Origin: Janthinobacterium lividum
GTDB lineage: Bacteria > Pseudomonadota > Gammaproteobacteria > Burkholderiales > Burkholderiaceae_D
Assembly (NCBI RefSeq): GCF_023509035.1
Contig: NZ_CP075583.1
Coordinates: forward strand, 4,898,001-4,962,000
Direction of reading: 5' to 3'
DNA length: 64,000 nt
The translations under genes and the position numbers were made by a program. Shown here piece by piece: positions 1-64,000 of the stretch (position 1 is its first letter; each line of letters opens with the position of its first letter). Below the pieces are notes generated by a model, which made no database searches, was not told the DNA's origin, and was given only the letters and a program-made list of their open reading frames with translations.

Positions 1-2
1 TG

Positions 3-3000
3 CCATGGCCGCAGGCGGGCCGCATCGATTATTTCGACGCCGACGCCTGGGCACAGCTGGCCGCCGGTGACGGACAAGCTGGCCTGCCCGGCGGCTGGCA
101 GGCGCCAGAGGCCCAGGCGCTGGCCGCGGCGCGCGCCACCGTGGCGTTGCTGGAAGCGGCCCCGCTCGACGCCCGCCATTGCAGCTACCTGGCCGGCTGT
201 GCCGACACGCCGGTGGCGCTGCGCCTGCGCGACGGCGGCATCGAGACAGCCTGGTCGCCGGACGGCGATGGCCGCACGGCCTGGCAAGGCGCGGTGCCGG
301 ACGGCGTGGCGGCCTGCTACTTGCCGGTGGCGCATGGCGACCTGCTGCTGCAAAAGGAAACCTACCCGGCCATCGCGCAGCTGCTCGACAACGGCCAGGG
401 CGCCAACCTGCCGCGGCACCCGCCGCACGCGCCTGGCGGCGCCCCGCCCCGTTTCCATCCGTGCGCCCCCGACGCCATGCCGCTGTACCCGCAGCCGCAG
501 GAATTGCTCGACGCGGCCATCGGCGCCGCCGGCCCCGCCAGCGCGCCTGACAGCCGCGCGCCGCAGCTGAGCCTATCCGTCATCCACGGCAGCATGGCTT
601 CGGCCGACGCGCCCGTCATGAGCGGCTGCTACGCGTCCGAATCGCTGCGCGGCAGCATGAGCTTCCTGGACCGCCTGCTGGCGGGCAAGCTGCAGGAAAT
701 CCACGCGCTGGGACGCTTTCCGCAACGTCCCGACTCCGCCCTGGTGGTGCTGCAGCCCGATGCGGCGCGCCGGCCCGGCGGCGCCATCGTCATCGGCCTG
801 GGCGCGCTGGGCGAACTGACGCCGGGCGAACTGGCGCGCGCCTTTGCCGGCGGCCTGCTCGAATACGCGTGCGTGTGCCTGCAGGTGCACGCCGCCGGCC
901 ATGTGGCCGCGCCGCCGATGGGCGAGCACGGTTTGCGCGTGGCCAGCCTGCTGTCCGGTTCCGGCTACGGCGGCTTGAGCATCGCCCTGTGCGTGCGGGC
1001 CATGATCGACGGCGCGCGCAGCGCCAACCGGCGCCTGGAAGACGCGGGCATGGCTTGCCGCATCGGCCATATCGCCATCTACGAACAGTCGGAGGCGCGC
1101 GCCATCGCCGCCGCCGTGGCCATCGAACAGATCATGGCCGAGGCGCGCTACCAGGGCAGCTTCACGTTCGAGCGGCGCATCCGCCACAGCCCGGGCGGCT
1201 ACCGGCGCATCCTGCCCAGCCTGAGCGGCGACAATGGCTGGCGCCGCGTGCAGATCGTCGCCGCCGATCTCTCCGGCGCCCTGCGCTTCACCGTGCTGAC
1301 GGACCGCGCCCACAACAGCGTCGACGAGGAGCCGAACCAGCGGCAAGCCGTCGATGGCCTGATCATGGACGCCACCGACAACACCACCGACCAGCCAGGC
1401 CTGTCGCGCGCCCTGTACGAACTGATGCTGCCCAATGGCCTGAAGGCGGCCATCCCCGAAATGCGCGGCCTGATCCTGGCCGTCGACCAGAGCGCCGCCA
1501 TCTATCCATGGGAGCTGATGCGCGACGAGGCGGGCAGCGAGGAAAGCCCGCTGTCGACGCGCATCGGCATGGTGCGCCAGTTGGCCAGCCTGCGCGAGCA
1601 GCCATCCGCCGTCAGCCCGCCCAGCAACAGCGTGCTGGTGATCGGCGACACCGATTCCGGCCTGCCCGAACTGCGCGCCGCGCAAGCCGAGGCGCAGGAC
1701 GTGGCGCGCATGTTCGGCGCGTACGGCTACCAGGTGCGCGAGCTGCTGCGCCCGCAGGCGCAGCGCGTGCTGGTGCACCTGTTCGACGAGCGCTACTTCG
1801 CCATCCACCTGGCCGGCCACGGTGAAGTGGCCGGCCCCGGCATCGCCCATACGGGCCTGGTGCTGGGACCGAAGACGCGGCTGACGGCGGCGCAGGTGGG
1901 CAAGCTCAAACGCGTGCCGCAATTCGTCTTCATCAATTGCTGCCACCTGGGCGACATGCGCCCGGACGCCATCGCGCCGTGGTCGAAACTGGCCGCCAGC
2001 CTGGCCACGGCCTTCGTTGAAATGGGTTCGCAGGCGGTGATCGCGGCCGGCTGGCGCATCGACGACCAGGCGGCCAGCATCTTCGCGCACAGCTTTTATC
2101 ACGCCATGCTGAGCGGCGAGTACTTCGGCGACGCCGTGCGCCTGGCGCGCGAGGCGGCATATCTGCAGTTCCCCGCCTCGAATACCTGGGGCGCCTACCA
2201 GGCGTATGGCGATGACCGCTACCGCTTTCCGAACACCCAGAGCCGGCCCTGGCAAGCGCCCGACTACCATTACCACGGCCACCTGCTGGCCGACCTGGAA
2301 ACCCTGCACGCACGCCTGGCGGGCGCCGATCCTGCGCGCCGCGCGGCCATCGAGGAAAAGCTGGCCAGCATCGAGGAAGCCGTGCGCGCGCGCTTCTTCG
2401 GCTGCGCCGACATCCGCGAAAACATGGCCGCCACGCGGGCCGGCCTCGGTGGCCTGGACAACACCCTGCGCGCCATCGAACACTACAGGGCGGCGCACAG
2501 CGCGGCCGACGGCAAGGTGGGCTTGCGCGCGCTGGCGCACTGGGCGGAACTGGAAATACGCCAGGGCGCGGCCCTGTGCGGCCTCGATGCGGGCGCCGGC
2601 ATCGAGGTGCCTGCCGTGCCGGATAGGGCGCAGGGACGACAGTTGCTGCAGGACGGAAAACAGCATATCGACCTGCTGGTGGCGCTGGCGCCCACGGCGC
2701 AGCGCCTGGCCCTGCTGGGACGCTACTGGGCCTTGCAGGCGCGCCTGGCCTGCGGCGAAAGACATTCCGGCGCGGCGGCCCTGCGCGCCATGACGGACGC
2801 CTGCCTGGCCGCGCTGGAAGAAGCGCGGCGGCGCAGCGGCGTGGCCGACTGCGACCTGATTTTCCAGGTGCTGGCGGGCGCCCTGCTATTGAAAGCCCAT
2901 GGCGACAGCGGCGCCTGGCGCGCGCTCGATCCGCAACTGGGGGACTTGCTGCACGACGCCATCACCTATGCGCGCCAGCGCCACGCGGACGAACACCGCG

Positions 3001-3338
3001 CCATCGACGCCGGCGCCCCCGTGCGCGCCGCCCTGCTGGCGGCCCTGTGGCAGGCACCGGACGGCCAGCCCTTCGACGCGCCCGCGCGCGCCGCTTTCCT
3101 GGCCCTGTACCACGACGCCGTGCGGCGCCACGGCAGCATCGGCGAACCCGAGGCGATCACGGCGCCGCTGCGCTTCCTGCTCGAACTGCTGCCGCCCGAC
3201 AGCGCGGAGACCGGCTTGCGCAGCGCCGTGCAGGCGCTGGCCAGCCAGCTGCAGTCCTCAATTCCCGCTATCAGCCAGGCACTACCCCGTAATGGCGCGC
3301 ATAGCGCTCATCCAGATTCGCCAGCGGCATCATCATGA
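3..3338 (+). CDS. CHAT-domain (caspase-like) protein, 5' end outside the window
   Basis: The reading frame is open from base 3 with no convincing start, so the gene begins before the window; the GTG at 141 has no ribosome site. About 1,110 codons are visible. The middle carries the two CHAT-protease signatures: HLAGHG with the catalytic His codon at 1818-1820, preceded by a hydrophobic strand, and FINCCHLG with adjacent Cys codons at 1938-1943. The remaining 460 or so residues after it are Ala/Leu-rich and helical, possibly TPR-like. CHAT proteases are caspase/separase relatives, and several known ones are effectors in conflict or cell-death systems. Whether this one has a partner cannot be judged because the upstream neighbourhood is missing. 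The last 22 codons overlap the 3' end of convergent olsB. Confidence 0.85.
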   Translation, partial: PWPQAGRIDYFDADAWAQLAAGDGQAGLPGGWQAPEAQALAAARATVALLEAAPLDARHCSYLAGCADTPVALRLRDGGIETAWSPDGDGRTAWQGAVPDGVAACYLPVAHGDLLLQKETYPAIAQLLDNGQGANLPRHPPHAPGGAPPRFHPCAPDAMPLYPQPQELLDAAIGAAGPASAPDSRAPQLSLSVIHGSMASADAPVMSGCYASESLRGSMSFLDRLLAGKLQEIHALGRFPQRPDSALVVLQPDAARRPGGAIVIGLGALGELTPGELARAFAGGLLEYACVCLQVHAAGHVAAPPMGEHGLRVASLLSGSGYGGLSIALCVRAMIDGARSANRRLEDAGMACRIGHIAIYEQSEARAIAAAVAIEQIMAEARYQGSFTFERRIRHSPGGYRRILPSLSGDNGWRRVQIVAADLSGALRFTVLTDRAHNSVDEEPNQRQAVDGLIMDATDNTTDQPGLSRALYELMLPNGLKAAIPEMRGLILAVDQSAAIYPWELMRDEAGSEESPLSTRIGMVRQLASLREQPSAVSPPSNSVLVIGDTDSGLPELRAAQAEAQDVARMFGAYGYQVRELLRPQAQRVLVHLFDERYFAIHLAGHGEVAGPGIAHTGLVLGPKTRLTAAQVGKLKRVPQFVFINCCHLGDMRPDAIAPWSKLAASLATAFVEMGSQAVIAAGWRIDDQAASIFAHSFYHAMLSGEYFGDAVRLAREAAYLQFPASNTWGAYQAYGDDRYRFPNTQSRPWQAPDYHYHGHLLADLETLHARLAGADPARRAAIEEKLASIEEAVRARFFGCADIRENMAATRAGLGGLDNTLRAIEHYRAAHSAADGKVGLRALAHWAELEIRQGAALCGLDAGAGIEVPAVPDRAQGRQLLQDGKQHIDLLVALAPTAQRLALLGRYWALQARLACGERHSGAAALRAMTDACLAALEEARRRSGVADCDLIFQVLAGALLLKAHGDSGAWRALDPQLGDLLHDAITYARQRHADEHRAIDAGAPVRAALLAALWQAPDGQPFDAPARAAFLALYHDAVRRHGSIGEPEAITAPLRFLLELLPPDSAETGLRSAVQALASQLQSSIPAISQALPRNGAHSAHPDSPAASS

Positions 3339-4032
3339 ACATGTCGGCGCTTTCGAAATCAGGATCCCATGCCGGTTCGCCGCAAATCCACGCGCCCGAA
3401 CGCAGGTAGCCCTTGATCAGCGGCGGCACCTGCGGCTTGTGCGCCGCTTCCACCTGGTGGATGGGGAAAGGCAGGTGCGGCGTGACGCGGTACTCGCTTG
3501 GGGCCATGTGCTTTTCGGCCAGCGCCTGGTACACGGCGACGGCGTTATGGCCGCCATCGGCCAGGCTGATGCTGGCGCAGCCGACCAGGTAGTCGCAGCG
3601 CTCGCGGCGCATGTACTCGGCCAGGCCCGACCACAGCAGCATGATCACGCTGCCGCCCCGGTATTTCGGGTGGATGCAGGCGCGGCCCGCTTCGACCATG
3701 CGGCCGCGCAGGTTCTTCAGGCGGCTCAGGTCGAATTCGTTTTCCGAATACAGCCGGCCGATCTTGGCCGCCTTGGCCGCGCTCAGCACGCGGTAGGTGC
3801 CCACCACTTTCAGGGTATCGGCGTCGCGCACGATCAGGTGATCGCAGTGCGCGTCGAATTCATCGCTGTCAAGGCCATCGGCGTTGGCCAGCGACGTCAG
3901 GCCCATGGTTTCGATAAACACCTTGTAACGCAAACGCTGGACTTCGCGCACTTCCGCCGCGGTAGTGGCCTGGCTCAGCACCAGTTGGACTGGCCGGGCC
4001 TTGGCTTCGTTTAATGCGATTATGTTTTGCAT
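3271..4032 (-). CDS. olsB: OlsB-type GNAT N-acyltransferase (ornithine lipid synthesis)
   Basis: This 253-residue protein resembles the OlsB/hemolysin-like GNAT family. OlsB transfers a 3-hydroxyacyl group from acyl carrier protein to ornithine to make lyso-ornithine lipid at the inner membrane. Visible support: the N-terminal RLRYKVFIETMG segment, HLIVRDA, then EAGRACIHPKYRGGSVIMLLW (acyl-donor loop), and a late VGCASISL strand. No olsA partner lies next to it. The promoter region contains four 11-bp-spaced Pho-box-like heptamers (4078-4117), which suggests induction on phosphate starvation, as known for ornithine lipids in other Proteobacteria. The 3' end overlaps the CHAT gene by 68 bases on the opposite strand. 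Confidence 0.82.
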   Translation of the reverse strand: MQNIIALNEAKARPVQLVLSQATTAAEVREVQRLRYKVFIETMGLTSLANADGLDSDEFDAHCDHLIVRDADTLKVVGTYRVLSAAKAAKIGRLYSENEFDLSRLKNLRGRMVEAGRACIHPKYRGGSVIMLLWSGLAEYMRRERCDYLVGCASISLADGGHNAVAVYQALAEKHMAPSEYRVTPHLPFPIHQVEAAHKPQVPPLIKGYLRSGAWICGEPAWDPDFESADMFMMMPLANLDERYARHYGVVPG

Positions 4033-4077
4033 GGTTTCATCCCTGTGATCAAGACGACTCCAGCGTACTTGCCTAAT

Positions 4078-4117
4078 ATGTCAGGAAAATGACAGCCGAA
4101 TGTCATTTCCATGACGC
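4078..4117 (-). promoter_or_regulatory. Pho-box array upstream of olsB
   Basis: Read on the minus strand toward olsB, four heptamers start every 11 bases: GCGTCAT, ATGACAT, CTGTCAT and CTGACAT, each separated by 4 nt. The known PhoB box is a tandem CTGTCAT-like heptamer with 4-nt spacers. A possible -10 (TATTAG) starts 10 nt after the CTGTCAT unit and TACGCT 10 nt after the last unit. The same stretch also contains a perfect 8-bp inverted repeat (4087-4094 and 4101-4108), so another dimeric regulator cannot be excluded. Confidence 0.65.
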
Positions 4118-4142
4118 AAGTCAATGCCATGCGGGGATCGTG

Positions 4143-4148
4143 CATAAT
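4143..4148 (+). promoter_or_regulatory. Possible -10 element of the fdhF promoter
   Basis: CATAAT sits about 25-30 bases before the likely fdhF start at 4174. No good -35 is seen at the expected distance, so an activator or a weak promoter is implied. The Pho-box array for divergent olsB ends about 25 bases upstream. Confidence 0.35.
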
Positions 4149-4173
4149 TACCACACTCGCCCAGCCGAAAGAC

Positions 4174-6501
4174 ATGATGAAAGACCAGGACGCAACGCAC
4201 ATCACGCCCTACACCAAGCCGGCCGCCGGCTGGGATGCCTTGAAACACGTGGCCATCAGCCTGCGCCAGGAACGGGTCGCGCCCGGCAATCTGAAAGCGC
4301 TGCTGGCGCAAAATCAGCCGGACGGTTTCGATTGCCCCGGCTGCGCCTGGCCCGACCGCAATCACGCTTCCACGTTTGCCTTTTGCGAAAACGGCGCCAA
4401 AGCCGTCGCCGCCGAAGCGACCAGCCGCCGCGCCGGCCCGGAACTGTTTGCCAGCCATACCGTCACGCAGTTGCTGGAACAATCGGACTACGCGCTGGAA
4501 CAGCATGGCCGCCTGACCGAACCGATGGTGTACGACGCTGCCAGCGACCGCTATGTGCCGATCGCCTGGGAGGACGCCTGCGCCCTCGTGGGCCTCCACC
4601 TGCGCGCCCTGCCCGACCCGAACCAGGCCGCGTTTTACACGTCGGGACGGGCCAGCAACGAGGCCGCCTTTTTGTACCAGCTGATGGCACGCCTGTACGG
4701 CACCAACAACTTCCCCGACTGCTCGAACATGTGCCACGAGGCGACCAGCCGCGGCTTGCCAGCCACCGTGGGCATCGGCAAGGGCACGGTGACCTTGGCC
4801 GACTTCGAACTGGCCGACACCATCCTCATCTTCGGCCAGAATCCCGCCACCAACCATCCGCGCATGCTGGGCGAGCTGCGCGACTGCGCGCGCCGCGGCG
4901 GCAGCATCGTTTCCATCAATCCCCTGCGCGAACGGGGCCTGCAGCGCTTCATGGACCCGCAAAGCGCGCTGGAAATGGCGACCCTGGGCAGCACGCGCCT
5001 GGCCGGCCTGTTCGTCCAGCCCACCCTGGGCGGCGACCTGGCCCTGATCAAGGCCGTCGCCAAGCGCGTCATCGAACATGACGATGCGGCGCAGGCGGCC
5101 GGCGCCCCGGCCGTCATCGACCATGCTTTCATCGTTGAACACTGCAGCGGCTTCGACGCCTTCCGCGACGACCTGCGCGGGGAAAGCTGGGAGCTGCTGG
5201 TACGGGAGTCGGGCGTGGAGCGCGCGCAGATCGAGGCGCTGACGGACATCTTCGTCAAGGGCCAGCGCATCATCGCCACCTGGGGCATGGGCCTGACGCA
5301 GCACAAGCACAGCGTGGCGGCCATCCGCATGCTGTCGAACCTGATGCTGCTGCGCGGCCAGATCGGCAAGCCGGGCGCGGGCTTGTGTCCCGTGCGCGGC
5401 CACTCGAACGTGCAGGGCGACCGCACGGTGGGTATCGAGGAAAAGCCCACCAACGCCTTCCTCGACCGCCTGGGCCAGGTGTATGGATTCGCGCCGCCGC
5501 GCGCGCACGGCCACGACGTGGTGGCCACCATCGAAGCCATGCAGCGCGGCGACGTCAAGGTATTCATTGCGCTGGGCGGCAATTTCGCCGCCGCCACGCC
5601 GGACACGCCGCTGACCTTTGCCGCGTTGCGCCAGTGCGCGCTGACGGTGCAGGTGGCCACCAAGCTCAATCGCAGCCACCTGGTGATCGGCAAGGAAGCC
5701 TTGCTGCTGCCCACTCTGGGGCGCACGGAGATCGACCTGCAGCACGGCGTGGCGCAGGGCGTGACGGTGGAGGACTCGATGAGCATGGTGCATATCTCGT
5801 ACGGCCGCAATGCGCCCGCTTCGCCGCAGCTGCGCTCGGAAGTGGCCATCGTGGCCGGCATGGCCGAAGCGACGGTCGGCAGCAGCCTGGTGGACTGGCA
5901 CGCGTATGCAGCCGACTATGCGCGCATCCGCGACGACATCGAGAAGGTGTTTGACGACTTTCATGACTACAACGCCAGGGTGGCGCAGCCGGGCGGCTTT
6001 CATCTGACGGTGGCCTCGCGCGAACGCGTGTGGAAGACGGCCAGCGGCAAGGCTTGCTTCCTCGTCGCCCCGCTGGACCTGGACACGCCGTTGCACCGCG
6101 CCCGCGCGCGCCATGGCGAGCGCCTGATGGTCTTGATGAGCACGCGCTCGCACGACCAGTACAACACCACCATCTATGGCATGGATGACCGCTACCGCGG
6201 CGTGTACGGCACGCGCAAGGTGGTCTTCGCCAACAAGGAAGATCTCGCCATGCTGGGTTTTGCCGATGGCGAACTGGTAGATATGATTAGTGCCTGGGAC
6301 GATGGCGTGGCGCGCCGTGCCGATGGTTTCCGGCTGGTGGCCTACGACATCCCGCGCGGCTGCCTGGGCGCGTACTACCCGGAGACGAACGCGCTGGTGC
6401 CGCTGGCCAGCACGGCGGACGGCGCCGGCACGCCGACGTCGAAATCCGTGCCCGTCCTGTTGGAGCGCAGCGGAACTTACAAGGTGATCCCGGGCGTGTA
6501 A
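4174..6501 (+). CDS. FdhF/YdeP family molybdopterin oxidoreductase
   Basis: A protein of about 775 residues of the molybdopterin-dependent FdhF/YdeP family (formate-dehydrogenase-like, cytoplasmic). Visible features: FDCPGCAWPD near residue 55 (the family's short cysteine motif instead of a full N-terminal 4Fe-4S CxxCxxxC array), FYTSGRASNEAAF and NNFPDCSNMCHE near residue 180-195 where the molybdenum ligand region lies, an ILIFGQNPATNHP dinucleotide-binding segment, and a C-terminal molydopterin dinucleotide domain with RSHDQYNTTIYG. I chose the ATG at 4174 (or 4177), because the upstream ATG at 4111 falls in the Pho-box array. It ends 25 bases inside convergent fdhD, its presumed maturation factor. 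The physiological substrate is uncertain; YdeP has been linked to acid resistance. Confidence 0.85.
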   Translation: MMKDQDATHITPYTKPAAGWDALKHVAISLRQERVAPGNLKALLAQNQPDGFDCPGCAWPDRNHASTFAFCENGAKAVAAEATSRRAGPELFASHTVTQLLEQSDYALEQHGRLTEPMVYDAASDRYVPIAWEDACALVGLHLRALPDPNQAAFYTSGRASNEAAFLYQLMARLYGTNNFPDCSNMCHEATSRGLPATVGIGKGTVTLADFELADTILIFGQNPATNHPRMLGELRDCARRGGSIVSINPLRERGLQRFMDPQSALEMATLGSTRLAGLFVQPTLGGDLALIKAVAKRVIEHDDAAQAAGAPAVIDHAFIVEHCSGFDAFRDDLRGESWELLVRESGVERAQIEALTDIFVKGQRIIATWGMGLTQHKHSVAAIRMLSNLMLLRGQIGKPGAGLCPVRGHSNVQGDRTVGIEEKPTNAFLDRLGQVYGFAPPRAHGHDVVATIEAMQRGDVKVFIALGGNFAAATPDTPLTFAALRQCALTVQVATKLNRSHLVIGKEALLLPTLGRTEIDLQHGVAQGVTVEDSMSMVHISYGRNAPASPQLRSEVAIVAGMAEATVGSSLVDWHAYAADYARIRDDIEKVFDDFHDYNARVAQPGGFHLTVASRERVWKTASGKACFLVAPLDLDTPLHRARARHGERLMVLMSTRSHDQYNTTIYGMDDRYRGVYGTRKVVFANKEDLAMLGFADGELVDMISAWDDGVARRADGFRLVAYDIPRGCLGAYYPETNALVPLASTADGAGTPTSKSVPVLLERSGTYKVIPGV

Positions 6502-7304
6502 TCGACGTACGCATCCTGGCGGCAAAAGCCCACCAGCTTCATGCCCGCCTGCGTGGCGATGGAAATGGCCAGCGAACTGGGGGCGGAAATCGTCGCCAGC
6601 AGAGGAATCTGCATGCGCGCCGCCTTGCGCGCCAGCTCGTAGCTGCCGCGGCTGGACAGAAAGACGAAGCCGCGCCGCATGTCGATATCGTGCAGCGCAA
6701 GGTGGCCGATCAATTTATCGAGGCCATTGTGCCGGCCGACATCCTCGAATACGTGCACGATATCGCCGTCGGGCGTGCACCACGCGGCTGCATGAACGCC
6801 GCCCGTTTCCCGCATCAACGCCTGGTGTTCGCGCAAGCCGGCGGAGGCGCGCGCCAGCGCGGCCGGCAGGTCAACGTGGATCAGGGATGGCGGCAGCGCT
6901 GCCGGCCGCAAGTCGAGCATGTCGATGCTGTCGATGCCGCACACGCCGCAACCCGTGCGGCCCGTCAACTGGCGGCGCCGGTCCTTCAGGCGCACGAAGT
7001 CTTCCTGGGCGATGCTCAATGCCACTTCGGCGGAATCCGGACGCAGGAACACTTCGCAATCGAAGATGGCGCCGGCGGAAGCGACCACGCCTTCCGTCAG
7101 CGCGAAGCCATAGGCAAACGCTTCCAGGTCGCGCGGGGTGGCCATCATGACGACGTGGGAAATGCCATTGAAGACCAGCGCGACGGGGATTTCCTCGGCA
7201 ATGTGGTCGATGGCGTCGGTGGACTGGCCCGCCTGGTGGCGGACGATGGCGCGCTCGACGAAGCCGGCGCGTTCGATATCTGTATCTTCTGACATGGCAA
7301 CCAT
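6477..7304 (-). CDS. fdhD: FdhD, formate dehydrogenase accessory sulfurtransferase
   Basis: About 275 residues of the FdhD family, which moves sulfur from a cysteine desulfurase to the molybdenum cofactor of FdhF-type enzymes. The active-site loop GRTGCGVCGIDS is present with both cysteines. Also visible are EIPVALVFNG near the N terminus, ALTEGVV, VFEDVGRHNGLDK (conserved cofactor-binding segment), and SSRGSYELARKAA. Starts at 7304 or 7295 both precede the conserved domain; neither has a strong ribosome site. The gene converges on, and overlaps, the FdhF/YdeP gene by 25 bases, so each transcript is antisense to the other's end. Confidence 0.92.
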   Translation of the reverse strand: MVAMSEDTDIERAGFVERAIVRHQAGQSTDAIDHIAEEIPVALVFNGISHVVMMATPRDLEAFAYGFALTEGVVASAGAIFDCEVFLRPDSAEVALSIAQEDFVRLKDRRRQLTGRTGCGVCGIDSIDMLDLRPAALPPSLIHVDLPAALARASAGLREHQALMRETGGVHAAAWCTPDGDIVHVFEDVGRHNGLDKLIGHLALHDIDMRRGFVFLSSRGSYELARKAARMQIPLLATISAPSSLAISIATQAGMKLVGFCRQDAYVDYTPGITL

Positions 7305-7346
7305 GGGGGAACTATCACAGGCCCCATGGTAAAACCAGAACGGACA

Positions 7347-7365
7347 GGCAGGGGCGGCCCCTGCC
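7347..7365 (-). terminator. GC-rich hairpin after the histone-like gene
   Basis: GGCAGGGG, a 3-nt loop and CCCCTGCC form a perfect 8-bp stem 7 bases beyond the stop codon of the histone-like gene. On the minus strand a TTTT run follows about 10 nt later, so it is only a weak match to an intrinsic terminator. Confidence 0.5.
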
Positions 7366-7372
7366 CGCGCCA

Positions 7373-8066
7373 TCAATCCTTCTTCGGACGGCCCGTTTTC
7401 AGCTGCGGCAAGCCGGCCAGCACGTTTTGCAGGGTGGCCAGGTCGATCTGGCTGATCAGCGCCACGCCTATGCGCAGCAATTCGCTTTTCTTGATCTCGA
7501 AACCGGCCTTCAGGCAGGCTTTTTTCACCTGACCCAGGACTTCGTATTCCGTTTCCGGCATGGTGAAGCTGTCGCGCACCAGTTTCGGCTTGCGGGCCTT
7601 TTCCTTGACGGCGGCGGCCTTGGCGACCGGCGCTTTTTTGGCTGGCGCCGGCTTGGCGGCCGCCTTGGCTACCGGTTTGACGGCGGTTTTCGCTGCCGGC
7701 TTGGCGGCGGCCTTGGCGGCAGGCTTCGCAGCAACCTTGGCCGCAGGCTTGGCAACGGCTTTCACCTCCGCCTTGGCGACCACCTTGGCGGCTGGCTTGG
7801 CAGCGGCCTTGGCGACAGGTTTGGCCACGACGGCCTTGGCCGCAGGCTTGACGGCGCCAGGTTTAGCAACGGCAGGCTTGGCCGCGGCAGGTTTCGCTGC
7901 GACGGGCTTGGCGGCCACTGGCTTGACGGCGGCTTTGGCCACAGGCTTGGCGGCCGGTTTGGCGGCCGGTGCGGCCTTGGCCGCTGCCGCATTGATCGAG
8001 GCGCTGGTGGGGAACATCGATACGGGCGCGCTGTCGGCTTTTTTTCGCTGGGACGATTTTGGTCAT
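7373..8066 (-). CDS. Histone H1-like Ala/Lys/Pro-rich protein (frameshift near start)
   Basis: The C-terminal 75 residues (KPKLVRDSFTMPETEYEVL to GRPKKD) form a small conserved helical domain found in Burkholderiales. It is preceded by about 130 residues of AAKPVAK-type repeats like a histone H1 tail, so a nucleoid or DNA-binding role is likely. The expected start MTKIVPAKK (ATG at 8066, GGAAAAT upstream) is out of frame with the repeats. Removing one A from the seven-base run at 8039-8045 gives MTKIVPAKK-ADSAPVSMFPTSAS and a 230-residue protein. Otherwise translation would have to begin at the internal Met (8017). The A7 run could be a sequencing error or a slippage site. The upstream 70 bases are very AT-rich, a likely strong promoter. 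Confidence 0.75.
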
Positions 8067-8137
8067 GGATTTTCCAATCTAATAAATAATATAAACAATA
8101 TATACTGTTTTTTGAAATCTTGCTTGCTGCACATCAA

Positions 8138-8156
8138 GTCATGCGCACGGCATGAC
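8138..8156 (-). terminator. Hairpin between ppx and the histone-like gene
   Basis: GTCATGC, 5 nt, GCATGAC: a 7-bp inverted repeat 4 bases past the ppx stop. It has no U tract, so it may be a transcript 3' end or attenuator rather than a classical terminator. Confidence 0.35.
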
Positions 8157-8159
8157 CTC

Positions 8160-9617
8160 CTAGGCGCTGGCGCGGATGGTGAAATCGACCCCGACCTCAT
8201 CCCAGAATTCCTGCTCCTTCTCGATCCAGAACGACACCGTAGGATGGTGTGCCACCCAGCCGCGCTTGATATCGAGCTCGATGCGGCTCTTCATGCGCAG
8301 GCGCAGCTCGCTGAAATCGGCCTCGATGCGCGCATGCATGAGCAAAATCGACAGGCGCAGCGCCAGCACGGCCTTGGCGAAATCGGGGTCCGACAGCACT
8401 TCGCCGATCTTGCGCAAGTTACCCTTCTGCGCCAGGATCAGCCGGCTCATGGTCTTCTGTTCGCGCGTCGTAAAGCCGGGCAAGTCCGCGTTTTCCACGA
8501 TGTAGGAGGCGTGCTTGTGGTAGCCCGTCTGCGACACGGCCAGGCCCACTTCGTGCAGCATGCTGCTCCAGCGCAGGCATTTCACCAGGGCGTCGGACGT
8601 GGGCTTGAGCTGCGCATACATGGCCAGTGCCTGCTCGGCCACCCGGCCGGCGCGCTGCTGGTCGATATGGAATTTCTCCATGCACCCCTGCACCGACTGC
8701 TCGCGGCGGTCGCGCTTGGTCGAACGCAGGTACAAATCCCACATCACGCCCATGCGCAAGCCCGCCTCGATCGGCGTCATGACGGGAATGGCCAGTTCGC
8801 GGAACAAGCCAATCAAGATGGCCAGGCCGCCGACGATGGTGCTGGCGCGGTCGGGGCGCAAGCCGGGCATGTCGATGCGGCTGGTGTGACCGAGTTCAAT
8901 GAAGCGGCGCGCCAGCGCATCGAGGCTGGCGCTCGTGAGCAAGCCGTCGCCCAGTTTGTTGCGGGTGATGATGTCGGCGATCGTGCGGATGGTGCCGGAA
9001 GAGCCGTAGGCCGTCTTCCAGTGCTGCGGGCGGTACGGCGGCGCGGCATCCTCGAAATGGCTGCGCGCCGACAGGATGGCCGCTTCGAACGACGGCGCGT
9101 CGATGCGCCCGCCGATGAAGAACGACAGGCTTTGCTTGACGGTGCCCAGGCTGAAGGACTCGACCCTTTCGATATCGTTGCCGCGCCCGAGTATCAGTTC
9201 GGTCGAACCGCCGCCGATATCCATCACCAGCCGACGTTCGCCGGGAATGGCCAGCGCATTGGCCACGCCCATGTAGATCAAGCGCCCCTCTTCCTCGCCC
9301 GAGATGATCTCGATCGGATGGCCGATGGCTTCTTCGGCCAGCGGCAGGAAGACGGCGCCGTTGCGCGCCACGCGCATGGCCGACGTGGCCACCACGCGCA
9401 CGGCATCGAGTTCGAAGCCGGCGAGGATGGCGCGAAAGCGCTGCAAGCAAGCCAGCGCCGCCTGCATGGCCGCCTCGGTCAGGTCACCATTGGCGTCCAG
9501 GCCGGCGGCCAGGCGTATCGGGTCGCGCACGCTCTTGACCACGCGGATCGTGTCGCCATCATGCTTGCCGACGTGTAAACGAAAACTGTTGGACCCCAGG
9601 TCCACCGCTGCATACAT
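8160..9617 (-). CDS. ppx: Exopolyphosphatase / pppGpp phosphohydrolase (Ppx/GppA)
   Basis: A 485-residue ASKHA-fold phosphatase. The N terminus MYAAVDLGSNSFRLHVG is the phosphate-1 motif, VMDIGGGSTELILG is phosphate-2, and a C-terminal HD-like helical domain contains SSMLHEVGLAVSQTGYHKHASY. Such enzymes degrade inorganic polyphosphate processively and often hydrolyse pppGpp; length and the HD domain fit Ppx of betaproteobacteria. I chose ATG 9617 because AGAGG lies 5 nt before it; ATG 9638 has no ribosome site. Three Pho-type heptamers lie about 115 bases upstream, which predicts phosphate-starvation control. No ppk is adjacent in this window. Confidence 0.9.
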   Translation of the reverse strand: MYAAVDLGSNSFRLHVGKHDGDTIRVVKSVRDPIRLAAGLDANGDLTEAAMQAALACLQRFRAILAGFELDAVRVVATSAMRVARNGAVFLPLAEEAIGHPIEIISGEEEGRLIYMGVANALAIPGERRLVMDIGGGSTELILGRGNDIERVESFSLGTVKQSLSFFIGGRIDAPSFEAAILSARSHFEDAAPPYRPQHWKTAYGSSGTIRTIADIITRNKLGDGLLTSASLDALARRFIELGHTSRIDMPGLRPDRASTIVGGLAILIGLFRELAIPVMTPIEAGLRMGVMWDLYLRSTKRDRREQSVQGCMEKFHIDQQRAGRVAEQALAMYAQLKPTSDALVKCLRWSSMLHEVGLAVSQTGYHKHASYIVENADLPGFTTREQKTMSRLILAQKGNLRKIGEVLSDPDFAKAVLALRLSILLMHARIEADFSELRLRMKSRIELDIKRGWVAHHPTVSFWIEKEQEFWDEVGVDFTIRASA

Positions 9618-9715
9618 ACTGGCCTCTTGTCTTGTCATTACTGTGCCAACTGAAAAAGTTGGCAAACTCAGTTGCTAAACTATATAAATCATTTAAACGA
9701 TTTAAAAATCCTACC

Positions 9716-9760
9716 ACACTACCCCCATCGTATGACAGCGGCGTGACAGGATTGTGACAA
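9716..9760 (-). promoter_or_regulatory. Pho-box promoter of ppx
   Basis: On the minus strand toward ppx: TTGTCAC, 4 nt, CTGTCAC, 4 nt, CTGTCAT (9754-9760, 9743-9749, 9732-9738), an exact 11-bp repeat as in PhoB boxes. Ten nt after the last unit comes TAGTGT (9716-9721), a 4/6 match to a -10, the spacing typical when the box replaces the -35. The leader would be roughly 90 nt. The chaA gene on the other side ends here, so ppx is the only plausible target. Confidence 0.75.
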
Positions 9761-9781
9761 GAAGTCGCGCGGCGACGACGT

Positions 9782-10864
9782 TTAAGGCACGATGGTGGTA
9801 AACAAATAGACCGCAAAAATCACCAGGTGCACCGTGCCCTGCATGACCGTGGTGCGGCCCGTGCCCAGCGACAGGGTGGCCACCATCAGCGACAGCAGCA
9901 ACAGCACTGTCGACTTGATATCGAGTCCCAGTGTGATCGTCAGGCCCGTGGCCAGCGACACCACCACCACGGCGGGAATCGTCAGGCCGATGCTGGCCAA
10001 AGCGGAGCCGAGCGCCAGGTTCAGACTCGTTTGCAAACGGTTGGCGCGCGCGGCGCGCACGGCGGCCAGGCCTTCGGGCAGCAGCACGATGGCGGCGATG
10101 ACGATGCCGACCAGGGTTTTCGGCGCGCCCATGGCGGCAATCGCCGTCTCCAGCGCGGGCGCCAGCGACTTGGCCAGCAACACCACGGCGCCCAGGCATA
10201 CCAGCAGCGCGCCGGCGCTGACCCAGGCAACGGTGGGCGTCGGTGGCGCCGCATGCACCTCTTCATCGCCGACGGCTTCCTTGGGCAGGAAGTAATCGCG
10301 GTGGCGCACCGTCTGTACCAGTACAAAGGTGCCATACAGGACCAGCGAGATCACGGCGATGAAGATCAGCTGGCTGGAATTGTAGAAGGGGCCGGCGGCG
10401 CTCGAAGTGTAGTTCGGCAGCACCAGGGTCAGAACGGCGATGGCCGCCAGGGTGGCCAGCGAAGCGCTCACGCCCAGCAGGCCGAAGGTCTGCTCGCGGT
10501 GGCGCCCGGCGCCCAGCAGCAGGCAAATGCCGACGATGCCGTTCAAAATGATCATGATGGCGGCAAATACGGTGTCGCGCGCCAGGCCCGTCGTTTCCGG
10601 ACCGCCGGCCAGCATCAGCGAGACGATCAATGCCACCTCGATCAGGGTCACGGCCAATGCCAGCACCAGGGTGCCATACGGTTCGCCGATGCGGTGCGCC
10701 ACCACTTCAGCGTGGTACACGGCGGCCAGCACGCTGCCGATCAGGCCAGCCACCAGCAATATCTGGTAGGCGCCTCCGACATTGAAGGTGGAACCGAAGA
10801 GGAACAACCAGCCGGCAAGCGGGGCGGCAAGCGGCCATACAGGCAGGGATTTGAGCATTTTCAT
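9782..10864 (-). CDS. chaA: ChaA-type calcium (sodium/potassium)/proton antiporter
   Basis: A 360-residue inner-membrane protein with about 11 hydrophobic segments in two inverted halves, typical of the CaCA superfamily. The first alpha repeat reads GEPYGTLVLALAVTLIEVALIVSLM, with the conserved acidic residue. The second reads IVLLPEGLAAVRAARANRLQTSLNLALGSALASIGLTIP. A charged cytoplasmic loop (HRDYFLPKEAVGDEEVH) separates them. ChaA proteins exchange cytoplasmic Ca2+ or Na+/K+ for protons at alkaline pH. The start could be ATG 10864 or 10858. It is transcribed toward ppx but separated from it by a Pho-type promoter, so it is probably a single-gene unit. Confidence 0.88.
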   Translation of the reverse strand: MKMLKSLPVWPLAAPLAGWLFLFGSTFNVGGAYQILLVAGLIGSVLAAVYHAEVVAHRIGEPYGTLVLALAVTLIEVALIVSLMLAGGPETTGLARDTVFAAIMIILNGIVGICLLLGAGRHREQTFGLLGVSASLATLAAIAVLTLVLPNYTSSAAGPFYNSSQLIFIAVISLVLYGTFVLVQTVRHRDYFLPKEAVGDEEVHAAPPTPTVAWVSAGALLVCLGAVVLLAKSLAPALETAIAAMGAPKTLVGIVIAAIVLLPEGLAAVRAARANRLQTSLNLALGSALASIGLTIPAVVVVSLATGLTITLGLDIKSTVLLLLSLMVATLSLGTGRTTVMQGTVHLVIFAVYLFTTIVP

Positions 10865-11147
10865 TATGGGCCTGGCAAGAGTAAAAAAGAGGGGTGCGGT
10901 GCGGACAGCAAAGGCGAGCCTGGCGTGCGTTCCATAGCATAACTTGCTTAGCTTAAATGAAAGTTAGGGAATGCACACGTTCGGGTGCCGGCGCCTCGCG
11001 CCTCATCACCTTGCTAGAATGCACCTGCTTGCTACCAGTAACTATAGTCCCTTTGGTAACATGCCGTTGCAATTTCCTTGTTTTTTTTGCTTCCGGCTGC
11101 CGTCATAATGCAGGGTCCGCCCTCCAGGCACCGATCAAGGACAGACC

Positions 11148-11486
11148 ATGATTTCAGTAAACAGTACCGCCATGCGTACGTTCATCTTCGCGGGCAGCTT
11201 GCTGTGCGCCGCCGCACATGCGGACACGCCGCCAGCGCCCGAAGCGCAGGTTGATGCAAACTGGGCCACCCCGCCTGCACCTGCCGCAGAGTCAAGGTGG
11301 CAAGACAGCCTGCCACCGGCGCCGCCCGTGGAACCACGCGAAGAAAAGATACTTCCCCGTAGCGAATGGTTCACCGCCGAACCGATGAAAACGCCTGACC
11401 GGCGCTGCGACCCCGGCCTGGACGCCCTGTTCTTGCCCAAGGAATGCGGCAAGGAGCCCAGCTGGCTGGGTTCGCGCAAGAAGTAA
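11148..11486 (+). CDS. Small secreted Pro-rich protein, unknown function
   Basis: 112 residues with a clear cleavable signal peptide (hydrophobic FIFAGSLLCAAAHA followed by DTPPAP), so it is probably periplasmic. The mature part is rich in Pro, Ala and Glu and mostly disordered, ending with a short segment containing two cysteines (RRCDPGLDALFLPKECGK) that could form a disulfide. AAGGA lies 6 nt before the ATG. I do not recognise the family. The 283-base gap before it holds the divergent chaA start, a T8 run at 11081-11088 and a CATAAT (11104-11109) that may be a -10. Confidence 0.65.
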   Translation: MISVNSTAMRTFIFAGSLLCAAAHADTPPAPEAQVDANWATPPAPAAESRWQDSLPPAPPVEPREEKILPRSEWFTAEPMKTPDRRCDPGLDALFLPKECGKEPSWLGSRKK

Positions 11487-11505
11487 GCCGAAGAAGTAAG
11501 CCGAT

Positions 11506-12657
11506 TTAAATATCCAGGGTGCTGGCGCCCTGCGCTTCCACCACCCTGTTGCGGCCGGCCTGCTTGGCCGCCTGCAGCGCCTCGTCGGCCCGCTTGAACA
11601 GGCTGACGGTGCTGTCTTCGGCGCGGATGGTAGTCACGCCCAGGCTGGCCGTCAGCTGCAGCACGGCGCGCTCCGTCTTCACGGGCAGCACTTCGACGGC
11701 GGCGCGGATGCGCTCGGCCACCATCAGCGCATCGGCCAGGGTCGTGCGCGGCAACTGGATGGCGAATTCGGCGCCGCCCAGGCGGCCCATCAGGTCACTG
11801 TCGCGCAGTTGCTGGCGGCAGGTGTCGACGATGGTTTTCAGCACCGCATCGCCCACCGGATGACCATAGCTGTCGTTGACTCTTTTAAAGTGGTCGATAT
11901 TGAGTACCACCAGCGCCGTCGGCAAGCCGGGCCGCCGCGCCAGCGCCATCCATGGCGCCAGCGCCTGGTAAAAGCCGCGCCGATTTGGCACGCCCGTGGC
12001 CGCGTCGAGCACTTCCAGGCGCGCCAGCTCGCCGCCCAGCTTTTCACGCGACAGCAGCAGATAGCCGAAGGCGTTCGTCAGCATCATCAGGTAGAGGGCG
12101 CCGAAGCCGGCCAGCTGCAGCAGCTCCGCGTCAAAAGCGGGAACGGCGGCGGCGAGCACGCCGCGCGCGGCGATCAACAGCGATAGCATGCCCATGCTGA
12201 CGACGAGGAAGCGGCGCAGCATGCTCGCCTCGCGCCACTTCAGGCACAGCGCCGCCACGCCGGCGAGGAAGAAGCCGGCCACGATCAGCGAACCGCCGGC
12301 GCTGCGCAACAGCGGCGCCACGTCGAACAGGTAACAGGCGGCAAACAGCGCCACCGCCAGGCCCAGCGCCGGCAATACATAGCGGCGCCAGCCGCCGCGT
12401 CCGGCCGCCTGCCACAGCGCGCCCGCATCGAGCGCCATGCCGGCAAACAGCAGGCTGTTACCCAGCAAGATGGAAAGGAAATCGGGCAGCACGCCGCGGA
12501 AATACAGCAAGCACCAGGCCACGGCCTGGCATTGCTTGGCGACCGCCCAGGTGGACATGCTGAGCGACTTCTTGCGCTCGTACTCGAAGAAGAACAGGGC
12601 CGCACACAGGCTCAGGTTGCCGAGCGCCAGGGCCAGTACCAGGGTCTTGATATCCAT
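11506..12657 (-). CDS. Membrane GGDEF protein with degenerate GGAEF active site
   Basis: 383 residues: about six or seven membrane segments in the first 200 (MASE-like sensor), then a GGDEF domain beginning at LEVLDAATGVPNRRGF. The domain keeps the metal-binding NIDHFKRVNDSYGH segment and the RDSD inhibitory I-site, but the signature reads RLGGAEFAIQL: the catalytic third residue is Ala instead of Asp/Glu. Mutating this position abolishes synthesis in studied diguanylate cyclases, so this is more likely a c-di-GMP receptor or an inactive regulator. It stands alone between two unrelated small genes. Confidence 0.85.
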   Translation of the reverse strand: MDIKTLVLALALGNLSLCAALFFFEYERKKSLSMSTWAVAKQCQAVAWCLLYFRGVLPDFLSILLGNSLLFAGMALDAGALWQAAGRGGWRRYVLPALGLAVALFAACYLFDVAPLLRSAGGSLIVAGFFLAGVAALCLKWREASMLRRFLVVSMGMLSLLIAARGVLAAAVPAFDAELLQLAGFGALYLMMLTNAFGYLLLSREKLGGELARLEVLDAATGVPNRRGFYQALAPWMALARRPGLPTALVVLNIDHFKRVNDSYGHPVGDAVLKTIVDTCRQQLRDSDLMGRLGGAEFAIQLPRTTLADALMVAERIRAAVEVLPVKTERAVLQLTASLGVTTIRAEDSTVSLFKRADEALQAAKQAGRNRVVEAQGASTLDI

Positions 12658-12694
12658 GGGCTACGCTATCGATGCGCAGGCGCGGCGCGCCAGG

Positions 12695-12970
12695 TCAGAT
12701 TTCGTGTTCGACATTGGTGCTGCCGTCGCCGATCTTGCTGGCCCAGGCCTGCACGAAATACTGCTTTTCCACTTCGCTGGGCGCCTCGTGCCAGAACACG
12801 ATGAGGGTGCCCTTGTGATCGTGGATTTGCGCCACTTTTTCAATGAAGCCGACATTGTCGGCCTGGTCGGCCAGCGCCGCCGAGTAGCCATACACACGCG
12901 TCAAGCGCTCGATGCGGTCAGGCTCCGTAAAACTGTTCGTCGCCGTAATAATGGGGTGATCCAAAAACAT
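12695..12970 (-). CDS. Small conserved-looking cytoplasmic protein, unknown function
   Basis: 91 residues from the ATG at 12970 (GGAG six bases upstream); ATG 12982 is an alternative. It has no signal peptide or membrane segment. Visible features are TEPDRIERLTRVYGYSAAL, an acidic GFIEKVAQIHDHKGTLIVFWHEAPSE stretch that looks like an alpha/beta fold, and EKQYFVQAWASKIGDGS. Third-position GC bias matches its neighbours and supports it as real. I do not recognise the family. A TATAGT on the minus strand near 13019 may be its -10. Confidence 0.55.
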   Translation of the reverse strand: MFLDHPIITATNSFTEPDRIERLTRVYGYSAALADQADNVGFIEKVAQIHDHKGTLIVFWHEAPSEVEKQYFVQAWASKIGDGSTNVEHEI

Positions 12971-13123
12971 GCTTGTCTCCATGGGGCCCGACTGCGCGGC
13001 CGTGCCGCCGCGCGCCACTATACGCATGCTCGGCGCGGATTAATCGGGTATGCTCACGGGAGCTTATCAGATTTCTCTGAATGCAACAAAGCATCTCCCC
13101 AGTCCACTCAGCGAAGTCGTCCC

Positions 13124-13901
13124 ATGCCGGAAAACAGAAGCACCACCCCACTTGCCCCGCAGGTGCATACCTGTGGCGACCGGCGCCGCCTGGAATTTCA
13201 GCCCGGCATGATCCAGAGCGAAATGCTGCTGTCGCGTCCCGACCATCTGCTGTTGCGCTATGCGCGCGCCATGATGTGCTTTACCCTGTTCGTGCCGCGC
13301 CCGCGGCACGTCCTGATGGTGGGCCTTGGCGGCGGCTCGCTGCTGAAATTCTGCCACCGCCACTTGCCCGAGACGCGCATCACGGTGCTGGAATTGCGCG
13401 CCGACGTGATCGCCCTGCGCGAGCAGTTCATGCTGCCGCCCGACGACGCGCGCCTGCGCATCATCGAAACGGACGCTGTCAGCTATATCCGCCAGCATCC
13501 GGGCTGCGCCGACGTTGCTGCTGCTCGACGGCTACGACGAAACGGGCTTGCCGCCCGCCCTGGGCAGCGCGCGCTTTTACGCCGATTGCCTGCGCGCCCT
13601 GCTGCCCGGCGGCGTGCTGGTAGCCAACCTGTTCAGTTATGACGAGCACTACCCTGCCATGCTGGCGCGCCTGATGCTCACCTTCCGCGGCGCCGTGTGC
13701 CACTTCGACGGCATCGCCGGCAATAACCGCATCGTCTTTGCCGCCAAGCCCGAGCAAGGCCAAGGCGCCGGCGGCCGCGCCGTGCGTGTGGTGCGCCTGG
13801 TGCGCTGGCGACGGATGGCCGGCCTGGCCTTCCTGAACCGTTGGCTGCCGGCATGGCAGTTGTGGCGTTTGCGCCGCCAGTCAGGCGCGGGCAGCGACTG
13901 A
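13124..13901 (+). CDS. Spermidine-synthase-like methyltransferase (frameshifted)
   Basis: A 258-residue Rossmann protein after correction. The SAM-binding signature VLMVGLGGGSLLKFCHRH, the acidic strand ITVLELRADVI and DARLRIIETDAVSYI match spermidine synthase-like (SpeE-fold) proteins; the second half begins DVLLLDGYDETGLPPALGSARFY. The two halves are in different frames. The sequence GACGTTGCTG at 13511-13520 becomes GAC-GTG-CTG (D-V-L) if one T at 13515-13516 is removed, restoring one frame. The family includes true aminopropyltransferases and many orphan homologues. This short form lacks an obvious N-terminal beta domain, so polyamine synthesis is not assured. Confidence 0.8.
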
Positions 13902-14055
13902 AAGTCGTCTTCCCCGGCCATAGATTTTGTTGCTTATTAGCAGTGATTTGGTGCAAAATTCGCATGATGGATGTGGTTTATGACAAACTACGGCCTGCGT
14001 GGGGCCGGCAGGCGCCGCCGAACCCAAGTGTCCATGAAGTGAGATAGGAAAAACC

Positions 14056-16935
14056 ATGCTGCGTGGCCGCCTGCCATTGTCGATTTCTGCTGCGGCCGCG
14101 CTGACCTTTGCCTGCGGCGTCAGCGTGACGGCCGTGCTGTTTGCCGCCATCAGCCAGCTCGAATACGACAAGATGAGCCTGAGCCTGCAACAGCGCGCCG
14201 GCGCCAGAGTGGCCGCCATCGAGCAGGGACTCGACGATGCGGTCGAGGTGCTGACCACGACGAACCAGCTGTTTGCCGCCGTCGTGCCCGTCACGCGCCA
14301 ACAGTTCCACGACTTCACCACGCCGCTGCTGCAGCGCCACCCGTTCATCCAGGCCTTCAATTTCCACCGCATCGTGCCGCATGCGCAGCGCGCGGCATTC
14401 GAGGCCGAGCTGCGGCGCATCCTGCCCGATTACGCCATGACGGAAATGCGCGATGGCGTCGTCGTGCCCGCCACGACGCGCGCCAGCTACCTGGTGGTGG
14501 ACTACCTCGTCCCCTTGCAGGGCAACCGCCCCGCCTTCGGCCTGAACGTCAGCCCGAACGGCGTGCTGGCGCGCGCGCTGGAACAGGCGATCATCAGCAG
14601 CCAGACCACCGCCACTGGCCTGCTGGCCCTGGCGCAGGGACCGCAGCAGGGCTTTGTCATCGTGCGCCCCGTGTACCGCCACGGCATGCCCCTGCAGACG
14701 ATACAGCAGCGGCGCGCGGCGCTGATCGGCGATACGGCGGTCATCGTGCGCGCGGGGGAACTGGTGCAGAAAATCCTCGCCGGCGCCGACCTGCTGGGCG
14801 ACTCGCAGCTCGAACTCAGCGTCTACGCCGACGCCGGCGCCGACCCGCGCCAACTGATCTTCCGTCATGGCCAGGCGCCTGCCGACGAAGCGGGCGACGC
14901 CTGGGAATCGCTGCCCCGCTGGCTGCACTTTGCCTACCACAGCCACTATGACCGGGCCTTTGCTTCCGCCGGCCGGCCCTGGCATGTGCGCGTAGTGGCC
15001 CATCCACGCCCCTTCCTGGCCGACCATCTGGGTTCCCTGTTTACCCTGATCACGGGTTTGCTGTTCAGCGTATTGACGGCCGCCTTCGTGCAGTCGCTGA
15101 CGCAGCGCTCGCGCCGCGTGCAACTGCTGGTGGAGCAGCGCACGGCCGACCTCAAGCGCAGCAATGAACTGCTCAGCGCCGACGTGCGGGCGCGCCAGCG
15201 CACGGAGCGCGCCTTGCAGGAAAGCGAGAGGCGCTTCCGCCGCCTGCTGGCCCTGTCTTCGGACTGGTACTGGGAACAGGACGCCAACTTCTGCTTCACC
15301 CACATCACCAGCGGTTTTACGGATAAGTCGAACATGCCGCTGGAACGCTTCATCGGCATGACGCGCTGGGACAACAATCCGGAGATGCGCAATTCGCGCT
15401 GGGGCAAGCAGCATATCGCCAACCTGGAAGCGCACCTGCCCTTTTCCAACCTCGAATATGCGATGCAGGACCGCGATGGCCAGCTGCGCTGGTTCAGCAT
15501 CAATGGCGAACCGCTGTTCAACGACCTGGGCGAATTTCGCGGCTACCGGGGCACAGGTTCCGAAATCACGGAACGCAAGCTGGCCGAGCAGCAAATCCAG
15601 CACATCGCCCACCACGACGTGCTGACGGGCTTGCCCAACCGCGCCCTGCTGCGCGACCGCCTGGCCCAGGCGATGGCCCTGTCGCGCCGCAAGAACCGCG
15701 CATTGTGGGTGCTGTTGATCGACCTCGACCGTTTCAAGTTCGTCAACGACAGCCTCGGCCACAAGGCCGGCGACCTGCTGCTGAAAACCATCGCCACGCG
15801 ACTGCAGGCCAGCCTGCGCGAAAGCGATACGGTGGCGCGCCTGTCGGGCGATGAATTCGTCGCCATCCTGTGCGAACAGGCGGACGAAGTGCTCAGCGGC
15901 GCCATCGTGCAGCGCGTGATGGATGCAGTGGCGCAGCCGGTACTACTCGACGGCAAGGAATTTTTCGTCACCTGCAGCATCGGCGTGGCCGTCTACGACA
16001 TGTCGCGCTACGACTCCCCCGGCGACGTGACATTGAATGGCGAGACGCAGAACCTGATCGAGCAGGCCGACATCGCCATGTACTGCGCCAAGAAACAGGG
16101 CCGCAACAACATCAAGTTCTATACGACGGCCATGAACCAGGCCACCCTGGAGCGCCTGCGCATCGAGACGGCGCTGCGCAACGCGCTCGAACGCGAGCAG
16201 TTCGTGCTGCATTACCAGCCGCAGGTGGACCTGGCCAGCGGGCGCATCGTCGGCGTGGAAGCGCTGCTGCGCTGGCAGCACCCGGACCTGGGCATGGTGG
16301 CGCCGCAGCGCTTCATCGCGCTGGCGGAAGATACGGGCCTGATCGTGCCGATCGGCGCCTGGGTCATGCGCGAAGCGTGCGCGCAGGTGAAACGCTGGCA
16401 TGTGGCGGGACTGGACACGCTGCGCCTGGCCGTGAACCTGTCGGCGCGCCAGTTCAACGAGCCGAACCTGGTCGCATCGATCGCCGAAGTGCTGCTTGAA
16501 ACGGGCTTGCCGCCCGCCTGCCTGGAACTGGAACTGACGGAAAGCCTGTTCATGCACGACGTGGCGCTGGCCGTCAGCCAGCTGCACGACATGAAGGCGC
16601 TGGGCGTACAGCTGTCGATCGACGACTTCGGCACCGGCTATTCCAGCTTCGCCTACCTGCGCACCTTCCCCATCGACGTGCTGAAGATCGACCGCAGTTT
16701 CGTCGGCGACGTGGCGCGCGACGCGGACGACGCGGCCATCGTCGTTTCCATCATCGCCCTGGCACACAATTTAAAACTGCGCGTGGTGGCCGAAGGCGTG
16801 GAAACGGCCGAGCAGCTCGATTACCTGCGCCGCCATGGCTGCGACGAAGCACAAGGCTATTACTTCAGCCACCCGCTGCCCGCGCACGAGGTGGAGGCGC
16901 TGCTGCGGGCGGAAGAAACGCACGTCATGCTGTAG
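14056..16935 (+). CDS. CHASE-PAS-GGDEF-EAL c-di-GMP enzyme
   Basis: 959 residues. Order: membrane segment (about 10-32), periplasmic CHASE sensor (about 45-270; RHPFIQAFNFHRIV, VDYLVPLQGNRPAFGLNV), second membrane segment (about 318-340), short coiled coil, PAS (about 385-505; SSDWYWEQDANF), GGDEF (about 520-690) and EAL (about 700-950). The cyclase signature is RLSGDEF with an RESD I-site five residues before it. The phosphodiesterase motifs are all present: EALLRW, ELTES, DDFGTGYSS, LKIDRSF, VVAEGVET. Both activities are therefore possible, with the EAL half complete. The ligand of the CHASE domain is unknown. Its last 11 bases overlap the convergent zinc-ribbon gene. Confidence 0.93.
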   Translation: MLRGRLPLSISAAAALTFACGVSVTAVLFAAISQLEYDKMSLSLQQRAGARVAAIEQGLDDAVEVLTTTNQLFAAVVPVTRQQFHDFTTPLLQRHPFIQAFNFHRIVPHAQRAAFEAELRRILPDYAMTEMRDGVVVPATTRASYLVVDYLVPLQGNRPAFGLNVSPNGVLARALEQAIISSQTTATGLLALAQGPQQGFVIVRPVYRHGMPLQTIQQRRAALIGDTAVIVRAGELVQKILAGADLLGDSQLELSVYADAGADPRQLIFRHGQAPADEAGDAWESLPRWLHFAYHSHYDRAFASAGRPWHVRVVAHPRPFLADHLGSLFTLITGLLFSVLTAAFVQSLTQRSRRVQLLVEQRTADLKRSNELLSADVRARQRTERALQESERRFRRLLALSSDWYWEQDANFCFTHITSGFTDKSNMPLERFIGMTRWDNNPEMRNSRWGKQHIANLEAHLPFSNLEYAMQDRDGQLRWFSINGEPLFNDLGEFRGYRGTGSEITERKLAEQQIQHIAHHDVLTGLPNRALLRDRLAQAMALSRRKNRALWVLLIDLDRFKFVNDSLGHKAGDLLLKTIATRLQASLRESDTVARLSGDEFVAILCEQADEVLSGAIVQRVMDAVAQPVLLDGKEFFVTCSIGVAVYDMSRYDSPGDVTLNGETQNLIEQADIAMYCAKKQGRNNIKFYTTAMNQATLERLRIETALRNALEREQFVLHYQPQVDLASGRIVGVEALLRWQHPDLGMVAPQRFIALAEDTGLIVPIGAWVMREACAQVKRWHVAGLDTLRLAVNLSARQFNEPNLVASIAEVLLETGLPPACLELELTESLFMHDVALAVSQLHDMKALGVQLSIDDFGTGYSSFAYLRTFPIDVLKIDRSFVGDVARDADDAAIVVSIIALAHNLKLRVVAEGVETAEQLDYLRRHGCDEAQGYYFSHPLPAHEVEALLRAEETHVML

Positions 16936-17158
16936 ACACCGGCGGCACTCTTGCACCCAATTGCAGCTCTTGCCAATCGGGCTCGATGCCAGCCTGCGCC
17001 AGGAATGAGTCCACGTCCGACGCACGGGCCACATCGATGTTCTGCTGCGGATACGCCCACAGCAGATCGCACTCCGTGCAAACGACCACCGCCTGCCCCG
17101 TTTTCTTGACCGTTGCGTGCAGCAGGTCGCCATACTCGCCGCAAGTCGGACATTGCAT
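16925..17158 (-). CDS. Small zinc-ribbon protein
   Basis: 77 residues from the ATG at 17158 (GGAG six bases upstream). It begins MQCPTCGEYG and continues to VVVCTECDLLW, two CxxC knuckles about 23 residues apart, typical of a zinc ribbon. The remaining C-terminal half (SDVDSFLAQAGIEPDWQELQLG) is helical and resembles small metal-binding proteins or antitoxin-like zinc ribbons. Function unknown. It is 2 bases from the stop of the LysR gene upstream on the same strand, and may be cotranscribed with it. Confidence 0.65.
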   Translation of the reverse strand: MQCPTCGEYGDLLHATVKKTGQAVVVCTECDLLWAYPQQNIDVARASDVDSFLAQAGIEPDWQELQLGARVPPVSTA

Positions 17159-17175
17159 GCCTCGCTCCATCATGG

Positions 17176-18057
17176 CTACAGCTTGTGCTGCAGGAATTCG
17201 AGGAAGCAGCTGATGCGCTGCGCCAGCTGCGTGTTGCGGTAGTAGACGGCGTGGATCTGCTGGCGGTAGCCCGTATAGAACGGCTGCAGAACTTTCACCA
17301 GGCGGCCGGCGGCGATGTCGTCCTTCGTCATGAAGTCGGACAGGCAGACGATGCCCTGGTCGTGCAGGGCCAGCTGGCGCAGGGTTTCGCCGCTGGATGC
17401 GGCCAGCGCGGGCACGATCTGCAGGCTGTTGCCGGCTTCGTGGCGCAGCGGCCAGTTGTTGCCCAGTTCATATTGCGCAAAGCCCAGCAGCGCATGGCCG
17501 GACAGTTCTTCCGGCGTGGCGGGTTCACCGTGACGCGCCAGATAGGCGGGCGTGGCCAGCACGTGCAGCGGGCTGGCACTGAGCGGGCGCGCATGCAGGG
17601 TCGAATCGACCAGGGCGCCGATGCGGATGGCGATATCGGTGCGGTGCTCGAGCAGGTCGGCGATCTGGTCGTTGCTGGTCAGCTCCAGGCGGATGTCCGG
17701 GTACATGGCGCGGAACTCTGCCACGTGCGGCACCACGCAATGCAGCATGAAGGGCGAGGCGGCATCGACGGACAATCGCCCGGCCGGCTTCTGGCGACGG
17801 ATGCGGATCGACTCCTCCACGTCTTCCATCGAGGCGAGGATGGCGCGCGCCTTTTCGAGGAATAGCTGCCCCTCTTCCGTCAGTTCCATGCGGCGCGTGG
17901 TGCGCGTCAGGAGCGACGTGGCCAGCTTGTCTTCCAGGCGCGACAGGGCGCGGCTGACGCCCGAAGTGGTTTGCCCCAGGTGTACGGCGGCCGCGCTCAG
18001 GGTGCCGCTGTCGATGACGGTGACGAAGATTTTCAGGTCGTCCGAGTTAATGTCCAT
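17176..18057 (-). CDS. LysR-family transcriptional regulator
   Basis: 293 residues: N-terminal winged helix (DLKIFVTVIDSGTLSAAAVHLGQTTSGVSRALSRLEDKL, about 5-45), then a periplasmic-binding-like effector domain starting at GRLSVDAASPFMLHCVV. It resembles the YafC/DsdC-like subgroup common in Proteobacteria. The ATG at 18057 is preceded by AAGGGCAAGA; the longer frame upstream lacks a ribosome site. No divergent partner exists, since the neighbour on the other side is hemolysin III on the same strand, so the target is unknown. The small zinc-ribbon gene follows immediately. Confidence 0.9.
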   Translation of the reverse strand: MDINSDDLKIFVTVIDSGTLSAAAVHLGQTTSGVSRALSRLEDKLATSLLTRTTRRMELTEEGQLFLEKARAILASMEDVEESIRIRRQKPAGRLSVDAASPFMLHCVVPHVAEFRAMYPDIRLELTSNDQIADLLEHRTDIAIRIGALVDSTLHARPLSASPLHVLATPAYLARHGEPATPEELSGHALLGFAQYELGNNWPLRHEAGNSLQIVPALAASSGETLRQLALHDQGIVCLSDFMTKDDIAAGRLVKVLQPFYTGYRQQIHAVYYRNTQLAQRISCFLEFLQHKL

Positions 18058-18138
18058 TCTTGCCCTTGTTTCACAGATCAGGGCATTATAATGGATTGTA
18101 GGCAATAGTCAGGGAGGCTGGCCGGGCTGCGCGCTACG

Positions 18139-18756
18139 TCAGGCAACGTAGAACAAAATGGCGACAAAATGACAGCTACTGCCGGCCAGCACGAACAGAT
18201 GCCAGATGCCGTGACCATGGCGCAGCTTGTGGTCGGTGGCGTAAAAAGCGATGCCGCCCGTGTAGCACAACCCGCCCGCCACCAGCCACAGGAAACCGTT
18301 CCACTCGAGCGCCGCCAGCAGCGGCTTGATGCCGATGACGATGAGCCAGCCCATGGCCACGTAAATCACCAGCGACAGGATGCGCGCGCCTTTCGCGTAC
18401 ACATATTCCTGCACGATGCCAAGCAGGGCCAGGCCCCACACGACGCCGAACAGCGACCAGCCCCACGGGCCGCGCAGGGTCACCAGCATGAAGGGCGTGT
18501 AGGTCCCCGCGATAAGCAGGTAGATGGCGCAGTGGTCGAGCCGCTGCAGCACGGCCTTGGCCTTGCCGCGCACGCTGTGATACAGGGTGGAAGTGAGGTA
18601 CAAGGTCAGCAGCATGGCCGCATACACGCTGCAGCTGACGATTTTCCAGGCGTCGCCCGTGCGGGCCGCCACGACGATCAGGATGACGCCGCCGATGGCC
18701 GCCAGCGCGGCGCCCACCGTATGGGAAATACTGTTGAACCGTTCACCGTGATACAT
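18139..18756 (-). CDS. Hemolysin III / PAQR family membrane protein
   Basis: 205 residues with seven hydrophobic segments. Family signatures: FNSISHTVGAALA at the N terminus, STLYHSVRGKAKAVLQRLDHCAIYLLIAGTYTPF in the middle, and HGIWHLFVLAGSSCHFVAIL at the C terminus, with the conserved Ser/His/Asp residues thought to bind zinc. Bacterial members (YqfA, hemolysin III) affect membrane lipid balance; the haemolytic activity of the name is not established for most. Start ATG 18756. It lies downstream of the NYN gene on the same strand, with a strong palindrome between them. Confidence 0.9.
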   Translation of the reverse strand: MYHGERFNSISHTVGAALAAIGGVILIVVAARTGDAWKIVSCSVYAAMLLTLYLTSTLYHSVRGKAKAVLQRLDHCAIYLLIAGTYTPFMLVTLRGPWGWSLFGVVWGLALLGIVQEYVYAKGARILSLVIYVAMGWLIVIGIKPLLAALEWNGFLWLVAGGLCYTGGIAFYATDHKLRHGHGIWHLFVLAGSSCHFVAILFYVA

Positions 18757-18790
18757 GCTTAAGCCGAGCGTATCGAGACGCAGCAAAAAT

Positions 18791-18821
18791 CCGGGGTCAG
18801 ACCCGTACGGTCTGACCCCGG
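18791..18821. repeat. REP-like palindrome (GGGGTCAGACC)
   Basis: CCGGGGTCAGACC, 5 nt (CGTAC), GGTCTGACCCCGG: perfect 13-bp arms. It lies between the NYN gene's stop and the start of hemolysin III. Palindromes built on GGGGTCAGACC are, from memory, common dispersed repeats in Oxalobacteraceae and related genomes. It can also fold as a terminator hairpin for the NYN transcript, although no U run follows. Confidence 0.75.
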
Positions 18822-18841
18822 CTTCCCACTGTGGATTTCAA

Positions 18842-20329
18842 TCAAGCTTCTTCCGCCTTCTTGCGCGCGGGACGGCGCGCCGGCGTCTTGCGTGGCGCCT
18901 TGGCTGGCTTGTCTTCGGCCACGACAGCCACTGCCACCGGCGCCGTTTCAACGACAGGCGCCGCTTCCACCGCGACGTCGGCCGCCTTCTTGGCCGGCTT
19001 CTTCGCCGCTGCGGCCTTGCGGGCCGGTGTGCGCGGCTTGGCCTTAGGTTTCGCTTCGGCGACGGCTTCCACAGGCACTTCGGCTACAGGTTCAGGCACT
19101 GGCGCAGGCATGGTTTCCACCGGCGCCACCTCGACGACTTCGGCGCGCGCTTCGCGGCCGCCATCGCCATTCTTGCGGCCACCGCGGCCATTGCGGCGCG
19201 AACCGCGCTTGGCGTTGCCCTCTTCGGCCACCGCTTCGGCTACCTCGTGCTGCACTTCCGGCTGCGGCGCCGGCGCATACTGCTCGACGACGACTGCTTC
19301 GGCGTCGGCCACCGGCACGAAGGCCTGTGGCGCTTCGCCGCGGCGTTGCTCGTTCTGCTTGCGGCCGCCACGGCTATTGCGGCGCGAATCGCGGCGGCTG
19401 CCGCCTTCGCGGCTATTGCCCTCTTCCGCCGTCACGCCGGTCTCGCCGCTGACGCTTGCCTCGCCGGCTGCATCCGCGTTCACGGCGGCCGGCACGGCCA
19501 CCAGGCCGCTGCTGCGGTAGACATAGGCGCCCGATTTTTCATCGCGGCCAAATTCCAGCAAGCCGCGCGCCTGCGCTTCTTCCAGCAGGTTGCCGAAGGT
19601 GCGAAAACCGTAGTAGGACTCGCTGAAGTCCGGCTTGCGGCGCTTGATCGCCTCTTTCAGCATCGAGGCCCAGATCTTGCCGCTGTCGCCGCGCTCCGAG
19701 ACCAGCGCGTCGAAAGTTTCGACGGCCATCTCGATCGCTTCCGTCTTGCGCGACTCGTATTTTTCCTTGCGGCGCACTTCTTCGTCGGGCGAGCGCTTGG
19801 CACCCGCAGCCGGGCTTTCGCGCGCGTCGCGCTTGGCGGCAGTGCGGCGGCTTTCGCGCACCAGGTCATCGTAGAAAATGAATTCGTCGCAGTTGGCCAC
19901 CAGCAGGTCGGAGGTCGACTGCTTGACGCCCACGCCGATTACCTGCTTGGCGTTTTCGCGCAGTTTCGACACCAGCGGCGAAAAGTCGGAATCGCCGCTG
20001 ATGATGACGAAGGTGTTGACGTGGGCCTTGGTGTAGCACAGGTCCAGCGCATCGACCACCAGGCGGATATCGGCCGAATTCTTGCCGGACTGGCGCACGT
20101 GGGGAATTTCGATCAGTTCAAAGTTCGCCTCATGCATGGTGCCCTTAAAACTTTTATAACGGTCCCAGTCGCAATATGCCTTCTTGACAACGATGCTGCC
20201 CTTGAGCAGCAAGCGTTCGAGGATGGGCTTGATATCGAATTTTTCGTAATTTGCATCTCGCACGCCGAGCGCGACGTTCTCGAAGTCGCAAAACACGGCC
20301 ATGCTGAGGTTTTCTGGGGATGACGCCAT
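18842..20329 (-). CDS. NYN-domain (LabA-type) RNase with LOTUS-like domain and basic tail
   Basis: 496 residues. Residues about 10-155 form a NYN/PIN-like nuclease: MAVFCDFENVALG, DIRLVVDALDLC and FVIISGDSDFSPLV supply the conserved acidic residues for metal-dependent RNA cleavage. Residues about 205-280 (AVETFDALVSERGDSGKIWASMLKEAIKRRKPDFSESYYGFRTFGNLLEEAQ) look like an OST-HTH/LOTUS RNA-binding domain. The last 200 residues are low complexity, with RRDSRRNSRGGRK-type Arg/Gly blocks and Ala/Lys/Pro repeats, suggesting RNA or nucleoid binding and possible condensation. Start ATG 20329. A TATACT (minus strand, 20392-20397) may be its -10. Confidence 0.88.
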   Translation of the reverse strand: MASSPENLSMAVFCDFENVALGVRDANYEKFDIKPILERLLLKGSIVVKKAYCDWDRYKSFKGTMHEANFELIEIPHVRQSGKNSADIRLVVDALDLCYTKAHVNTFVIISGDSDFSPLVSKLRENAKQVIGVGVKQSTSDLLVANCDEFIFYDDLVRESRRTAAKRDARESPAAGAKRSPDEEVRRKEKYESRKTEAIEMAVETFDALVSERGDSGKIWASMLKEAIKRRKPDFSESYYGFRTFGNLLEEAQARGLLEFGRDEKSGAYVYRSSGLVAVPAAVNADAAGEASVSGETGVTAEEGNSREGGSRRDSRRNSRGGRKQNEQRRGEAPQAFVPVADAEAVVVEQYAPAPQPEVQHEVAEAVAEEGNAKRGSRRNGRGGRKNGDGGREARAEVVEVAPVETMPAPVPEPVAEVPVEAVAEAKPKAKPRTPARKAAAAKKPAKKAADVAVEAAPVVETAPVAVAVVAEDKPAKAPRKTPARRPARKKAEEA

Positions 20330-20637
20330 AAGGGTGAATTCTCGCTGGATGATAAGGGCGGACGGGAAGCGCAACGCCTCCCTTTTCGCTTAGTATATTC
20401 GCCCATCCCCCGTTTCGGCGACAACTATCGTGCGCGGCAGCCTATTGCGCGCCGCCGGCGGCGCACGCACTGGCGCCGGCAACCGGCAAAACGACGCTTT
20501 CATCGATTTAAAACAATATTAAGAACTACGTGACGCACCTATTTTTGTGGCCGTCAGCTGCGAAAAAATTATTGCCTTACGCCACCACATTTTTCCCACT
20601 GACAGGAGTAAACTACGTGCATTCCGAAGGAGTTTCC
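20330..20637. other. 308-base intergenic region between NYN gene and rod-like gene
   Basis: This is the only gap over 300 bases. It holds the divergent promoters: a minus-strand TATACT at 20392-20397 for the NYN gene, and an AT-rich stretch at 20507-20530 on the plus side for the rod-like gene. A perfect 16-bp GC palindrome GCGCCGCCGGCGGCGC lies at 20449-20464. No ORF with convincing coding character or RNA gene was seen, and no sigma-28 flagellar promoter is obvious. Confidence 0.6.
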
Positions 20638-21009
20638 ATGTCCATATCCGCTCTCACCACCGGTACCTCGGGACTGACCGCCAACCAGCGCGCGCTGGAT
20701 GTGGCCGCCAACAATATCGCCAATGCGAATACGCCGGGCTTCCAGCCGCAGCAAGCCGAGTTCCAGGAAGCCAGTCCGGCCGGCACGGGCGTCACCCTCT
20801 CCGTCGAAGGACGCAAGCTGGCCGCCAGCGAAAGCGTCAGCGGCGCCAATGCGAATGCAGCCAAGGCGGCCGAAAGCCGGCCAAACGGCGTGGGCCTGGC
20901 CTCCGAACTGACGGATAACCTCGTCTACAAAGCCGGTTTTAATTTATCGGCGAATGTCGTCAAGGCAGCTGACCAGGCTTTGGGCAGCCTGATCGACGTC
21001 AAGACTTGA
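20638..21009 (+). CDS. Orphan flagellar rod-like protein (FlgB/FlgC type)
   Basis: 123 residues. The N terminus (SALTTGTSGLTANQRALDVAANNIANANTPGFQ) is the Flg_bb_rod domain, and the C terminus (LTDNLVYKAGFNLSANVVKAADQALGSLIDVKT) matches the helical end that pairs with it in rod and hook proteins, so the gene looks complete. The middle is a short Ala/Ser-rich linker. The start is fixed by GAAGGAG six bases before ATG 20638. No other flagellar gene is in the window, so it is a stand-alone paralogue. It may be an alternative rod component or a repurposed secreted protein. Confidence 0.78.
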   Translation: MSISALTTGTSGLTANQRALDVAANNIANANTPGFQPQQAEFQEASPAGTGVTLSVEGRKLAASESVSGANANAAKAAESRPNGVGLASELTDNLVYKAGFNLSANVVKAADQALGSLIDVKT

Positions 21010-21023
21010 AGCCCTGAGACTAT

Positions 21024-21620
21024 CTACACCGTAGCCAACGCCAGCGGCGCCATGGCCGGCGTGATCAGTGCCAGCAGCCGTTCGGCCGAAATGCCGTCGC
21101 GCGCCTGCACCGACAAGCCATGCAGCAAGGCCGCATAATAATCGCCCAGCGCCTGCACATCCGCTTCCCCTGTTAACTCTCCCGCCAGTTGCGCCGCGCG
21201 CAGGCGCTCGATGACGGCTTGCGTGCGTGCGCGGCGGTGCTGCGCCAGCCAGTCGGCGATGCCCGCGTTTTCCGCGCTCGTGTTCGTGGCGGCCGTGACC
21301 ACCATGCAGCCTTGCGGCTGGCCGCTGCGCGTGTACAGCAGCACGGCTTCTTCCAGCATGCGCGCCACCGCGTCGCGCACATTCAGGCTGGCGGCCAGCG
21401 CATGCACGGCAAACGCGCCCTCGCCCGTTTCATACAATTCCACGGCTTCGCGGAACAACTGCTCCTTCGAGCCGAACGCCGCATAGATGCGCGCCGAGGC
21501 AATGCCCAGCGCTGCCACCAGGTCAGCCATCGACACACCCTCATAGCCACGCGTCCAGAATGCGTCGCGCGCTTTTTCCAGCGCCAGCGCGCGGTCAAAT
21601 TCCCTCGGTCTTCCTGCCAT
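21024..21620 (-). CDS. TetR-family repressor
   Basis: 198 residues from ATG 21620 (AGAGG six bases upstream). The N terminus (MAGRPREFDRALALEKARDAFWTRGYEGVSMADLVAALGIASARIYAAFGSKEQLFREAV) is a typical TetR/AcrR helix-turn-helix. The remainder is an all-helical ligand domain with CMVVTAATNTSAENAGI. It is divergent from the TIM-barrel/hydrolase operon, with which it shares a 139-base region containing two inverted repeats, so it probably represses that operon and itself. The ligand is unknown. Confidence 0.9.
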   Translation of the reverse strand: MAGRPREFDRALALEKARDAFWTRGYEGVSMADLVAALGIASARIYAAFGSKEQLFREAVELYETGEGAFAVHALAASLNVRDAVARMLEEAVLLYTRSGQPQGCMVVTAATNTSAENAGIADWLAQHRRARTQAVIERLRAAQLAGELTGEADVQALGDYYAALLHGLSVQARDGISAERLLALITPAMAPLALATV

Positions 21621-21639
21621 TTTGATCCTCTTCTTGCAA

Positions 21640-21652
21640 ACTGGCGGCCAGT
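21640..21652. promoter_or_regulatory. Palindrome ACTGG-CGG-CCAGT next to the tetR start
   Basis: A 13-bp inverted repeat 20 bases upstream of the tetR start codon. It is a candidate autoregulatory operator. Confidence 0.45.
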
Positions 21653-21701
21653 ATAACGCCTGGCATGCCACTGTATTTGCGATTTATTTTGCAGTTGCAT
21701 C

Positions 21702-21745
21702 TTGACCGCGCAAAAAATTTCGCCTATTCTTTGTCAATCGACAAA
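21702..21745 (+). promoter_or_regulatory. Promoter and operator of the TIM-barrel/hydrolase operon
   Basis: TTGACC (21702-21707), 17 nt, TATTCT (21725-21730) is a good sigma-70 promoter. Directly at and after the -10 lies TTTGTC-AATC-GACAAA (21730-21745), a perfect 6-bp inverted repeat covering the expected transcription start. This is the usual position for a TetR-type repressor. The leader is about 20 nt with AGGAG before ATG 21760. Confidence 0.6.
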
Positions 21746-21759
21746 CAATAGGAGCCGAT

Positions 21760-22821
21760 ATGAAAACCATTCAAGGACCAAGCTTGCACCTGGCACAATT
21801 CGCCGCCGACACGGCGCCCTTCAACACCCTGCCCGCCATCGCCGAGTGGGCGGCCGGCATGGGCTTCAAGGCTTTGCAGATTCCCGCCTGGGATTCGCGC
21901 CTGTTCGACGTGGCGCAGGCCGCGCACAGCCAGCAATATTGCGACGACCTCGTCGCCATGCTGGCCGGCCATGGTCTCGTCATCAGCGAACTGACGACGC
22001 ACATCCTCGGCCAGCTGGTGGCAGTGCACCCGGCCTACGACGCGCTGTGCGACAGCTTCGCGCCTGAACACCTGCACGGCCAGCCTGCGGCGCGCACCGA
22101 GTGGGCCATCGAGCAGGTCAAGCTGGCGGCCATGGCCTCGAAACGCCTGGGCCTAACCGACATGGGCACGTTTTCCGGCTCGTTCGCCTGGCCATATCTG
22201 TTCCCGTTCCCGCAGCGCCCGCCCGGCTTGATCGAGGCGGCCTTCGACGAACTGGCGCGCCGCTGGCTGCCCATCCTCGACGTGTGCGAGGAACAGGGCG
22301 TCAACCTGTGCTACGAAATCCACCCGAGCGAAGACCTGCATGACGGCATCAGCTTCGAGATGTTTTATGAACGCGTGGGCCGCCATCCGCGCTGCAAGAT
22401 GCTGTTCGACCCCAGCCACTTCGTGCTGCAGCAGCTGAACTACCTGGAATTCATCGATATCTACAAGGACCACATCCGCATGTTCCATGTGAAGGATGCG
22501 GAATTCAATCCGACGGGACGGCAAGGCATTTATGGCGGCTACCAGTCGTGGGAAAACCGCGCCGGACGTTTCCGTTCGCTGGGCGATGGCCAGGTCGACT
22601 TCAAGGCGATTTTCTCGAAGATGGCGCAGAACGATTACGCGGGCTGGGCCACCCTGGAATGGGAATGCTGCCTGAAGGACCAGGAAGTGGGCGCGCGCGA
22701 AGGCGTGGCTTTCATCAACGCCCACATCATTCCCGTAACGAGCAAGATCTTCGACGACTTCGCCGGCGCCCCCGTCAGCGCGCAACAGATCAATACCCTG
22801 CTCGGCATCGAGCACAACTAA
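21760..22821 (+). CDS. Sugar phosphate isomerase/epimerase family TIM-barrel protein
   Basis: 353 residues of the AP_endonuc_2/xylose-isomerase-like TIM barrel. Barrel strands with metal ligands are visible: FSGSFAWPYLFPFP, VNLCYEIHPSEDLHDG (Glu/His), MLFDPSHFVLQQLNY (Asp/His), MFHVKDAEFNP (His/Asp) and ATLEWECCLKD (Glu). Family members isomerise or epimerise sugars and polyols, or cleave related compounds; the exact substrate is unknown. First gene of an operon followed 13 bases later by an epoxide-hydrolase-like gene and then an esterase, and preceded by a TetR-type promoter. Confidence 0.88.
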   Translation: MKTIQGPSLHLAQFAADTAPFNTLPAIAEWAAGMGFKALQIPAWDSRLFDVAQAAHSQQYCDDLVAMLAGHGLVISELTTHILGQLVAVHPAYDALCDSFAPEHLHGQPAARTEWAIEQVKLAAMASKRLGLTDMGTFSGSFAWPYLFPFPQRPPGLIEAAFDELARRWLPILDVCEEQGVNLCYEIHPSEDLHDGISFEMFYERVGRHPRCKMLFDPSHFVLQQLNYLEFIDIYKDHIRMFHVKDAEFNPTGRQGIYGGYQSWENRAGRFRSLGDGQVDFKAIFSKMAQNDYAGWATLEWECCLKDQEVGAREGVAFINAHIIPVTSKIFDDFAGAPVSAQQINTLLGIEHN

Positions 22822-22834
22822 ACAAGGAAACCCC

Positions 22835-23701
22835 ATGAACGATTTTACCCACGAGTTTACACACGACTACGTCCGCATCGACGGCCAGCGCCTGCATTGC
22901 GTCATCGCCGGCGAAGGCAAACCCGTGCTGCTGATTCCCGGCTGGCCGCAAACCTGGTATGCCTGGCGCCACGTGATGGCGGCCCTGGCCGCCAACGGTT
23001 ACCAGGCCATCGCCATCGATCCGCCCGGCAGCGGCCACTCAAGCCGTCCTGCGGATGGCTACGACACGGGCGCCGTGGCGACCACCCTGCACCGCACCAT
23101 GCTGGCCCTCGGCCATGCACAGTACGATGTCGTCGGCCACGACATCGGCATGTGGGTCGGCTACGCGCTGGCCAGCGATTTCCCGCAGGCCGTGACGAAA
23201 CTGGCGCTGACGGAAGCCGTGATCCCAGGCCTGGCGCCGGCGCCGCCCATTTTTGTCGCGCCGTCCGACAACATCTTCCTGTGGCACTTCATGTTCAATC
23301 AGGTGCTGGACTTGCCGGAAATGCTCACGGCGGGCAAGGAGCGCGAATATATCCGTTTCATTCTTGACCGCTGGTCGTACCGCCGCGACAAGGTGGCCGT
23401 CGACGTGTATGCGGATGCCTACGCCACGCCGGGCGCCCTGCGCGCCGGTTTCGCCTACTACCGCGCCATCCCCGAAACCATACGGCAAAACCTGGAGCGG
23501 GCGAAAAAGAGCCTGGCCATGCCCGTGCTGGCCATCGGCGCCGACCACGCGACGAATGACGCGCCCCTGCTGACCATGCAGGGTAAGGCGGCTAATTTAA
23601 AAGGCGCCATCGTCGCCGAATGCGGGCACTTCATCATGGAAGAACAGCCGGAAGCGTTCATCGCCCACCTGCTGCCCTTCCTCGCGGGAGAGCCGGCATG
23701 A
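22835..23701 (+). CDS. Alpha/beta hydrolase, epoxide hydrolase-like
   Basis: 288 residues. The HGW-type oxyanion segment appears as IPGWPQTWYAWRHV. The nucleophile elbow is VGHDIGMWVGYALA, with Asp as nucleophile, the hallmark of epoxide hydrolases and haloalkane dehalogenases rather than esterases. A cap domain contains two candidate Tyr residues (RFILDRWSYRRDK and GFAYYRAI), and the late AECGHFIMEEQPEAF supplies the catalytic His. AAGGAAACCCC precedes the ATG. It lies inside the TetR-controlled operon and overlaps the next gene by 4 bases (ATGA), implying coupled translation. Confidence 0.88.
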   Translation: MNDFTHEFTHDYVRIDGQRLHCVIAGEGKPVLLIPGWPQTWYAWRHVMAALAANGYQAIAIDPPGSGHSSRPADGYDTGAVATTLHRTMLALGHAQYDVVGHDIGMWVGYALASDFPQAVTKLALTEAVIPGLAPAPPIFVAPSDNIFLWHFMFNQVLDLPEMLTAGKEREYIRFILDRWSYRRDKVAVDVYADAYATPGALRAGFAYYRAIPETIRQNLERAKKSLAMPVLAIGADHATNDAPLLTMQGKAANLKGAIVAECGHFIMEEQPEAFIAHLLPFLAGEPA

Positions 23702-24628
23702 GCCTCGATCCGCTGATCGCCGCCTGGCTGGAACAGACAAGGGATGCGCCGCCGCCCGCCTCGCTGGCAGACTTGCGCGCGGCCACGGAAACGGGCTTGC
23801 GCCAGCTGCATGGGCCGCTGGAGGATGTCGCGTCGATCAGGGATTACGTGCTTCCCGGTGAACATGCATTGACCGTGCGCGCCTATGTGCCGGCCGGCGC
23901 GGATACTGCCAAGCCTCTGCCCGCCATCGTCTTTGCGCATGGGGGGAGGATGGTGTCTGTGCTCGCTGGACCTGTACGACAATCCTTGCCGCGCGCTGGC
24001 CAACGCCACCGGCTGCGTGATCTTTTCCGTCGATTACCGGCTGGCGCCCGAGCACAAGTTCCCCGTGCCGCTCGACGACTTTTACCGGGCGTTGTGCTGG
24101 GTCGCCGAGCATGCCACGGCGCTGGGCATCGATGCACGACGCCTGGCCGTGGGCGGCGACAGCGCGGGTGGCAACCTGGCGGCGGCAGCGGCCCTGATGG
24201 CGCGCGACCAGGCCGGCCCCGCGCTGGCGCATCAGCTGCTGCTGTACCCGGCGCTCGATTTTGCCTTCGACACACCGTCCTACCAGCGCTATGCGGAGGG
24301 CCATTCGCTGACCCGGGAAGCCATGCGTTTTTGCTGGTCGGCGTACCTGAACGAGCCGGCTGACGGCATGCAGCCTTACGCGGCGCCCCTGCGGGCAGCT
24401 ACGCTCAAGGACTTGCCGGCGGCGACCGTGCTGGTATGCGAGTACGATCCGCTGCATGACGAAGGCGCTGCGTATGCGCTGCGCTTGCGCGACGACGGCG
24501 TGGCGGCCGAGTGTGTGCAGCTCGACGGCATGATCCATGCGTCGATGCACATGCCGGGCTTGACGCCAGCTGCGCGGGGATTGTTTGACGTGGCGGGCCA
24601 GGCGATGCGAAAAGCGCTGGCGGCATGA
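23698..24628 (+). CDS. HSL-family alpha/beta hydrolase (frameshifted)
   Basis: A 309-residue esterase after correction. The frame breaks at a run of six G (23941-23946): with five, the sequence reads FAHGGGWCLCSLDLYDNPC, the HGGG oxyanion motif of hormone-sensitive-lipase-type enzymes. Other motifs: SVDYRLAPEHKFP, nucleophile GGDSAGGNLAA, and late EYDPLHDEG and GMIHASM supplying Asp and His. Start ATG 23698 overlaps the upstream stop (ATGA). The extra G is most likely a sequencing or assembly error. It is the third gene of the TetR-associated operon; with an epoxide hydrolase and a TIM-barrel isomerase this suggests breakdown of a small ester or epoxide compound. Confidence 0.85.
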
Positions 24629-24667
24629 AAAAACGCGCCGGGGATGGCTCCACGGCGCGTTTTTTTT
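24629..24667. terminator. Bidirectional intrinsic terminator
   Basis: A run of A, CGCGCCG (24634-24640), 12 nt, CGGCGCG (24653-24659), then eight T. The A run upstream makes it work on both strands. It ends the esterase operon and, from the other side, the TonB-receptor operon. Confidence 0.9.
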
Positions 24668-24680
24668 CACCGGCTTCGCG

Positions 24681-25217
24681 TCACTCCACCAGCTTGCGCA
24701 CCTCGATGGCGTTGAGCCACTTCACATGGCGCGGACCCGTACGAATGTCTTTCGCCGAGATGAGGGCGATCTCGCCGTCGTTGTCGTCGAGCGCCTTGCC
24801 GTTTTTTTCGTAGTAGACGATCACGCCCTCGCCGGCCGGCGCGTTATACAACTCGCCCCAGGAAAACACCACGGCATAACCATCCGTGGCCGTGGCGATG
24901 ATGGCGAGTTTCTTGACGTCGTTGTGGCCGGGCGCATCCAGCGCCGCCTTGTCGAGGATATCGCGCAGGCGCACGCCCTTGTAACTGGTGATGGTCTCGG
25001 CCTTGTCGCCGTTATGGCGCGTGACGGCGATGTCCCCGCCATTCGCCGGCGGCAGCTGGCGCAGGTCAGCCACCTTCAGGATCAATGGCGTTGCCACCTT
25101 GCCCGTCACGGCAAGCGCGTGGCTCATATTCTCGCCTGCCGGCGCCGGGTCGGCCCACGCGGGCGCCGCCGCCAGCAGTGCGGCCGAAACGAGGCTAGTC
25201 AGTATTGTCTTCAACAT
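24681..25217 (-). CDS. Secreted small molybdopterin-domain-like protein
   Basis: 178 residues from ATG 25217 (AAGGA six bases upstream), with a signal peptide (MLKTILTSLVSAALLAAAPAWADP). The mature part resembles the sulfite-oxidase-type molybdopterin-binding fold in reduced form: LAVTGKVATPLILKVADLRQLP, SYKGVRLRDILDKAAL, TDGYAVVFSWGELYN, VIVYYEKNGKALDDNDGEIALI, HVKWLNAIEV. It lacks the cysteine that ligates Mo in true sulfite oxidases and is half their length, so catalysis is doubtful and a binding role is more likely. It lies 27 bases downstream of the TonB receptor on the same strand, before a terminator. The pair is therefore a two-gene operon, probably under the ModE-like sites. Confidence 0.78.
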   Translation of the reverse strand: MLKTILTSLVSAALLAAAPAWADPAPAGENMSHALAVTGKVATPLILKVADLRQLPPANGGDIAVTRHNGDKAETITSYKGVRLRDILDKAALDAPGHNDVKKLAIIATATDGYAVVFSWGELYNAPAGEGVIVYYEKNGKALDDNDGEIALISAKDIRTGPRHVKWLNAIEVRKLVE

Positions 25218-25244
25218 GCTGTGTCCTTTCATGACAGTGAAAAA

Positions 25245-27241
25245 TCAGAACTGGTATTGCGCATTGGCCAGCCAGGTGCGGCCCGCGCTGGGGAAACCGT
25301 CAGCCAGCGCGTAATTGCGGTCAGCCACGTTGCTCACGCCCGCTTCCAGGCTCAAGGCCGGCAAGGGGCGGTACACGGCCTTCAGGTTCACGCTGGCAAA
25401 GCCGCCAAGTTCCAGGGTGTTCGAGACCCAGCGTCCGCTGTTCATTTCCGCGATCGCCACCACGTCGACCTGGCGCGCCGCGTGCATCACGGCGTGCGCC
25501 GTCAGCTTGTGGCGCGGCACGTCCGTCAGGCGCGTGGCGCGGTCGCTGACGTTCTTCATCTCCGTATAGGTGTAATTGCCGCCCCAATCGAGCCAGGCGC
25601 CGGCGCTGCCGCGCGCAAGCCCAGCTCCACGCCGCTGATATGCGCCCTGCCCGCGTTGCGCATCTGCGCGCGCACGCCCGACACATTCGCCACGCTCTGG
25701 ATCTTGTCCTTCACGTCGCTGTAGAAAAGCGCCGCGTCCAGCGCCAGTCCTTGCGCCTTGCCCTGATAGCCCAGTTCATAATTCATCGCCTCTTCCGCGC
25801 GCAAGGCCGGGTTCTCGATATACGTGCCCAGGCGCTGCGAATAGCGGTCCTTCAGGGTCGGCAGGCGCGACTTGCGCGCCACCGTGGCGTACACCCTCGC
25901 CTCGGGACTGGTCTTGTAGAACAGGCCCGCCTGCAGGTCCGTGGCCGATTGATTACCCGGCAAGGTATACGCATTGCCGGCGCTGTAGACGGTGTCCGGG
26001 CGCAGCGCATTGCGCGAGGCGCTCAGCGACAGTTCGGTCGCCGCATTCAGGGCGATGCTGTCTTCCGCGCCCAGGGTCCACAGGGCATCCTTGTACCAGG
26101 TGGTGCGCACGCCCTTGGCGTCCAGTTCCTGGTGTTCGTCGGCCTTGTAGCTGGCCACGACGCGCAGGCTGTGCGCGGCCAGGCGGAACGATTCCAGCTC
26201 CACCGCGCCGCCGTTCGTGCGGTCGTTATAGATGCTGCGCCCGCCGCTGACGCTGCCCTGGCCGCTGGTCTTCAGGGTCGTATAACGGCCATTCGTGAAC
26301 GAGGTGATTTCATTGTCGTAGCTGTCGTGGTACAGGCGCAATTTCAGGCGCTCGGCCTCGCCCAGACGCGTCTGCGAAACGAAATACACGCTTTCCTTGT
26401 TCCAGTATGGCCACTGCCAGTAGCGCGCGCCGACGGGATTGGTCGATGGCGGCTGGCCCTTTTCGCCATGCTGCTTGTAGTAGCTGAGTGCGTATTCATC
26501 ACCAAACTGCGCATCGCCGCCCACGGGCGTGTAGCCCACCTTGAACGACAGTTTATGGTCCTTGCGGTAGGCATTGTTGCGCGTGCCGCCGTCTTCCGTG
26601 GCCGTGGCGCGGAAGTCGGACGACAGGGGAAAACCGTCGCTGTCGATGTACGACACGCCCGCCTGCAGATACCACAGGCCCTGGTTCGTGCCCACGTTGG
26701 CCGATACCTGGCGCTCGCTGCCCGAGCCAAAACCGATGGAAGTATCGCCTTCCATCAGCGCTGACGGCTTGCGCGACACCAGGTTGATGGCGCCGCCCAG
26801 GGTATTGGCGCCATAGGCCACGGAACTGTAGCCCTTGGCCACCTGGATGGCGGCCAGGTCGGCCGTCGTGAAGCGGTTGAAATCGACATAGCCGTCATAC
26901 GGCACGTAGACGGGAATGCCGTCGATGTACAGCGGCACCTGGCGCGCATCGAAGCCGCGGATGGCGACGGTTTTTTCATTGCGCGCATTGGTCGACAGCG
27001 ACACGCCGGACAGCAGATTCAAGGCGTCGCCCACGTTGTCGCGGTTAAAGCGGCGCATCTCGGCGCGGCTCACTTGCGCGCCCACCTGTTGTTCCAGCTG
27101 GCCTGCCTGCTCGCGCTGGCCGATCACCGTCACCGTGCCCAGCACGAACGGCGCCGCCGCATCCGCGTCTTCCTTGCCAGCGGCCTGCTGCGCCAGCACC
27201 AGCATCACAGCGCCCGCCATTACCTGTTTCACCATCGTCAT
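25245..27241 (-). CDS. TonB-dependent outer-membrane receptor, predicted Mo-responsive (frameshifted)
   Basis: A 665-residue TonB-dependent receptor after correction. Signal peptide (VMAGAVMLVLAQQAAG), TonB-box-like GTVTVIGQ, and plug domain (NVGDALNLLSGVSLST, VAIRGFDARQVPLYIDGIPVYVPYDGYVDFNRF, ANTLGGAINLVSRKP) are followed by a 22-strand-type barrel ending ANAQYQF with the terminal Phe expected for the BAM complex. The frame is lost near 25609-25612: one missing base (CC for CCC on the plus strand) turns GAWLDWGGNYTYTEMKN out of frame. Two ModE-consensus palindromes lie upstream, one over the predicted promoter and one adjacent to the start, and the downstream gene encodes a molybdopterin-domain-like protein. 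I infer uptake of molybdate, tungstate or a molybdenum chelate; siderophore or other substrates are alternatives. Confidence 0.88.
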
Positions 27242-27251
27242 ATTGTTCTCT

Positions 27252-27279
27252 TTCGTTATATATCGCTTTATATAGCGAT
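27252..27279 (-). promoter_or_regulatory. ModE-like operator 1, next to the receptor start codon
   Basis: Compared with the ModE consensus as I recall it (ATCGnTATATA, 6 nt, TATATAnCGAT), the plus strand here reads TTCGTTATATA, TCGCTT, TATATAGCGAT: every defined position agrees except the first. It ends 11 bases before the receptor's ATG, where a bound protein would block leader transcription. It also contains a perfect 8-bp inner inverted repeat (27260-27281). Confidence 0.8.
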
Positions 27280-27316
27280 ATGCGGCGGCCACTGCTACGG
27301 CTGGTCGTCATCCAGC

Positions 27317-27344
27317 AGCGCAATATACAGATGTATATAGCGAT
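27317..27344 (-). promoter_or_regulatory. ModE-like operator 2, over the receptor promoter
   Basis: Plus strand: AGCGCAATATA, 6 nt (CAGATG), TATATAGCGAT, two mismatches to the ModE consensus. It lies 65 bases from operator 1, centre to centre. It covers the spacer and -10 of the predicted promoter, a classical repressor position. Confidence 0.7.
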
Positions 27345-27350
27345 GCTCAA
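27322..27350 (-). promoter_or_regulatory. Predicted sigma-70 promoter of the TonB-receptor operon
   Basis: Minus strand: TTGAGC (27350-27345), 17 nt, TATATT (27327-27322). The start of transcription would be near 27315, giving a leader of about 74 nt that includes ModE-like operator 1. Confidence 0.6.
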
Positions 27351-27380
27351 GCAACAAGGCCAGAAACAGCTGCACAGGTC

Positions 27381-27398
27381 AATTTTCCGCGAAAAATT
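27381..27398. promoter_or_regulatory. 18-bp palindrome upstream of iclR-type gene
   Basis: AATTTTCCGCGAAAAATT is symmetric except for one base pair. It lies between the TonB-receptor promoter and the regulator's promoter and could be the operator of the IclR-type protein. It does not resemble a Fur box. Confidence 0.4.
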
Positions 27399-27445
27399 CC
27401 CGCATTGCAGCATTTCGCTGTGCGAACGAATGTTTCACAAAACGA

Positions 27446-27474
27446 TTGACACGTCCCATTTGACTAGGCAAACT
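27446..27474 (+). promoter_or_regulatory. Promoter of the IclR-type regulator gene
   Basis: A perfect -35 TTGACA (27446-27451), 17 nt, and a weak -10 CAAACT (27469-27474). GGGAG precedes ATG 27495. Confidence 0.45.
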
Positions 27475-27494
27475 GATTTCCAGGGAGCCTGAAA

Positions 27495-28331
27495 ATGAAT
27501 GCAAATATGACAAATATTCAGACCGCAGCAGATCCGGAACTCATCGCCTTCAGCGATGACGAGGAAAGCAAGGACCGCCAGTTCGTCAACGCGTTGGCGC
27601 GCGGGCTGGAAGTGCTGCGATGCTTTCGCCCCGGCGAAGTCTATCTGTCGAACGCGGACATGGCCAAGCGCACGGGCATCCCGAAACCGACGATTTCGCG
27701 CCTTACCTACACCCTCACCAAACTCGGCTACCTCAATTATTCGGACAGCCTGGGCAAGTACCAGCTGGGCGCCGGCGTGCTGGCCCTCGGCTACCGCATG
27801 TTGTCGAACCTCGATGTGCGCAAGATGGCGCGCCCGCTGATGGAGGAGCTGGCCGAACATGCGCAGGCCTCCGTGTCGCTGGGCACGCGTGACCGCCTCA
27901 GCATGGTCTACGTGGAAACCTGCCGCAGCAGCGCCAACGTCACCCTGCGGCTCGATGTCGGTTCGCGCATCCCCCTGATGACGACGGCCATGGGCAAGGC
28001 ACTGTTGTGCATCCTGCCGCAGGCCGAACGCGACTACCTGATGGACCACGCCAGGGTGCATGAGACGGAGCGCTGGCCGCGCATCAAGGCCGGCATCGAA
28101 CAAGGCTTCAAGGATTACCAGGACCGGGGCTTTTGCATCTCGGCCGGCGAGTGGCAGAACGACGTGCATGCCGTGGGCGTGCCCATGCTGGGCGCCGACG
28201 GCGAACAGGTGATGGCCTTCAATTGCGGCGGCCCCGCCTTTTTGCTGTCGCGCGAAAAACTCGAATCCGACCTGGGACCACGCCTGGTCGCCCTGGTCAA
28301 GACAGTGGAAAAAAACCTGGGACGCGGTTAG
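27495..28331 (+). CDS. IclR-family transcriptional regulator
   Basis: 278 residues. After a 28-residue tail comes the winged helix (QFVNALARGLEVLRCFRPGEVYLSNADMAKRTGIPKPTISRLTYTLTKLGYL, about 29-82) and then the GAF-like effector domain with SVSLGTRDRLSMVYVETCRS, GSRIPLMTTAMGKALL and the late HAVGVPMLGADGEQVMAFNCGGPAF. IclR proteins commonly control aromatic- and short-acid catabolism and respond to the substrate or its CoA ester. It is the first gene, 51 bases upstream of the acyl-CoA dehydrogenase/ligase/Liv-importer cluster on the same strand, and is its likely regulator. Confidence 0.92.
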   Translation: MNANMTNIQTAADPELIAFSDDEESKDRQFVNALARGLEVLRCFRPGEVYLSNADMAKRTGIPKPTISRLTYTLTKLGYLNYSDSLGKYQLGAGVLALGYRMLSNLDVRKMARPLMEELAEHAQASVSLGTRDRLSMVYVETCRSSANVTLRLDVGSRIPLMTTAMGKALLCILPQAERDYLMDHARVHETERWPRIKAGIEQGFKDYQDRGFCISAGEWQNDVHAVGVPMLGADGEQVMAFNCGGPAFLLSREKLESDLGPRLVALVKTVEKNLGRG

Positions 28332-28382
28332 ACTGCGCGCCCCCTCTCAACGACAGATCAAATCAAAGCGCCGAGGACCCCG

Positions 28383-29538
28383 ATGATACGCGACGAAGAA
28401 ACCCTGAACATCCTGCTCGACAGCATCGCCCGTTTCGTGCGCGAAGTGCTGGTGCCGAACGAGGCGCTGGTGGCCGAAACGGACACGATCCCGCCCGCCA
28501 TCGTGGCGCAGATGCGTGAACTTGGCCTGTTCGGCCTGTCCATCCCGGAAGCCTACGGCGGCCTGGAACTGAGCATGGAAGAGGAAGTGCGCGTGGCGTT
28601 TGAAATCGCCCGCACCTCGCCCGCCTTCCGTTCGCTGATCGGCACAAACAACGGCATCGGCTCGCAAGGCATCGTTATCGACGGCACGGAAGCGCAAAAA
28701 CAGCATTACCTGCCGAAACTGGCGGCCGGCGAGATCATCGGCTCGTTCGCCCTGACGGAAGCGGGATCAGGCTCCGACGCGGCATCCCTGCGCACGAGCG
28801 CCGTGCGCGACGGCGATTTTTATATCCTCAACGGCAGCAAGCGCTATATCACCAACGCGCCCGAAGCCAGCATTTTTACCGTCATGGCGCGCACGGACCC
28901 CGTCAAACGTGGCGCTTCGGCCATTTCCGCCTTCATCGTGGAAAAGGATACGCCGGGCCTCTCGCTGGGGAAAATCGATAAAAAGATGGGCCAGCAAGGC
29001 GCGCATACCTGCGACGTCATCTTTGAAAAACTGCCGCGTCCCGGCCGCAAATATCATCGGCGGCAAGGAAGGCGTGGGTTTCAAGACAGCCATGAAAGTG
29101 CTAGACAAGGGCCGTTTGCACATCGCCGCCGTCTGCGTGGGCGCGGCCGAACGCATGCTGGCCGACGCCCTGGCCTACGCCATGGAGCGCCAGCAGTTCG
29201 GCCAGCCCATCGCCGAGTTCCAGCTGATCCAAGCCATGCTGGCCGACAGCAAGGCCGAGATCTACGCGGCGCGCAGCATGGTGCTCGACGCCGCGCGCCG
29301 GCGCGACAACAAGGAAGACATCTCGACGGAAGCGTCGTGCTGCAAGCTGTTCGCCTCCGAAATGTGCGGCAGAGTCGCTGACCGCTCCGTGCAGATCCAC
29401 GGCGGCGCCGGCTACATCAGCGAATACGCGGCCGAGCGCTTCTACCGCGACGTGCGCCTGTTCCGCATTTATGAGGGAACGACGCAGATCCAGCAGATCG
29501 TCATCGCCCGCAACATGATCAAGGCAGCGCAAAAGTGA
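28383..29538 (+). CDS. Acyl-CoA dehydrogenase (frameshifted)
   Basis: A 384-residue FAD enzyme after correction. N-terminal helical domain (LNILLDSIARFVREVLVPNEALVAET), FAD/substrate signature SFALTEAGSGSDAASLRTSAVRDGDFYILNGSKRYITNA, middle beta domain, and C-terminal helices with GRLHIAAVCVGAAERML, RQQFGQPIAEFQLIQAMLAD, IHGGAGYISEYAAERFYRDVRLFRIYEGTTQIQQI. The usual catalytic Glu region is YEGTTQI. Five A at 29026-29030 instead of four break the frame at IFE-NCRVPAANIIGGKEG; the two halves otherwise match. It sits between an IclR regulator and an acyl-CoA synthetase, so it should oxidise the CoA ester made by the next enzyme. Confidence 0.88.
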
Positions 29539-29549
29539 AGGAGGCCGCG

Positions 29550-31085
29550 ATGGATATTCCCGCCCTGCTGGCCGGTTTGCCGGCGCGCCTGTCGGCCATT
29601 CCCGCCCACTGGGCCGCGCACGCGCCGGACGCGCCGGCGCTGCATGAAGCTGGCCGCAGCTGGACCTACGCCCAGCTGCAGCACAGTGTAGAAAATGCAA
29701 TGCAGTTGTTGCGCCAGCTCGATGTGCGCGCCGGTGACCGCCTGATGGTGGTCGGCGAAAACGGCGCGCTGCAGGTGGCGCTGATCTTCGCGGCCGCCAG
29801 CATCGACGCGTGGATCGTCAACGTCAACGCGCGCCTGTCGGCGCGCGAGATCGACACCATTGCCACGCACAGCTCCGCGCGGCGGGTGCTGTTCCTGGCT
29901 GGCGCGTCGCCGGAAGCGGCCGCGCATGCGGCGCGGCGCGGCGCAACGCCATGTCAGGTTGACGGCATGGGAGAGCTGCTGGCGGGCGACTTGAACGAGG
30001 CGGCCATCGCGGAAGCCTGCGTGCCCGGCAACGAACAGGTGGCCGCGCTGATCTACACGACGGGCACGACGGGGCAGTCGAAGGGCGTGATGCTCACGCA
30101 CCGCAACCTGCTGTTCATCGCTGCCGTATCCAGCACATTGCGGGGTCTGACGCGCAGCGACCGCGCCTACGGCGTGCTGCCGATCTCACACGTGTACGGC
30201 CTGGCCTCCGTTGCCCTGGGCACCCTGTATGCGGGCGCCGCGCTGTACCTGGTGCCGCGCTTTTCCGTCGATGGCCTGCTCTCGGCCTTGAAGGACGACG
30301 GCTTGACCATCGTCCAGGGCGTGCCCGCCATGTACGCCAAGCTGCTGCAAAACCTGGGCGGCGCCGATACGCCGCTGCCCACGCGGCTGCGCTTTGCGTA
30401 TGCGGGCGGCTCGCCGCTGGCGCCGTCGCTCAAGCGCGACGTGGAAAAGCTGCTGGGCACCGCACTGCACAATGGCTACGGCATGACGGAAAGCGCGCCC
30501 ACCATCAGCCAGACGCGCCTGGAAGCGCCCCGCCGCGACGATTCGGTGGGCATGCCCATCCCCGGCGTGGAAGTGCGCGTGGTGGACGTGGCCGGCACGG
30601 ACGTGGCGCCGGGCGAGCCGGGAGAGTTGTGGATACGCGGACCGAACATCATGGCCGGCTATTACCGCGAACCGGCCATGACGGCGGCCACCATGCGCGA
30701 CGGCGGCTGGCTCAACACGGGCGACATGGCGCGCCAGGATCCCGACGGCGCGCTGTTCATCGTGGGTCGCACCAAAGAATTAATCATCCGCTCAGGCTTC
30801 AATGTGTATCCGCTGGAAGTGGAAACGGCGCTCAACGCCCACCCCTCCGTGGTGCAATCGGCCGTGGTGGGACGCACCCTGGACGATGGCAACGAGGACG
30901 TCATCGCCTATGTGGAGCTGGACCCGCGCCAGCCCGCCAGCGTGGCACAATTGCAGGCCTGGCTGGCGCAAACCCTGTCACCGTACAAGTGCCCGTCCGC
31001 CATCATCGTCATGGAAGCGCTACCGGCGGCCGCCACGGGCAAGATTTTAAAGGGGCAGCTGCGGCAAATGGCGCAGAATGCCTGA
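29550..31085 (+). CDS. AMP-binding acyl-CoA synthetase
   Basis: 511 residues from ATG 29550, with AAGGAGG just before it. The P-loop of the ANL superfamily is YTTGTTGQSKGVMLTHRN. Other motifs are YGMTESAPTISQTR, GELWIRGPNIMAGYY, NTGDMARQDPDGALFIVGRTKELIIRSGFNVYPLEVE, and the terminal PTGKILK-like AAATGKILKGQLRQM with the catalytic Lys. The substrate cannot be read off; neighbours (acyl-CoA dehydrogenase, branched-chain-type importer, IclR) suggest an aromatic, alicyclic or short-chain carboxylic acid taken up and activated to its CoA ester. It follows the dehydrogenase by 11 bases. Confidence 0.9.
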   Translation: MDIPALLAGLPARLSAIPAHWAAHAPDAPALHEAGRSWTYAQLQHSVENAMQLLRQLDVRAGDRLMVVGENGALQVALIFAAASIDAWIVNVNARLSAREIDTIATHSSARRVLFLAGASPEAAAHAARRGATPCQVDGMGELLAGDLNEAAIAEACVPGNEQVAALIYTTGTTGQSKGVMLTHRNLLFIAAVSSTLRGLTRSDRAYGVLPISHVYGLASVALGTLYAGAALYLVPRFSVDGLLSALKDDGLTIVQGVPAMYAKLLQNLGGADTPLPTRLRFAYAGGSPLAPSLKRDVEKLLGTALHNGYGMTESAPTISQTRLEAPRRDDSVGMPIPGVEVRVVDVAGTDVAPGEPGELWIRGPNIMAGYYREPAMTAATMRDGGWLNTGDMARQDPDGALFIVGRTKELIIRSGFNVYPLEVETALNAHPSVVQSAVVGRTLDDGNEDVIAYVELDPRQPASVAQLQAWLAQTLSPYKCPSAIIVMEALPAAATGKILKGQLRQMAQNA

Positions 31086-31089
31086 TAAG

Positions 31090-31117
31090 TTGACCATGTT
31101 GTACCAGACACGACAAT
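31090..31117 (+). promoter_or_regulatory. Possible internal promoter before the importer genes
   Basis: TTGACC (31090-31095), 16 nt, GACAAT (31112-31117) in the 63-base gap before the substrate-binding protein. This would allow the importer to be expressed apart from the enzymes. GGAGGAG precedes the next ATG. Confidence 0.4.
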
Positions 31118-31148
31118 AAAACCAAGCCACATCACCGGAGGAGACACG

Positions 31149-32316
31149 ATGAAACGCACCTACACACGCATTGCCATGGCAGCGCTGGTTGCCAGCGCCT
31201 GGATGACGCAGGCCAGCGCCGACGAATTCCTGGTCGGCGCGGAAATCCCGCTGACGGGCAACTTGGCCAGGGTCGGCGCCGGCATGCAGGAAGGCATCAT
31301 GGTCGCAGCCGAGGTCTTCAACAAGACCAACGGCAAGCACACCGTCAAGATCGTCACCGTCGACGACGAATCGGCGCCCGCCAAGGCGATCGCCGCCGTG
31401 GAAAAGCTGGCCAGCCAGGGCGTGGTGGCCATCACGGGCGGCTATGGCTCGAACAATATCTCTCCCGCCTCGGACACGGCGAACAAACTGGGCCTGGTCT
31501 ACATCACTTCGGGCGGCGTGGACGACAGCCTGGTGGCCAGCGGACGCAAGAATTTTTTCCGCATCAATAACACGGCCGGCTACGAAAAAGCCATGCTGGG
31601 ATTGCTGCAGGACGTGGGCGCCAAGTCCGTCTCCATCGTGTATTCGACCAAGGACGCCACCACGGGCCTGGCGAAAGACGTGGAAAAAGCCCTGACGGCC
31701 AAGGGCGTGAAAGTGACGACGCACTCGTTCGACCCGGCGATTACGGACTTCAAGCCCATCATCAACAAGATCAAGCTGCAGGACAAATCGGAAGTGGTGG
31801 CCATGGTCGGCTACGAAAACGATTACGTGGGCATCATCCGCGCCGCCCGCGTGCTCAAACCGAAAATCAAGGCCATGGTGGGCGTCTGGTCGCTGGCCAC
31901 GCCGAAAATGGCGGCCGACTTCCCCGATCTGATGCCGAACGTGTTCGGCACGGCCCTGCTGCCCTTCCCCACCGAATTCAAGACGGCCGACGGCAAGGCC
32001 TTCAGCGACGCCTACAAGCAGCTGTACAAGAAAGAGCCTGACTACCTGGGTCAGTTCGGCTACGTGCAGTCGATGCTGCTGTTCGAAGCCATCGCGCGCG
32101 CGGCCGACAAGGGGCACGCTCAAGAAAGGCGGCGTGGCCGAGGAAATGCGCAAGACGGACCGCGAAACCCTGATCGGCCGGGTGCAGTTCGCCGCCAATG
32201 GCGACAACCAGAACTTCGTGCACCGCATGGCGCAGCACCAGGACAAGAAAGTGGTGATCGTCTGGCCGAAGGAACACGCGACGGGCAAGCTGGCCTATCC
32301 AGCCCTGCCCTGGTAG
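31149..32316 (+). CDS. Liv-type ABC importer substrate-binding protein (frameshifted)
   Basis: A 388-residue periplasmic-binding protein of the branched-chain-amino-acid/amide family after correction. It has a signal peptide (MKRTYTRIAMAALVASAWMTQASA) and LVGAEIPLTGNLARVGAGMQEG at the mature N terminus. Typical segments are VDDESAPAKAIAAVEKLASQGVVAITGGYGSNNISPASDTANKLGLVYITSGG and GKLAYPALPW at the end. Four G at 32111-32114 instead of three break the frame; correction reads DKGTLKKGGVAEEMRKTDRETLIGRVQF. It heads the five-gene importer; given the adjacent CoA ligase and acyl-CoA dehydrogenase, the ligand is probably an organic acid rather than an amino acid. Confidence 0.88.
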
Positions 32317-32411
32317 CAGCAGCCTCCCCTGCACACGCGCGTGTCCGCTAGGGCGCGCACCGATGAACGGCAGTTCTGGCCCGCGCCAGGGCTGCCTGAC
32401 GGGATGACGAC

Positions 32412-33284
32412 ATGACAGAATTAATCTTGCAGGCCTTGTATTCGGGCTTGCTGCAGGGCGGCTCCTACGCCCTGATCGCACTGGGACTGGCGCTGGTCTT
32501 CGGCACCATGAAAGTGATCAACCTGGCGCACGGCGAACTGGTGCTGCTGGCCGCCTACATCGCCTACAGCGTGGAATCCGGCCTGGGCCTGGGGCCCATG
32601 TTCGCCATTCCCCTCGCGCTGGTGATCGTCAGCCTGACGTCGGTCGGCGTCTACCTGATCGTCAGCCGCATCAAGAAAGACCGCGAAATCAATTCGCTGA
32701 TCCTCACCTACGGCATTGGCGTGATCCTCACCAATTTCATCCTGCTCGTATGGAAGGCCGATATCCGCTCGACGTCATCGAGCTGGCTGCAGGAAGGCAT
32801 CGAGATCGGCCCCTTCTTCAGCATGCGCAGCGAAGTGATTTTCTTCGGCGTCAGCCTGGTGCTGATGGCGGCCCTGTGGCGCTGGCTGTCCACCAGCTGG
32901 TATGGCCGCGCCGTGCGCGCCGTTTCCAGCAACCGCGATGCGGCCAAGCTGATGGGCATCGACCCGGGCCGCACGGAACTGGTTTCCTTTTTAGTCGCCG
33001 GTATCCTGGCCGCCTTCGCCGGTGTCGCCCTGTTCAGCTATGGCGTGATCCAGCCCGCCTACGGCGGCGCACTGACGGTGAAAGCCTTCATCATCACGGT
33101 ATTGGCCGGCATCGGTTCCATCCCCGGCGTGCTGATCGCCGCCGTGCTGCTGGGCGTGGCCGAAGCGCTGACCGTCACCCTGGCCAGCTCCGCGCTGCAG
33201 GAATTGTCCGGCATGGTGCTGTTCCTGCTGGTGCTGTTCATCATGCCGAACGGCTTGTTCGGCGCACAACGGAGGCGCGGATGA
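32412..33284 (+). CDS. Liv-type ABC importer permease 1 (LivH-like)
   Basis: 290 residues with eight hydrophobic segments. LivH features: LLQGGSYALIALGLALVFGTMKVINLAHGELVLLAAYIAY at the N terminus, and RAVSSNRDAAKLMGIDPGRTELVSFLVAGILAAFAGV (EAA-like loop contacting the ATPases). It ends MPNGLFGAQRRRG. Its stop overlaps the next start by 4 bases (ATGA), so it is translationally coupled to the second permease. A 95-base gap without an evident signal separates it from the binding-protein gene. Confidence 0.93.
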   Translation: MTELILQALYSGLLQGGSYALIALGLALVFGTMKVINLAHGELVLLAAYIAYSVESGLGLGPMFAIPLALVIVSLTSVGVYLIVSRIKKDREINSLILTYGIGVILTNFILLVWKADIRSTSSSWLQEGIEIGPFFSMRSEVIFFGVSLVLMAALWRWLSTSWYGRAVRAVSSNRDAAKLMGIDPGRTELVSFLVAGILAAFAGVALFSYGVIQPAYGGALTVKAFIITVLAGIGSIPGVLIAAVLLGVAEALTVTLASSALQELSGMVLFLLVLFIMPNGLFGAQRRRG

Positions 33285-34252
33285 AGCGCTCAACACTGAT
33301 TTCAACGGCCGGTTTGCTGCTGGCCGCGTATATCGCCGTGCCGCTGGCCCTGGGCGGCAACCAGTATGTGATGAGCATGGTGGTGGCGGCCCTGATCATC
33401 GGCGGCGTGGCCATGTCCTGGGCCCTGCTCGGCAACTTGGGCGGCATGGTCAGCTTCGGCCATGCGGCCTTCTTCGGCGTAGGCGCGTATGTCTCCGCCC
33501 TCACTACCGTGAAACTGGGCTTGCCCGTGTTTGCCGCCATGCTGCTGGGCGGCGCGGGCGCTGCCATCGCCGCCGTCATCATGCTGCCCGTGCTGCGCCT
33601 GCGCGGGCCGTACTTTGCGCTGGCCATCCTCGCCTACGCCCACATCTTCCGCATCCTGGCCACGGAATGGAGCTCCGTCACGGGCGGCGCCGGCGGCATC
33701 AACAATATACCGACCTTGCCCACCGTCTTCGGCTTCGATTTGGCCAGCAAGACGGGCGCCTACCTGGTGGTGCTGACCCTGGTGGTGGCATGCGCGTTTG
33801 CCTACAGCCGTATCCGCGCCAGCCACTACGGCATCGCCCTGCGCGCCATGCACGACAGCGAAGACGCCACGCGCGTCGTCGGCGTCAACAGCACCTTGCT
33901 GAAAGGCGCCATGCTGCTGGTGTCGGCCTTCATGGCGGGCCTGTTCGGCGCCTTCAACGCCCACTATATCAACTTCCTGGAACCGGACTACGCCTTCAAC
34001 AGCCTGTGGGTGACGTTGCCGATCGTGGCGGCCATCTTCGGCGGCTACCGCACGATACTCGGTCCCGTGCTGGGCGCCGTGGCGGTCTACCTGGTCGACC
34101 AGCTGATCTTCAAGTCGCTGATCCCCACAGGCCACCAGCTGGTGCTAGGCGTGCTGCTGGTAGCGATGATCGTCTTCAGTCCGAACGGCTTGCTGCCGCT
34201 GCTGCAAAAATGGCTGAAAAAAGCGCTGGTCAAGGAGAACGCACATGCTTGA
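33281..34252 (+). CDS. Liv-type ABC importer permease 2 (LivM-like)
   Basis: 323 residues from ATG 33281, which overlaps the upstream stop. About eight membrane segments are visible. LivM signatures: WALLGNLGGMVSFGHAAFFGVGAYVSALTTV, ILATEWSSVTGGAGGINNIP, and the cytoplasmic coupling loop SHYGIALRAMHDSEDATRVVGVNSTLLKGAMLLVSAF. It ends with LFSPNGLLPL-type sequence. It overlaps the downstream ATPase gene by 8 bases. Confidence 0.93.
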   Translation: MKRSTLISTAGLLLAAYIAVPLALGGNQYVMSMVVAALIIGGVAMSWALLGNLGGMVSFGHAAFFGVGAYVSALTTVKLGLPVFAAMLLGGAGAAIAAVIMLPVLRLRGPYFALAILAYAHIFRILATEWSSVTGGAGGINNIPTLPTVFGFDLASKTGAYLVVLTLVVACAFAYSRIRASHYGIALRAMHDSEDATRVVGVNSTLLKGAMLLVSAFMAGLFGAFNAHYINFLEPDYAFNSLWVTLPIVAAIFGGYRTILGPVLGAVAVYLVDQLIFKSLIPTGHQLVLGVLLVAMIVFSPNGLLPLLQKWLKKALVKENAHA

Positions 34253-34958
34253 ACTCGATAATGTCTCCGTGCGCTTCGGCGGCCTGACGGCCGTCGATTC
34301 CGTCACGTTAAAAGTAGGCAGCCACGACGTGATCGGCCTGGTGGGCGCGAATGGCGCCGGCAAGACCACCCTGTTCAATGCGATCTCCGGCCTGGTGCGC
34401 CCCACCAGCGGCAGCATCCGCTTCGAGGGGCGCGACATCATGGCCACGCCCATGTACCAGCGCGCACGCCTTGGGCTGGGCCGCACCTTCCAGATTCCGC
34501 AGCCCATGCATGAATTGACGGTTCGCGAAAACCTGATCGTGGCGCAGCGCTTCGGTACCGGCAAGGTGGACATGCGCAAGATCGATGAAATCCTCGACTT
34601 CACCAGCCTGGCGGACAAGGCCGGGCGCGACGCGGCCAGCGAACTGGCGCTGACGGAACTGAAAGCGCTGGAAGTGGCCAAGGCGCTGGCCACCAATCCG
34701 AAGCTGCTGCTGCTCGACGAAGTGCTGGCCGGCCTGGAAACGAACGGCAAGCGCCGTTTCATGGGCATGCTCAAGGATTTGCACGCGGCCTTTGGCGTGG
34801 GCATCGTCATGATCGAGCACGATATCGAGACCATCAGCAATCTGTGCCAGCGCGTGGCCGTGCTCAATTTTGGCCAGCTGATCGCCGACGGCACGCCCGA
34901 TGCCGTGTTCCGCGATCCGGCCGTCATCGAAAGCTATACGGGAGCCGCCCATGCTTGA
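34245..34958 (+). CDS. Liv-type ABC importer ATPase 1 (LivG-like)
   Basis: 237 residues. Walker A GANGAGKTT, the Q-loop region LGRTFQIPQPMHELTVRENL, and Walker B LLLLDEVLAGLE with the catalytic Glu are visible. The ABC signature is unusual: where LSxGQ is expected the sequence reads ASELALTELKALEVAKAL, i.e. a divergent LTELK form, seen also in some LivG proteins as LPYGxQR variants. The switch His lies in MIEHDIETI. The start overlaps the LivM stop within ATGCTTGA, and its own stop overlaps LivF in the same 8-base string. Confidence 0.9.
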   Translation: MLELDNVSVRFGGLTAVDSVTLKVGSHDVIGLVGANGAGKTTLFNAISGLVRPTSGSIRFEGRDIMATPMYQRARLGLGRTFQIPQPMHELTVRENLIVAQRFGTGKVDMRKIDEILDFTSLADKAGRDAASELALTELKALEVAKALATNPKLLLLDEVLAGLETNGKRRFMGMLKDLHAAFGVGIVMIEHDIETISNLCQRVAVLNFGQLIADGTPDAVFRDPAVIESYTGAAHA

Positions 34959-35664
34959 AACCATGCTTGAGATAAGTAAGCTTCGCGCCGGCTATGGCGC
35001 CATCAATGTGCTGTGGGATATGTCGCTCTCGATCCAGAAGGGCAAGCTGACCACCATCATCGGCCCGAACGGGGCCGGCAAGACCACCCTGCTGCGCGCC
35101 ATCATGGGTTTGCTGCCCGTGGGCGCGGGCAGCATCGCGCTCGATGGCGTGGCCATCAACGGCACGCCCACCTGGAAGATGAGCGACGCGAGGGTCACGA
35201 TGATACCCGAGGGGCGCATGACGTTTCGCGACATGAGCGTGGAAGAAAACCTGATCATGGGCGCCTTCCCGAAAGAGCACCGCAGCCACATGCCGGCGCG
35301 CCTGGCCGAAGCCTATGCCATGTTCCCGCGCCTGCAGGAGCGGCGCAAGCAGCTGGCCGGATCACTCTCCGGCGGCGAGGCGCAGATGCTGGCGATGGCG
35401 CGGGGCTTGATGTCGGACCCGTCGCTGCTGATCATCGACGAACCGTCGCTGGGCCTGGCGCCGCTGGTGGTCAACGAGCTGTTCGAGATCCTCGCGCGCC
35501 TGAACGACGGCCGGCGCACCATCATCCTCGTCGAGCAGAACACGGCGCGCGCCGTGGGCGTGGCCGATCACGTCTACCTGATGCAAAGCGGCAAAGTGGC
35601 GCTGTCGCAAACGGCTTCCGAGGTCGACCTCGATCACCTGCACGCACTCTATTTTGCGCGCTGA
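34951..35664 (+). CDS. Liv-type ABC importer ATPase 2 (LivF-like)
   Basis: 237 residues from ATG 34951. Walker A GPNGAGKTT, LivF-typical TMIPEGRMTFRDMSVEENLIMGAF, signature LSGGEAQMLAMARGLM, Walker B LLIIDEPSLGLAPLVV, and the H-loop replaced by Gln/Asn in ILVEQNTARAVGVADHVYLM, which is normal for LivF. It partners with the LivG-like ATPase to power the two permeases. Last gene of the cluster; the stop lies in a large inverted repeat shared with the convergent HDOD gene. Confidence 0.93.
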   Translation: MLETMLEISKLRAGYGAINVLWDMSLSIQKGKLTTIIGPNGAGKTTLLRAIMGLLPVGAGSIALDGVAINGTPTWKMSDARVTMIPEGRMTFRDMSVEENLIMGAFPKEHRSHMPARLAEAYAMFPRLQERRKQLAGSLSGGEAQMLAMARGLMSDPSLLIIDEPSLGLAPLVVNELFEILARLNDGRRTIILVEQNTARAVGVADHVYLMQSGKVALSQTASEVDLDHLHALYFAR

Positions 35665-35696
35665 GTGATATCCGCTGCATGCAGCTGGCATCACTC
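35663..35696. terminator. Nested inverted repeat between convergent livF and HDOD genes
   Basis: Outer arms GAGTGAT (35663-35669) and ATCACTC (35690-35696) enclose an inner perfect 12-bp palindrome GCTGCATGCAGC (35674-35685). Both stop codons are inside the structure. There is no U run, so it is probably a bidirectional transcript end or a protective hairpin rather than a canonical terminator. Confidence 0.5.
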
Positions 35697-36692
35697 CTCG
35701 TCGTCCTCGTCGTCGGCCAGCTTGTCGAACACCAGCAGTTCACTCTTGCCGAGTCCGGCCATCACGAAGGGATCGTCGGCAGGAAAACGGCCGGTATCGA
35801 CCAGCATGCGCAGCTTGCTCAAGCGGTCGCCCAGCGCCAGCGCTTGCGCCTGCGGATCCGCATCGGCGTGGGCATCGACGCCGGCATGCTCGATCGCATT
35901 GGTCACGGACTCGGGAAACTCCCATAATTCGGCGATCCGTACCGACAGGATGCGCGCTTGCGCAAACACCTGGGCAATGAAGGCGTCCGATTGCGGGAAG
36001 GCATCGGGCGCATGCATCTGGTCGATCAGGCGGAACGCCACCACCAGGCCGACATTGGCCATCAATCCCGCCAGATAGGCGTCGAAGGCGTTGGCCTGCA
36101 TGGCCGGCGCGACCAGGTTGGCCGCCAGCGCGCATTTCTCGGACTGGCGCCAGATCAGGGGCGCCGTGCGTATGGTCAACCCGCCGCTTTGCATGCTGAC
36201 GATGGGGCGGAAGGCGACGCGGGCGAGCAGCATGCGCATGCCGTTTTGCCCGAGCAGCATGATGGCGCCTTCCATGTTGTTGATCGACGGGCTGGCGTTG
36301 TAGCGCGAATGGTAGCGGGGCCGGTTCGCTTCGCGGTAGACCTCGGCGACCAGCAGCACGTCCTGGGCCAGCTGGCGCGACAGCTCGGCCGCGCTCATAT
36401 TTTCATTTTGCAAGGTCCGCATCAACTGCGGAATGATGGCTGGAATGCGCGGCACCAGCGCGGCACCGGCGATCGGTTCACGGGCCAGGCGCGTCAATTC
36501 GTCCAGAATCTGCTGTTCCGCCTGAGCGGAAGCCTGCGCCGAACCGGCGGCCGCCAGCCAGCGGTAGTAGATGGCATCGATTTCGGTGATGGTGGCTGGC
36601 TGCCGTGCCATCTCGGGCGCCGCCGCTGCCGTGACCGCCGCAGCCTTGTTTTTTTCGTCGCCGCCGTTCAGTAATTTTCCTATCCAACCCAT
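35691..36692 (-). CDS. HDOD-domain signalling protein
   Basis: 333 residues. A 90-residue variable N-terminal region is followed by an HDOD fold: AALVPRIPAIIPQLMRTLQNENMSAAELSRQLAQDVLLVAEVYREANRPRYHS, NMEGAIMLLGQNGMRMLLARVAF, and a second half with FDAYLAGLMANVGLVVAFRLIDQM. The His-Asp metal pair of true HD phosphohydrolases is absent, as is usual in this family, which acts through protein contacts in stress, motility or c-di-GMP pathways. The C-terminal tail is very acidic. It is monocistronic. Confidence 0.85.
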   Translation of the reverse strand: MGWIGKLLNGGDEKNKAAAVTAAAAPEMARQPATITEIDAIYYRWLAAAGSAQASAQAEQQILDELTRLAREPIAGAALVPRIPAIIPQLMRTLQNENMSAAELSRQLAQDVLLVAEVYREANRPRYHSRYNASPSINNMEGAIMLLGQNGMRMLLARVAFRPIVSMQSGGLTIRTAPLIWRQSEKCALAANLVAPAMQANAFDAYLAGLMANVGLVVAFRLIDQMHAPDAFPQSDAFIAQVFAQARILSVRIAELWEFPESVTNAIEHAGVDAHADADPQAQALALGDRLSKLRMLVDTGRFPADDPFVMAGLGKSELLVFDKLADDEDDEE

Positions 36693-36787
36693 TTTGCTTT
36701 TCCAACCCTATATGCATCACTATCGCGACATCCGCCGCGCGATTTTACTTGATGACAGCCGTGCCGGTGCGGCGGGCGTGACCGGCT

Positions 36788-36815
36788 TTGTCCACTTACA
36801 ACAAAGTGCTACAGT
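36788..36815 (+). promoter_or_regulatory. Possible promoter of the DinB-family gene
   Basis: TTGTCC (36788-36793), 16 nt, TACAGT (36810-36815). A 6-bp inverted repeat CTTTGT/ACAAAG (36786-36791 and 36801-36806) overlaps the -35. Confidence 0.4.
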
Positions 36816-36853
36816 GGCGCTCTCGCAGCTTCCCCTGTCTTGCAAGGTACATC

Positions 36854-37438
36854 ATGAACAATCTGCTGGCCCGTTACGTCACCGGCCAGGCGTACAACAA
36901 CGCCTGGGCCAACCACCGCTTGCTGAAAGCTTGCGGGCAGCTGACCCAGGCCGAGTTCCAGGCCACGCGCGTCAGCTTTTTCCCCACCATCCAGTTCACC
37001 CTGAACCACATCCTCACCTGCGACTGGTTTTATCTCGACGCGGTCGAGCGCGAACTGCGCGGCGAAGCGCCACATCCAGATTGCTATGTCTTTTTTGAAC
37101 AGGACGAACCGTACACCGATTGCGCGGCCCTGCACGCGGCGCAGCGCGCCTCGGACCTGCGCCTGATCGCCCATTGCCGCGGCCTGTGCGATGCGGACCT
37201 GGCGCGGCCCGTGACGATCCTGCGCGACACGCCGCAAGTCGACACGCGCCAGCGCATGCTGGCGCATTTGTTCCAGCACCAGACCCACCACCGGGGGCAA
37301 GTACACGCCATGCTGGCCGGCACGCGCATCGCGCCGCCCCAGCTCGACGAGTTCTATTGCGCCGGCGAAGCTGGCGAACGGGCGCAGGATTTCCTGGAAC
37401 TGAGCTGGACGGAAGATGACGTCTGGGGCCCGCGCTAA
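36854..37438 (+). CDS. DinB-family putative metal-dependent protein
   Basis: 194 residues in a four-helix DinB/YfiT-like bundle. Metal-binding histidines are visible at TLNHILTCDWFY and HLFQHQTHHRGQVHAML, the family's HxxxH pattern. It begins MNNLLARYVTGQAYNNAWANHRLL. Members include thiol transferases and many uncharacterised stress proteins; the name does not imply SOS regulation, and no LexA box is seen upstream. It ends 13 bases from the convergent VOC gene. Confidence 0.88.
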   Translation: MNNLLARYVTGQAYNNAWANHRLLKACGQLTQAEFQATRVSFFPTIQFTLNHILTCDWFYLDAVERELRGEAPHPDCYVFFEQDEPYTDCAALHAAQRASDLRLIAHCRGLCDADLARPVTILRDTPQVDTRQRMLAHLFQHQTHHRGQVHAMLAGTRIAPPQLDEFYCAGEAGERAQDFLELSWTEDDVWGPR

Positions 37439-37451
37439 ATCATTCTCCGAT

Positions 37452-37844
37452 TCATTCCCCAGCGTGGCAGCAGACGCACAGTTTGTTGCCGTCGAGGTCG
37501 CGGAAGTAGGCGCCATAGTAATCGGCGTGGTAATGGGGGCGCAAGCCGGGCGGTCCTTCGCACACGGCGCCCAGCGCCAGCACGGCCTGGTAACTGCCGT
37601 TCACCTGGGCGCGGCAGGCCGCCAGCAAGGCCGTCATCTGCCCATTGCCGGGAGTCGCCGGCAAGCCGTCATGCGGCGCTGTCAGCACGAACAGGGGGCG
37701 CGGTGCATCCTTCGCCATCCAGCCCGCCCAGGGTTGGGCCGGATCATGAAATTTCTCGATCAGATCGAGTTCTCCCATCAGGGCCGTGTAGAAAGCGTAG
37801 GCGCGGGGAAAGTCGTTGGTACCGAGGCAAATATGGGACAGCAT
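37452..37844 (-). CDS. VOC (glyoxalase/bleomycin-resistance) family protein
   Basis: 130 residues from ATG 37844 (AAGGAG four bases upstream). Two beta-alpha-beta-beta-beta modules: MLSHICLGTNDFPRAYAFYTALMGELDLI, and a C-terminal GLRPHYHADYYGAYFRDLDGNKLCVCCH. His at residue 4 and Glu/His/Asp in the second module are the likely metal ligands. Substrate unknown; similar small VOC proteins are common lyases or dioxygenase-like enzymes. ATTATAAT on the upstream side (37892-37899) can serve as a -10 in either direction. Confidence 0.85.
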   Translation of the reverse strand: MLSHICLGTNDFPRAYAFYTALMGELDLIEKFHDPAQPWAGWMAKDAPRPLFVLTAPHDGLPATPGNGQMTALLAACRAQVNGSYQAVLALGAVCEGPPGLRPHYHADYYGAYFRDLDGNKLCVCCHAGE

Positions 37845-38101
37845 GCTGCTCCTTCCTGAATTCAAGCATGGGCGGCGAAATGCGCCAGCTGATTATAATG
37901 GCGCACCGCTTTCCGACACGATCCCCTGCCAGGCCTCGACCGCCTCGGTCGCGGTCTGCCAGCTGACAAAAACCAAGCGATCGCTCTATTTATCAGCTGC
38001 CCCTCCCCTGACATTGTAAAATAGGCAAATATGGCGCGGCATCGGCCGTGTCGCTTGCCGGCTTTTCGCGCACGCGTATGCACTCACACTCAGGAAAAAA
38101 C

Positions 38102-39676
38102 ATGCGCAATACAGACAAAAAGGCCTACCTCGTCGGCGGCGGCATCGGCTCGCTGGCAGCCGCCGCCTTCATGATACGCGACGGCGGCATGCAAGGCAGC
38201 AACATCACCATCTTCGAAGCGTCGCCCGTGACCGGGGGCAGCCTCGATGGCGGCGGCAATGCCGAAGATGGCTATACCCTGCGCGGCGGGCGCATGCTGA
38301 CCACGGACAATTACGAGTGCACCTGGGACTTGTTCAAGAGCATCCCCTCACTCGAACATGCGGGCCAGAGCGTCTACGACGAAACCATCGCCTTCAATGA
38401 ACGGCACATTCCCCACTCGCGCGCGCGACTGGTCGACCGCAACCGTTTCAAGGTCGATGTCAGCAGCATGGGCTTTTCCATGCAGGACAGGCTGGAATTG
38501 CTGAAGCTGACGGAAGCCGACGAAGACACCTTGGGCAGCAGCGCCATCACGGACTGGCTCTCGCCCGAATTCTTCGACACCAAGTTCTGGTACATGTGGG
38601 CCACCACGTTCGCCTTCCAGCCCTGGCATAGCGCCGTCGAGTTCAAGCGCTACCTGCACCGCTTCATGATGGAGTTTTCGCGCATCGAAACCCTGGCCGG
38701 CGTCAAGCGCACCGTCTACAACCAGTACGATTCGCTGGTGCGTCCCCTGGTCGCGTGGCTGCAGGCGCAAGGCGTCAACCTCATCATGGATTGCACGGTG
38801 ACCGATATCGAGGTGCAGGAATCCGGTGGCCGCCTGAGCGCCACCGCCCTGCACTGCCAGCGCCGCGGCCTGAGCGATATGATCCCCGTCGCCGCGGGCG
38901 ACCTGGTCTTTTTCCAGAATGCCTCGATGACGGATGCCTCCAGCTATGGCAGCATGCACCGCGCGCCGGCCAAGCGCACGAAGAACGACAGCCATGGCTG
39001 GCGCCTGTGGGAAAAGCTGGCCGAGGGCCGGCCGGAACTGGGACGCCCCGCCGCCTTCAACAGCAGCATCCCCGAATCGTACTGGGCGTCGTACACGGTC
39101 ACCTTGAAGGACAGCGCCTTCTTTGACAGGATGGAGCAATTCACGGGCAACAGCGCGGGCACGGGCGGCCTCGTCACCTTCAAGGACAGCAACTGGTTCA
39201 TGTCCATCGTGCTGGCGCACCAGCCCCATTTCGCCGGCCAGCCCGCAGGCGTGCAAGTATTCTGGGGCTATGCGCTGCACCCTGACCGCATCGGCAACTT
39301 CGTCGCCAAGCCCATGTCCGACTGCAGCGGCGAAGACATCCTGCGCGAACTGTGCGGCCATCTGAACTTCGACCTCGACATCATGGCCACGGCCAACTGC
39401 ATACCCTGCCGCATGCCGTACATCACCAGCATGTTCATGCCCCGCGCGAAGAGCGACCGCCCGTTGCCCGTGCCGGCCAACTCCGTCAACCTGGCCTTCG
39501 TCAGCCAGTTCGTGGAAATCGCCGACGATGTCGTCTTCACCGTCGAATACTCGGTGCGTGCGGCGCAGACGGCCGTCTACCAGCTGCTCGGCGTACAGCG
39601 CGAAGTGCCGGCCATCCACGCGCACGACAAATCGCTGAAGGTCAAGCTGGACGCCGTCATCAAGGCCTTCAAATAG
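38102..39676 (+). CDS. ohyA: Oleate hydratase
   Basis: 524 residues from ATG 38102 with AGGAAA upstream. The FAD-binding Rossmann motif is YLVGGGIGSLAAAAFMIRDG, followed by the family-typical ITIFEASPVTGGSLDGGGNAEDGYTLRGGRMLTTDNYECTWDLF. This is the GGxLDGxG pattern of oleate hydratases, with the acid/base residues in the same loop. The middle contains WYMWATTFAFQPWHSAVEFKRYLHRFMMEF, and the end has SVNLAFVSQFVEIADDVVFTVEYSVRAAQTAVY. These enzymes add water to oleate to give 10-hydroxystearate, probably detoxifying unsaturated fatty acids. Monocistronic. Confidence 0.92.
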   Translation: MRNTDKKAYLVGGGIGSLAAAAFMIRDGGMQGSNITIFEASPVTGGSLDGGGNAEDGYTLRGGRMLTTDNYECTWDLFKSIPSLEHAGQSVYDETIAFNERHIPHSRARLVDRNRFKVDVSSMGFSMQDRLELLKLTEADEDTLGSSAITDWLSPEFFDTKFWYMWATTFAFQPWHSAVEFKRYLHRFMMEFSRIETLAGVKRTVYNQYDSLVRPLVAWLQAQGVNLIMDCTVTDIEVQESGGRLSATALHCQRRGLSDMIPVAAGDLVFFQNASMTDASSYGSMHRAPAKRTKNDSHGWRLWEKLAEGRPELGRPAAFNSSIPESYWASYTVTLKDSAFFDRMEQFTGNSAGTGGLVTFKDSNWFMSIVLAHQPHFAGQPAGVQVFWGYALHPDRIGNFVAKPMSDCSGEDILRELCGHLNFDLDIMATANCIPCRMPYITSMFMPRAKSDRPLPVPANSVNLAFVSQFVEIADDVVFTVEYSVRAAQTAVYQLLGVQREVPAIHAHDKSLKVKLDAVIKAFK

Positions 39677-39834
39677 CTCGTTGCTGACGCTTGCGCGCAA
39701 CATAGACCGCGCTGCCGGTCGTGCATGTACTTGATTTAAGACTGGCTTCAGCCTCGCCGTGCATCGTGACAGGGCGCCAGCAGCAATGGCGCCTCCCTAC
39801 ACCATCACGGGCACAGCCCAGCGAAAGAGCCGAC

Positions 39835-40506
39835 ATGAGCACATGGATGCGCGCCAACAAAGGTTTTTTGATGTTCCTCCTGCTCTTCGGCGTGTTCCGC
39901 ACCGCCGTGGCGGACTGGAATCCGATACCGTCGGCGTCGATGCGCCCCAACCTACTCGAAGGCGATGTGGTCTTCGTCAACCGCCTCGCCTTCAACCTGA
40001 AAGTGCCGCTCACCGATATCGTGCTGCAGCGCCTGGGCGAACCGCAGCGGGGCGACATCGTCACCTTTTCTTCGCCGAAAGACGGCACACGCCTGATCAA
40101 GCGCATCATCGCCCTGCCCGGCGACACGGTGGAAATGCGCAATGAAGAGCTGGTCATCAATGGCCAGCCCGCGCAGTACACGGCGCTCGACACGGCGCCA
40201 GAAACCATCGCCCACGTGGGCCAGCTGACGGCGCAGCGCATCAACGAACGCAACCAGACCGAGCAGCACCACATCCAGGTCTTGCCGCAAATCGCAGGCG
40301 CGCGGCGCAGCTTTGCCCCCGTGACGGTGCCGGCCGACCACTTTATGATGTTGGGGGATAACCGCGACAACAGCGCCGACTCGCGTTACTTCGGCTTCGT
40401 GCCGCGCGCATTGCTGATCGGCAAGGCCGAGCGCATCCTCGTCTCGGCCAATATCGGCGAGCATTGGCAGCCGCGGCTGCAGCGTTTCGGCATGAAGCTG
40501 GAATAA
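39835..40506 (+). CDS. lepB: Signal peptidase I
   Basis: 223 residues with one N-terminal membrane segment (GFLMFLLLFGVFRTAVADW). The catalytic Ser is in PIPSASMRPNLLEGD and the general-base Lys in GTRLIKRIIALPGDTVEM; the later GDNRDNSADSRYFGFVPRALLIGKA is box E. It is shorter than the usual housekeeping LepB, which has two membrane segments, and no lepA or rnc is adjacent, so it may be an accessory type I signal peptidase. The active site should face the periplasm. Confidence 0.9.
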   Translation: MSTWMRANKGFLMFLLLFGVFRTAVADWNPIPSASMRPNLLEGDVVFVNRLAFNLKVPLTDIVLQRLGEPQRGDIVTFSSPKDGTRLIKRIIALPGDTVEMRNEELVINGQPAQYTALDTAPETIAHVGQLTAQRINERNQTEQHHIQVLPQIAGARRSFAPVTVPADHFMMLGDNRDNSADSRYFGFVPRALLIGKAERILVSANIGEHWQPRLQRFGMKLE

Positions 40507-40554
40507 ACATCCCCCTTGCAACGGCGCCGCGCTTTTCGGTTAGCATGGCGCATC

Positions 40555-41418
40555 ATGCAAAACTTTCCCTCAGCCAGCTTGCAAGCCGCCAGCGACGATC
40601 CTGCCTTGGATCAACTGGCACAGTTCCTGCAGCGCCATCCCGACGTGCTGCTGCTGACGGGCGCCGGCATCAGCACGGCGTCCGGCATTCCCGCTTACCG
40701 CGACACGGAAGGCGTGCGGCGCGGCAACGCGCCCGTGCAAGGCCCCGATTTTCGCCGCCAGGAAGCCGTGCGCCGCCGCTACTGGGCGCGCAGCATGGTG
40801 GGCTGGCCGACCCTGGCGCGCGCCGCGCCCAATCCCGGTCACCTGGCCATCGCGCATTTGGCCCAGCGCCGGAGAATAGGCGGCCTGGTCACGCAAAACG
40901 TGGATGGCCTGCATCAGCAGGCCGGCAGCCCAGCCGTCACGGAGTTGCACGGCAGCATACATGGCGTGGTGTGCCTCGATTGCCATACGCGCCATACGCG
41001 TCGCCTGATCCAGGATCAGCTCGAACACGACAATCCGCAGCTGCTGGGCGCCACTGCCACACCGGCGCCCGATGGCGACGCCTTGCTGGAGCCGTCGCAA
41101 CTGGCCACTTTCCACGTGCCAGTGTGTCCCCGCTGCGGAGGCACCCTGCAGCCGGACGTGGTGTTTTTCGGCGATGGCGTGCCCTCGTCCTGCGCGGCCG
41201 AAGCCGAGCGCAAGATGATGGAAGCTGGCGCCATGCTGGTGGTAGGCTCATCGGTCATGGTGTATTCGAGCTTTCGCCTGTGCCGCATGGCGGCCGAAAC
41301 GGGCAAGCCCGTGGCCGCCATCAATCTGGGCAAGACGCGCGCCGACCATTTGCTGGCCTTCAAGACCGAAGCCCCGGCACAGGACATCTTGCCAGCGATA
41401 GCGGCCATGCTGGGCTGA
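40555..41418 (+). CDS. cobB: NAD-dependent protein deacylase (sirtuin)
   Basis: 287 residues. SIR2 motifs in order: LLLTGAGISTASGIPAYRD (NAD binding), TQNVDGLHQQAG (ribose and catalytic region), ELHGSIHG with the catalytic His, zinc ligands CLDCH and CPRCGG, PDVVFFGD, and VVGSSVMVYSSFRL. It removes acyl groups from protein lysines using NAD+. It resembles the class II-like bacterial sirtuins with an insert between the zinc cysteines (about 40 residues between CxxC pairs). Monocistronic, 48 bases after lepB on the same strand. Confidence 0.92.
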   Translation: MQNFPSASLQAASDDPALDQLAQFLQRHPDVLLLTGAGISTASGIPAYRDTEGVRRGNAPVQGPDFRRQEAVRRRYWARSMVGWPTLARAAPNPGHLAIAHLAQRRRIGGLVTQNVDGLHQQAGSPAVTELHGSIHGVVCLDCHTRHTRRLIQDQLEHDNPQLLGATATPAPDGDALLEPSQLATFHVPVCPRCGGTLQPDVVFFGDGVPSSCAAEAERKMMEAGAMLVVGSSVMVYSSFRLCRMAAETGKPVAAINLGKTRADHLLAFKTEAPAQDILPAIAAMLG

Positions 41419-41474
41419 TCCCGTGTCAGCGGTGCGCCACTCTGGCTATACTGTGAGATTAACGAGGAGAATTC

Positions 41475-42345
41475 ATGCTGGAACTGTTGAGTGAACACGC
41501 CTGTTTTGGCGGCGTACAACGCTTTTATCGCCACGACGCGCAAGCCATCGGCTTGCCCATGCGTTTCTCGGCCTTCATTCCCGACACGGCGCCAGGCAGC
41601 GTGGTCACCACCAAACGCCCCGCCCTGTTTTACCTGGCGGGCCTGACCTGCACGGAAGAAACCTTCATGATCAAGGGCGGCGCGCAGCGCGTGGCGGCCG
41701 AAGAAGGCTTGATCCTGATCGCGCCCGACACCAGCCCCCCGTGACGCGAACATCGCGGGCGAGAGCGCATCCTGGGATTTCGGCATGGGCGCCGGCTTTT
41801 ACGTGGACGCCACCGAGGCGCCGTGGAGCAGCCACTACCGCATGTATAGCTACCTGCTGGAACTGCGCGCCCTGCTGGAACAGGAACTGGCGATCGATGT
41901 ACAACGCACGGCTATTTTCGGCCATTCGATGGGCGGCCACGGCGCGCTGGTGCTGGCTTTGCGCAACCCGGACCTGTTCCGCTCCGTCTCCGCCTTTGCC
42001 CCCATCGCTGCACCGAGCAAATGTCCGTGGGGCAAGAAAGCGTTTTCGGGCTACCTGGGCAGCGACGAAACCAGCTGGCAGCAGTACGACGCCAGCGCGC
42101 TGATGCGCGGCCGGCAGGGCCAGGGGCCACTGTTCCCCGAAGGCATCTTGATCGACCAGGGCCTGGCCGACAAGTTCTTGCCCGAGCAACTGTTCCCCGA
42201 CGTCTTTGAAGCGGCGTGCCGCGACGCCGGTCAGCCATTGCAGCTGCGCCGCCATGCCGGCTATGACCACGGCTATTACTTCATCGCCAGCTTCATGGAA
42301 GAGCATGTACGCTTCCATGCGAAGAACTTGCGCGCCGTGGCCTGA
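41475..42345 (+). CDS. fghA: S-formylglutathione hydrolase (frameshifted)
   Basis: A 289-residue enzyme after correction, the second step of glutathione-dependent formaldehyde oxidation. It starts MLELLSEHACFGGVQRFYRHDA, then FYLAGLTCTEETFMIKGGAQR, nucleophile IFGHSMGGHGALVLAL, APSKCPWGKKAFSGYLG, and the late HAGYDHGYYFIASFMEEH with the catalytic His. Six C at 41735-41740 instead of five break the frame; with five it reads [36 protein letters not shown] precedes the ATG. The usual partner, formaldehyde dehydrogenase (adhC), is not adjacent in this window. Confidence 0.9.
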
Positions 42346-42363
42346 CGCCCTTGCCTGATTGAA

Positions 42364-43029
42364 CTATTGCGCCGTGCTGGTATGCCCGTTGAAATGGCGC
42401 GTGTACCAGTCCGTGGCCAGCAAGGCGGCCTGGTGGCGCGTGTCGGGCCCGCCGGGGGCGGCGATCTGTTCCAGTTGTTTGTCGCAACGCAAGGTGGCGA
42501 AAGCCATGCGGTTCAGGCCGGCCACGTCGGGATCGCGCCCGCCCACGATCAGCAAGGATGGCACGCGCACGTTTTCCAGCGCCGCTTTGCCCGCCATTTC
42601 CACCTGGCCATCGCAGACGGCCAGCGCGGCGATTTCCGCACTGCGCCAGGCCGCCAGCTGCATCACCACGGCCGCGCTGGTGCCATAACCATACAGGCCG
42701 CAGGGCAAGCGCCGCGTGGAAGCGTCCATTTGCAGCCAGCCCAGGGCCTTTTCCAGCTGGCGCGCCAGCAGCACGATATCGCTGCGCACGAAATAAGCGT
42801 GGCCATTGCTGCCGCCGCCTGGCCCGACACCGCCCTGGTCGAAGCGCAGGGTGGCGATACCCGCCCGCAGAAAATCCTGAGAGGTGGCGTGGCTGGAGGC
42901 GCCCAGGTAGTCGCTGTCGGCGCCCGCGCCGTGGGCAAACAGGACGATGCCCACCGGTCGCTCGGGCATTTCAAGCACGCCGTCCATTTGAAGTTCATCG
43001 GCCGTGATGCTGACAAATTGTTCTTGCAT
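42364..43029 (-). CDS. Dienelactone-hydrolase-like alpha/beta hydrolase with altered nucleophile elbow
   Basis: 221 residues. The fold is clear: IVLFAHGAGADSDYLGASSHATSQDFLRAGIATLRFDQGGVG at the N terminus, VPSLLIVGGRDPDVAGLN carrying the Asp, and a late GGPDTRHQAALLATDWYTRHF. Homologues have GLFGAST GAAAAL at the elbow with Ser as nucleophile; here the sequence is GLYGYGTSAAVVM, so the Ser position is Gly and the Ser is displaced by two. Either it is a non-catalytic member or another residue serves. It converges on fghA with an 18-base gap. Confidence 0.8.
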   Translation of the reverse strand: MQEQFVSITADELQMDGVLEMPERPVGIVLFAHGAGADSDYLGASSHATSQDFLRAGIATLRFDQGGVGPGGGSNGHAYFVRSDIVLLARQLEKALGWLQMDASTRRLPCGLYGYGTSAAVVMQLAAWRSAEIAALAVCDGQVEMAGKAALENVRVPSLLIVGGRDPDVAGLNRMAFATLRCDKQLEQIAAPGGPDTRHQAALLATDWYTRHFNGHTSTAQ

Positions 43030-43193
43030 GGCTGCCTCCGCTATCGAGCTGGGATCAAGCTAACATCAAACTGCTATTGCGCTGATTTTGCCGGACCGGG
43101 CGCCGCCTGCGCGCGCTGAGCGGCAATCCTCAGTGTAGCAGCCTGCGGCCATTCCTGCGCAGCCGTTCGCGCATCGACACCAGCAAGGCAAGA

Positions 43194-45512
43194 CTACACG
43201 GCGCCGTGCCGGTCCAGTCCCTTCAGCACGGCTTCCGGGCGGATCGGCAAATGCCGTACGCGCGAGGCCACGGCGGCAAAGATGGCGTTGCCAATGGCCG
43301 GTGCCACGGCCGTCGTGGGCGGTTCGCCCATGCCCGTCGAAGTCGCCGTACTAGCAACGAATTCAATGTCGAGCTCGGGCACGTCAGCCATGCGCAGTGG
43401 CGTGTAGGTGTTCAGGTTGGTATCCTTCACTTCGCCATTCAGGAAAGCCGTGCCCTCATGCAAGGCCATGCTCACGCCCCACAACGCGCCCCCTTCCGCC
43501 TGCGCCAGGGCGCCATCGGGGTCGACGATGCTGCCCGCGTCGATCACCATGAACAGTTTTTCGACTTTCACCATGCAAGTGCTGCGATCCACCTTGACGC
43601 GGGCCACGCACGCCGTCCAGGTGGGCATGTCGCGTTCCTGGCCGAACGTGGCGGCAATGCCCAGGCCCGTGTCGGGAGGCATGGCCGTGCCCCAGCCGGC
43701 CTTGTCCGCCACCCGCCGCAGCACGTGGGCCAGGCGCGCGGCGCCGCCGACGGCGTTCGGCGCGCTGCCCGCGTTGCGTCCAGTACCCTGCAGCAGCGAC
43801 AAACGAAAAGCCAGCGGATCGACCTTGGCCGCCTGCGCCGCCTCGTCCATAAAACTTTCCACAGCCCAATTCGTCCAGCCGGGGCCCACGGAGCGCAGCC
43901 AGCCGGGGCGGAAACTGCTGTTGGCCAGGTCGTTCGACACGGCCCGCACGCGCTGCGCGCCCACCGTGTACCAGTGGTCGGCGCCGGCGATGGCGAACGC
44001 GTCATACGGATGGCCCTGCTTATCCTTGGCCAGGAAGGCGGGAATCATCGCTTGCGTAGGCCAGCCCGCACTGGCCTCGTGCACCATCGCCGACACCTTG
44101 CCGGCGTCGTCGAATGCCATGCGCACATGCTGCACGGACGGCGAACGGGGCGAATCAAAACGGGCATCATCGGCCCGCGTGCAAATCATCTTGACGGGCC
44201 GCCCCACGGCTTGCGCCGCCAGCGCGGCCGGCACGCAATAATCGCCATTCAGGCGCCGCCCGAAGCCGCCGCCCAGCAGATAGGTATGCAGCATCACCTT
44301 GCTCTCCGGCACCTTCAACGCCTGCGCCAGCACGGGCAGGATCAACGATTGCCACTGGTTGCCCGCATGAATGTGCCAGACGCCGTCGATTTCCTGCGCG
44401 AGGGCATTCACCGGTTCCAGCTGGAAATGCAGCACGGTGCTCGTCGTGTAGTGGCGTTCCATTTGCAGGCTGGCATCCTTGAAAGCTTGCTCCACGCCAT
44501 CATCATCGACTACGCGGGCACCCAGGCTGGCGTCGGCCAGCTGCTTGGTGGCGTAGTTGAGGATATCTTGCTCCGACACGTGGGCGGCCGCGCCAGCCCG
44601 CCATTTCACTTGTACCAGGTCGGCCGCGCGCATGGCGGCCGCATAGGAGTCCGCCAACACCATGACCCAGCCGGGCACCGTGCCGCTGGGGTCCTGCAAG
44701 GCAAACGAACGCAGATAGCCCTTGACCTTTTTCGCCGCCGTATCATCGATGGACACCACTTTCGAGCCGTAGCGCGTGGGCGGGATCTTCGGACGCGCAT
44801 ACAACATGCCCTCGACCTGCGCATCGATGCCGTACACGGCCGTGCCATTGATTTTCGCGGGGATGTCCAGCGCCTGCACATGCTGGCCGATCAGGCTGCG
44901 CTGCTGCGGCGTCTTGAGCACGATGGCCTTCAATTGTTCGGGCGTGTACTGGCGCGCCAGCTTGCCACGGCGCACGATTTCGCCATAGCTGATCGAGCGT
45001 CCCCGGCCATGCACGACGCCCAGTCTGGCGTGGCAGGCGGACACGGGCACGCGCAGCAGGCGCGCGCCCTCTTCGACCAGCGCGAGGCGCCCGGCCGCGC
45101 CGGCGCGGCTGAGGGGGTCGAAATTCTGCCAGACGGACCAGCTGCCGCCCGTCACCATCAAGCCCCATTTCGGGTCCGTGTCCACGTAGTGCAGGCGCAC
45201 CTTGTCCCAGTCCGCTTCCAGCTCCTCGGCCACGATGCGCGCCAGGGCCGTGCCGATGTGCTGGCCCATTTCCGCCTTGGCGATGTTGACGGTGACGATG
45301 CCGTCGTGGCCGATCTGGAACCAGATGCCGGGATCGAACACGGGTGCGGCGCTGTGTTTTGGCGGCGCGGGCGCCACCTTGCCGGCAGCCAATGAGCTGT
45401 CGGCGCGCAAGAAGGCCAGCGTAAAACCCGTGCTGGCGGCGGCGATCAGGAAACCGCGCCGGCCCAGTGCAGGGGGACGGGCTCCGGCGTTTTCTTTCGG
45501 CAGCTTAAACAC
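43194..45512 (-). CDS. Molybdenum hydroxylase large subunit (isoquinoline 1-oxidoreductase type)
   Basis: 772 residues. I chose GTG 45512 because AGGAGG lies six bases upstream (45519-45524); it overlaps the small-subunit stop by 8 bases. A Tat signal (LGRRGFLIAAASTGFTLAFL) indicates export with folded cofactor. Motifs: GGSWSVWQNFDPLSRAGAA, the LLGGGFGRRLNGDY molybdopterin loop, RSVGPGWTNWAVESFMDE, and STGMGEPPTTAVAPAIGNA with the catalytic Glu. This is the xanthine-dehydrogenase family branch with isoquinoline or aldehyde substrates and MCD cofactor. With the 2Fe-2S subunit and the upstream three-haem cytochrome it forms a periplasmic dehydrogenase feeding the respiratory chain; the true substrate is unknown. 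Confidence 0.9.
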   Translation of the reverse strand: MFKLPKENAGARPPALGRRGFLIAAASTGFTLAFLRADSSLAAGKVAPAPPKHSAAPVFDPGIWFQIGHDGIVTVNIAKAEMGQHIGTALARIVAEELEADWDKVRLHYVDTDPKWGLMVTGGSWSVWQNFDPLSRAGAAGRLALVEEGARLLRVPVSACHARLGVVHGRGRSISYGEIVRRGKLARQYTPEQLKAIVLKTPQQRSLIGQHVQALDIPAKINGTAVYGIDAQVEGMLYARPKIPPTRYGSKVVSIDDTAAKKVKGYLRSFALQDPSGTVPGWVMVLADSYAAAMRAADLVQVKWRAGAAAHVSEQDILNYATKQLADASLGARVVDDDGVEQAFKDASLQMERHYTTSTVLHFQLEPVNALAQEIDGVWHIHAGNQWQSLILPVLAQALKVPESKVMLHTYLLGGGFGRRLNGDYCVPAALAAQAVGRPVKMICTRADDARFDSPRSPSVQHVRMAFDDAGKVSAMVHEASAGWPTQAMIPAFLAKDKQGHPYDAFAIAGADHWYTVGAQRVRAVSNDLANSSFRPGWLRSVGPGWTNWAVESFMDEAAQAAKVDPLAFRLSLLQGTGRNAGSAPNAVGGAARLAHVLRRVADKAGWGTAMPPDTGLGIAATFGQERDMPTWTACVARVKVDRSTCMVKVEKLFMVIDAGSIVDPDGALAQAEGGALWGVSMALHEGTAFLNGEVKDTNLNTYTPLRMADVPELDIEFVASTATSTGMGEPPTTAVAPAIGNAIFAAVASRVRHLPIRPEAVLKGLDRHGAV

Positions 45513-45972
45513 CGGGCGCCTCCTGCATGCCGGCCGCCAGCTTGATCGCCTTGCGGATGCGCACATACGCCATGCAGCGACACAGGTTGCCGCTCATGAC
45601 GGCATCGATATTCGCATCCGTCGGCTGCGGGTAATCACGCAGCAAGGTGGCCGCCTGCATGATCTGGCCCGACTGGCAATAGCCGCACTGGGGCGCCTGC
45701 GTGGCCAGCCACGCCCGCTGCAAAGGATGCGTGCCATCGGGCGAGAGGCCTTCGATGGTGGTGATGGCGCAGCCGGCCACGGCGGCAATCGGCGTGATGC
45801 ACGAGCGCATGGCGCGGCCATCCACGTGCACGGTGCAGGCGCCGCACATGCCGATGCCGCAGCCAAACTTCGTGCCTGTTAAATGAGCTTCGTCGCGCAG
45901 CACCCACAGCAGGGGCGTTTCGGCGTCGGCCTCGGTGCCGAAGGGCTGTCCATTCACAATAATGTTATACAT
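45505..45972 (-). CDS. 2Fe-2S small subunit of the molybdenum hydroxylase
   Basis: 155 residues. The plant-type ferredoxin domain provides LTGTKFGCGIGMCGACTVHVDGRAMRSC (first cluster). The helical C-terminal domain provides GYCQSGQIMQ and GNLCRCMAYVRI (second cluster), the standard two-cluster arrangement of xanthine-dehydrogenase-family small subunits. It has no signal peptide, so it is expected to be co-exported with the Tat-signalled large subunit. The large-subunit GTG start overlaps its stop. Confidence 0.93.
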   Translation of the reverse strand: MYNIIVNGQPFGTEADAETPLLWVLRDEAHLTGTKFGCGIGMCGACTVHVDGRAMRSCITPIAAVAGCAITTIEGLSPDGTHPLQRAWLATQAPQCGYCQSGQIMQAATLLRDYPQPTDANIDAVMSGNLCRCMAYVRIRKAIKLAAGMQEAPGV

Positions 45973-46001
45973 AAGTGTTGCACATAAGAAACTTTCAAGA
46001 A

Positions 46002-47366
46002 TTACTTGCCGGCACGCGCGCGCGCTACGGCCGCTTCCAGGTTCGTCCAGGCCGGCTGGGGGCTGCGGCTGCGGCGCAAATAGGCGGCCAGCTGGGCCAC
46101 GTCGTTGTTCGTCAGCGAGGCGGCAAAGCCGGGCATCAGCACGCCGGGCATCGCCTCGTCCTTGCTGATGCCGTGCAATATCACCTGGATCAGGTTGGCG
46201 GGATCGGGCGCGCTGACGGCGCTGTTCAGGCTCAGTTCCGGACGCAGGGTCACTGGCCGGCCATCGCTATTCGAGTGGCACGACGCGCAGGCGGCCACGT
46301 ACAGGCTGGCGCCACGGTCGTTGTCGACCAGGCTGACGCGCTGCGAACGGGCGATGCCGGCTTTCACCACGGTATCGGTATCGACCTGGCGTTGCTCGAC
46401 GCCGGCCACGCCGGCAAAATAGACGGACAGGGCGCGGATATCGCTATCGGGCGAAGCGCCCATGCCTTCGTGCACGACGGCCGACATGGGCCCTGCCGCC
46501 ACGCCGTGCAGGGCCGTTGCCCCCGTGCGCAGGAAGGCATACAGTTCATCCTGCGTCCACGGCAAGGGCGCCGTGTTGGCGCTGGTCAAGGCCGGCGCAT
46601 ACCAGTGATCGATGGACGCGCCCAGATAGGACGAACCGGCAAGTTCGGCGCCCAGCGCATTGCGCGGCGTGTGGCAGGCGGCGCAATGGGCCAGGCCTTC
46701 GGCCAGGTAGCGGCCCCGGTTCCAGTCCAGACCTTGCGCGGGGTCGAGCTGAAAACTGGCTGGCTTGAAAAACAGCAGTTTCCAGCCCGCCTGCAAGGCG
46801 CGCAGGTTCAGGGGAAAAGGCACGCTGTTGGCGGGCGCCGCCGCATATACGGGCGGACGCGTCATGAAATACGCGTACAGGGCCGTCAAGTCCGCATCCG
46901 ATACGAGGTTGAAATGGGTGTACGGAAAGACGGGATACAAATGCGCGCCATCGCGGCCCACGCCTTCGCGCATGGCCCGCTGGAAGGCGGCCAGCGACCA
47001 GCGGCCTATGCCCGTTTGCCTGTCGGGCGTGATATTCGTCGCGTAAATCGTGCCGAACGGCGTGGCCAGGCCGTGGCCGCCTGCGTATTCGGCGCCGCCC
47101 TTGGCCGTATGGCAGGCGGCGCAGTTGCCCATGCCAGCCAGGATGCGGCCCCGCTCCACCACTTGCGGCGAAAATGCCGTGGCGGCAGGCGGATCGATGG
47201 GCGCCAGCGCGGGGCGCCAGTAATACAGATACGCGGCCAGGGCCGCCACGATGAGCAATGCCAGCGACAGCAGCAGGCCGGTGAAGATTTTCTTGAGCAA
47301 AACAGGAACCAATGAAAAGTAAAGGCCAGGGTGAAAGCAAGGAAATAAAGCAAAGAAATAAAGCAA
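46002..47366 (-). CDS. Membrane-anchored three-haem cytochrome c
   Basis: A cytochrome of up to 454 residues. Three CxxCH sites are visible: NCAACHTAKGG, HCAACHTPRNA and ACASCHSNSDG; each domain has downstream Met candidates. An N-terminal hydrophobic segment (IFTGLLLSLALLIVAALAAYLYYW) anchors it to the membrane. Similar tri-haem cytochromes accept electrons from alcohol, aldehyde and isoquinoline-type dehydrogenases. It lies 29 bases upstream of the 2Fe-2S subunit on the same strand, first gene of the operon. No ATG exists near the N terminus: candidates are TTG at 47366, 47312 or 47300, none with a good ribosome site. The start is therefore unsure. Confidence 0.88.
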   Translation of the reverse strand: MLYFFALFPCFHPGLYFSLVPVLLKKIFTGLLLSLALLIVAALAAYLYYWRPALAPIDPPAATAFSPQVVERGRILAGMGNCAACHTAKGGAEYAGGHGLATPFGTIYATNITPDRQTGIGRWSLAAFQRAMREGVGRDGAHLYPVFPYTHFNLVSDADLTALYAYFMTRPPVYAAAPANSVPFPLNLRALQAGWKLLFFKPASFQLDPAQGLDWNRGRYLAEGLAHCAACHTPRNALGAELAGSSYLGASIDHWYAPALTSANTAPLPWTQDELYAFLRTGATALHGVAAGPMSAVVHEGMGASPDSDIRALSVYFAGVAGVEQRQVDTDTVVKAGIARSQRVSLVDNDRGASLYVAACASCHSNSDGRPVTLRPELSLNSAVSAPDPANLIQVILHGISKDEAMPGVLMPGFAASLTNNDVAQLAAYLRRSRSPQPAWTNLEAAVARARAGK

Positions 47367-47399
47367 GGCGGCCAGCCGCCGACTGACGGCGGCGACAGC

Positions 47400-47430
47400 G
47401 TCACAATGATAATCTTACCGCGATTGTGAC
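47400..47430. promoter_or_regulatory. Long inverted repeat between the cytochrome and antiporter genes
   Basis: GTCACAAT (47400-47407), 15 nt, ATTGTGAC (47423-47430): perfect 8-bp arms. The arms face away from the arrangement of a CRP site. A divergent operator is possible. Confidence 0.35.
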
Positions 47431-47453
47431 TTGTTGTATGTACGCAATGACAC

Positions 47454-47489
47454 GCAGGCAATGCCTGCAGGCGGGCAGCGCCTTATAAT
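47454..47489 (+). promoter_or_regulatory. Promoter with palindrome before the CPA1 antiporter gene
   Basis: A perfect -10 TATAAT at 47484-47489 lacks a good -35. At the -35 position lies GCAGGC-AAT-GCCTGC (47454-47468), a perfect 15-bp palindrome, which suggests an activator or repressor site. Confidence 0.5.
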
Positions 47490-47517
47490 CAGCGTTTCAG
47501 CACGCCGCCGCTCCTTC

Positions 47518-49170
47518 ATGCATACCGTTACGATCATCCTCATCCTCGTTTTGACCGTCGTCCTGTGCGGCTTTCTCGCCCGCTCGCGCTGGGTCAGGCT
47601 GCCGCTGCCCCTGATCCAGATCGCCGGCGGCACGGGATTGGCCGTGTTTGGCGTGCAAGTGCCGCTCGATCCCGACATTTTCTTCCTGCTCTTCATCCCG
47701 CCGCTGCTGTTTCTCGATGGCTGGCGCATCCCCAAGGGCGCCTTCTTTTCCGACGCGCGCTCGATCCTGATGCTGGCCATCGGCCTGGTGCTGTTTACCG
47801 TGCTGGGCATGGGTTTCTTCATCGACTGGCTGATCCCCAGCGTGCCGCTGGCCGTCGCCTTCGCGCTGGGCGCCATCCTATCGCCGACCGACCCCGTGGC
47901 CGTGTCGGCGATCGCCGCCGGCAATCCCATCCCGCCGCGCCTGATGCACATCCTCGAAGGCGAATCCCTGCTGAACGACGCTTCTGGCCTCGTCTGCTTC
48001 ACGTTTGCCGTGGGCGCCATGATGACGGGCGGCTTTTCCATCGGCGCCGCCTCGCTGAGTTTCCTGCAGGAAGCGGGCGGCGGCATCATCATCGGCCTGG
48101 CCATCTCATGGGGCGTGGGCCTGGCAAATAAATGGCTGGTGAGCAAGGTCGGCGAAGAGCCGGGCCTGCAAATCCTGATCAGCATCCTGATCCCGTTTGC
48201 CGCCTACCTGGGCGCCGAGCAAATCCACGGCTCCGGCATCCTGGCCGCCGCCACAGCCGGCGTCTCCATGCATTACGCCGACCTGATCGGCCGGCCGCTG
48301 GCCGCCACGCGCACCCAGCGCAAGGCCGTGTGGGATACCGTACAACTGGTCTTGAATGGCGTGATCTTCGTCATGCTGGGCGCGCAGCTGCCCACCACCG
48401 TTGCCGGCTTGCCAGCCGCCTCCGCCGAAATCGGCGCCGGCAGCGCCTGGAAACTGCCGCTGTTCGTCATCGCCATCACGGTGGGGCTGACCTTCATGCG
48501 CTTCCTCTGGGTCTTCATTTCCATGAAACTGACCCTGTTCAAGCACCACAAGAAAATGGCCGGCGAACCGAAGGATGCGGCGCTGCTGGCCCGCCCAAGC
48601 CTGCGCTTGCTGCTGGTAGCGTCGTTTGCGGGCGTGCGCGGCGCGCTGACCCTGGCCGGCATTTTGACCCTGCCCTTGTTCTTGCCAGACGGTAATCGTT
48701 TCCCGGCGCGCGACCTCGTCATCTTCCTGGCTATGGGCGTCATTTTGCTGTCGCTGCTGCTGGCCAGCGTCACCTTGCCCCTGCTGACCAAGGGCCTGGT
48801 GTTCGCACCACCCGCGCGCCGCTCGACGGAAGAGCGCAATGCCCGCGCCGCTGCCGCCGAAGCGGCCATCGCGCGGCTGGAAAAGGTGTGCGAAGGCATC
48901 GACAAAAATGACAAGCAGCAAGTCGTCACGGAGGCGGCCAACCGCCTTATCGAAGCTTACCGGCGCCGCCTGGCGTATGGCGAAAGCAGCAATGACGAGG
49001 CGATGCGGCTGCAGGAACTGGCCAAGGCCGAGCGCGCGCTGCGGCTGGAAGCGCTGAATGCGGAGCGGGACGAACTGTTCCGCCGCCGCATTTCGGGCGA
49101 ACTGGACGACACCATCCATTTGCGCCTGCTGCGCGAAATCGACTTGCTGGAAGCGACACTGGAAGAATAG
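47518..49170 (+). CDS. CPA1-family Na+/H+ antiporter
   Basis: 550 residues: about 12 membrane segments followed by a 120-residue cytoplasmic, charged, coiled-coil tail (ERNARAAAAEAAIARLEKVCEGIDKNDKQQVV...). Transport-core motifs: FALGAILSPTDPVAV, LEGESLLNDASGLVCFTFAVG (the acidic pair of NhaP-type exchangers), and VRGALTLAGILTLPLFLPDG. The protein exchanges Na+ (or K+) for H+ at the inner membrane. Start ATG 47518. Downstream lies a CAACACT/AGTGTTG inverted repeat (49171-49199) without a U run. Monocistronic. Confidence 0.92.
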   Translation: MHTVTIILILVLTVVLCGFLARSRWVRLPLPLIQIAGGTGLAVFGVQVPLDPDIFFLLFIPPLLFLDGWRIPKGAFFSDARSILMLAIGLVLFTVLGMGFFIDWLIPSVPLAVAFALGAILSPTDPVAVSAIAAGNPIPPRLMHILEGESLLNDASGLVCFTFAVGAMMTGGFSIGAASLSFLQEAGGGIIIGLAISWGVGLANKWLVSKVGEEPGLQILISILIPFAAYLGAEQIHGSGILAAATAGVSMHYADLIGRPLAATRTQRKAVWDTVQLVLNGVIFVMLGAQLPTTVAGLPAASAEIGAGSAWKLPLFVIAITVGLTFMRFLWVFISMKLTLFKHHKKMAGEPKDAALLARPSLRLLLVASFAGVRGALTLAGILTLPLFLPDGNRFPARDLVIFLAMGVILLSLLLASVTLPLLTKGLVFAPPARRSTEERNARAAAAEAAIARLEKVCEGIDKNDKQQVVTEAANRLIEAYRRRLAYGESSNDEAMRLQELAKAERALRLEALNAERDELFRRRISGELDDTIHLRLLREIDLLEATLEE

Positions 49171-49222
49171 CAACACTCTGGCGCGCCACGACAGTGTTGA
49201 TAAGTAATTTTCATGGCAAAGA

Positions 49223-49251
49223 ATGAAAGTTTTAGTATTCGTGTTTATAAT
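49223..49251 (+). promoter_or_regulatory. Promoter of the yfiRNB-like operon
   Basis: ATGAAA (49223-49228), 17 nt, TATAAT (49246-49251) perfect -10. The leader would be about 107 nt. Two direct copies of ATGGCAAAG (49213 and 49261) flank it. Confidence 0.55.
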
Positions 49252-49364
49252 GCAATGTTTATGGCAAAGCGCCGTGTTTTACTTTCAACAGGGACTTCCG
49301 TACAGTCTGTGTTGTTGAGTAAGAATTTGAATAGCCACCCGACCTGCATAAAGACACCGACGCC

Positions 49365-49946
49365 GTGCCCTCCTCCCCTCGCCACCGGCAGCGCTGCGCG
49401 CTGCCCACCCTGTTCGCCATCGTGCTGCTGGCCTCGCTGCTCGCCTGCAGCGCGCTGGCGCCGTGCGCGGCGTGGGCGCAAACGGGCGCGGTGGCCGACG
49501 CCAGGCGTCCCGCCGAGGTGGCCCAGGTCCTGTTTGGCATCATCAGTTATGTGCGCTGGCCCGTGGCGCGCCAGGAAGTGCGCGTCTGCATGCTCGGTGC
49601 GCCACGCTACGGCGCGGCCATTGTCGACACGCCCGCTTCCAGCCTGGGACAGCGCATCCGCGTGAAAATCCCGGCGGCAGCCGCCACTGTCAACGAATGC
49701 GACGTCGTCTACCTGGGCAGCCTGCCGGATGGCGAACGCGAGCACTTGCTGGCGCAGATCATCGGCAAGCCGATTTTATCGGTCGCCGAACCCGGCACGT
49801 CCTGCACCGTGGGCACCATGTTCTGCCTGCGCCTGAACGAGGCGCAGATCGGTTTTGATGTCAACCTCGACGCCATCGCCCGCAGCGGCCTGCGCGTGCA
49901 TCCGAACGCCTTGCAAATTGCACGTCGCAAGGGACCTCAGCCATGA
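49365..49946 (+). CDS. yfiR: YfiR-family periplasmic repressor
   Basis: 193 residues from GTG 49365, with a signal peptide (LPTLFAIVLLASLLACSALAPCAAWAQ). The mature part matches the YfiR fold: EVAQVLFGIISYVRWP, VRVCMLGAPRYGAAIV, CDVVYLGSLPDGEREHLLAQIIGKPILSVAEPGTSCTVGTMFCLRLNEAQIGFDVNLDAIARSGLRVHPNAL. Several cysteines could form the stabilising disulfides known in YfiR. In Pseudomonas the homologue binds the periplasmic part of YfiN and keeps it inactive. Its stop overlaps the yfiN start (ATGA). Confidence 0.88.
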   Translation: MPSSPRHRQRCALPTLFAIVLLASLLACSALAPCAAWAQTGAVADARRPAEVAQVLFGIISYVRWPVARQEVRVCMLGAPRYGAAIVDTPASSLGQRIRVKIPAAAATVNECDVVYLGSLPDGEREHLLAQIIGKPILSVAEPGTSCTVGTMFCLRLNEAQIGFDVNLDAIARSGLRVHPNALQIARRKGPQP

Positions 49947-51214
49947 GCACCCGGATGAGCAACAAGCTTGCCCGCAAGCTCCGCCCCACGCTCGACAGCG
50001 TGCTGCGGCGCGCCCACCTGAGCGTGTCGCTGATCGCCGTGATGGCGGCCGGCCTGACTCTGACAGCCGTGGCGCTGCTGGCTCTGCGCGTGTATTCGGA
50101 CCAGAACCTGCGCCTGGTGGCCCGCTCGATGAGCTACACGGTGGAGGGGGCAGTCGTCTTTGGCGACTCCTTGGCAGCCAAGGAAGCGCTGGCCCTGATC
50201 GGCGTCAATGAAGATATCGACCAGGCACAGGTGAGCGACAAGGCCGGCAAGGTGCTGGCCCGCTGGGAACGGGGCGAACATGGCACGCGCTACTACATCG
50301 AACGCGCGCTGACAGGCTGGATGCTGCCCGATTCCCTGACCTTCCCCATCATGCGCAATGAACAGGCCATCGGCAACATCACGCTGGTGCCGCACAGCCG
50401 CAGCCTGCTACCCTTCCTGCTGAGCGGCCTCTCCTGCCTGCTGGCTTGCCTGGTGCTGAGCCTGGCCGTCGCCGTGCGCCTGTCGCGCCGCATGGAAACG
50501 GAGATCACGTCGCCCCTGCGCCATCTGGCGGAAACGGCGCACCGCGTGCGGCGCGACCGTTCATTCGAACTGCGCGTGCCACCGGCCAACATCGCCGAAC
50601 TGAACCAGATCAATGACGACTTCAACGCCCTGCTCGACGAACTGGAAGCGTGGCAGAGCCATCTGCAAAAGGAACACGCCTCGCTGTCGCACCGCGCCAA
50701 CCACGACAGCCTGACGGGCCTGTCGAACCGCTCCTTCATGGAAGCGGAGCTGGAACGCGCCATCCTCGAAGCACGGGTCAGCAATGGCAAGGTGGCCGTG
50801 CTGTTCCTCGACAGCGACCGTTTTAAATACATCAACGATACCTTCGGCCATGCCTCGGGCGACCGCGTGCTGGTGACGATCGCCGCGCGCATCAAGCAGC
50901 AATTGCGCGAGGGTGACCTGGTGGCGCGCCTGGGCGGCGACGAATTCGCCATCCTGCTCAAGCCGCTGCGCAACAGTAGCGACGCCATGCACATCGCCGA
51001 CAACATCATCGCCGCCATGGCGCAAGCCATTGAACTACCCACTGGCAACAGCATCGTCAGCTCGCTGACCATCGGCGTGGCCGTCTTCCCCGATCACGCC
51101 ATCGACGCCGTTTCGCTGGTCGGCGCGGCGGACGAAGCCATGTACCGCGCCAAGCAGGCGCAGCGCGGCACGCGCCAGGTGGCGCGCCTGCCGCAACCCC
51201 ATACTCATCCCTGA
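49943..51214 (+). CDS. yfiN: YfiN-type membrane diguanylate cyclase
   Basis: 423 residues: membrane segment (about 27-48), periplasmic domain (about 49-150; SMSYTVEGAVVFGDSLAAKEAL is typical of the CHASE8/YfiN sensor), second membrane segment (about 154-176), HAMP (RRMETEITSPLRHLAETAHRVRRDRSF), and a GGDEF domain with NHDSLTGLSNRSFME, RFKYINDTFGHASGD, RLGGDEFAILL and the I-site REGD five residues before it. All catalytic residues are intact. Its activity is expected to be controlled by the YfiR and YfiB neighbours and to promote biofilm formation. Confidence 0.93.
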   Translation: MSTRMSNKLARKLRPTLDSVLRRAHLSVSLIAVMAAGLTLTAVALLALRVYSDQNLRLVARSMSYTVEGAVVFGDSLAAKEALALIGVNEDIDQAQVSDKAGKVLARWERGEHGTRYYIERALTGWMLPDSLTFPIMRNEQAIGNITLVPHSRSLLPFLLSGLSCLLACLVLSLAVAVRLSRRMETEITSPLRHLAETAHRVRRDRSFELRVPPANIAELNQINDDFNALLDELEAWQSHLQKEHASLSHRANHDSLTGLSNRSFMEAELERAILEARVSNGKVAVLFLDSDRFKYINDTFGHASGDRVLVTIAARIKQQLREGDLVARLGGDEFAILLKPLRNSSDAMHIADNIIAAMAQAIELPTGNSIVSSLTIGVAVFPDHAIDAVSLVGAADEAMYRAKQAQRGTRQVARLPQPHTHP

Positions 51215-51230
51215 ACCAAGGAGCAACACC

Positions 51231-51734
51231 ATGCCATTCATCTACAAGCAATTACGCCGCGGCTTCCTCGGCCTGTTCATGCTGGGCCTGCTGGCCGCCT
51301 GCCAGAGCACGCCAGAGAAAAAACCGCTGTTCAACGCCGAACAAGTCGCCACCTTGAAGGAACAAGGCTTCAACCAGACCGACGAAGGCTGGGAACTGAG
51401 CTTTACCGACAAGCTGCTGTTCGAATTCGACGCCGCCAAGCTGATCCCGCCCAGCCGCAACGCCATCCAGAAAATCAGCGCCGCCCTGCTGAAAGTGGGC
51501 ATCACCCACATGCGCGTGGAAGGCCATACGGATAACGAAGGCACGGAAGCGTACAACAACAATCTGTCGCTGGCGCGCGCCAACGTGGTGGCCGACGCCA
51601 TGAGCGCATCGGGCATTCCACGTAAAAACATCGCCATCAAGGGCCTGGGCATGAGCAAACCTGTCGCCTCGAACGCCAGCAAGACGGGCAAGGCGGAAAA
51701 CCGTCGCGTCACCGTCATCGTTTCGGCGCCTTGA
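51231..51734 (+). CDS. yfiB: YfiB-type OmpA-family lipoprotein
   Basis: 167 residues. Lipobox LLAAC (Cys near residue 24) follows a hydrophobic signal. The OmpA peptidoglycan-binding domain contains HMRVEGHTDNEGTEAYNNNLSLARANVVADAM and KTGKAENRRVTVIV. In the known system the lipoprotein in the outer membrane sequesters YfiR when activated and so releases YfiN. AAGGAG precedes the ATG. Here the order is R-N-B, a permutation of the better-known B-N-R order. Overlaps the gluconokinase start by 4 bases. Confidence 0.9.
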   Translation: MPFIYKQLRRGFLGLFMLGLLAACQSTPEKKPLFNAEQVATLKEQGFNQTDEGWELSFTDKLLFEFDAAKLIPPSRNAIQKISAALLKVGITHMRVEGHTDNEGTEAYNNNLSLARANVVADAMSASGIPRKNIAIKGLGMSKPVASNASKTGKAENRRVTVIVSAP

Positions 51735-52237
51735 GCGTGGGCGTGCCCGCCGTGCGCTGGGTCGTGATGGGCGTGTCCGGCTGCGGCAAGAGCGCCGTCG
51801 GCAGCCTGCTGGCCGATGCGCTGAGCGTGCCCTATGTGGAAGGCGACGACGTGCATTCCCCGGAAAACGTGGCCAAGATGGCGGCCGGCATTGCGCTCAA
51901 CGACGCCGACCGGGCCGGCTGGCTGGCCGCCCTGCGCGAGCGCATCGCCACGGCCCGCGTGCAAGGCGGCGGCCTCGTCGTTTCCTGCTCGGCCCTGAAG
52001 CGCGCCTACCGCGACGTGCTGCGCGAGGGCGACCCGGCCCTGCGCTTTGTCCACCTGGATGGCCCGCGCGCCGTGCTGGAAAGCCGCTTGCAGCGTCCGG
52101 GCCACTTCATGCCGCCCAGCCTGCTCGACAGCCAGCTGACCACCCTGCAGCCCCTGCAAGCGGACGAGGCCGGCATGGTGCTCGACATCCGCCAGCCGCT
52201 GGCCGTGCTGGTCGAACAGATCCTGCAAGCGCCCTGA
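51731..52237 (+). CDS. gntK: Gluconokinase
   Basis: 168 residues. P-loop VVMGVSGCGKSAVGS, YVEGDDVHSPENVAKMAAGIALNDADRAGWL (gluconate-binding region), VVSCSALKRAYRDVLRE, and RPGHFMPPSLLDSQLTTLQPL are all typical of GntK-type thermoresistant gluconokinase, which makes 6-phosphogluconate from gluconate. The start is TTG 51731 (overlapping the yfiB stop) or one of the GTG codons at 51737 and 51743. Its placement at the end of the yfiRNB operon is unusual; no gluconate transporter or dehydratase is present nearby. Confidence 0.92.
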   Translation: MSVGVPAVRWVVMGVSGCGKSAVGSLLADALSVPYVEGDDVHSPENVAKMAAGIALNDADRAGWLAALRERIATARVQGGGLVVSCSALKRAYRDVLREGDPALRFVHLDGPRAVLESRLQRPGHFMPPSLLDSQLTTLQPLQADEAGMVLDIRQPLAVLVEQILQAP

Positions 52238-52304
52238 CTGGCGCGCGGCTGGACAGCCCGCGGCCCCCTGTGTAGACTGGCGCGCACTTTCATGAAGGAT
52301 TTTT

Positions 52305-52622
52305 ATGACCACACCAACGACAAAACCAGCACCTGGCCCGGAATTCTGGGAACGCGCCGACCAGGTCATCGCCCTGGCCAACGAACAATGCATGCACAGC
52401 GGCGGCAATGAAGTGGCCACCTCGCTGCTGTACGCGGCCGCCCGCTTCAACGCCTTCCTCGTCGCCAGCAAGAGCAACGACGTGGTCAAGATGCAGGAAG
52501 AGAAGGAAGGCGCCGTGGCGTTCTTCACGGAACAGTACAAGCGCATGCTGACCGACAACTTCAACGATTACATCACCAACTTCGACAAGTACACGCAACC
52601 GTCGTCGGCCCCCAAGGGTTGA
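52305..52622 (+). CDS. DUF3144 family protein
   Basis: 105 residues. The signature FWERADQVIALANEQCMHSGGNEVATSLLYAAARFNAFLVAS matches DUF3144, an all-helical small cytoplasmic family of unknown function. The second half (EEKEGAVAFFTEQYKRMLTDNFNDYITNFDKY) is a long amphipathic helix. GAAGGA precedes the ATG. Its TGA overlaps the desaturase ATG by one base (TGATG), so the two are translationally coupled. Confidence 0.85.
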   Translation: MTTPTTKPAPGPEFWERADQVIALANEQCMHSGGNEVATSLLYAAARFNAFLVASKSNDVVKMQEEKEGAVAFFTEQYKRMLTDNFNDYITNFDKYTQPSSAPKG

Positions 52623-53562
52623 TGTCCACAGCCAGCCTGGACAGCCACCGCGCCCGCGCCACCCATGCCGACAGCGTGCTGAACGGCGCGGTGCGCTATG
52701 CGCCGCTGACCTCGCTGTGGCTGACGGCCATGCTGGTCGGCGCCGTGACTGGCGCCCTGTTCTTCTTCAGCTGGACCGGCCTGCTGCTGTTTGTGAGCGG
52801 CACGGCCATCGTCCTGCTGTTCGGCCATTCGCTGGGCAGCCACCGCAAACTGATCCACGACAGCTTTCATTGCCCGAAATGGCTGGAATACCTGCTCGTG
52901 TACCTGGGCGTGCTGGTGGGCCTCAGCGGCCCGCTGGGCCTGCTGCGTCAGCACGAATTACGCGACTATGCCCAGCGCCTGCCTGACTGTCACCCCTATC
53001 TGCGCCACGGCGCCGGTTTCTGGCGCGACGCCTGGTGGCAATTACATTGCCGTCTGGATCTCGACCACCCGCCGCACATCGCCATCGAGCCGCGCATTGC
53101 GCACGACCGCTTTTACCGTTTTCTGGAAGCCACCTGGATGCTGCAGCAACTGCCGTGGGCGTTGCTGTTCTTCGCCTGGGGCGGCTGGGGCCTGGTTTGC
53201 TGGGGCGTCTGCGCGCGTGTCAGCGCCGGCGTGCTCGGCCACTGGCTGATCGGCTACTTCGCCCACAACCATGGGCAGATGCACTTTGAGATCAAGGCGC
53301 CGCCGTACAAGGCCGGAATATCCGCCTGACGTCGCTGCTGACCATGGGCGAATGCTGGCACAACAACCATCACGCCTATCCGGGCTCAGCCAGGCTGGGC
53401 TTGCTGCCGGGCGAGTGGGACCCGGGCTGGTGGGTACTGCTGCTCTTGCGGCGCCTGGGCCTCGTGTCCAGCCTGCGCCTGCCGCAAGACCTGGCGCCGC
53501 GGCCGGAACTGCGCCGCCTGGACGGCGCTGCAGCTCAGGCGTCGTCCCCACCGGCCAGGTAA
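52622..53562 (+). CDS. Fatty-acid desaturase-like protein (frameshifted)
   Basis: A 313-residue membrane di-iron desaturase after correction. The hydrophobic N terminus is followed by LFGHSLGSHRKLIHDSFHCP (first His box), LLRQHELRDYAQRLP (second His region), and, after the lesion, MGECWHNNHHAYPGSARLGL (third His box HNNHH). The reading frame breaks near 53296: AAGGCGCC should read AAGGGCGCC, giving EIKGAAVQGRNIRLTSLLTMGECWHNN. A deletion of one G in a short G run is the simplest explanation. The protein resembles stearoyl-CoA/acyl-lipid desaturases; its substrate position is unknown. It converges on the hexapeptide-repeat gene with a 28-base overlap. Confidence 0.85.
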
Positions 53563-54077
53563 TTGTTTTTTACACGCACGTAGTGTTCGGCCGAATAGCG
53601 CAGGTAGGCGATCTCCGCTTCGGTTAAGGGGCGCACCTTGGCGGCGGGCCGGCCCACGTACAGGTGGCCGCTTTCCAGCACCTTGCCCGGCGATACCAGG
53701 CTGCCCGCGCCCAGCATCACGTGCTTTTCCACCACCACGTCATCCATGACGATGCTACCCATGCCGATCAGGCATTCGTCGCCTATCGTGCAGCCGTGCA
53801 AGATCACGGAATGGCCGATGGTCACGTATTTGCCGATGGTCAAGGGTGAACCGTCGGGCTTGGCCGCATTCTTGTGCGACACATGGCCCATGGAAAAGTC
53901 CTGGATATTGCTGCCCTCGCCGATGACGATACGGTTCACGTCACCGCGCAGCACGCTGTTGCACCAGATCGAGCAGTCGTCGCCGATCTGCACATCGCCA
54001 ATCACTTGCGCCGTGTCATGCAGGTAGACGCGCTCGCCCACGACGGGACGGGTATTCAGGTAGGAACTGACAGGCAT
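53535..54077 (-). CDS. Gamma-carbonic-anhydrase-like hexapeptide-repeat protein
   Basis: About 180 residues from ATG 54077 (GAGAAAG upstream); ATG 54095 is possible. Left-handed beta-helix repeats are visible: VYLHDTAQVIGDVQIGDDCSIWCNSVLRGDVNRIVIGEGSNIQDFSMGHVSHKN, and ITIGHSVILHGCTIGDECLIGMGSIVMDDVVVEKHVMLGAGSLVSPGKVL. His residues at HVSHKN, GHSVILHG mark the trimer-interface zinc site of YrdA/CaiE/PaaY-like proteins. The N-terminal MPVSSYLNTRPVVGERVYLH fits the family. Enzymatic activity (carbonic anhydrase or thioesterase) is uncertain. Confidence 0.88.
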   Translation of the reverse strand: MPVSSYLNTRPVVGERVYLHDTAQVIGDVQIGDDCSIWCNSVLRGDVNRIVIGEGSNIQDFSMGHVSHKNAAKPDGSPLTIGKYVTIGHSVILHGCTIGDECLIGMGSIVMDDVVVEKHVMLGAGSLVSPGKVLESGHLYVGRPAAKVRPLTEAEIAYLRYSAEHYVRVKNNYLAGGDDA

Positions 54078-54120
54078 CGCTTTCTCGCTTTTCATTAATA
54101 GTGAAAGTAAACAACAGGGT

Positions 54121-54864
54121 TCACACCCAGCCGGCGGCCAGCGCAAAAATGGCCAGGCCATGCGCCAGGGACGCGCCCAGCAAGCCGGCACGGCAATATA
54201 CCAGTCCCGCCACCACGCCTTCGATCACGGTGAACACGAGGATGGGCGCGCCCACCTGCGTGACGGTGGTGGCAAGGAAGGCGTGGCACAGGCCAAACAG
54301 CAAGCCCGACACCAGCGCCGCGCGCCAGGCCGGCAGCCAGGCGCGCAATTGCTGCTGCAGCAAGCCGCGGAACAGCAATTCTTCATAACAGTTGGCTGCC
54401 AGCGCAAAGCCCAGCAGCAAGGGCAGCGCGGATGGGGAAACGGGCGCCAGCGACGGCAAGCCGAACAGGGCTTTCAAGCCCGTCGCCAGTGCAACGATCA
54501 GGATGGCGCCCGCCACGCCCAGCAGCACGGACAGGGCCGGCCGCATGCCGAGCCAGCGGATCTGGCGGCGCGCCTCGCTTTCCAGCCAGCACGTGGTGGC
54601 CACCAACCCCAGCGACATCGCGCCCAGCGCCAGCAAGATCAGGGGCAGCGCCGTGAAGCGCAAGCCACCCGCCGCCACCTGCCAGTAGCCGTGCGCCGTC
54701 ATCGCATCGCGCGCCAGCACGAAAAACAGGATGTGCACGAGCACGCGCAGCAGCGGCACGGTACGTGGCGCAGTACTTGGCAACACCAGCAACAAGGCGG
54801 CGCAGACGAGGAAGGCGGGCGTCATCGCCAGCAGATACTGGGCCAGGGAAGTGAGCTCAGGCAT
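54121..54864 (-). CDS. CPBP-family intramembrane metalloprotease
   Basis: 247 residues with about eight membrane segments. CPBP/Abi motifs: NCYEELLFRGLLQQQL (EExxxR motif 1), and GLLFGLCHAFLATTV (FxxxH motif 2), with a later EGVVAGLVYCRAG. The residues that bind zinc in this family (the two Glu and the two His) are present except that the second conserved HxxxB motif is weak. Such proteases are prenyl-endopeptidase relatives; in bacteria they often serve in bacteriocin immunity or toxin processing. Start ATG 54864. Confidence 0.85.
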   Translation of the reverse strand: MPELTSLAQYLLAMTPAFLVCAALLLVLPSTAPRTVPLLRVLVHILFFVLARDAMTAHGYWQVAAGGLRFTALPLILLALGAMSLGLVATTCWLESEARRQIRWLGMRPALSVLLGVAGAILIVALATGLKALFGLPSLAPVSPSALPLLLGFALAANCYEELLFRGLLQQQLRAWLPAWRAALVSGLLFGLCHAFLATTVTQVGAPILVFTVIEGVVAGLVYCRAGLLGASLAHGLAIFALAAGWV

Positions 54865-54950
54865 CGTTCAGATCGTCCGGTAACAGGGTGCCAAGGGGCA
54901 CGGGCGCAGCAATTGTATGCGGCGCTCGGTCAAACGGGCAAGCTGTCCTG

Positions 54951-56165
54951 CTATGTCGCCTTGCGCCAGCCATGCATCAGCCCATGCGCCGCCAGTCCCG
55001 CCGCCAATCCCCACAGGGCGCCGCCCACGCCCAGCAGGGTCACGTTCGCCGCCGTCGCCAGGAAAGTGATCAGCGCCGTTTCGCGCATGCGCACGTCCGC
55101 CATCGCCTGCGCCAGGCTGTTGCCGATGGCGCCCAGCAGGGCCAGGCCCGCCAGCGCCGTGATGAAGCTGCGCGGCAAGACCATGAACAGGCTGGCCAGG
55201 GTGACGCCGAAGATGCCCACCAGGATGTACAGCACGCCGCAAGCCAGCCCTGCAACGTAGCGCTTAGCCGGGTCCGCATGCGCATCCTTGCCCGTGCAGA
55301 TGGCTGCCGTGATGGCGGCCACATTGAAGGCGTGCGCGCCGAACGGCGCCATGAGCAGCGAACCGAGTCCCGTCACCGTCAGGATGGGGTTGGCGCTGAC
55401 GCCGTAACCGTCATTGCGCAGCACCAGCATGCCGGGCATGTATTGCCCCGTCAAGGTGATCAGGAACAGGGGCAGCGCCACGCCCAGCAGGGACGCCGCG
55501 GAAAAGCGCGGCATCTCGAACACGGGCGCGGCCAGGGCCAGTTCGATGCCTTGCGCATCGATGCGTCCCTGCGCCAGCAGCAGGCCCAGGCCGATCAGCA
55601 TGATGCCCACCACAGCAAAGCGCGCCGTGAAACGGCGCAGCACGGCGTACGACAGCAACAGCACCGCTACCAGCAGCGGATCGGCGCTGGCGCCGCCGAA
55701 CGCATTCACGCCAAACTGCAGCAAGATGCCAGCCAGCAAGCCGGCGGCGATGCCGCCAGGAATCAGCCGCACCAGGCGCTCGAAGGCGCCCGACATGCCC
55801 AGCAGAATGAAGGCGATGGCGGACACGATATAGGCGCCGATCACCTCGGCATACGGCGTGTGCGGCATGACGGTGGCCAGGAAGGCCACCCCGGGCGTGG
55901 ACCAGGCCGTGATGACGGGCGCGCGGTAGCGATAGCTGAGCCAGATGCCCGTCACGCCCACGCCGATGCTCAGCGACCAGACCCAGGACGCCGTCTGCGC
56001 AGCGCTGAGCTGGGCCAGCTGGGCCGCCTGGAACACCAGCACGAAGGTGCCGCCATAGTTGACGAGGACGGAAATGAAGGCCGCCATGGTGGGCGACGCC
56101 AGGTCGCGCCAGCGCGCTTGGCGCCTGTTGTCGATTGCCGCCGAGGATGTGGAACTTGTCTGCAT
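54951..56165 (-). CDS. benE: BenE-family benzoate/proton symporter
   Basis: 404 residues with about 12 membrane segments. The BenE-type pattern is clear: TMAAFISVLVNYGGTFVLVFQAAQLAQLSAAQTASWVWSLSIGVGVTGIWLSYRYRAPVITAWSTPGVAFLATVMP, and LTGQYMPGMLVLRNDGYGVSANPILTVTGLGSLLMAPFGAHAFNVAAITAAICTGKDAHADPAKRY. It should import benzoate with protons. No benzoate catabolic genes are nearby in the window; a MocR-type regulator lies 99 bases upstream on the same strand. Confidence 0.9.
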   Translation of the reverse strand: MQTSSTSSAAIDNRRQARWRDLASPTMAAFISVLVNYGGTFVLVFQAAQLAQLSAAQTASWVWSLSIGVGVTGIWLSYRYRAPVITAWSTPGVAFLATVMPHTPYAEVIGAYIVSAIAFILLGMSGAFERLVRLIPGGIAAGLLAGILLQFGVNAFGGASADPLLVAVLLLSYAVLRRFTARFAVVGIMLIGLGLLLAQGRIDAQGIELALAAPVFEMPRFSAASLLGVALPLFLITLTGQYMPGMLVLRNDGYGVSANPILTVTGLGSLLMAPFGAHAFNVAAITAAICTGKDAHADPAKRYVAGLACGVLYILVGIFGVTLASLFMVLPRSFITALAGLALLGAIGNSLAQAMADVRMRETALITFLATAANVTLLGVGGALWGLAAGLAAHGLMHGWRKAT

Positions 56166-56264
56166 GCGTGTGCCCTTGCCTGAGGTTCAAAAAGGGCATC
56201 TTAGCGCTCACATGGACTGCTCATGCAGGCCAATTTCCACACATCCAACAGACCACTTGAGTGC

Positions 56265-57737
56265 TCACCCCAGCGCGCGGGCCAGGCGGACGATGCCGCT
56301 GTCGATCTCGTGCGGCGTAAGCGCCGCAAAGCCCAGCAGCCAGCCGCCCCGGGCAGGCGGTGTCGCATACAGCCGGCTCAGGCCCGGCAGCACGATGCCC
56401 GCCTGCGCCGCCAGCCGTATCGTGTCCAGCTCGTCCCTGCCCTCGTGCAGCAGACACGGCATCTGCAAGCCGCCCGGCGGCAGCTGCGCCGTGACCACGT
56501 GCGGCAAGTGCCGCTGCACGGCCTGCGCCATCGCATCGCGGCGCACGGCGTAGACCTTGCGCATGGCGCGCACATGGGCGGCGAAATGGCCATCGGCGAT
56601 GAAACGGGCCAGTGTCAGCTGATCCAGCTGCGGCGTATGCCCGTCGAGAATGCTGCGCGCATACGTCATCGGTTTCACCAGCGCGGGCGGCAGCACCATG
56701 TAGCCGATGCGCAGGCCCGGATACAGCGACTTGGCGAAGGTGCCCAGGTAAATCGTGCGCTGCTGCGTATCTAGCCCCTGCACGCAAGCCGTCGGCAAGC
56801 CCGCATAGTGAAACTGGCTGTCGTAATCGTCCTCGATGATCCAGCCCTGGCGCTCCGCAGCCCAGGCAGTCAGGGCCAGGCGGCGCTCGAGCGCCAGCGT
56901 GGCGCCCGTCGGGTACTGATGCGACGGCGTGACGTAAATCGTGTTGGCCCCGCTGCGATCGGCGCGCAGGCTGTTCATGCACAAGCCATCTGCATCGACG
57001 GGCACGGGCACGACCTGCAATTGCGCCATCTCGAAAGCCTTGCGCGCGCCGAAATAGCCTGGGTCTTCCATCAGGATGGGGCCATGTGCATCGGCCAGCA
57101 CTTGCGCGCACAGGTACAGGGCCTGGCGCGTGCTGCTCAGCACCAGCACCTGGCTGGCCGTGGCCCGCGCGCCCCGCTCCAGGTTCACATAGTCGGCGAT
57201 GGCCTGGCGCAGCGGCTCTGCGCCTTGCGGGTCGCCATGCAGCAGCACATGGTGTTCGCTACTGGCCGCCTGGCGCCGCAAGCGCTCCCACACGTCGAGC
57301 GGAAAGGCCCGCGTTTCCGGCAAGCCCGTGGCAAACGCCTTCACGCTCTGCTGGTCGGCCACGCCACCGCTGGCGAGGATGTGCGCGCCGCGGGTGCTGA
57401 GGGCCGCCGGCTGCGCGGACAAGGGCAGCAGTGCAGTCGCAGGCTTGCCCAGCAGGCTGGCGCCTATCGTCGGCGAGACAAAACTGCCCGATCCCGCCTG
57501 GCGTCGCAGATAGCCATCGAGACGCAGCTGCGCATATGCCATTTCCACCGTATCGCGCGACACGCCCAGCGATTGCGCCAGCGCGCGCGTGGCCGGCAGG
57601 CGCAGGCCAGGCGCCAGCACGCCATCGAGTATCAGCTGGCGCAGCGCGCGCTGCACCCGCACGCGCAAGTCGAGCGCCACCAGTTCAGGGGCGGCGATGC
57701 GGATCTTCAGGGTGTCGAGTTCAAACTGCGGCGTCAT
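56265..57737 (-). CDS. MocR-family (GntR-HTH/aminotransferase-like) regulator
   Basis: 490 residues from ATG 57737. N-terminal winged helix: LRVRVQRALRQLILDGVLAPGLRLPATRALAQSLGVSRDTVEMAYAQLRLDGYLRRQAGSGSFVSP. Then a fold-type I PLP domain with VLVLSSTRQALYLCAQVLAD, EDPGYFGARKAFEMAQL, IIEDDYDSQFHYAG and TFAKSLYPGLRIGYMVLP, where the PLP-binding Lys is in FAKS. MocR regulators sense amino-acid or PLP derivatives. Its ATG overlaps the upstream hydrolase stop (ATGA), so it is coupled to that gene. It may control benE downstream; this is inference from position only. Confidence 0.9.
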   Translation of the reverse strand: MTPQFELDTLKIRIAAPELVALDLRVRVQRALRQLILDGVLAPGLRLPATRALAQSLGVSRDTVEMAYAQLRLDGYLRRQAGSGSFVSPTIGASLLGKPATALLPLSAQPAALSTRGAHILASGGVADQQSVKAFATGLPETRAFPLDVWERLRRQAASSEHHVLLHGDPQGAEPLRQAIADYVNLERGARATASQVLVLSSTRQALYLCAQVLADAHGPILMEDPGYFGARKAFEMAQLQVVPVPVDADGLCMNSLRADRSGANTIYVTPSHQYPTGATLALERRLALTAWAAERQGWIIEDDYDSQFHYAGLPTACVQGLDTQQRTIYLGTFAKSLYPGLRIGYMVLPPALVKPMTYARSILDGHTPQLDQLTLARFIADGHFAAHVRAMRKVYAVRRDAMAQAVQRHLPHVVTAQLPPGGLQMPCLLHEGRDELDTIRLAAQAGIVLPGLSRLYATPPARGGWLLGFAALTPHEIDSGIVRLARALG

Positions 57738-58702
57738 GGCGCTTTCGGCGCAGCGCGAACGGCATCCACGGCAGCGACGCTGCTGGCCAGCGAAAAGCCG
57801 TGCTGCTGCAGCACCGCCACCAGCTGTTCGCCGGCGCAGCCGAGGCGCAGGTTTTCCGCCACCCAGTCCCGCCACTCGCGGCTGATGTCCGGCATGGGTT
57901 CCGGCGCCAAAGTGAGACCGAGTATGCATGCTGCCAGCAAGCCGTTGATGCGCTGCGTGTCGATCAGGTGCTGCACCACTGCGTGGCCCGAGTGGGGATA
58001 CGGATGCAGGGTGCAGCGGCCGAACGCGGCCAGGCGCTGCGCGTGCATGGCGTCGAGGTTGACCGATTCGCTGGCGCTCGCACTGGCACTCCCGCCCGCG
58101 CTGGCCACGTCCGGCCGGGCCGCGTCCGGCCGCGTGCCGAACACCAGGTGCATCCGCGTATGCTCGGTCGCCCTGGCGCGGCACAGGGCCGCCAGGTCGT
58201 AATAGCCCGAAGGCGGCGGGTCTTGCGCCAGCGACTCCATCACGGGCAGCCAGCGCAGCTCGTGGTACAGACGCGCCTGTTCCACATCGAGGAAGGACAG
58301 CGGCCCGAAGGCGACGATCTGCTGCGCGTCCAGCAGCAAGCCATACATGACGGCCGCGTACGCGCCCATGGACTGGCCGAGGGTGGTGACTTGACTCGGT
58401 GCGATGCGGCGCACCAGCTCGCGCAAGGCTTGCGCCGTTTCATCCACATGGCTGCCCAGGCCCGCGATGCGGCGGTGGTACCAGGCATTGCCCGAATCGC
58501 GTACGAGGATTTTGTTCAGAGGCTGCCCGCTAGCCTGTTCCAGCTTTCTCAGGCGTCCGTAAAAATCGAAGGCGGGACGCGTAGTCCACGAGACGAAGCC
58601 GAAGGCGATCACCAGCGGCGCGCCGGGCACGATGCGGTCGACGAGCACGTCGTCGGCACTGGTGGCGACCAGTCGATTATCCAGCGCTTGCGCTTGCAGC
58701 AT
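57734..58702 (-). CDS. Alpha/beta-hydrolase-like protein, unknown function
   Basis: 322 residues. Support for an alpha/beta-hydrolase fold: PLVIAFGFVSWTTRPAFDFYGRLRKL near residue 30, and THE elbow QVTTLGQSMGAYAAVMYGLLLDAQQIVAFGP, with Ser in GQSMG. A late HPYPHSGHAVVQHLIDTQ supplies candidate His. The Ser/Ala-rich stretch SAGGSASASASESV (about 213-226) looks like a linker. Substrate is unknown. It is the first gene of a pair, its stop overlapping the MocR start by 4 bases. Confidence 0.7.
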   Translation of the reverse strand: MLQAQALDNRLVATSADDVLVDRIVPGAPLVIAFGFVSWTTRPAFDFYGRLRKLEQASGQPLNKILVRDSGNAWYHRRIAGLGSHVDETAQALRELVRRIAPSQVTTLGQSMGAYAAVMYGLLLDAQQIVAFGPLSFLDVEQARLYHELRWLPVMESLAQDPPPSGYYDLAALCRARATEHTRMHLVFGTRPDAARPDVASAGGSASASASESVNLDAMHAQRLAAFGRCTLHPYPHSGHAVVQHLIDTQRINGLLAACILGLTLAPEPMPDISREWRDWVAENLRLGCAGEQLVAVLQQHGFSLASSVAAVDAVRAAPKAP

Positions 58703-58851
58703 CGGCCCGGCTCCCGATAAAGTGAAAACGGCTCAAAACATGAGTGTAATGCCAAGGCAGGCAAAATGAAAAGCAATCGCCGCTACAGTACGCTGGCCGG
58801 CACGAAAAACCTGCTAGTCTGCAGGCATTCCACCCTTCACAGGAGCGCCCC

Positions 58852-59319
58852 ATGCTGCATCGCCTGACGCATCACCTTAAATACCTGTCCCTCGCCGCCG
58901 CCATCGCCATGGCCGGTGGCTGCGCCACCACGTCCGACAGCGCCAAGCCGGACACCGGCCTGGCGCCCAGCTACAGCCTGACGAATACCTACTGGAAGCT
59001 GACGGAACTCGATGGCGCCCCGGTGACGATGGCGCCGGAGCAGGAGCGCGAAGTGCGCATCACCCTCACCGACGATGGCAAGGTCCATGGTTTTACGGGC
59101 TGCAACCGCGTGATGGGCGGCTACACGCTGGCAGGCACGGCCCTGCGCTTCACGCAGCTGGCCGGCACGCGCATGGCCTGCCCGCCGCCCCTGATGCAGC
59201 TGGAAAGCGCCGTATTGGCCAATTTGAACAGCGTGACGGGCTACCGCTTCGATGGCGAATACCTGGTCCTGCTCAAGGATGGCGCGCCCGTGGCCAGGTT
59301 TGAATCGGTCTACCTGTGA
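58852..59319 (+). CDS. META-domain (HslJ-like) lipoprotein
   Basis: 155 residues. A signal with a lipobox-like AMAGGC ends near residue 25. The META domain is visible as NTYWKLTELDGAPVTM, VHGFTGCNRVMGGYTLAGTALRFTQLAGTRMACPPPLMQLESAVLANLNSVTGYRFDGEYLVLLKDGAPVARFE. HslJ-like proteins are heat-inducible or stress-related envelope proteins of unknown function. The 149-base upstream gap shows AGGAG before the ATG and no clear promoter. Confidence 0.88.
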   Translation: MLHRLTHHLKYLSLAAAIAMAGGCATTSDSAKPDTGLAPSYSLTNTYWKLTELDGAPVTMAPEQEREVRITLTDDGKVHGFTGCNRVMGGYTLAGTALRFTQLAGTRMACPPPLMQLESAVLANLNSVTGYRFDGEYLVLLKDGAPVARFESVYL

Positions 59320-59344
59320 AATAAAAATCGACTGCCGTTACAAT
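59316..59344 (+). promoter_or_regulatory. Promoter of the HAD phosphatase gene
   Basis: GTGAAA (59316-59321), 17 nt, TACAAT (59339-59344). AAGGAAG precedes ATG 59375. Confidence 0.45.
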
Positions 59345-59374
59345 GGCTTCCAGCCCATCATCCGGAAGGAAGCC

Positions 59375-60085
59375 ATGTCCGCACTGCCCTCGCCGTCTTC
59401 ATCCCCGACACCATCGGTCGCCGGCCGCTACCGGGCTTTTCTTTTTGACATGGACGGCACCGTCATCAATTCCATCGCCGCCGCAGAACGCATCTGGGGC
59501 ACCTGGGCGCAGCGCCAGGGCCTCGACGTGGCGGCCTTTTTGCCCACCATCCACGGCGCGCGTTCGGTCGACACCATCGCCAAACTGCGCTTGCCTGGCG
59601 TCGACGCGCAGTGCGAGTCGCAGGGCATCACGGATGCGGAAATCATCGATGTGGAAGGGATTATTGAAATCGCAGGCGCGTTGCGCTTTTTACAGTCGCT
59701 GCCGCCCGCGCAATGGGCGATCGTCACCTCGGCGCCGCGCGCGCTGGCCACGGCCCGCCTGAAGGCCGCAGGCATGCCCATTCCCGCCATCATGGTGACG
59801 GCGGAAGACGTCAAGGCAGGAAAACCCAAACCCGATTGCTACCTGCTGGCGGCGGAAAAACTGGGCGTGGCGCCTGCCGATTGCCTGGTCTTCGAAGACG
59901 CGTCCGTCGGCATCGAGGCGGGCGAGGCGGCAGGCGCGAAAGTCATCGTCGTCACCGCCACGCACGCGCACCCGCTGGCCACGCGCCACCCCGCCATAGC
60001 CAACTACGAGAGCATCGTGGCGACGGTCGATGGCGACGGTTTCATCGTGCTGGCGGATTCGGTTGCAACACGCGCGACAAGATAG
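59375..60085 (+). CDS. HAD-superfamily phosphatase (sugar/polyol phosphatase type)
   Basis: 236 residues. HAD motifs in order: [12 protein letters not shown] (nucleophile and acid/base Asp), VTSAPRA (motif II), [16 protein letters not shown] (motif III Lys), and [24 protein letters not shown] (motif IV Asp pair). The cap of about 70 residues after motif I is the subfamily I type found in glycerol-3-phosphatase, 2-deoxyglucose-6-phosphatase and YniC-like enzymes. Physiological substrate is unknown. It converges on ssuB with a 44-base overlap at their 3' ends. Confidence 0.88.
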
Positions 60086-60871
60086 CCTGCTCCAGCGCGG
60101 CGAAAGCCGCATGGCCGCGCTGTCGCGGGCGCGGCAAGTCCACCTGCACATCCATGGTGATCTGCCCTTCCTCGATCAGCAGCACGCGGTCGGCCAGGGC
60201 CACGGCTTCGGCCACGTCATGCGTCACCAGCACGGCCGTGAAGCCGCGCGCCAGCCACAGCGACTCGATCAGCTGCTGCATCTCGATGCGCGTCAGGGCG
60301 TCGAGCGCGCCCAAAGGCTCGTCGAGCAGCAGCAGTTGCGGCTCGTGCACGAGGGCGCGCGCCAGCGCCACCCGCTGCTTCTGCCCGCCCGACAGGGAAG
60401 CCGGCCAGTCGTCGGCCCGCTCGGCCAGGCCCACTGTCCACAGCGAGGCGGCCGCCGCGCCGACGGAACGGGGCAGGCCCAGGGCCACGTTGTCGAGCAC
60501 CGTCTTCCACGGCAGCAAACGCGACTCCTGAAACATGATGCGGATGTCGGGCGCGCCCACGCCGCTGCCGATGGCGACCTTGCCCTCGTCGACGCTTTCC
60601 AGTCCCGCGATCGAGCGCAGCAAGGTGCTCTTGCCGCAGCCGCTGCGCCCCACGATGGCGACGAATTCACCCGCTTCCAGCTGCAGGTCGACGTTTTTCA
60701 GCACGGGACGTTCGCCATAGGCCTTGCTCAATTGCGTCAAGGCCAACGGCACGCCGCGGCGCGCCAAAGGGGCTTGCGGGTCGACCTTCGCCTGCGGCGG
60801 TGTGCCGGCCGGGTCGTACTGCACGAAGTGCGACAAAAATCCGTTTCGATCTGGATGGGGGCGAGCAGCAT
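60042..60871 (-). CDS. ssuB: Aliphatic sulfonate ABC importer ATPase (frameshift at N terminus)
   Basis: ABC ATPase with Walker [11 protein letters not shown]-loop FQESRLLPW (the SsuB-type sequence), signature [16 protein letters not shown], Walker [13 protein letters not shown] and H-loop VTHDVAEAV. The conserved frame does not start with an ATG near the expected N terminus. ATG 60871, which has AAGGAAAG seven bases upstream, is out of frame. Adding one base to the five-T run at 60835-60839 (minus strand) joins [12 protein letters not shown] to [12 protein letters not shown] and gives a 276-residue protein. Otherwise translation would need to start at a GTG or TTG around 60830. It converges on the HAD gene. 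Confidence 0.88.
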
Positions 60872-60894
60872 GGTGTTCTTTCCTTATTTCGTCA

Positions 60895-61695
60895 CTATCG
60901 GTAGGCGGGATTCCAGCGCAGGCAATGGCGTTCCAGGCGGCGCGAGAACAGATCGGCCAGCTTGCCCAGCAAGGCGTACAGCAAAATCCCCACCAGCACC
61001 ACGTCCGTTTGCAGGAATTCGCGGGCATTCATGGTCATGTAGCCGATGCCGGCCTGCGCCGAGATGGTTTCGGCGACGATCAGCAGCACCCACACGAGTC
61101 CCAGCGAAAAGCGCACGCCCACCAGAATCGAAGGCATGGCGGCAGGCAGGATCACGTCGCGGTACAGGGGCCAGCCGGACAAGCCATAGCTTTTCGCCAT
61201 TTCGATCAAGCCCTGGTCGGCCGAGCGGATGCCGTGGAAGGTATTCAGGTAGACGGGAAAGAACACGCCGACGGCCAGCAAAAACAGCTTGGCCGTCTCG
61301 TCGATGCCAAACCACAGGATCACCAGCGGGATCAAGGCCAGCGCGGGGATGTTGCGCACCATTTGCAGGGTGGTGTCGAGCAGGGTTTCCGCATGGCGGA
61401 AGCTGCCCGTCAATAAGCCCAGCAGCAAGCCCAGTCCCGCGCCGATGACGAAACCGACCGTCGCGCGCCACAAGCTCGTTTTCAGGTGCAGCCACAGTTC
61501 GCCCGATGCGGCCAGGTGCCAAAAGGCTTTCGCCACAGCCCACGGTTCGGGCAGGATGCGGCTCGACAGCCAGCCCCACTGCGCCGCCAGTTGCCAGGCC
61601 AGCAACAGCGCCACGGGCAGGGCCCACGGCGCCAGCGCATGACGCCAGAGCGTACCGGGCGGACGCTTGGTGGTGAAAGTGGGGCCGGCGCCCAT
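60895..61695 (-). CDS. ssuC: Aliphatic sulfonate ABC importer permease
   Basis: 266 residues with about six membrane segments. SsuC features: [67 protein letters not shown], and [62 protein letters not shown] (the EAA loop). The stop is adjacent to the ssuB region (23 bases to its likely ATG), and ssuD ends one base upstream of this gene. Part of the ssu operon used to take up alkanesulfonates when sulfate is scarce. Confidence 0.93.
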
Positions 61696-61696
61696 C

Positions 61697-62857
61697 TCAG
61701 GCCGCCTTTTTCTGCGGCGCGGCCGGCACGATGTTGCTGGCCATGACTTCGCCGAAGGGTCCCGTCAGTGACTGCTCACCCACGGCCTTGCCCTTGCCCA
61801 GCAGCGGGAACACCAGTTCGGCAAAGCGGTACGACTCTTCCAGGTGCGGATAGCCGGAGAAAATGAAGGTGTCGATGCCCAGGTCCGCGTATTCCTGCAT
61901 GCGCGCCACCACCGTCGGGCCGTCGCCCACGAGGGCCGTGCCCGCGCCGCCGCGCACCAGGCCCACGCCGGCCCACAGATTCGGCGACACTTCGAGCTTG
62001 TCGCGCCGCCCGCCGTGCAGGGCCGCCATGCGCTGCTGGCCCACGGAATCCATCTTGCCGAAGGCCGCCTGCGCCTTGGCGATAATGTCGTCGTCCAGGT
62101 GGCTGATCAGTTCATCGGCCGCGCGCCAAGCCGCCTCGTTCGTTTCGCGCACGATCACGTGCAGGCGGATGCCGAAGCGCACCGTGCGGCCACGCTTGGC
62201 GGCGCGCGCGCGGATATCGGCGATCTTTTCCGCCACGGCGGCGGGTGGTTCGCCCCACGTCAGGTAGACGTCCATCTGCTCGGCAGCCAGTTCATGCGCG
62301 GGCTCCGACGAGCCACCGAAATACAGCGGCGGATATGGTTTCTGCACGGGCGGATACAGGGTTTTCGCACCCTTCACCTGGATATGCTTGCCCTCGAAAT
62401 CATAGCCGGCCGCGCCGCCCTCGCCCGCCAGCGTGGCGCGCCACACCTTGATGAATTCATCGGAGATTTCATAGCGCTTGGCGTGGTCGGCAAAAAGGCC
62501 GTCCGCTTCCAGCTCGCCCTGGTCGCCGCCCGTGACAACATTGATCAGCAGGCGCCCGTTCGACAGGCGGTCGAACGTGGACGCCATGCGCACGGCCAGG
62601 CCGGGCGTGGACAGGCCGGGCCGCACGGCCACTAAAAATTTGAGTTTTTGCGTCACGCTGATCAGCGACGAGGCCACCACCCACGCGTCTTCGCAGGAGC
62701 GGCCCGTGGGCAGCAGCACGCCGTCGTAGCCGAGCGTGTCGGCGGCCACGGCCACCTGGCGCAAATAATCGGCATCGACGGGGCGCGCGCCCTGCGAGGT
62801 GCCCAGGTAGCGGCTGTCGCCGTGGGTAGGGATGAACCAGAAGACATTCAATGACAT
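61697..62857 (-). CDS. ssuD: FMNH2-dependent alkanesulfonate monooxygenase
   Basis: 386 residues of the luciferase-like TIM-barrel family. It begins [36 protein letters not shown], then [82 protein letters not shown], matching SsuD closely (Cys in RSCED, Arg and His near the sulfonate site). It cleaves C1-and-longer alkanesulfonates to aldehyde and sulfite, using FMNH2 supplied by a reductase. Its last codon is one base from the ssuC start. Confidence 0.95.
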
Positions 62858-62901
62858 GGTGCGCTTTCCTTTGCTTGTTTCTTAGTTTTTTCTTTGTTTG
62901 T

Positions 62902-63906
62902 TTATTTTGTGCTGGTGGCCAGCTGGCGCGCCGGCAGCAGCGCATCCTTAACGATGATCGGTTTCGGAATCAGCTTCAGGCTGGAAAAGGCGTCCGCCAC
63001 CCTTTGCTGCGAAGCGATGACGTCAACCGACACGGGTTTGACGCCATACGCATAGCGCGAGGCGGCCAGCGCCACGACCTCCTTACTCAAGCCCGTCTGT
63101 GCCGACAAAATCGTCGCCACTTCCTCCGGGTTGTTGCGGCCCCAGTCATCGACCTTGGCCACTTCGTCGAGCACGATGCGCAGGATTTCGGGATTTTTTT
63201 CCGCATACGTGCGCGAGGCCAGGTAAAACTGGTAGTTCGCCACCAGGCCCTTGCCATCGGCCAGCACGCGGGCGCCCAGCTGCTTTTCGGCGGCCGCCAG
63301 GAACGGATCCCAGATGGCCCAGGCATCCACGCTGCCCCGCTCGAAGGCGGCGCGCGCATCGGCCGGCGGCAGGAACACGGGCTGGATATCGGCGTACGCG
63401 ACACCGGCCTTTTCCAGCGCCTTCAATAACAGGTAATGCACGTTCGAGCCCTTGTTCAGGGCGACCTTCTTGCCCTTCAAGTCGGCCAAGGTGCGCAAGC
63501 CGGAACCCTTGGGCACGACGATGGCTTCGCTGGCCGGCGACGCCGGCTCATTGCCGACATACACCAGGTTGGCGCCGGCCGCCTGGGCAAAAATAGGCGG
63601 CGCCTCGCCCACCGTGCCGAAATCGATACTGCCCACGTTCAGGCCTTCGAGCAGCACGGGGCCGGCCGGGAACTCCGTCCATTTCACGCCCACGCCCTGC
63701 TCGGCCAGGCGTTTTTCCAGCGTGCCGCGCCCTTTGAGCAGGGTCAAGGTGCCGTATTTCTGGTAGCCGATACGCAGCTGTACCTCTCCCTTGGCCTGCG
63801 CCTGCGCCACGGCCGGCATGCCGGCCGCCATCACGCCGGCGGCAGCGGCAAACAGCAAGCCCAAAGTGGTACGGCGCGAGAGTCGTTGTGCGTGGCGGTG
63901 TGTCAT
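62902..63906 (-). CDS. ssuA: Aliphatic sulfonate-binding protein
   Basis: 334 residues, with a twin-arginine-like signal (LSRRTTLGLLFAAAAGVMAAGMPAVAQAQ). SsuA-type sequence: LRIGYQKYGTLTLLKGRGTLEKRL, VGSIDFGTVGEAPPIFAQAAGANLVYVG, KVALNKGSNVHYLLLKALEKAG, AWAIWDPFLAAAEKQLGARVLADGKGLVANYQFYLASRTYAEKNPEIL. It captures sulfonates in the periplasm for SsuBC. It is separated from ssuD by 44 A/T-rich bases with AAAGGAAAG before the ssuD start. Confidence 0.95.
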   Translation of the reverse strand: MTHRHAQRLSRRTTLGLLFAAAAGVMAAGMPAVAQAQAKGEVQLRIGYQKYGTLTLLKGRGTLEKRLAEQGVGVKWTEFPAGPVLLEGLNVGSIDFGTVGEAPPIFAQAAGANLVYVGNEPASPASEAIVVPKGSGLRTLADLKGKKVALNKGSNVHYLLLKALEKAGVAYADIQPVFLPPADARAAFERGSVDAWAIWDPFLAAAEKQLGARVLADGKGLVANYQFYLASRTYAEKNPEILRIVLDEVAKVDDWGRNNPEEVATILSAQTGLSKEVVALAASRYAYGVKPVSVDVIASQQRVADAFSSLKLIPKPIIVKDALLPARQLATSTK

Positions 63907-63930
63907 GGCGGTTCCTTGGTCGGTGAATAA

Positions 63931-64000
63931 TCAGGCGGCTTGATAGTGCGGCGCGTACGGCTGGTCTTGCAGCGAACGCACGGGTACGGAGATATCGCTG
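63931..64000 (-). CDS. 3' end of another ssu-operon gene (5' end outside)
   Basis: The minus strand reads SDISVPVRSLQDQPYAPHYQAA and a TGA at 63931-63933, in the same orientation and 24 bases upstream of ssuA. It is the C terminus of the preceding gene, perhaps the FMN reductase ssuE or another sulfonate-related protein; 22 residues are not enough to identify it. Confidence 0.6.
   Translation of the reverse strand, partial: SDISVPVRSLQDQPYAPHYQAA

What the first reader, a model, noticed from the sequence alone, without database searches (positions are those of the whole stretch)
24681..27350. Predicted molybdenum-repressed TonB uptake operon: two ModE boxes, a TonB receptor and a secreted molybdopterin-domain-like protein
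Seen: two palindromes matching ModE's consensus as I recall it (one mismatch at 27252-27279, two at 27317-27344) lie upstream of a TonB-dependent receptor. One covers the spacer and -10 of its predicted promoter (TTGAGC, 17 nt, TATATT), the other ends 11 bases before its ATG. The next gene in the operon, 27 bases on, is a secreted protein resembling the molybdopterin-binding fold, without the Mo-ligating Cys. Known: ModE-Mo represses molybdate transport genes. Inference: the receptor carries molybdate, tungstate or a metal chelate across the outer membrane when Mo is scarce. ModE control of an outer-membrane receptor with such a periplasmic partner would be a little-described acquisition system.
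Basis: partly seen in the sequence, partly recalled or inferred. Interest (0 to 1): 0.88.

Follow-up and report, generated by a model that had tools for sequence, protein, structure and literature searches.

The report
Molybdenum-starvation outer-membrane uptake operon
This two-gene operon very probably makes an outer-membrane gate, switched on when molybdenum runs short, that helps the bacterium take up scarce molybdenum, and relatives of it sit beside molybdate-transport genes in many other bacteria.

Summary
Two ModE-type operators (1 and 2 mismatches) lie upstream of a TonB-dependent receptor and a small secreted SUOX-fold protein. They are two of only three such sites (up to 3 mismatches) in the 6.26-Mb genome; the third precedes modA of modABC-modE. 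The link is conserved: over 58 dereplicated relatives, mostly beta- and gammaproteobacteria, an operator lies within 400 bp upstream in 31 of 58 (background tiles 17 of 2305), a mod gene within about 8 kb in 37 of 58, one or other in 50 of 58. In six loci the receptor directly follows modABC. Receptor-bearing genomes in two samples all have a ModE hit (11 of 11, 6 of 6; 6 of these 17 entries below the curated cut-off). Best reading: a ModE-Mo-repressed receptor that brings molybdate, tungstate or a Mo chelate across the outer membrane. Ligand, ModE binding and uptake are untested. The small protein resembles pterin-binding PruR in fold, but its line mostly keeps the Mo-ligand cysteine, lost here. 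The receptor frame is broken in this assembly, probably by sequencing error. Ten paper searches of the held library showed no such system; a key older paper is not held.

The parts
27317..27344 (-). ModE-type operator 2, over the spacer and -10 of the predicted promoter
   Evidence: 2 mismatches to the consensus; kept in all 6 same-genus loci of the family sample, own included, with 2 or 3 mismatches
27322..27350 (-). predicted sigma-70-type promoter TTGAGC-17-TATATT
   Evidence: consensus scan only, 9 of 12 positions; 0.6 such sites expected by chance
27252..27279 (-). ModE-type operator 1, in the predicted 5' leader, 10 bases before the ATG
   Evidence: 1 mismatch; kept in all 6 same-genus loci of the family sample, own included, with 1 or 2 mismatches
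25556..27241 (-). TonB-dependent receptor, N-terminal part (plug and most of the barrel), from the likely ATG at 27241; the listed ORF starts at GTG 27292
   Evidence: PF07715 73 bits, PF00593 71 bits; model of the LM6 orthologue has the TBDT fold
25245..25559 (-). TonB-dependent receptor, C-terminal part, in another frame in this assembly
   Evidence: matches the C-terminal ends of TonB receptor families; continuous with the first part in LM6 and other orthologues
24681..25232 (-). small secreted SUOX-fold protein (second possible start at 25217)
   Evidence: PF00174 40 bits; model pLDDT 87.8, PruR and sulfite dehydrogenase fold; behind the receptor in relatives that have it

Best explanation
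A molybdenum-acquisition operon. When cytoplasmic molybdate is plentiful, ModE-Mo binds both operators: one covers the promoter, the other lies in the leader just before the ATG, so transcription is blocked. When molybdenum is scarce the operators are free and the cell makes a TonB-dependent outer-membrane receptor plus a small periplasmic SUOX-fold protein. The receptor uses TonB energy to bring molybdate, tungstate or more likely a molybdenum chelate into the periplasm. The small protein receives or processes the ligand there, and molybdate goes on to ModABC (in some relatives perhaps to a MolBC-type ABC importer). Shown here: sequences, sites, modE, predicted folds, conserved linkage to mod genes. 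Inferred: repression, direction of transport, ligand, hand-over.
For: Operators are specific: 3 places in the genome, two here, one upstream of modA, while the genome has 74 plug-domain hits, this one included. Both boxes in all 6 same-genus receptor loci of the family sample, own included; in 145 family genomes 11 of the 20 places with up to 2 mismatches are at this receptor, reversed control 0. In 58 dereplicated relatives, operator with up to 3 mismatches within 400 bp in 31 of 58, against 17 of 2305 background tiles; within 1000 bp in 37 of 58. Over all 80 loci 50 of 80 against 4 of 80 for the reversed pattern. At least one mod gene in the locus in 37 of 58, ModE in 33, ModB or ModC in 26. 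Receptor right after modABC in L029, L041, L043, L049, L072, L089; receptor, small gene, modA(BC) in L053, L063, L064, L067, L070; ModA and ModB of L029 confirmed by family models. Receptor goes with modE (E up to 1e-15): 11 of 11 against 93 of 145, and 6 of 6 against 50 of 274 (own genome in both; without it p = 0.009 and 0.00016, relatedness not corrected).
Against: No binding, expression or uptake data. The ligand cannot be read from sequence. 6 of 58 relatives have neither a mod gene in the locus nor an operator (up to 3 mismatches) within 1000 bp: L048, L058, L081, L083, L086, L087. 18 of 58 loci have no such site anywhere in the stretch held, among them mod-linked ones such as L029, L049, L052, L055, L072, L076, L082. 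In G080, G114, G140, G290, G336 and G368 the ModE hit is below the curated cut-off. The small protein was not found in 22 of 58 relatives, so the receptor can do without it. Two same-genus genomes have modE but no receptor hit. The receptor frame is broken in this assembly.
Confidence: 0.82

Rival explanations
1. The receptor is a siderophore (or other cofactor) receptor that ModE happens to control, for example because low Mo changes the cell's iron or nitrogen economy; it does not carry molybdenum.
For: Nearest solved receptors are siderophore, cobalamin, haem and copper receptors. In Azotobacter, three TonB siderophore receptor genes are among the targets switched on by VnfA1 only without Mo and V (PMC9542535 passage).
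Against: Linkage is to modABC and modE over many lineages, including a place right behind modABC. ModE-type sites are otherwise seen only before modA in this genome.
Confidence: 0.12
2. The boxes are chance or relic AT-rich palindromes with no ModE control.
For: Binding not tested; in 18 of 58 relatives no such site was found.
Against: 0 in 100 shuffles, reversed control 0, two sites kept in the same-genus genomes and found in distant relatives at about 70 times the background rate.
Confidence: 0.03
3. The small protein is a pterin sensor like PruR, and the operon is a pterin-signalling rather than an uptake unit.
Against: No dcpA- or sensor-kinase-type gene beside it: its other neighbour is an esterase gene on the other strand. 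PruR has Trp in place of the Cys (PMC13259868), whereas this line mostly keeps the Cys. The small gene lies behind the receptor in 35 of the 36 representative loci that have it.
Confidence: 0.06

Closest known systems
ModE regulon with ModABC (E. coli type, molybdate-responsive repressor)
   Same: Same operator consensus (PMC545781, PMC2700814 passages) and modABC-modE in the genome
   Different: The usual targets (recalled) are the inner-membrane ABC importer and Mo enzymes; here it is an outer-membrane receptor. PMC2700814 says the predicted Geobacter regulon holds 'several transport systems' without naming them in the passage seen
TonB-dependent metal-chelate receptors (Cir, PfeA, BtuB, OprC; nearest folds)
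   Same: Plug-barrel domains and model fold
   Different: Below the cut-off of every NCBIfam receptor model listed for the window copy (25 listed) and for LM6 (6 listed); linked to molybdenum genes
PruR periplasmic pterin-binding proteins (7kom, 7kou, 7rkb)
   Same: Compact secreted SUOX fold without the rest of the enzyme
   Different: Cys in most relatives, Arg in this copy, instead of Trp; partner is a TonB receptor, not DcpA or a DTB kinase
SUOX-family Mo enzymes (sulfite oxidase, nitrate reductase, MsrP/YedY)
   Same: Fold, VKWL motif, and in relatives a Cys aligned with that of Pichia nitrate reductase
   Different: Single short domain; the window copy lacks the Cys and a twin-arginine signal
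H2-T6SS ModA-IcmP molybdate route of P. aeruginosa (PMC8602904 passages)
   Same: Another proposed outer-membrane step for molybdate
   Different: Uses secreted ModA and a metalloproteinase outer-membrane protein, not a ModE-box TonB receptor

Membership tests
TonB-dependent transporters | Plug domain plus beta-barrel | tested here: met
   PF07715 and PF00593 over cut-off; LM6 orthologue model matches BtuB, OprC and Cir; the number of strands was not counted
TonB-dependent transporters | TonB box and TonB-dependent transport | not tested
   no call looked for the TonB box; transport needs experiments
ModE regulon | Operator matching ATCGNTATATA-N6-TATATANCGAT at the promoter | tested here: met
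   the promoter itself is only a weak consensus match
ModE regulon | modE gene in the same genome | tested here: met
   (106 bits, cut-off 98.5); two Mop domains in the same protein
ModE regulon | Sites conserved upstream of orthologues | tested here: met
   not in every lineage (18 of 58 loci without)
ModE regulon | ModE-Mo binds and represses | not testable with these tools
   needs gel shift and expression data
PruR pterin-binding proteins | Small secreted SUOX fold | tested here: met
PruR pterin-binding proteins | Trp in place of the Mo-ligand Cys | tested here: not met
   Arg in the window copy, Cys in 25 of 37 rows of representative loci; sequence alignment, not a solved structure
PruR pterin-binding proteins | Adjacent dcpA or DTB gene | tested here: not met
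   neighbours are the receptor and an esterase gene
SUOX-family Mo enzymes | Mo-ligating Cys | tested here: not met
   absent in the window copy; present in many relatives
SUOX-family Mo enzymes | Tat (twin-arginine) export | tested here: not met
   no RR in the window signal peptide. Among the 56 rows there, RR shows in L032, L051 and L080 (L080 is a wrong-frame row); rough, as some printed N-termini are not true starts

The most novel reading that the evidence does not exclude
The receptor imports a molybdenum complex of an organic ligand (a molybdophore, or even a pterin such as molybdopterin/Moco released by other cells), and the SUOX-fold partner, exported without cofactor and without Tat in this copy, is the periplasmic acceptor that holds the pterin or Mo chelate and frees molybdate for ModABC. 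That would be a dedicated outer-membrane route for complexed molybdenum, spread over beta- and gammaproteobacteria.
Probability: 0.2. Interest if true: 0.9.

Novelty: new variant of a known kind. Interest (0 to 1): 0.74.

Why it matters
How Gram-negative cells get scarce molybdenum, and molybdenum held by catechol siderophores, across the outer membrane is an open question (recalled). This gives a concrete receptor family with a regulator, a partner protein and linked ABC transporters, in culturable genera such as Janthinobacterium and Duganella, so the question becomes a gene-deletion experiment. It also ties small stand-alone SUOX/PruR-type proteins, and DUF2478, to molybdenum uptake.

Tried and rejected

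Studholme and Pau 2003, the paper most likely to list ModE targets in proteobacteria, is not held; its content was not seen. RegPrecise, which may list TonB receptors in ModE regulons (recalled, unsure), cannot be searched here. So 'not described' rests only on the ten paper searches, read as listings (several capped: for example 20 of 162, 40 of 64), with passages opened in six papers: PMC545781, PMC11734730, PMC9542535, PMC8602904, PMC13259868 (78, and section 7 in 84) and PMC2700814.

Idea that the small protein is simply PruR: rejected as membership (Arg or Cys, not Trp; no dcpA). Idea that it is a Mo enzyme: rejected for this copy (no Cys). The receptor could not be given to a named NCBIfam receptor family: the window copy (25 matches listed) and LM6 (6 listed) are below all those cut-offs; for the other 33 rows of A4 one search prints no scores against cut-offs.

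Rows dropped or doubtful: L026 has no receptor in one frame and was left out of the 58; the tree rows L061 and L080 turned out to be wrong-frame ORFs (very long branches). Their mod and box counts use tblastn positions and stand, but their places in the tree and their status as separate representatives do not. The tree needs at least 14 changes of the mod label (shuffled labels 17.2 on average, 23 of 500 shuffles as low), so linkage is scattered rather than one frozen event; it cannot tell gain from loss. The first script for the Cys column printed the wrong column and was redone. One search stopped with an error and was redone; the count 'small_down' (24 of 58) is too low because of start-codon choice and is not used. 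The reversed-pattern control reaches 22 of 80 at 5 mismatches, so sites with 5 were not counted.

Full report
WHAT IS THERE. On the minus strand, from right to left: a predicted promoter (27350-27322), ModE-type operator 2 over its spacer and -10 (27317-27344), operator 1 (27252-27279), an ATG at 27241, a TonB-dependent receptor down to 25245, and a small secreted protein at 25232-24681. Pfam gives Plug 73 bits and TonB_dep_Rec_b-barrel 71 bits for the receptor and Oxidored_molyb (PF00174) 40 bits for the small protein. The next gene leftwards is an esterase on the other strand, so the operon looks like two genes; to the right stands an IclR-type regulator gene.

A FAULT IN THE ASSEMBLY OR THE GENE. 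The receptor lies in two frames (25556-27292 and 25245-25559). The esterase gene (23698-24628) and an acyl-CoA-dehydrogenase-like gene (28383-29538; label from the look of the translation, no family search) also look split over frames. Against LM6 (L016) the window shows 102 gap openings in a 14.8-kb alignment, most of one or two bases; L016 against L017 shows 57 in 13.5 kb. Of the 14 close Janthinobacterium loci (L016-L028 and L045), 13 have the receptor in one frame and L026 does not. Sequencing error is likely but not proven.

THE OPERATORS ARE NOT CHANCE. In the window the core pattern has 2 matches and none in 100 shuffles. In the whole genome there are 3 places with up to 3 mismatches and none for the reversed pattern; the third lies upstream of modA, followed by modB, modC and modE. 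ModA, ModB and ModE reach their family cut-offs; ModC has TIGR02142 (modC) as best hit but below its cut-off. The genome has 74 plug-domain hits, so this receptor is the only one of these with such sites. In 145 genomes of the family 20 places have up to 2 mismatches; 11 are at this receptor in the own genus; the control is 0. The consensus was seen in print in PMC545781 and PMC2700814 (passages).

MODE IS THERE. TIGR00637 hits the own genome once, 106 bits, over the cut-off. All 11 receptor-bearing genomes of the family sample (E up to 1e-80) and all 6 of the class sample (E up to 1e-120) have a ModE hit at E up to 1e-15, against 93 of 145 and 50 of 274 overall. The hit is below the curated cut-off in G080, G114, G140, G290, G336 and G368. 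The own genome is in both samples; without it the hypergeometric chances are 0.009 and 0.00016, with no correction for relatedness. The other way round does not hold: many modE genomes, two of the same genus among them (G048, G072), lack a receptor hit.

THE RELATIVES. One scan with 7 receptors (A1) found 223 encoded relatives and kept the best 80: Janthinobacterium, Duganella, Herminiimonas, Pseudomonas, Acinetobacter, Dechloromonas, Azonexus, Sideroxydans, Thiobacillus, purple sulfur bacteria and others. Operator core within 400 bp upstream: up to 1 mismatch 22 of 80, up to 2 31 of 80, up to 3 50 of 80, up to 4 60 of 80; reversed control 0, 0, 4 and 7 of 80; shuffles gave 3 of 1600 at up to 4. 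After dereplication at 80% receptor identity 58 loci remain. Operator with up to 3 mismatches within 400 bp: 31 of 58, against 17 of 2305 tiles of 400 bp elsewhere in the same loci (Fisher p 2e-42). Five of the nine background tiles with up to 2 mismatches (in L046, L050, L069, L073, L092) lie at or just ahead of a small gene that precedes the receptor. Within 1000 bp: 37 of 58; in 18 of 58 loci no such site was found in the whole stretch held.

MOD GENES NEXT DOOR. tblastn with the own ModA, B, C and E (60 bits or more; ModC at least 38% identity) finds at least one in 37 of 58 loci, ModE in 33, ModB or ModC in 26. Arrangements differ: modABC then receptor (L029, L041, L043, L049, L072, L089); receptor, small gene, modA(BC) (L053, L063, L064, L067, L070); modE and modAB(C) divergent from the receptor (L052, L055, L056, L077); modE behind the small gene, on either strand (L036, L037, L040, L051). 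ModA and ModB of L029 were confirmed by family models. Mod gene or operator within 400 bp: 50 of 58; taking 1000 bp adds L046 and L094, making 52. The remaining six are L048, L058, L081, L083, L086 and L087; L048, L081, L083 and L086 have the small gene, L058 a Peripla_BP_2/FecCD pair, and L087 nothing found.

OTHER NEIGHBOURS. A Peripla_BP_2-type binding protein is in 13 of 58 loci and a FecCD-type permease in 9 of 58, not always close to the receptor. The permease of L085 is nearest in the PDB to HI1471 (5e-61), and the binding protein of L058 hits HI_1472 weakly among others. That HI1470-1472 is the molybdate/tungstate MolBCA importer is recalled; a paper on MolBC-A appeared in a listing (PMC4031551). 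DUF2478 is in 10 of 58 loci, in 9 of which the small gene was not found.

THE RECEPTOR. Its sequence is a general TonB receptor: best PDB relatives are the colicin I receptor Cir, siderophore receptors and BtuB, and the window copy and LM6 reach none of the NCBIfam cut-offs listed for them. The model of the LM6 orthologue (pLDDT 86.3) matches BtuB, OprC, Cir and PfeA. The ligand cannot be inferred from this.

HOW IT PROBABLY WORKS. With Mo, ModE would cover the promoter (operator 2) and the leader before the ATG (operator 1), a layout that fits repression better than activation. Without Mo, receptor and small protein are made. The receptor brings a Mo compound into the periplasm; ModABC takes molybdate on. 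Regulation by Mo: about 0.93 likely. Uptake of Mo (or W) in some form: about 0.82. Whether free oxyanion or chelate: open, chelate somewhat more likely because TonB receptors usually handle large or very dilute ligands (general knowledge).

NOVELTY. TonB receptors for metal chelates and ModE regulons are both known kinds; their union in a family that sits in mod clusters was not found in the held papers (searches; listings, partly capped). Related but different: the T6SS ModA-IcmP route (PMC8602904 passages) and Azotobacter receptors under VnfA1 (PMC9542535 passages). The key older paper on ModE sites is not held, so earlier mention cannot be excluded.

Noticed in passing
L107 (G067) 927-3026: A ModE-type box (1 mismatch) lies upstream of a DUF2478 gene beside a different TonB-receptor gene, perhaps a second receptor type linked to molybdenum.
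   Followed up: partly
L108 (G018) 125-2592: A ModE-type box (2 mismatches) near a DUF2325 gene, another small PF00174 protein and a TOBE-domain frame; this genome had no receptor hit at the threshold used.
   Followed up: partly
L046, L050, L069, L073, L076, L082, L092 upstream of the receptor: A small gene of unknown family (126-156 aa, no Pfam match for the L092 copy) precedes the receptor; in five of these loci (not L076, L082) a ModE-type box with up to 3 mismatches lies at or just ahead of it.
   Followed up: partly
window 23698-24628 and 28383-29538: Other genes also look split by frame changes; the window has more short gaps against LM6 than two relatives have against each other.
   Followed up: partly
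L065 3754-5163: Two copies of the small SUOX-fold gene lie in a row behind the receptor; the second stands in a longer open frame of 290 aa.
   Followed up: no
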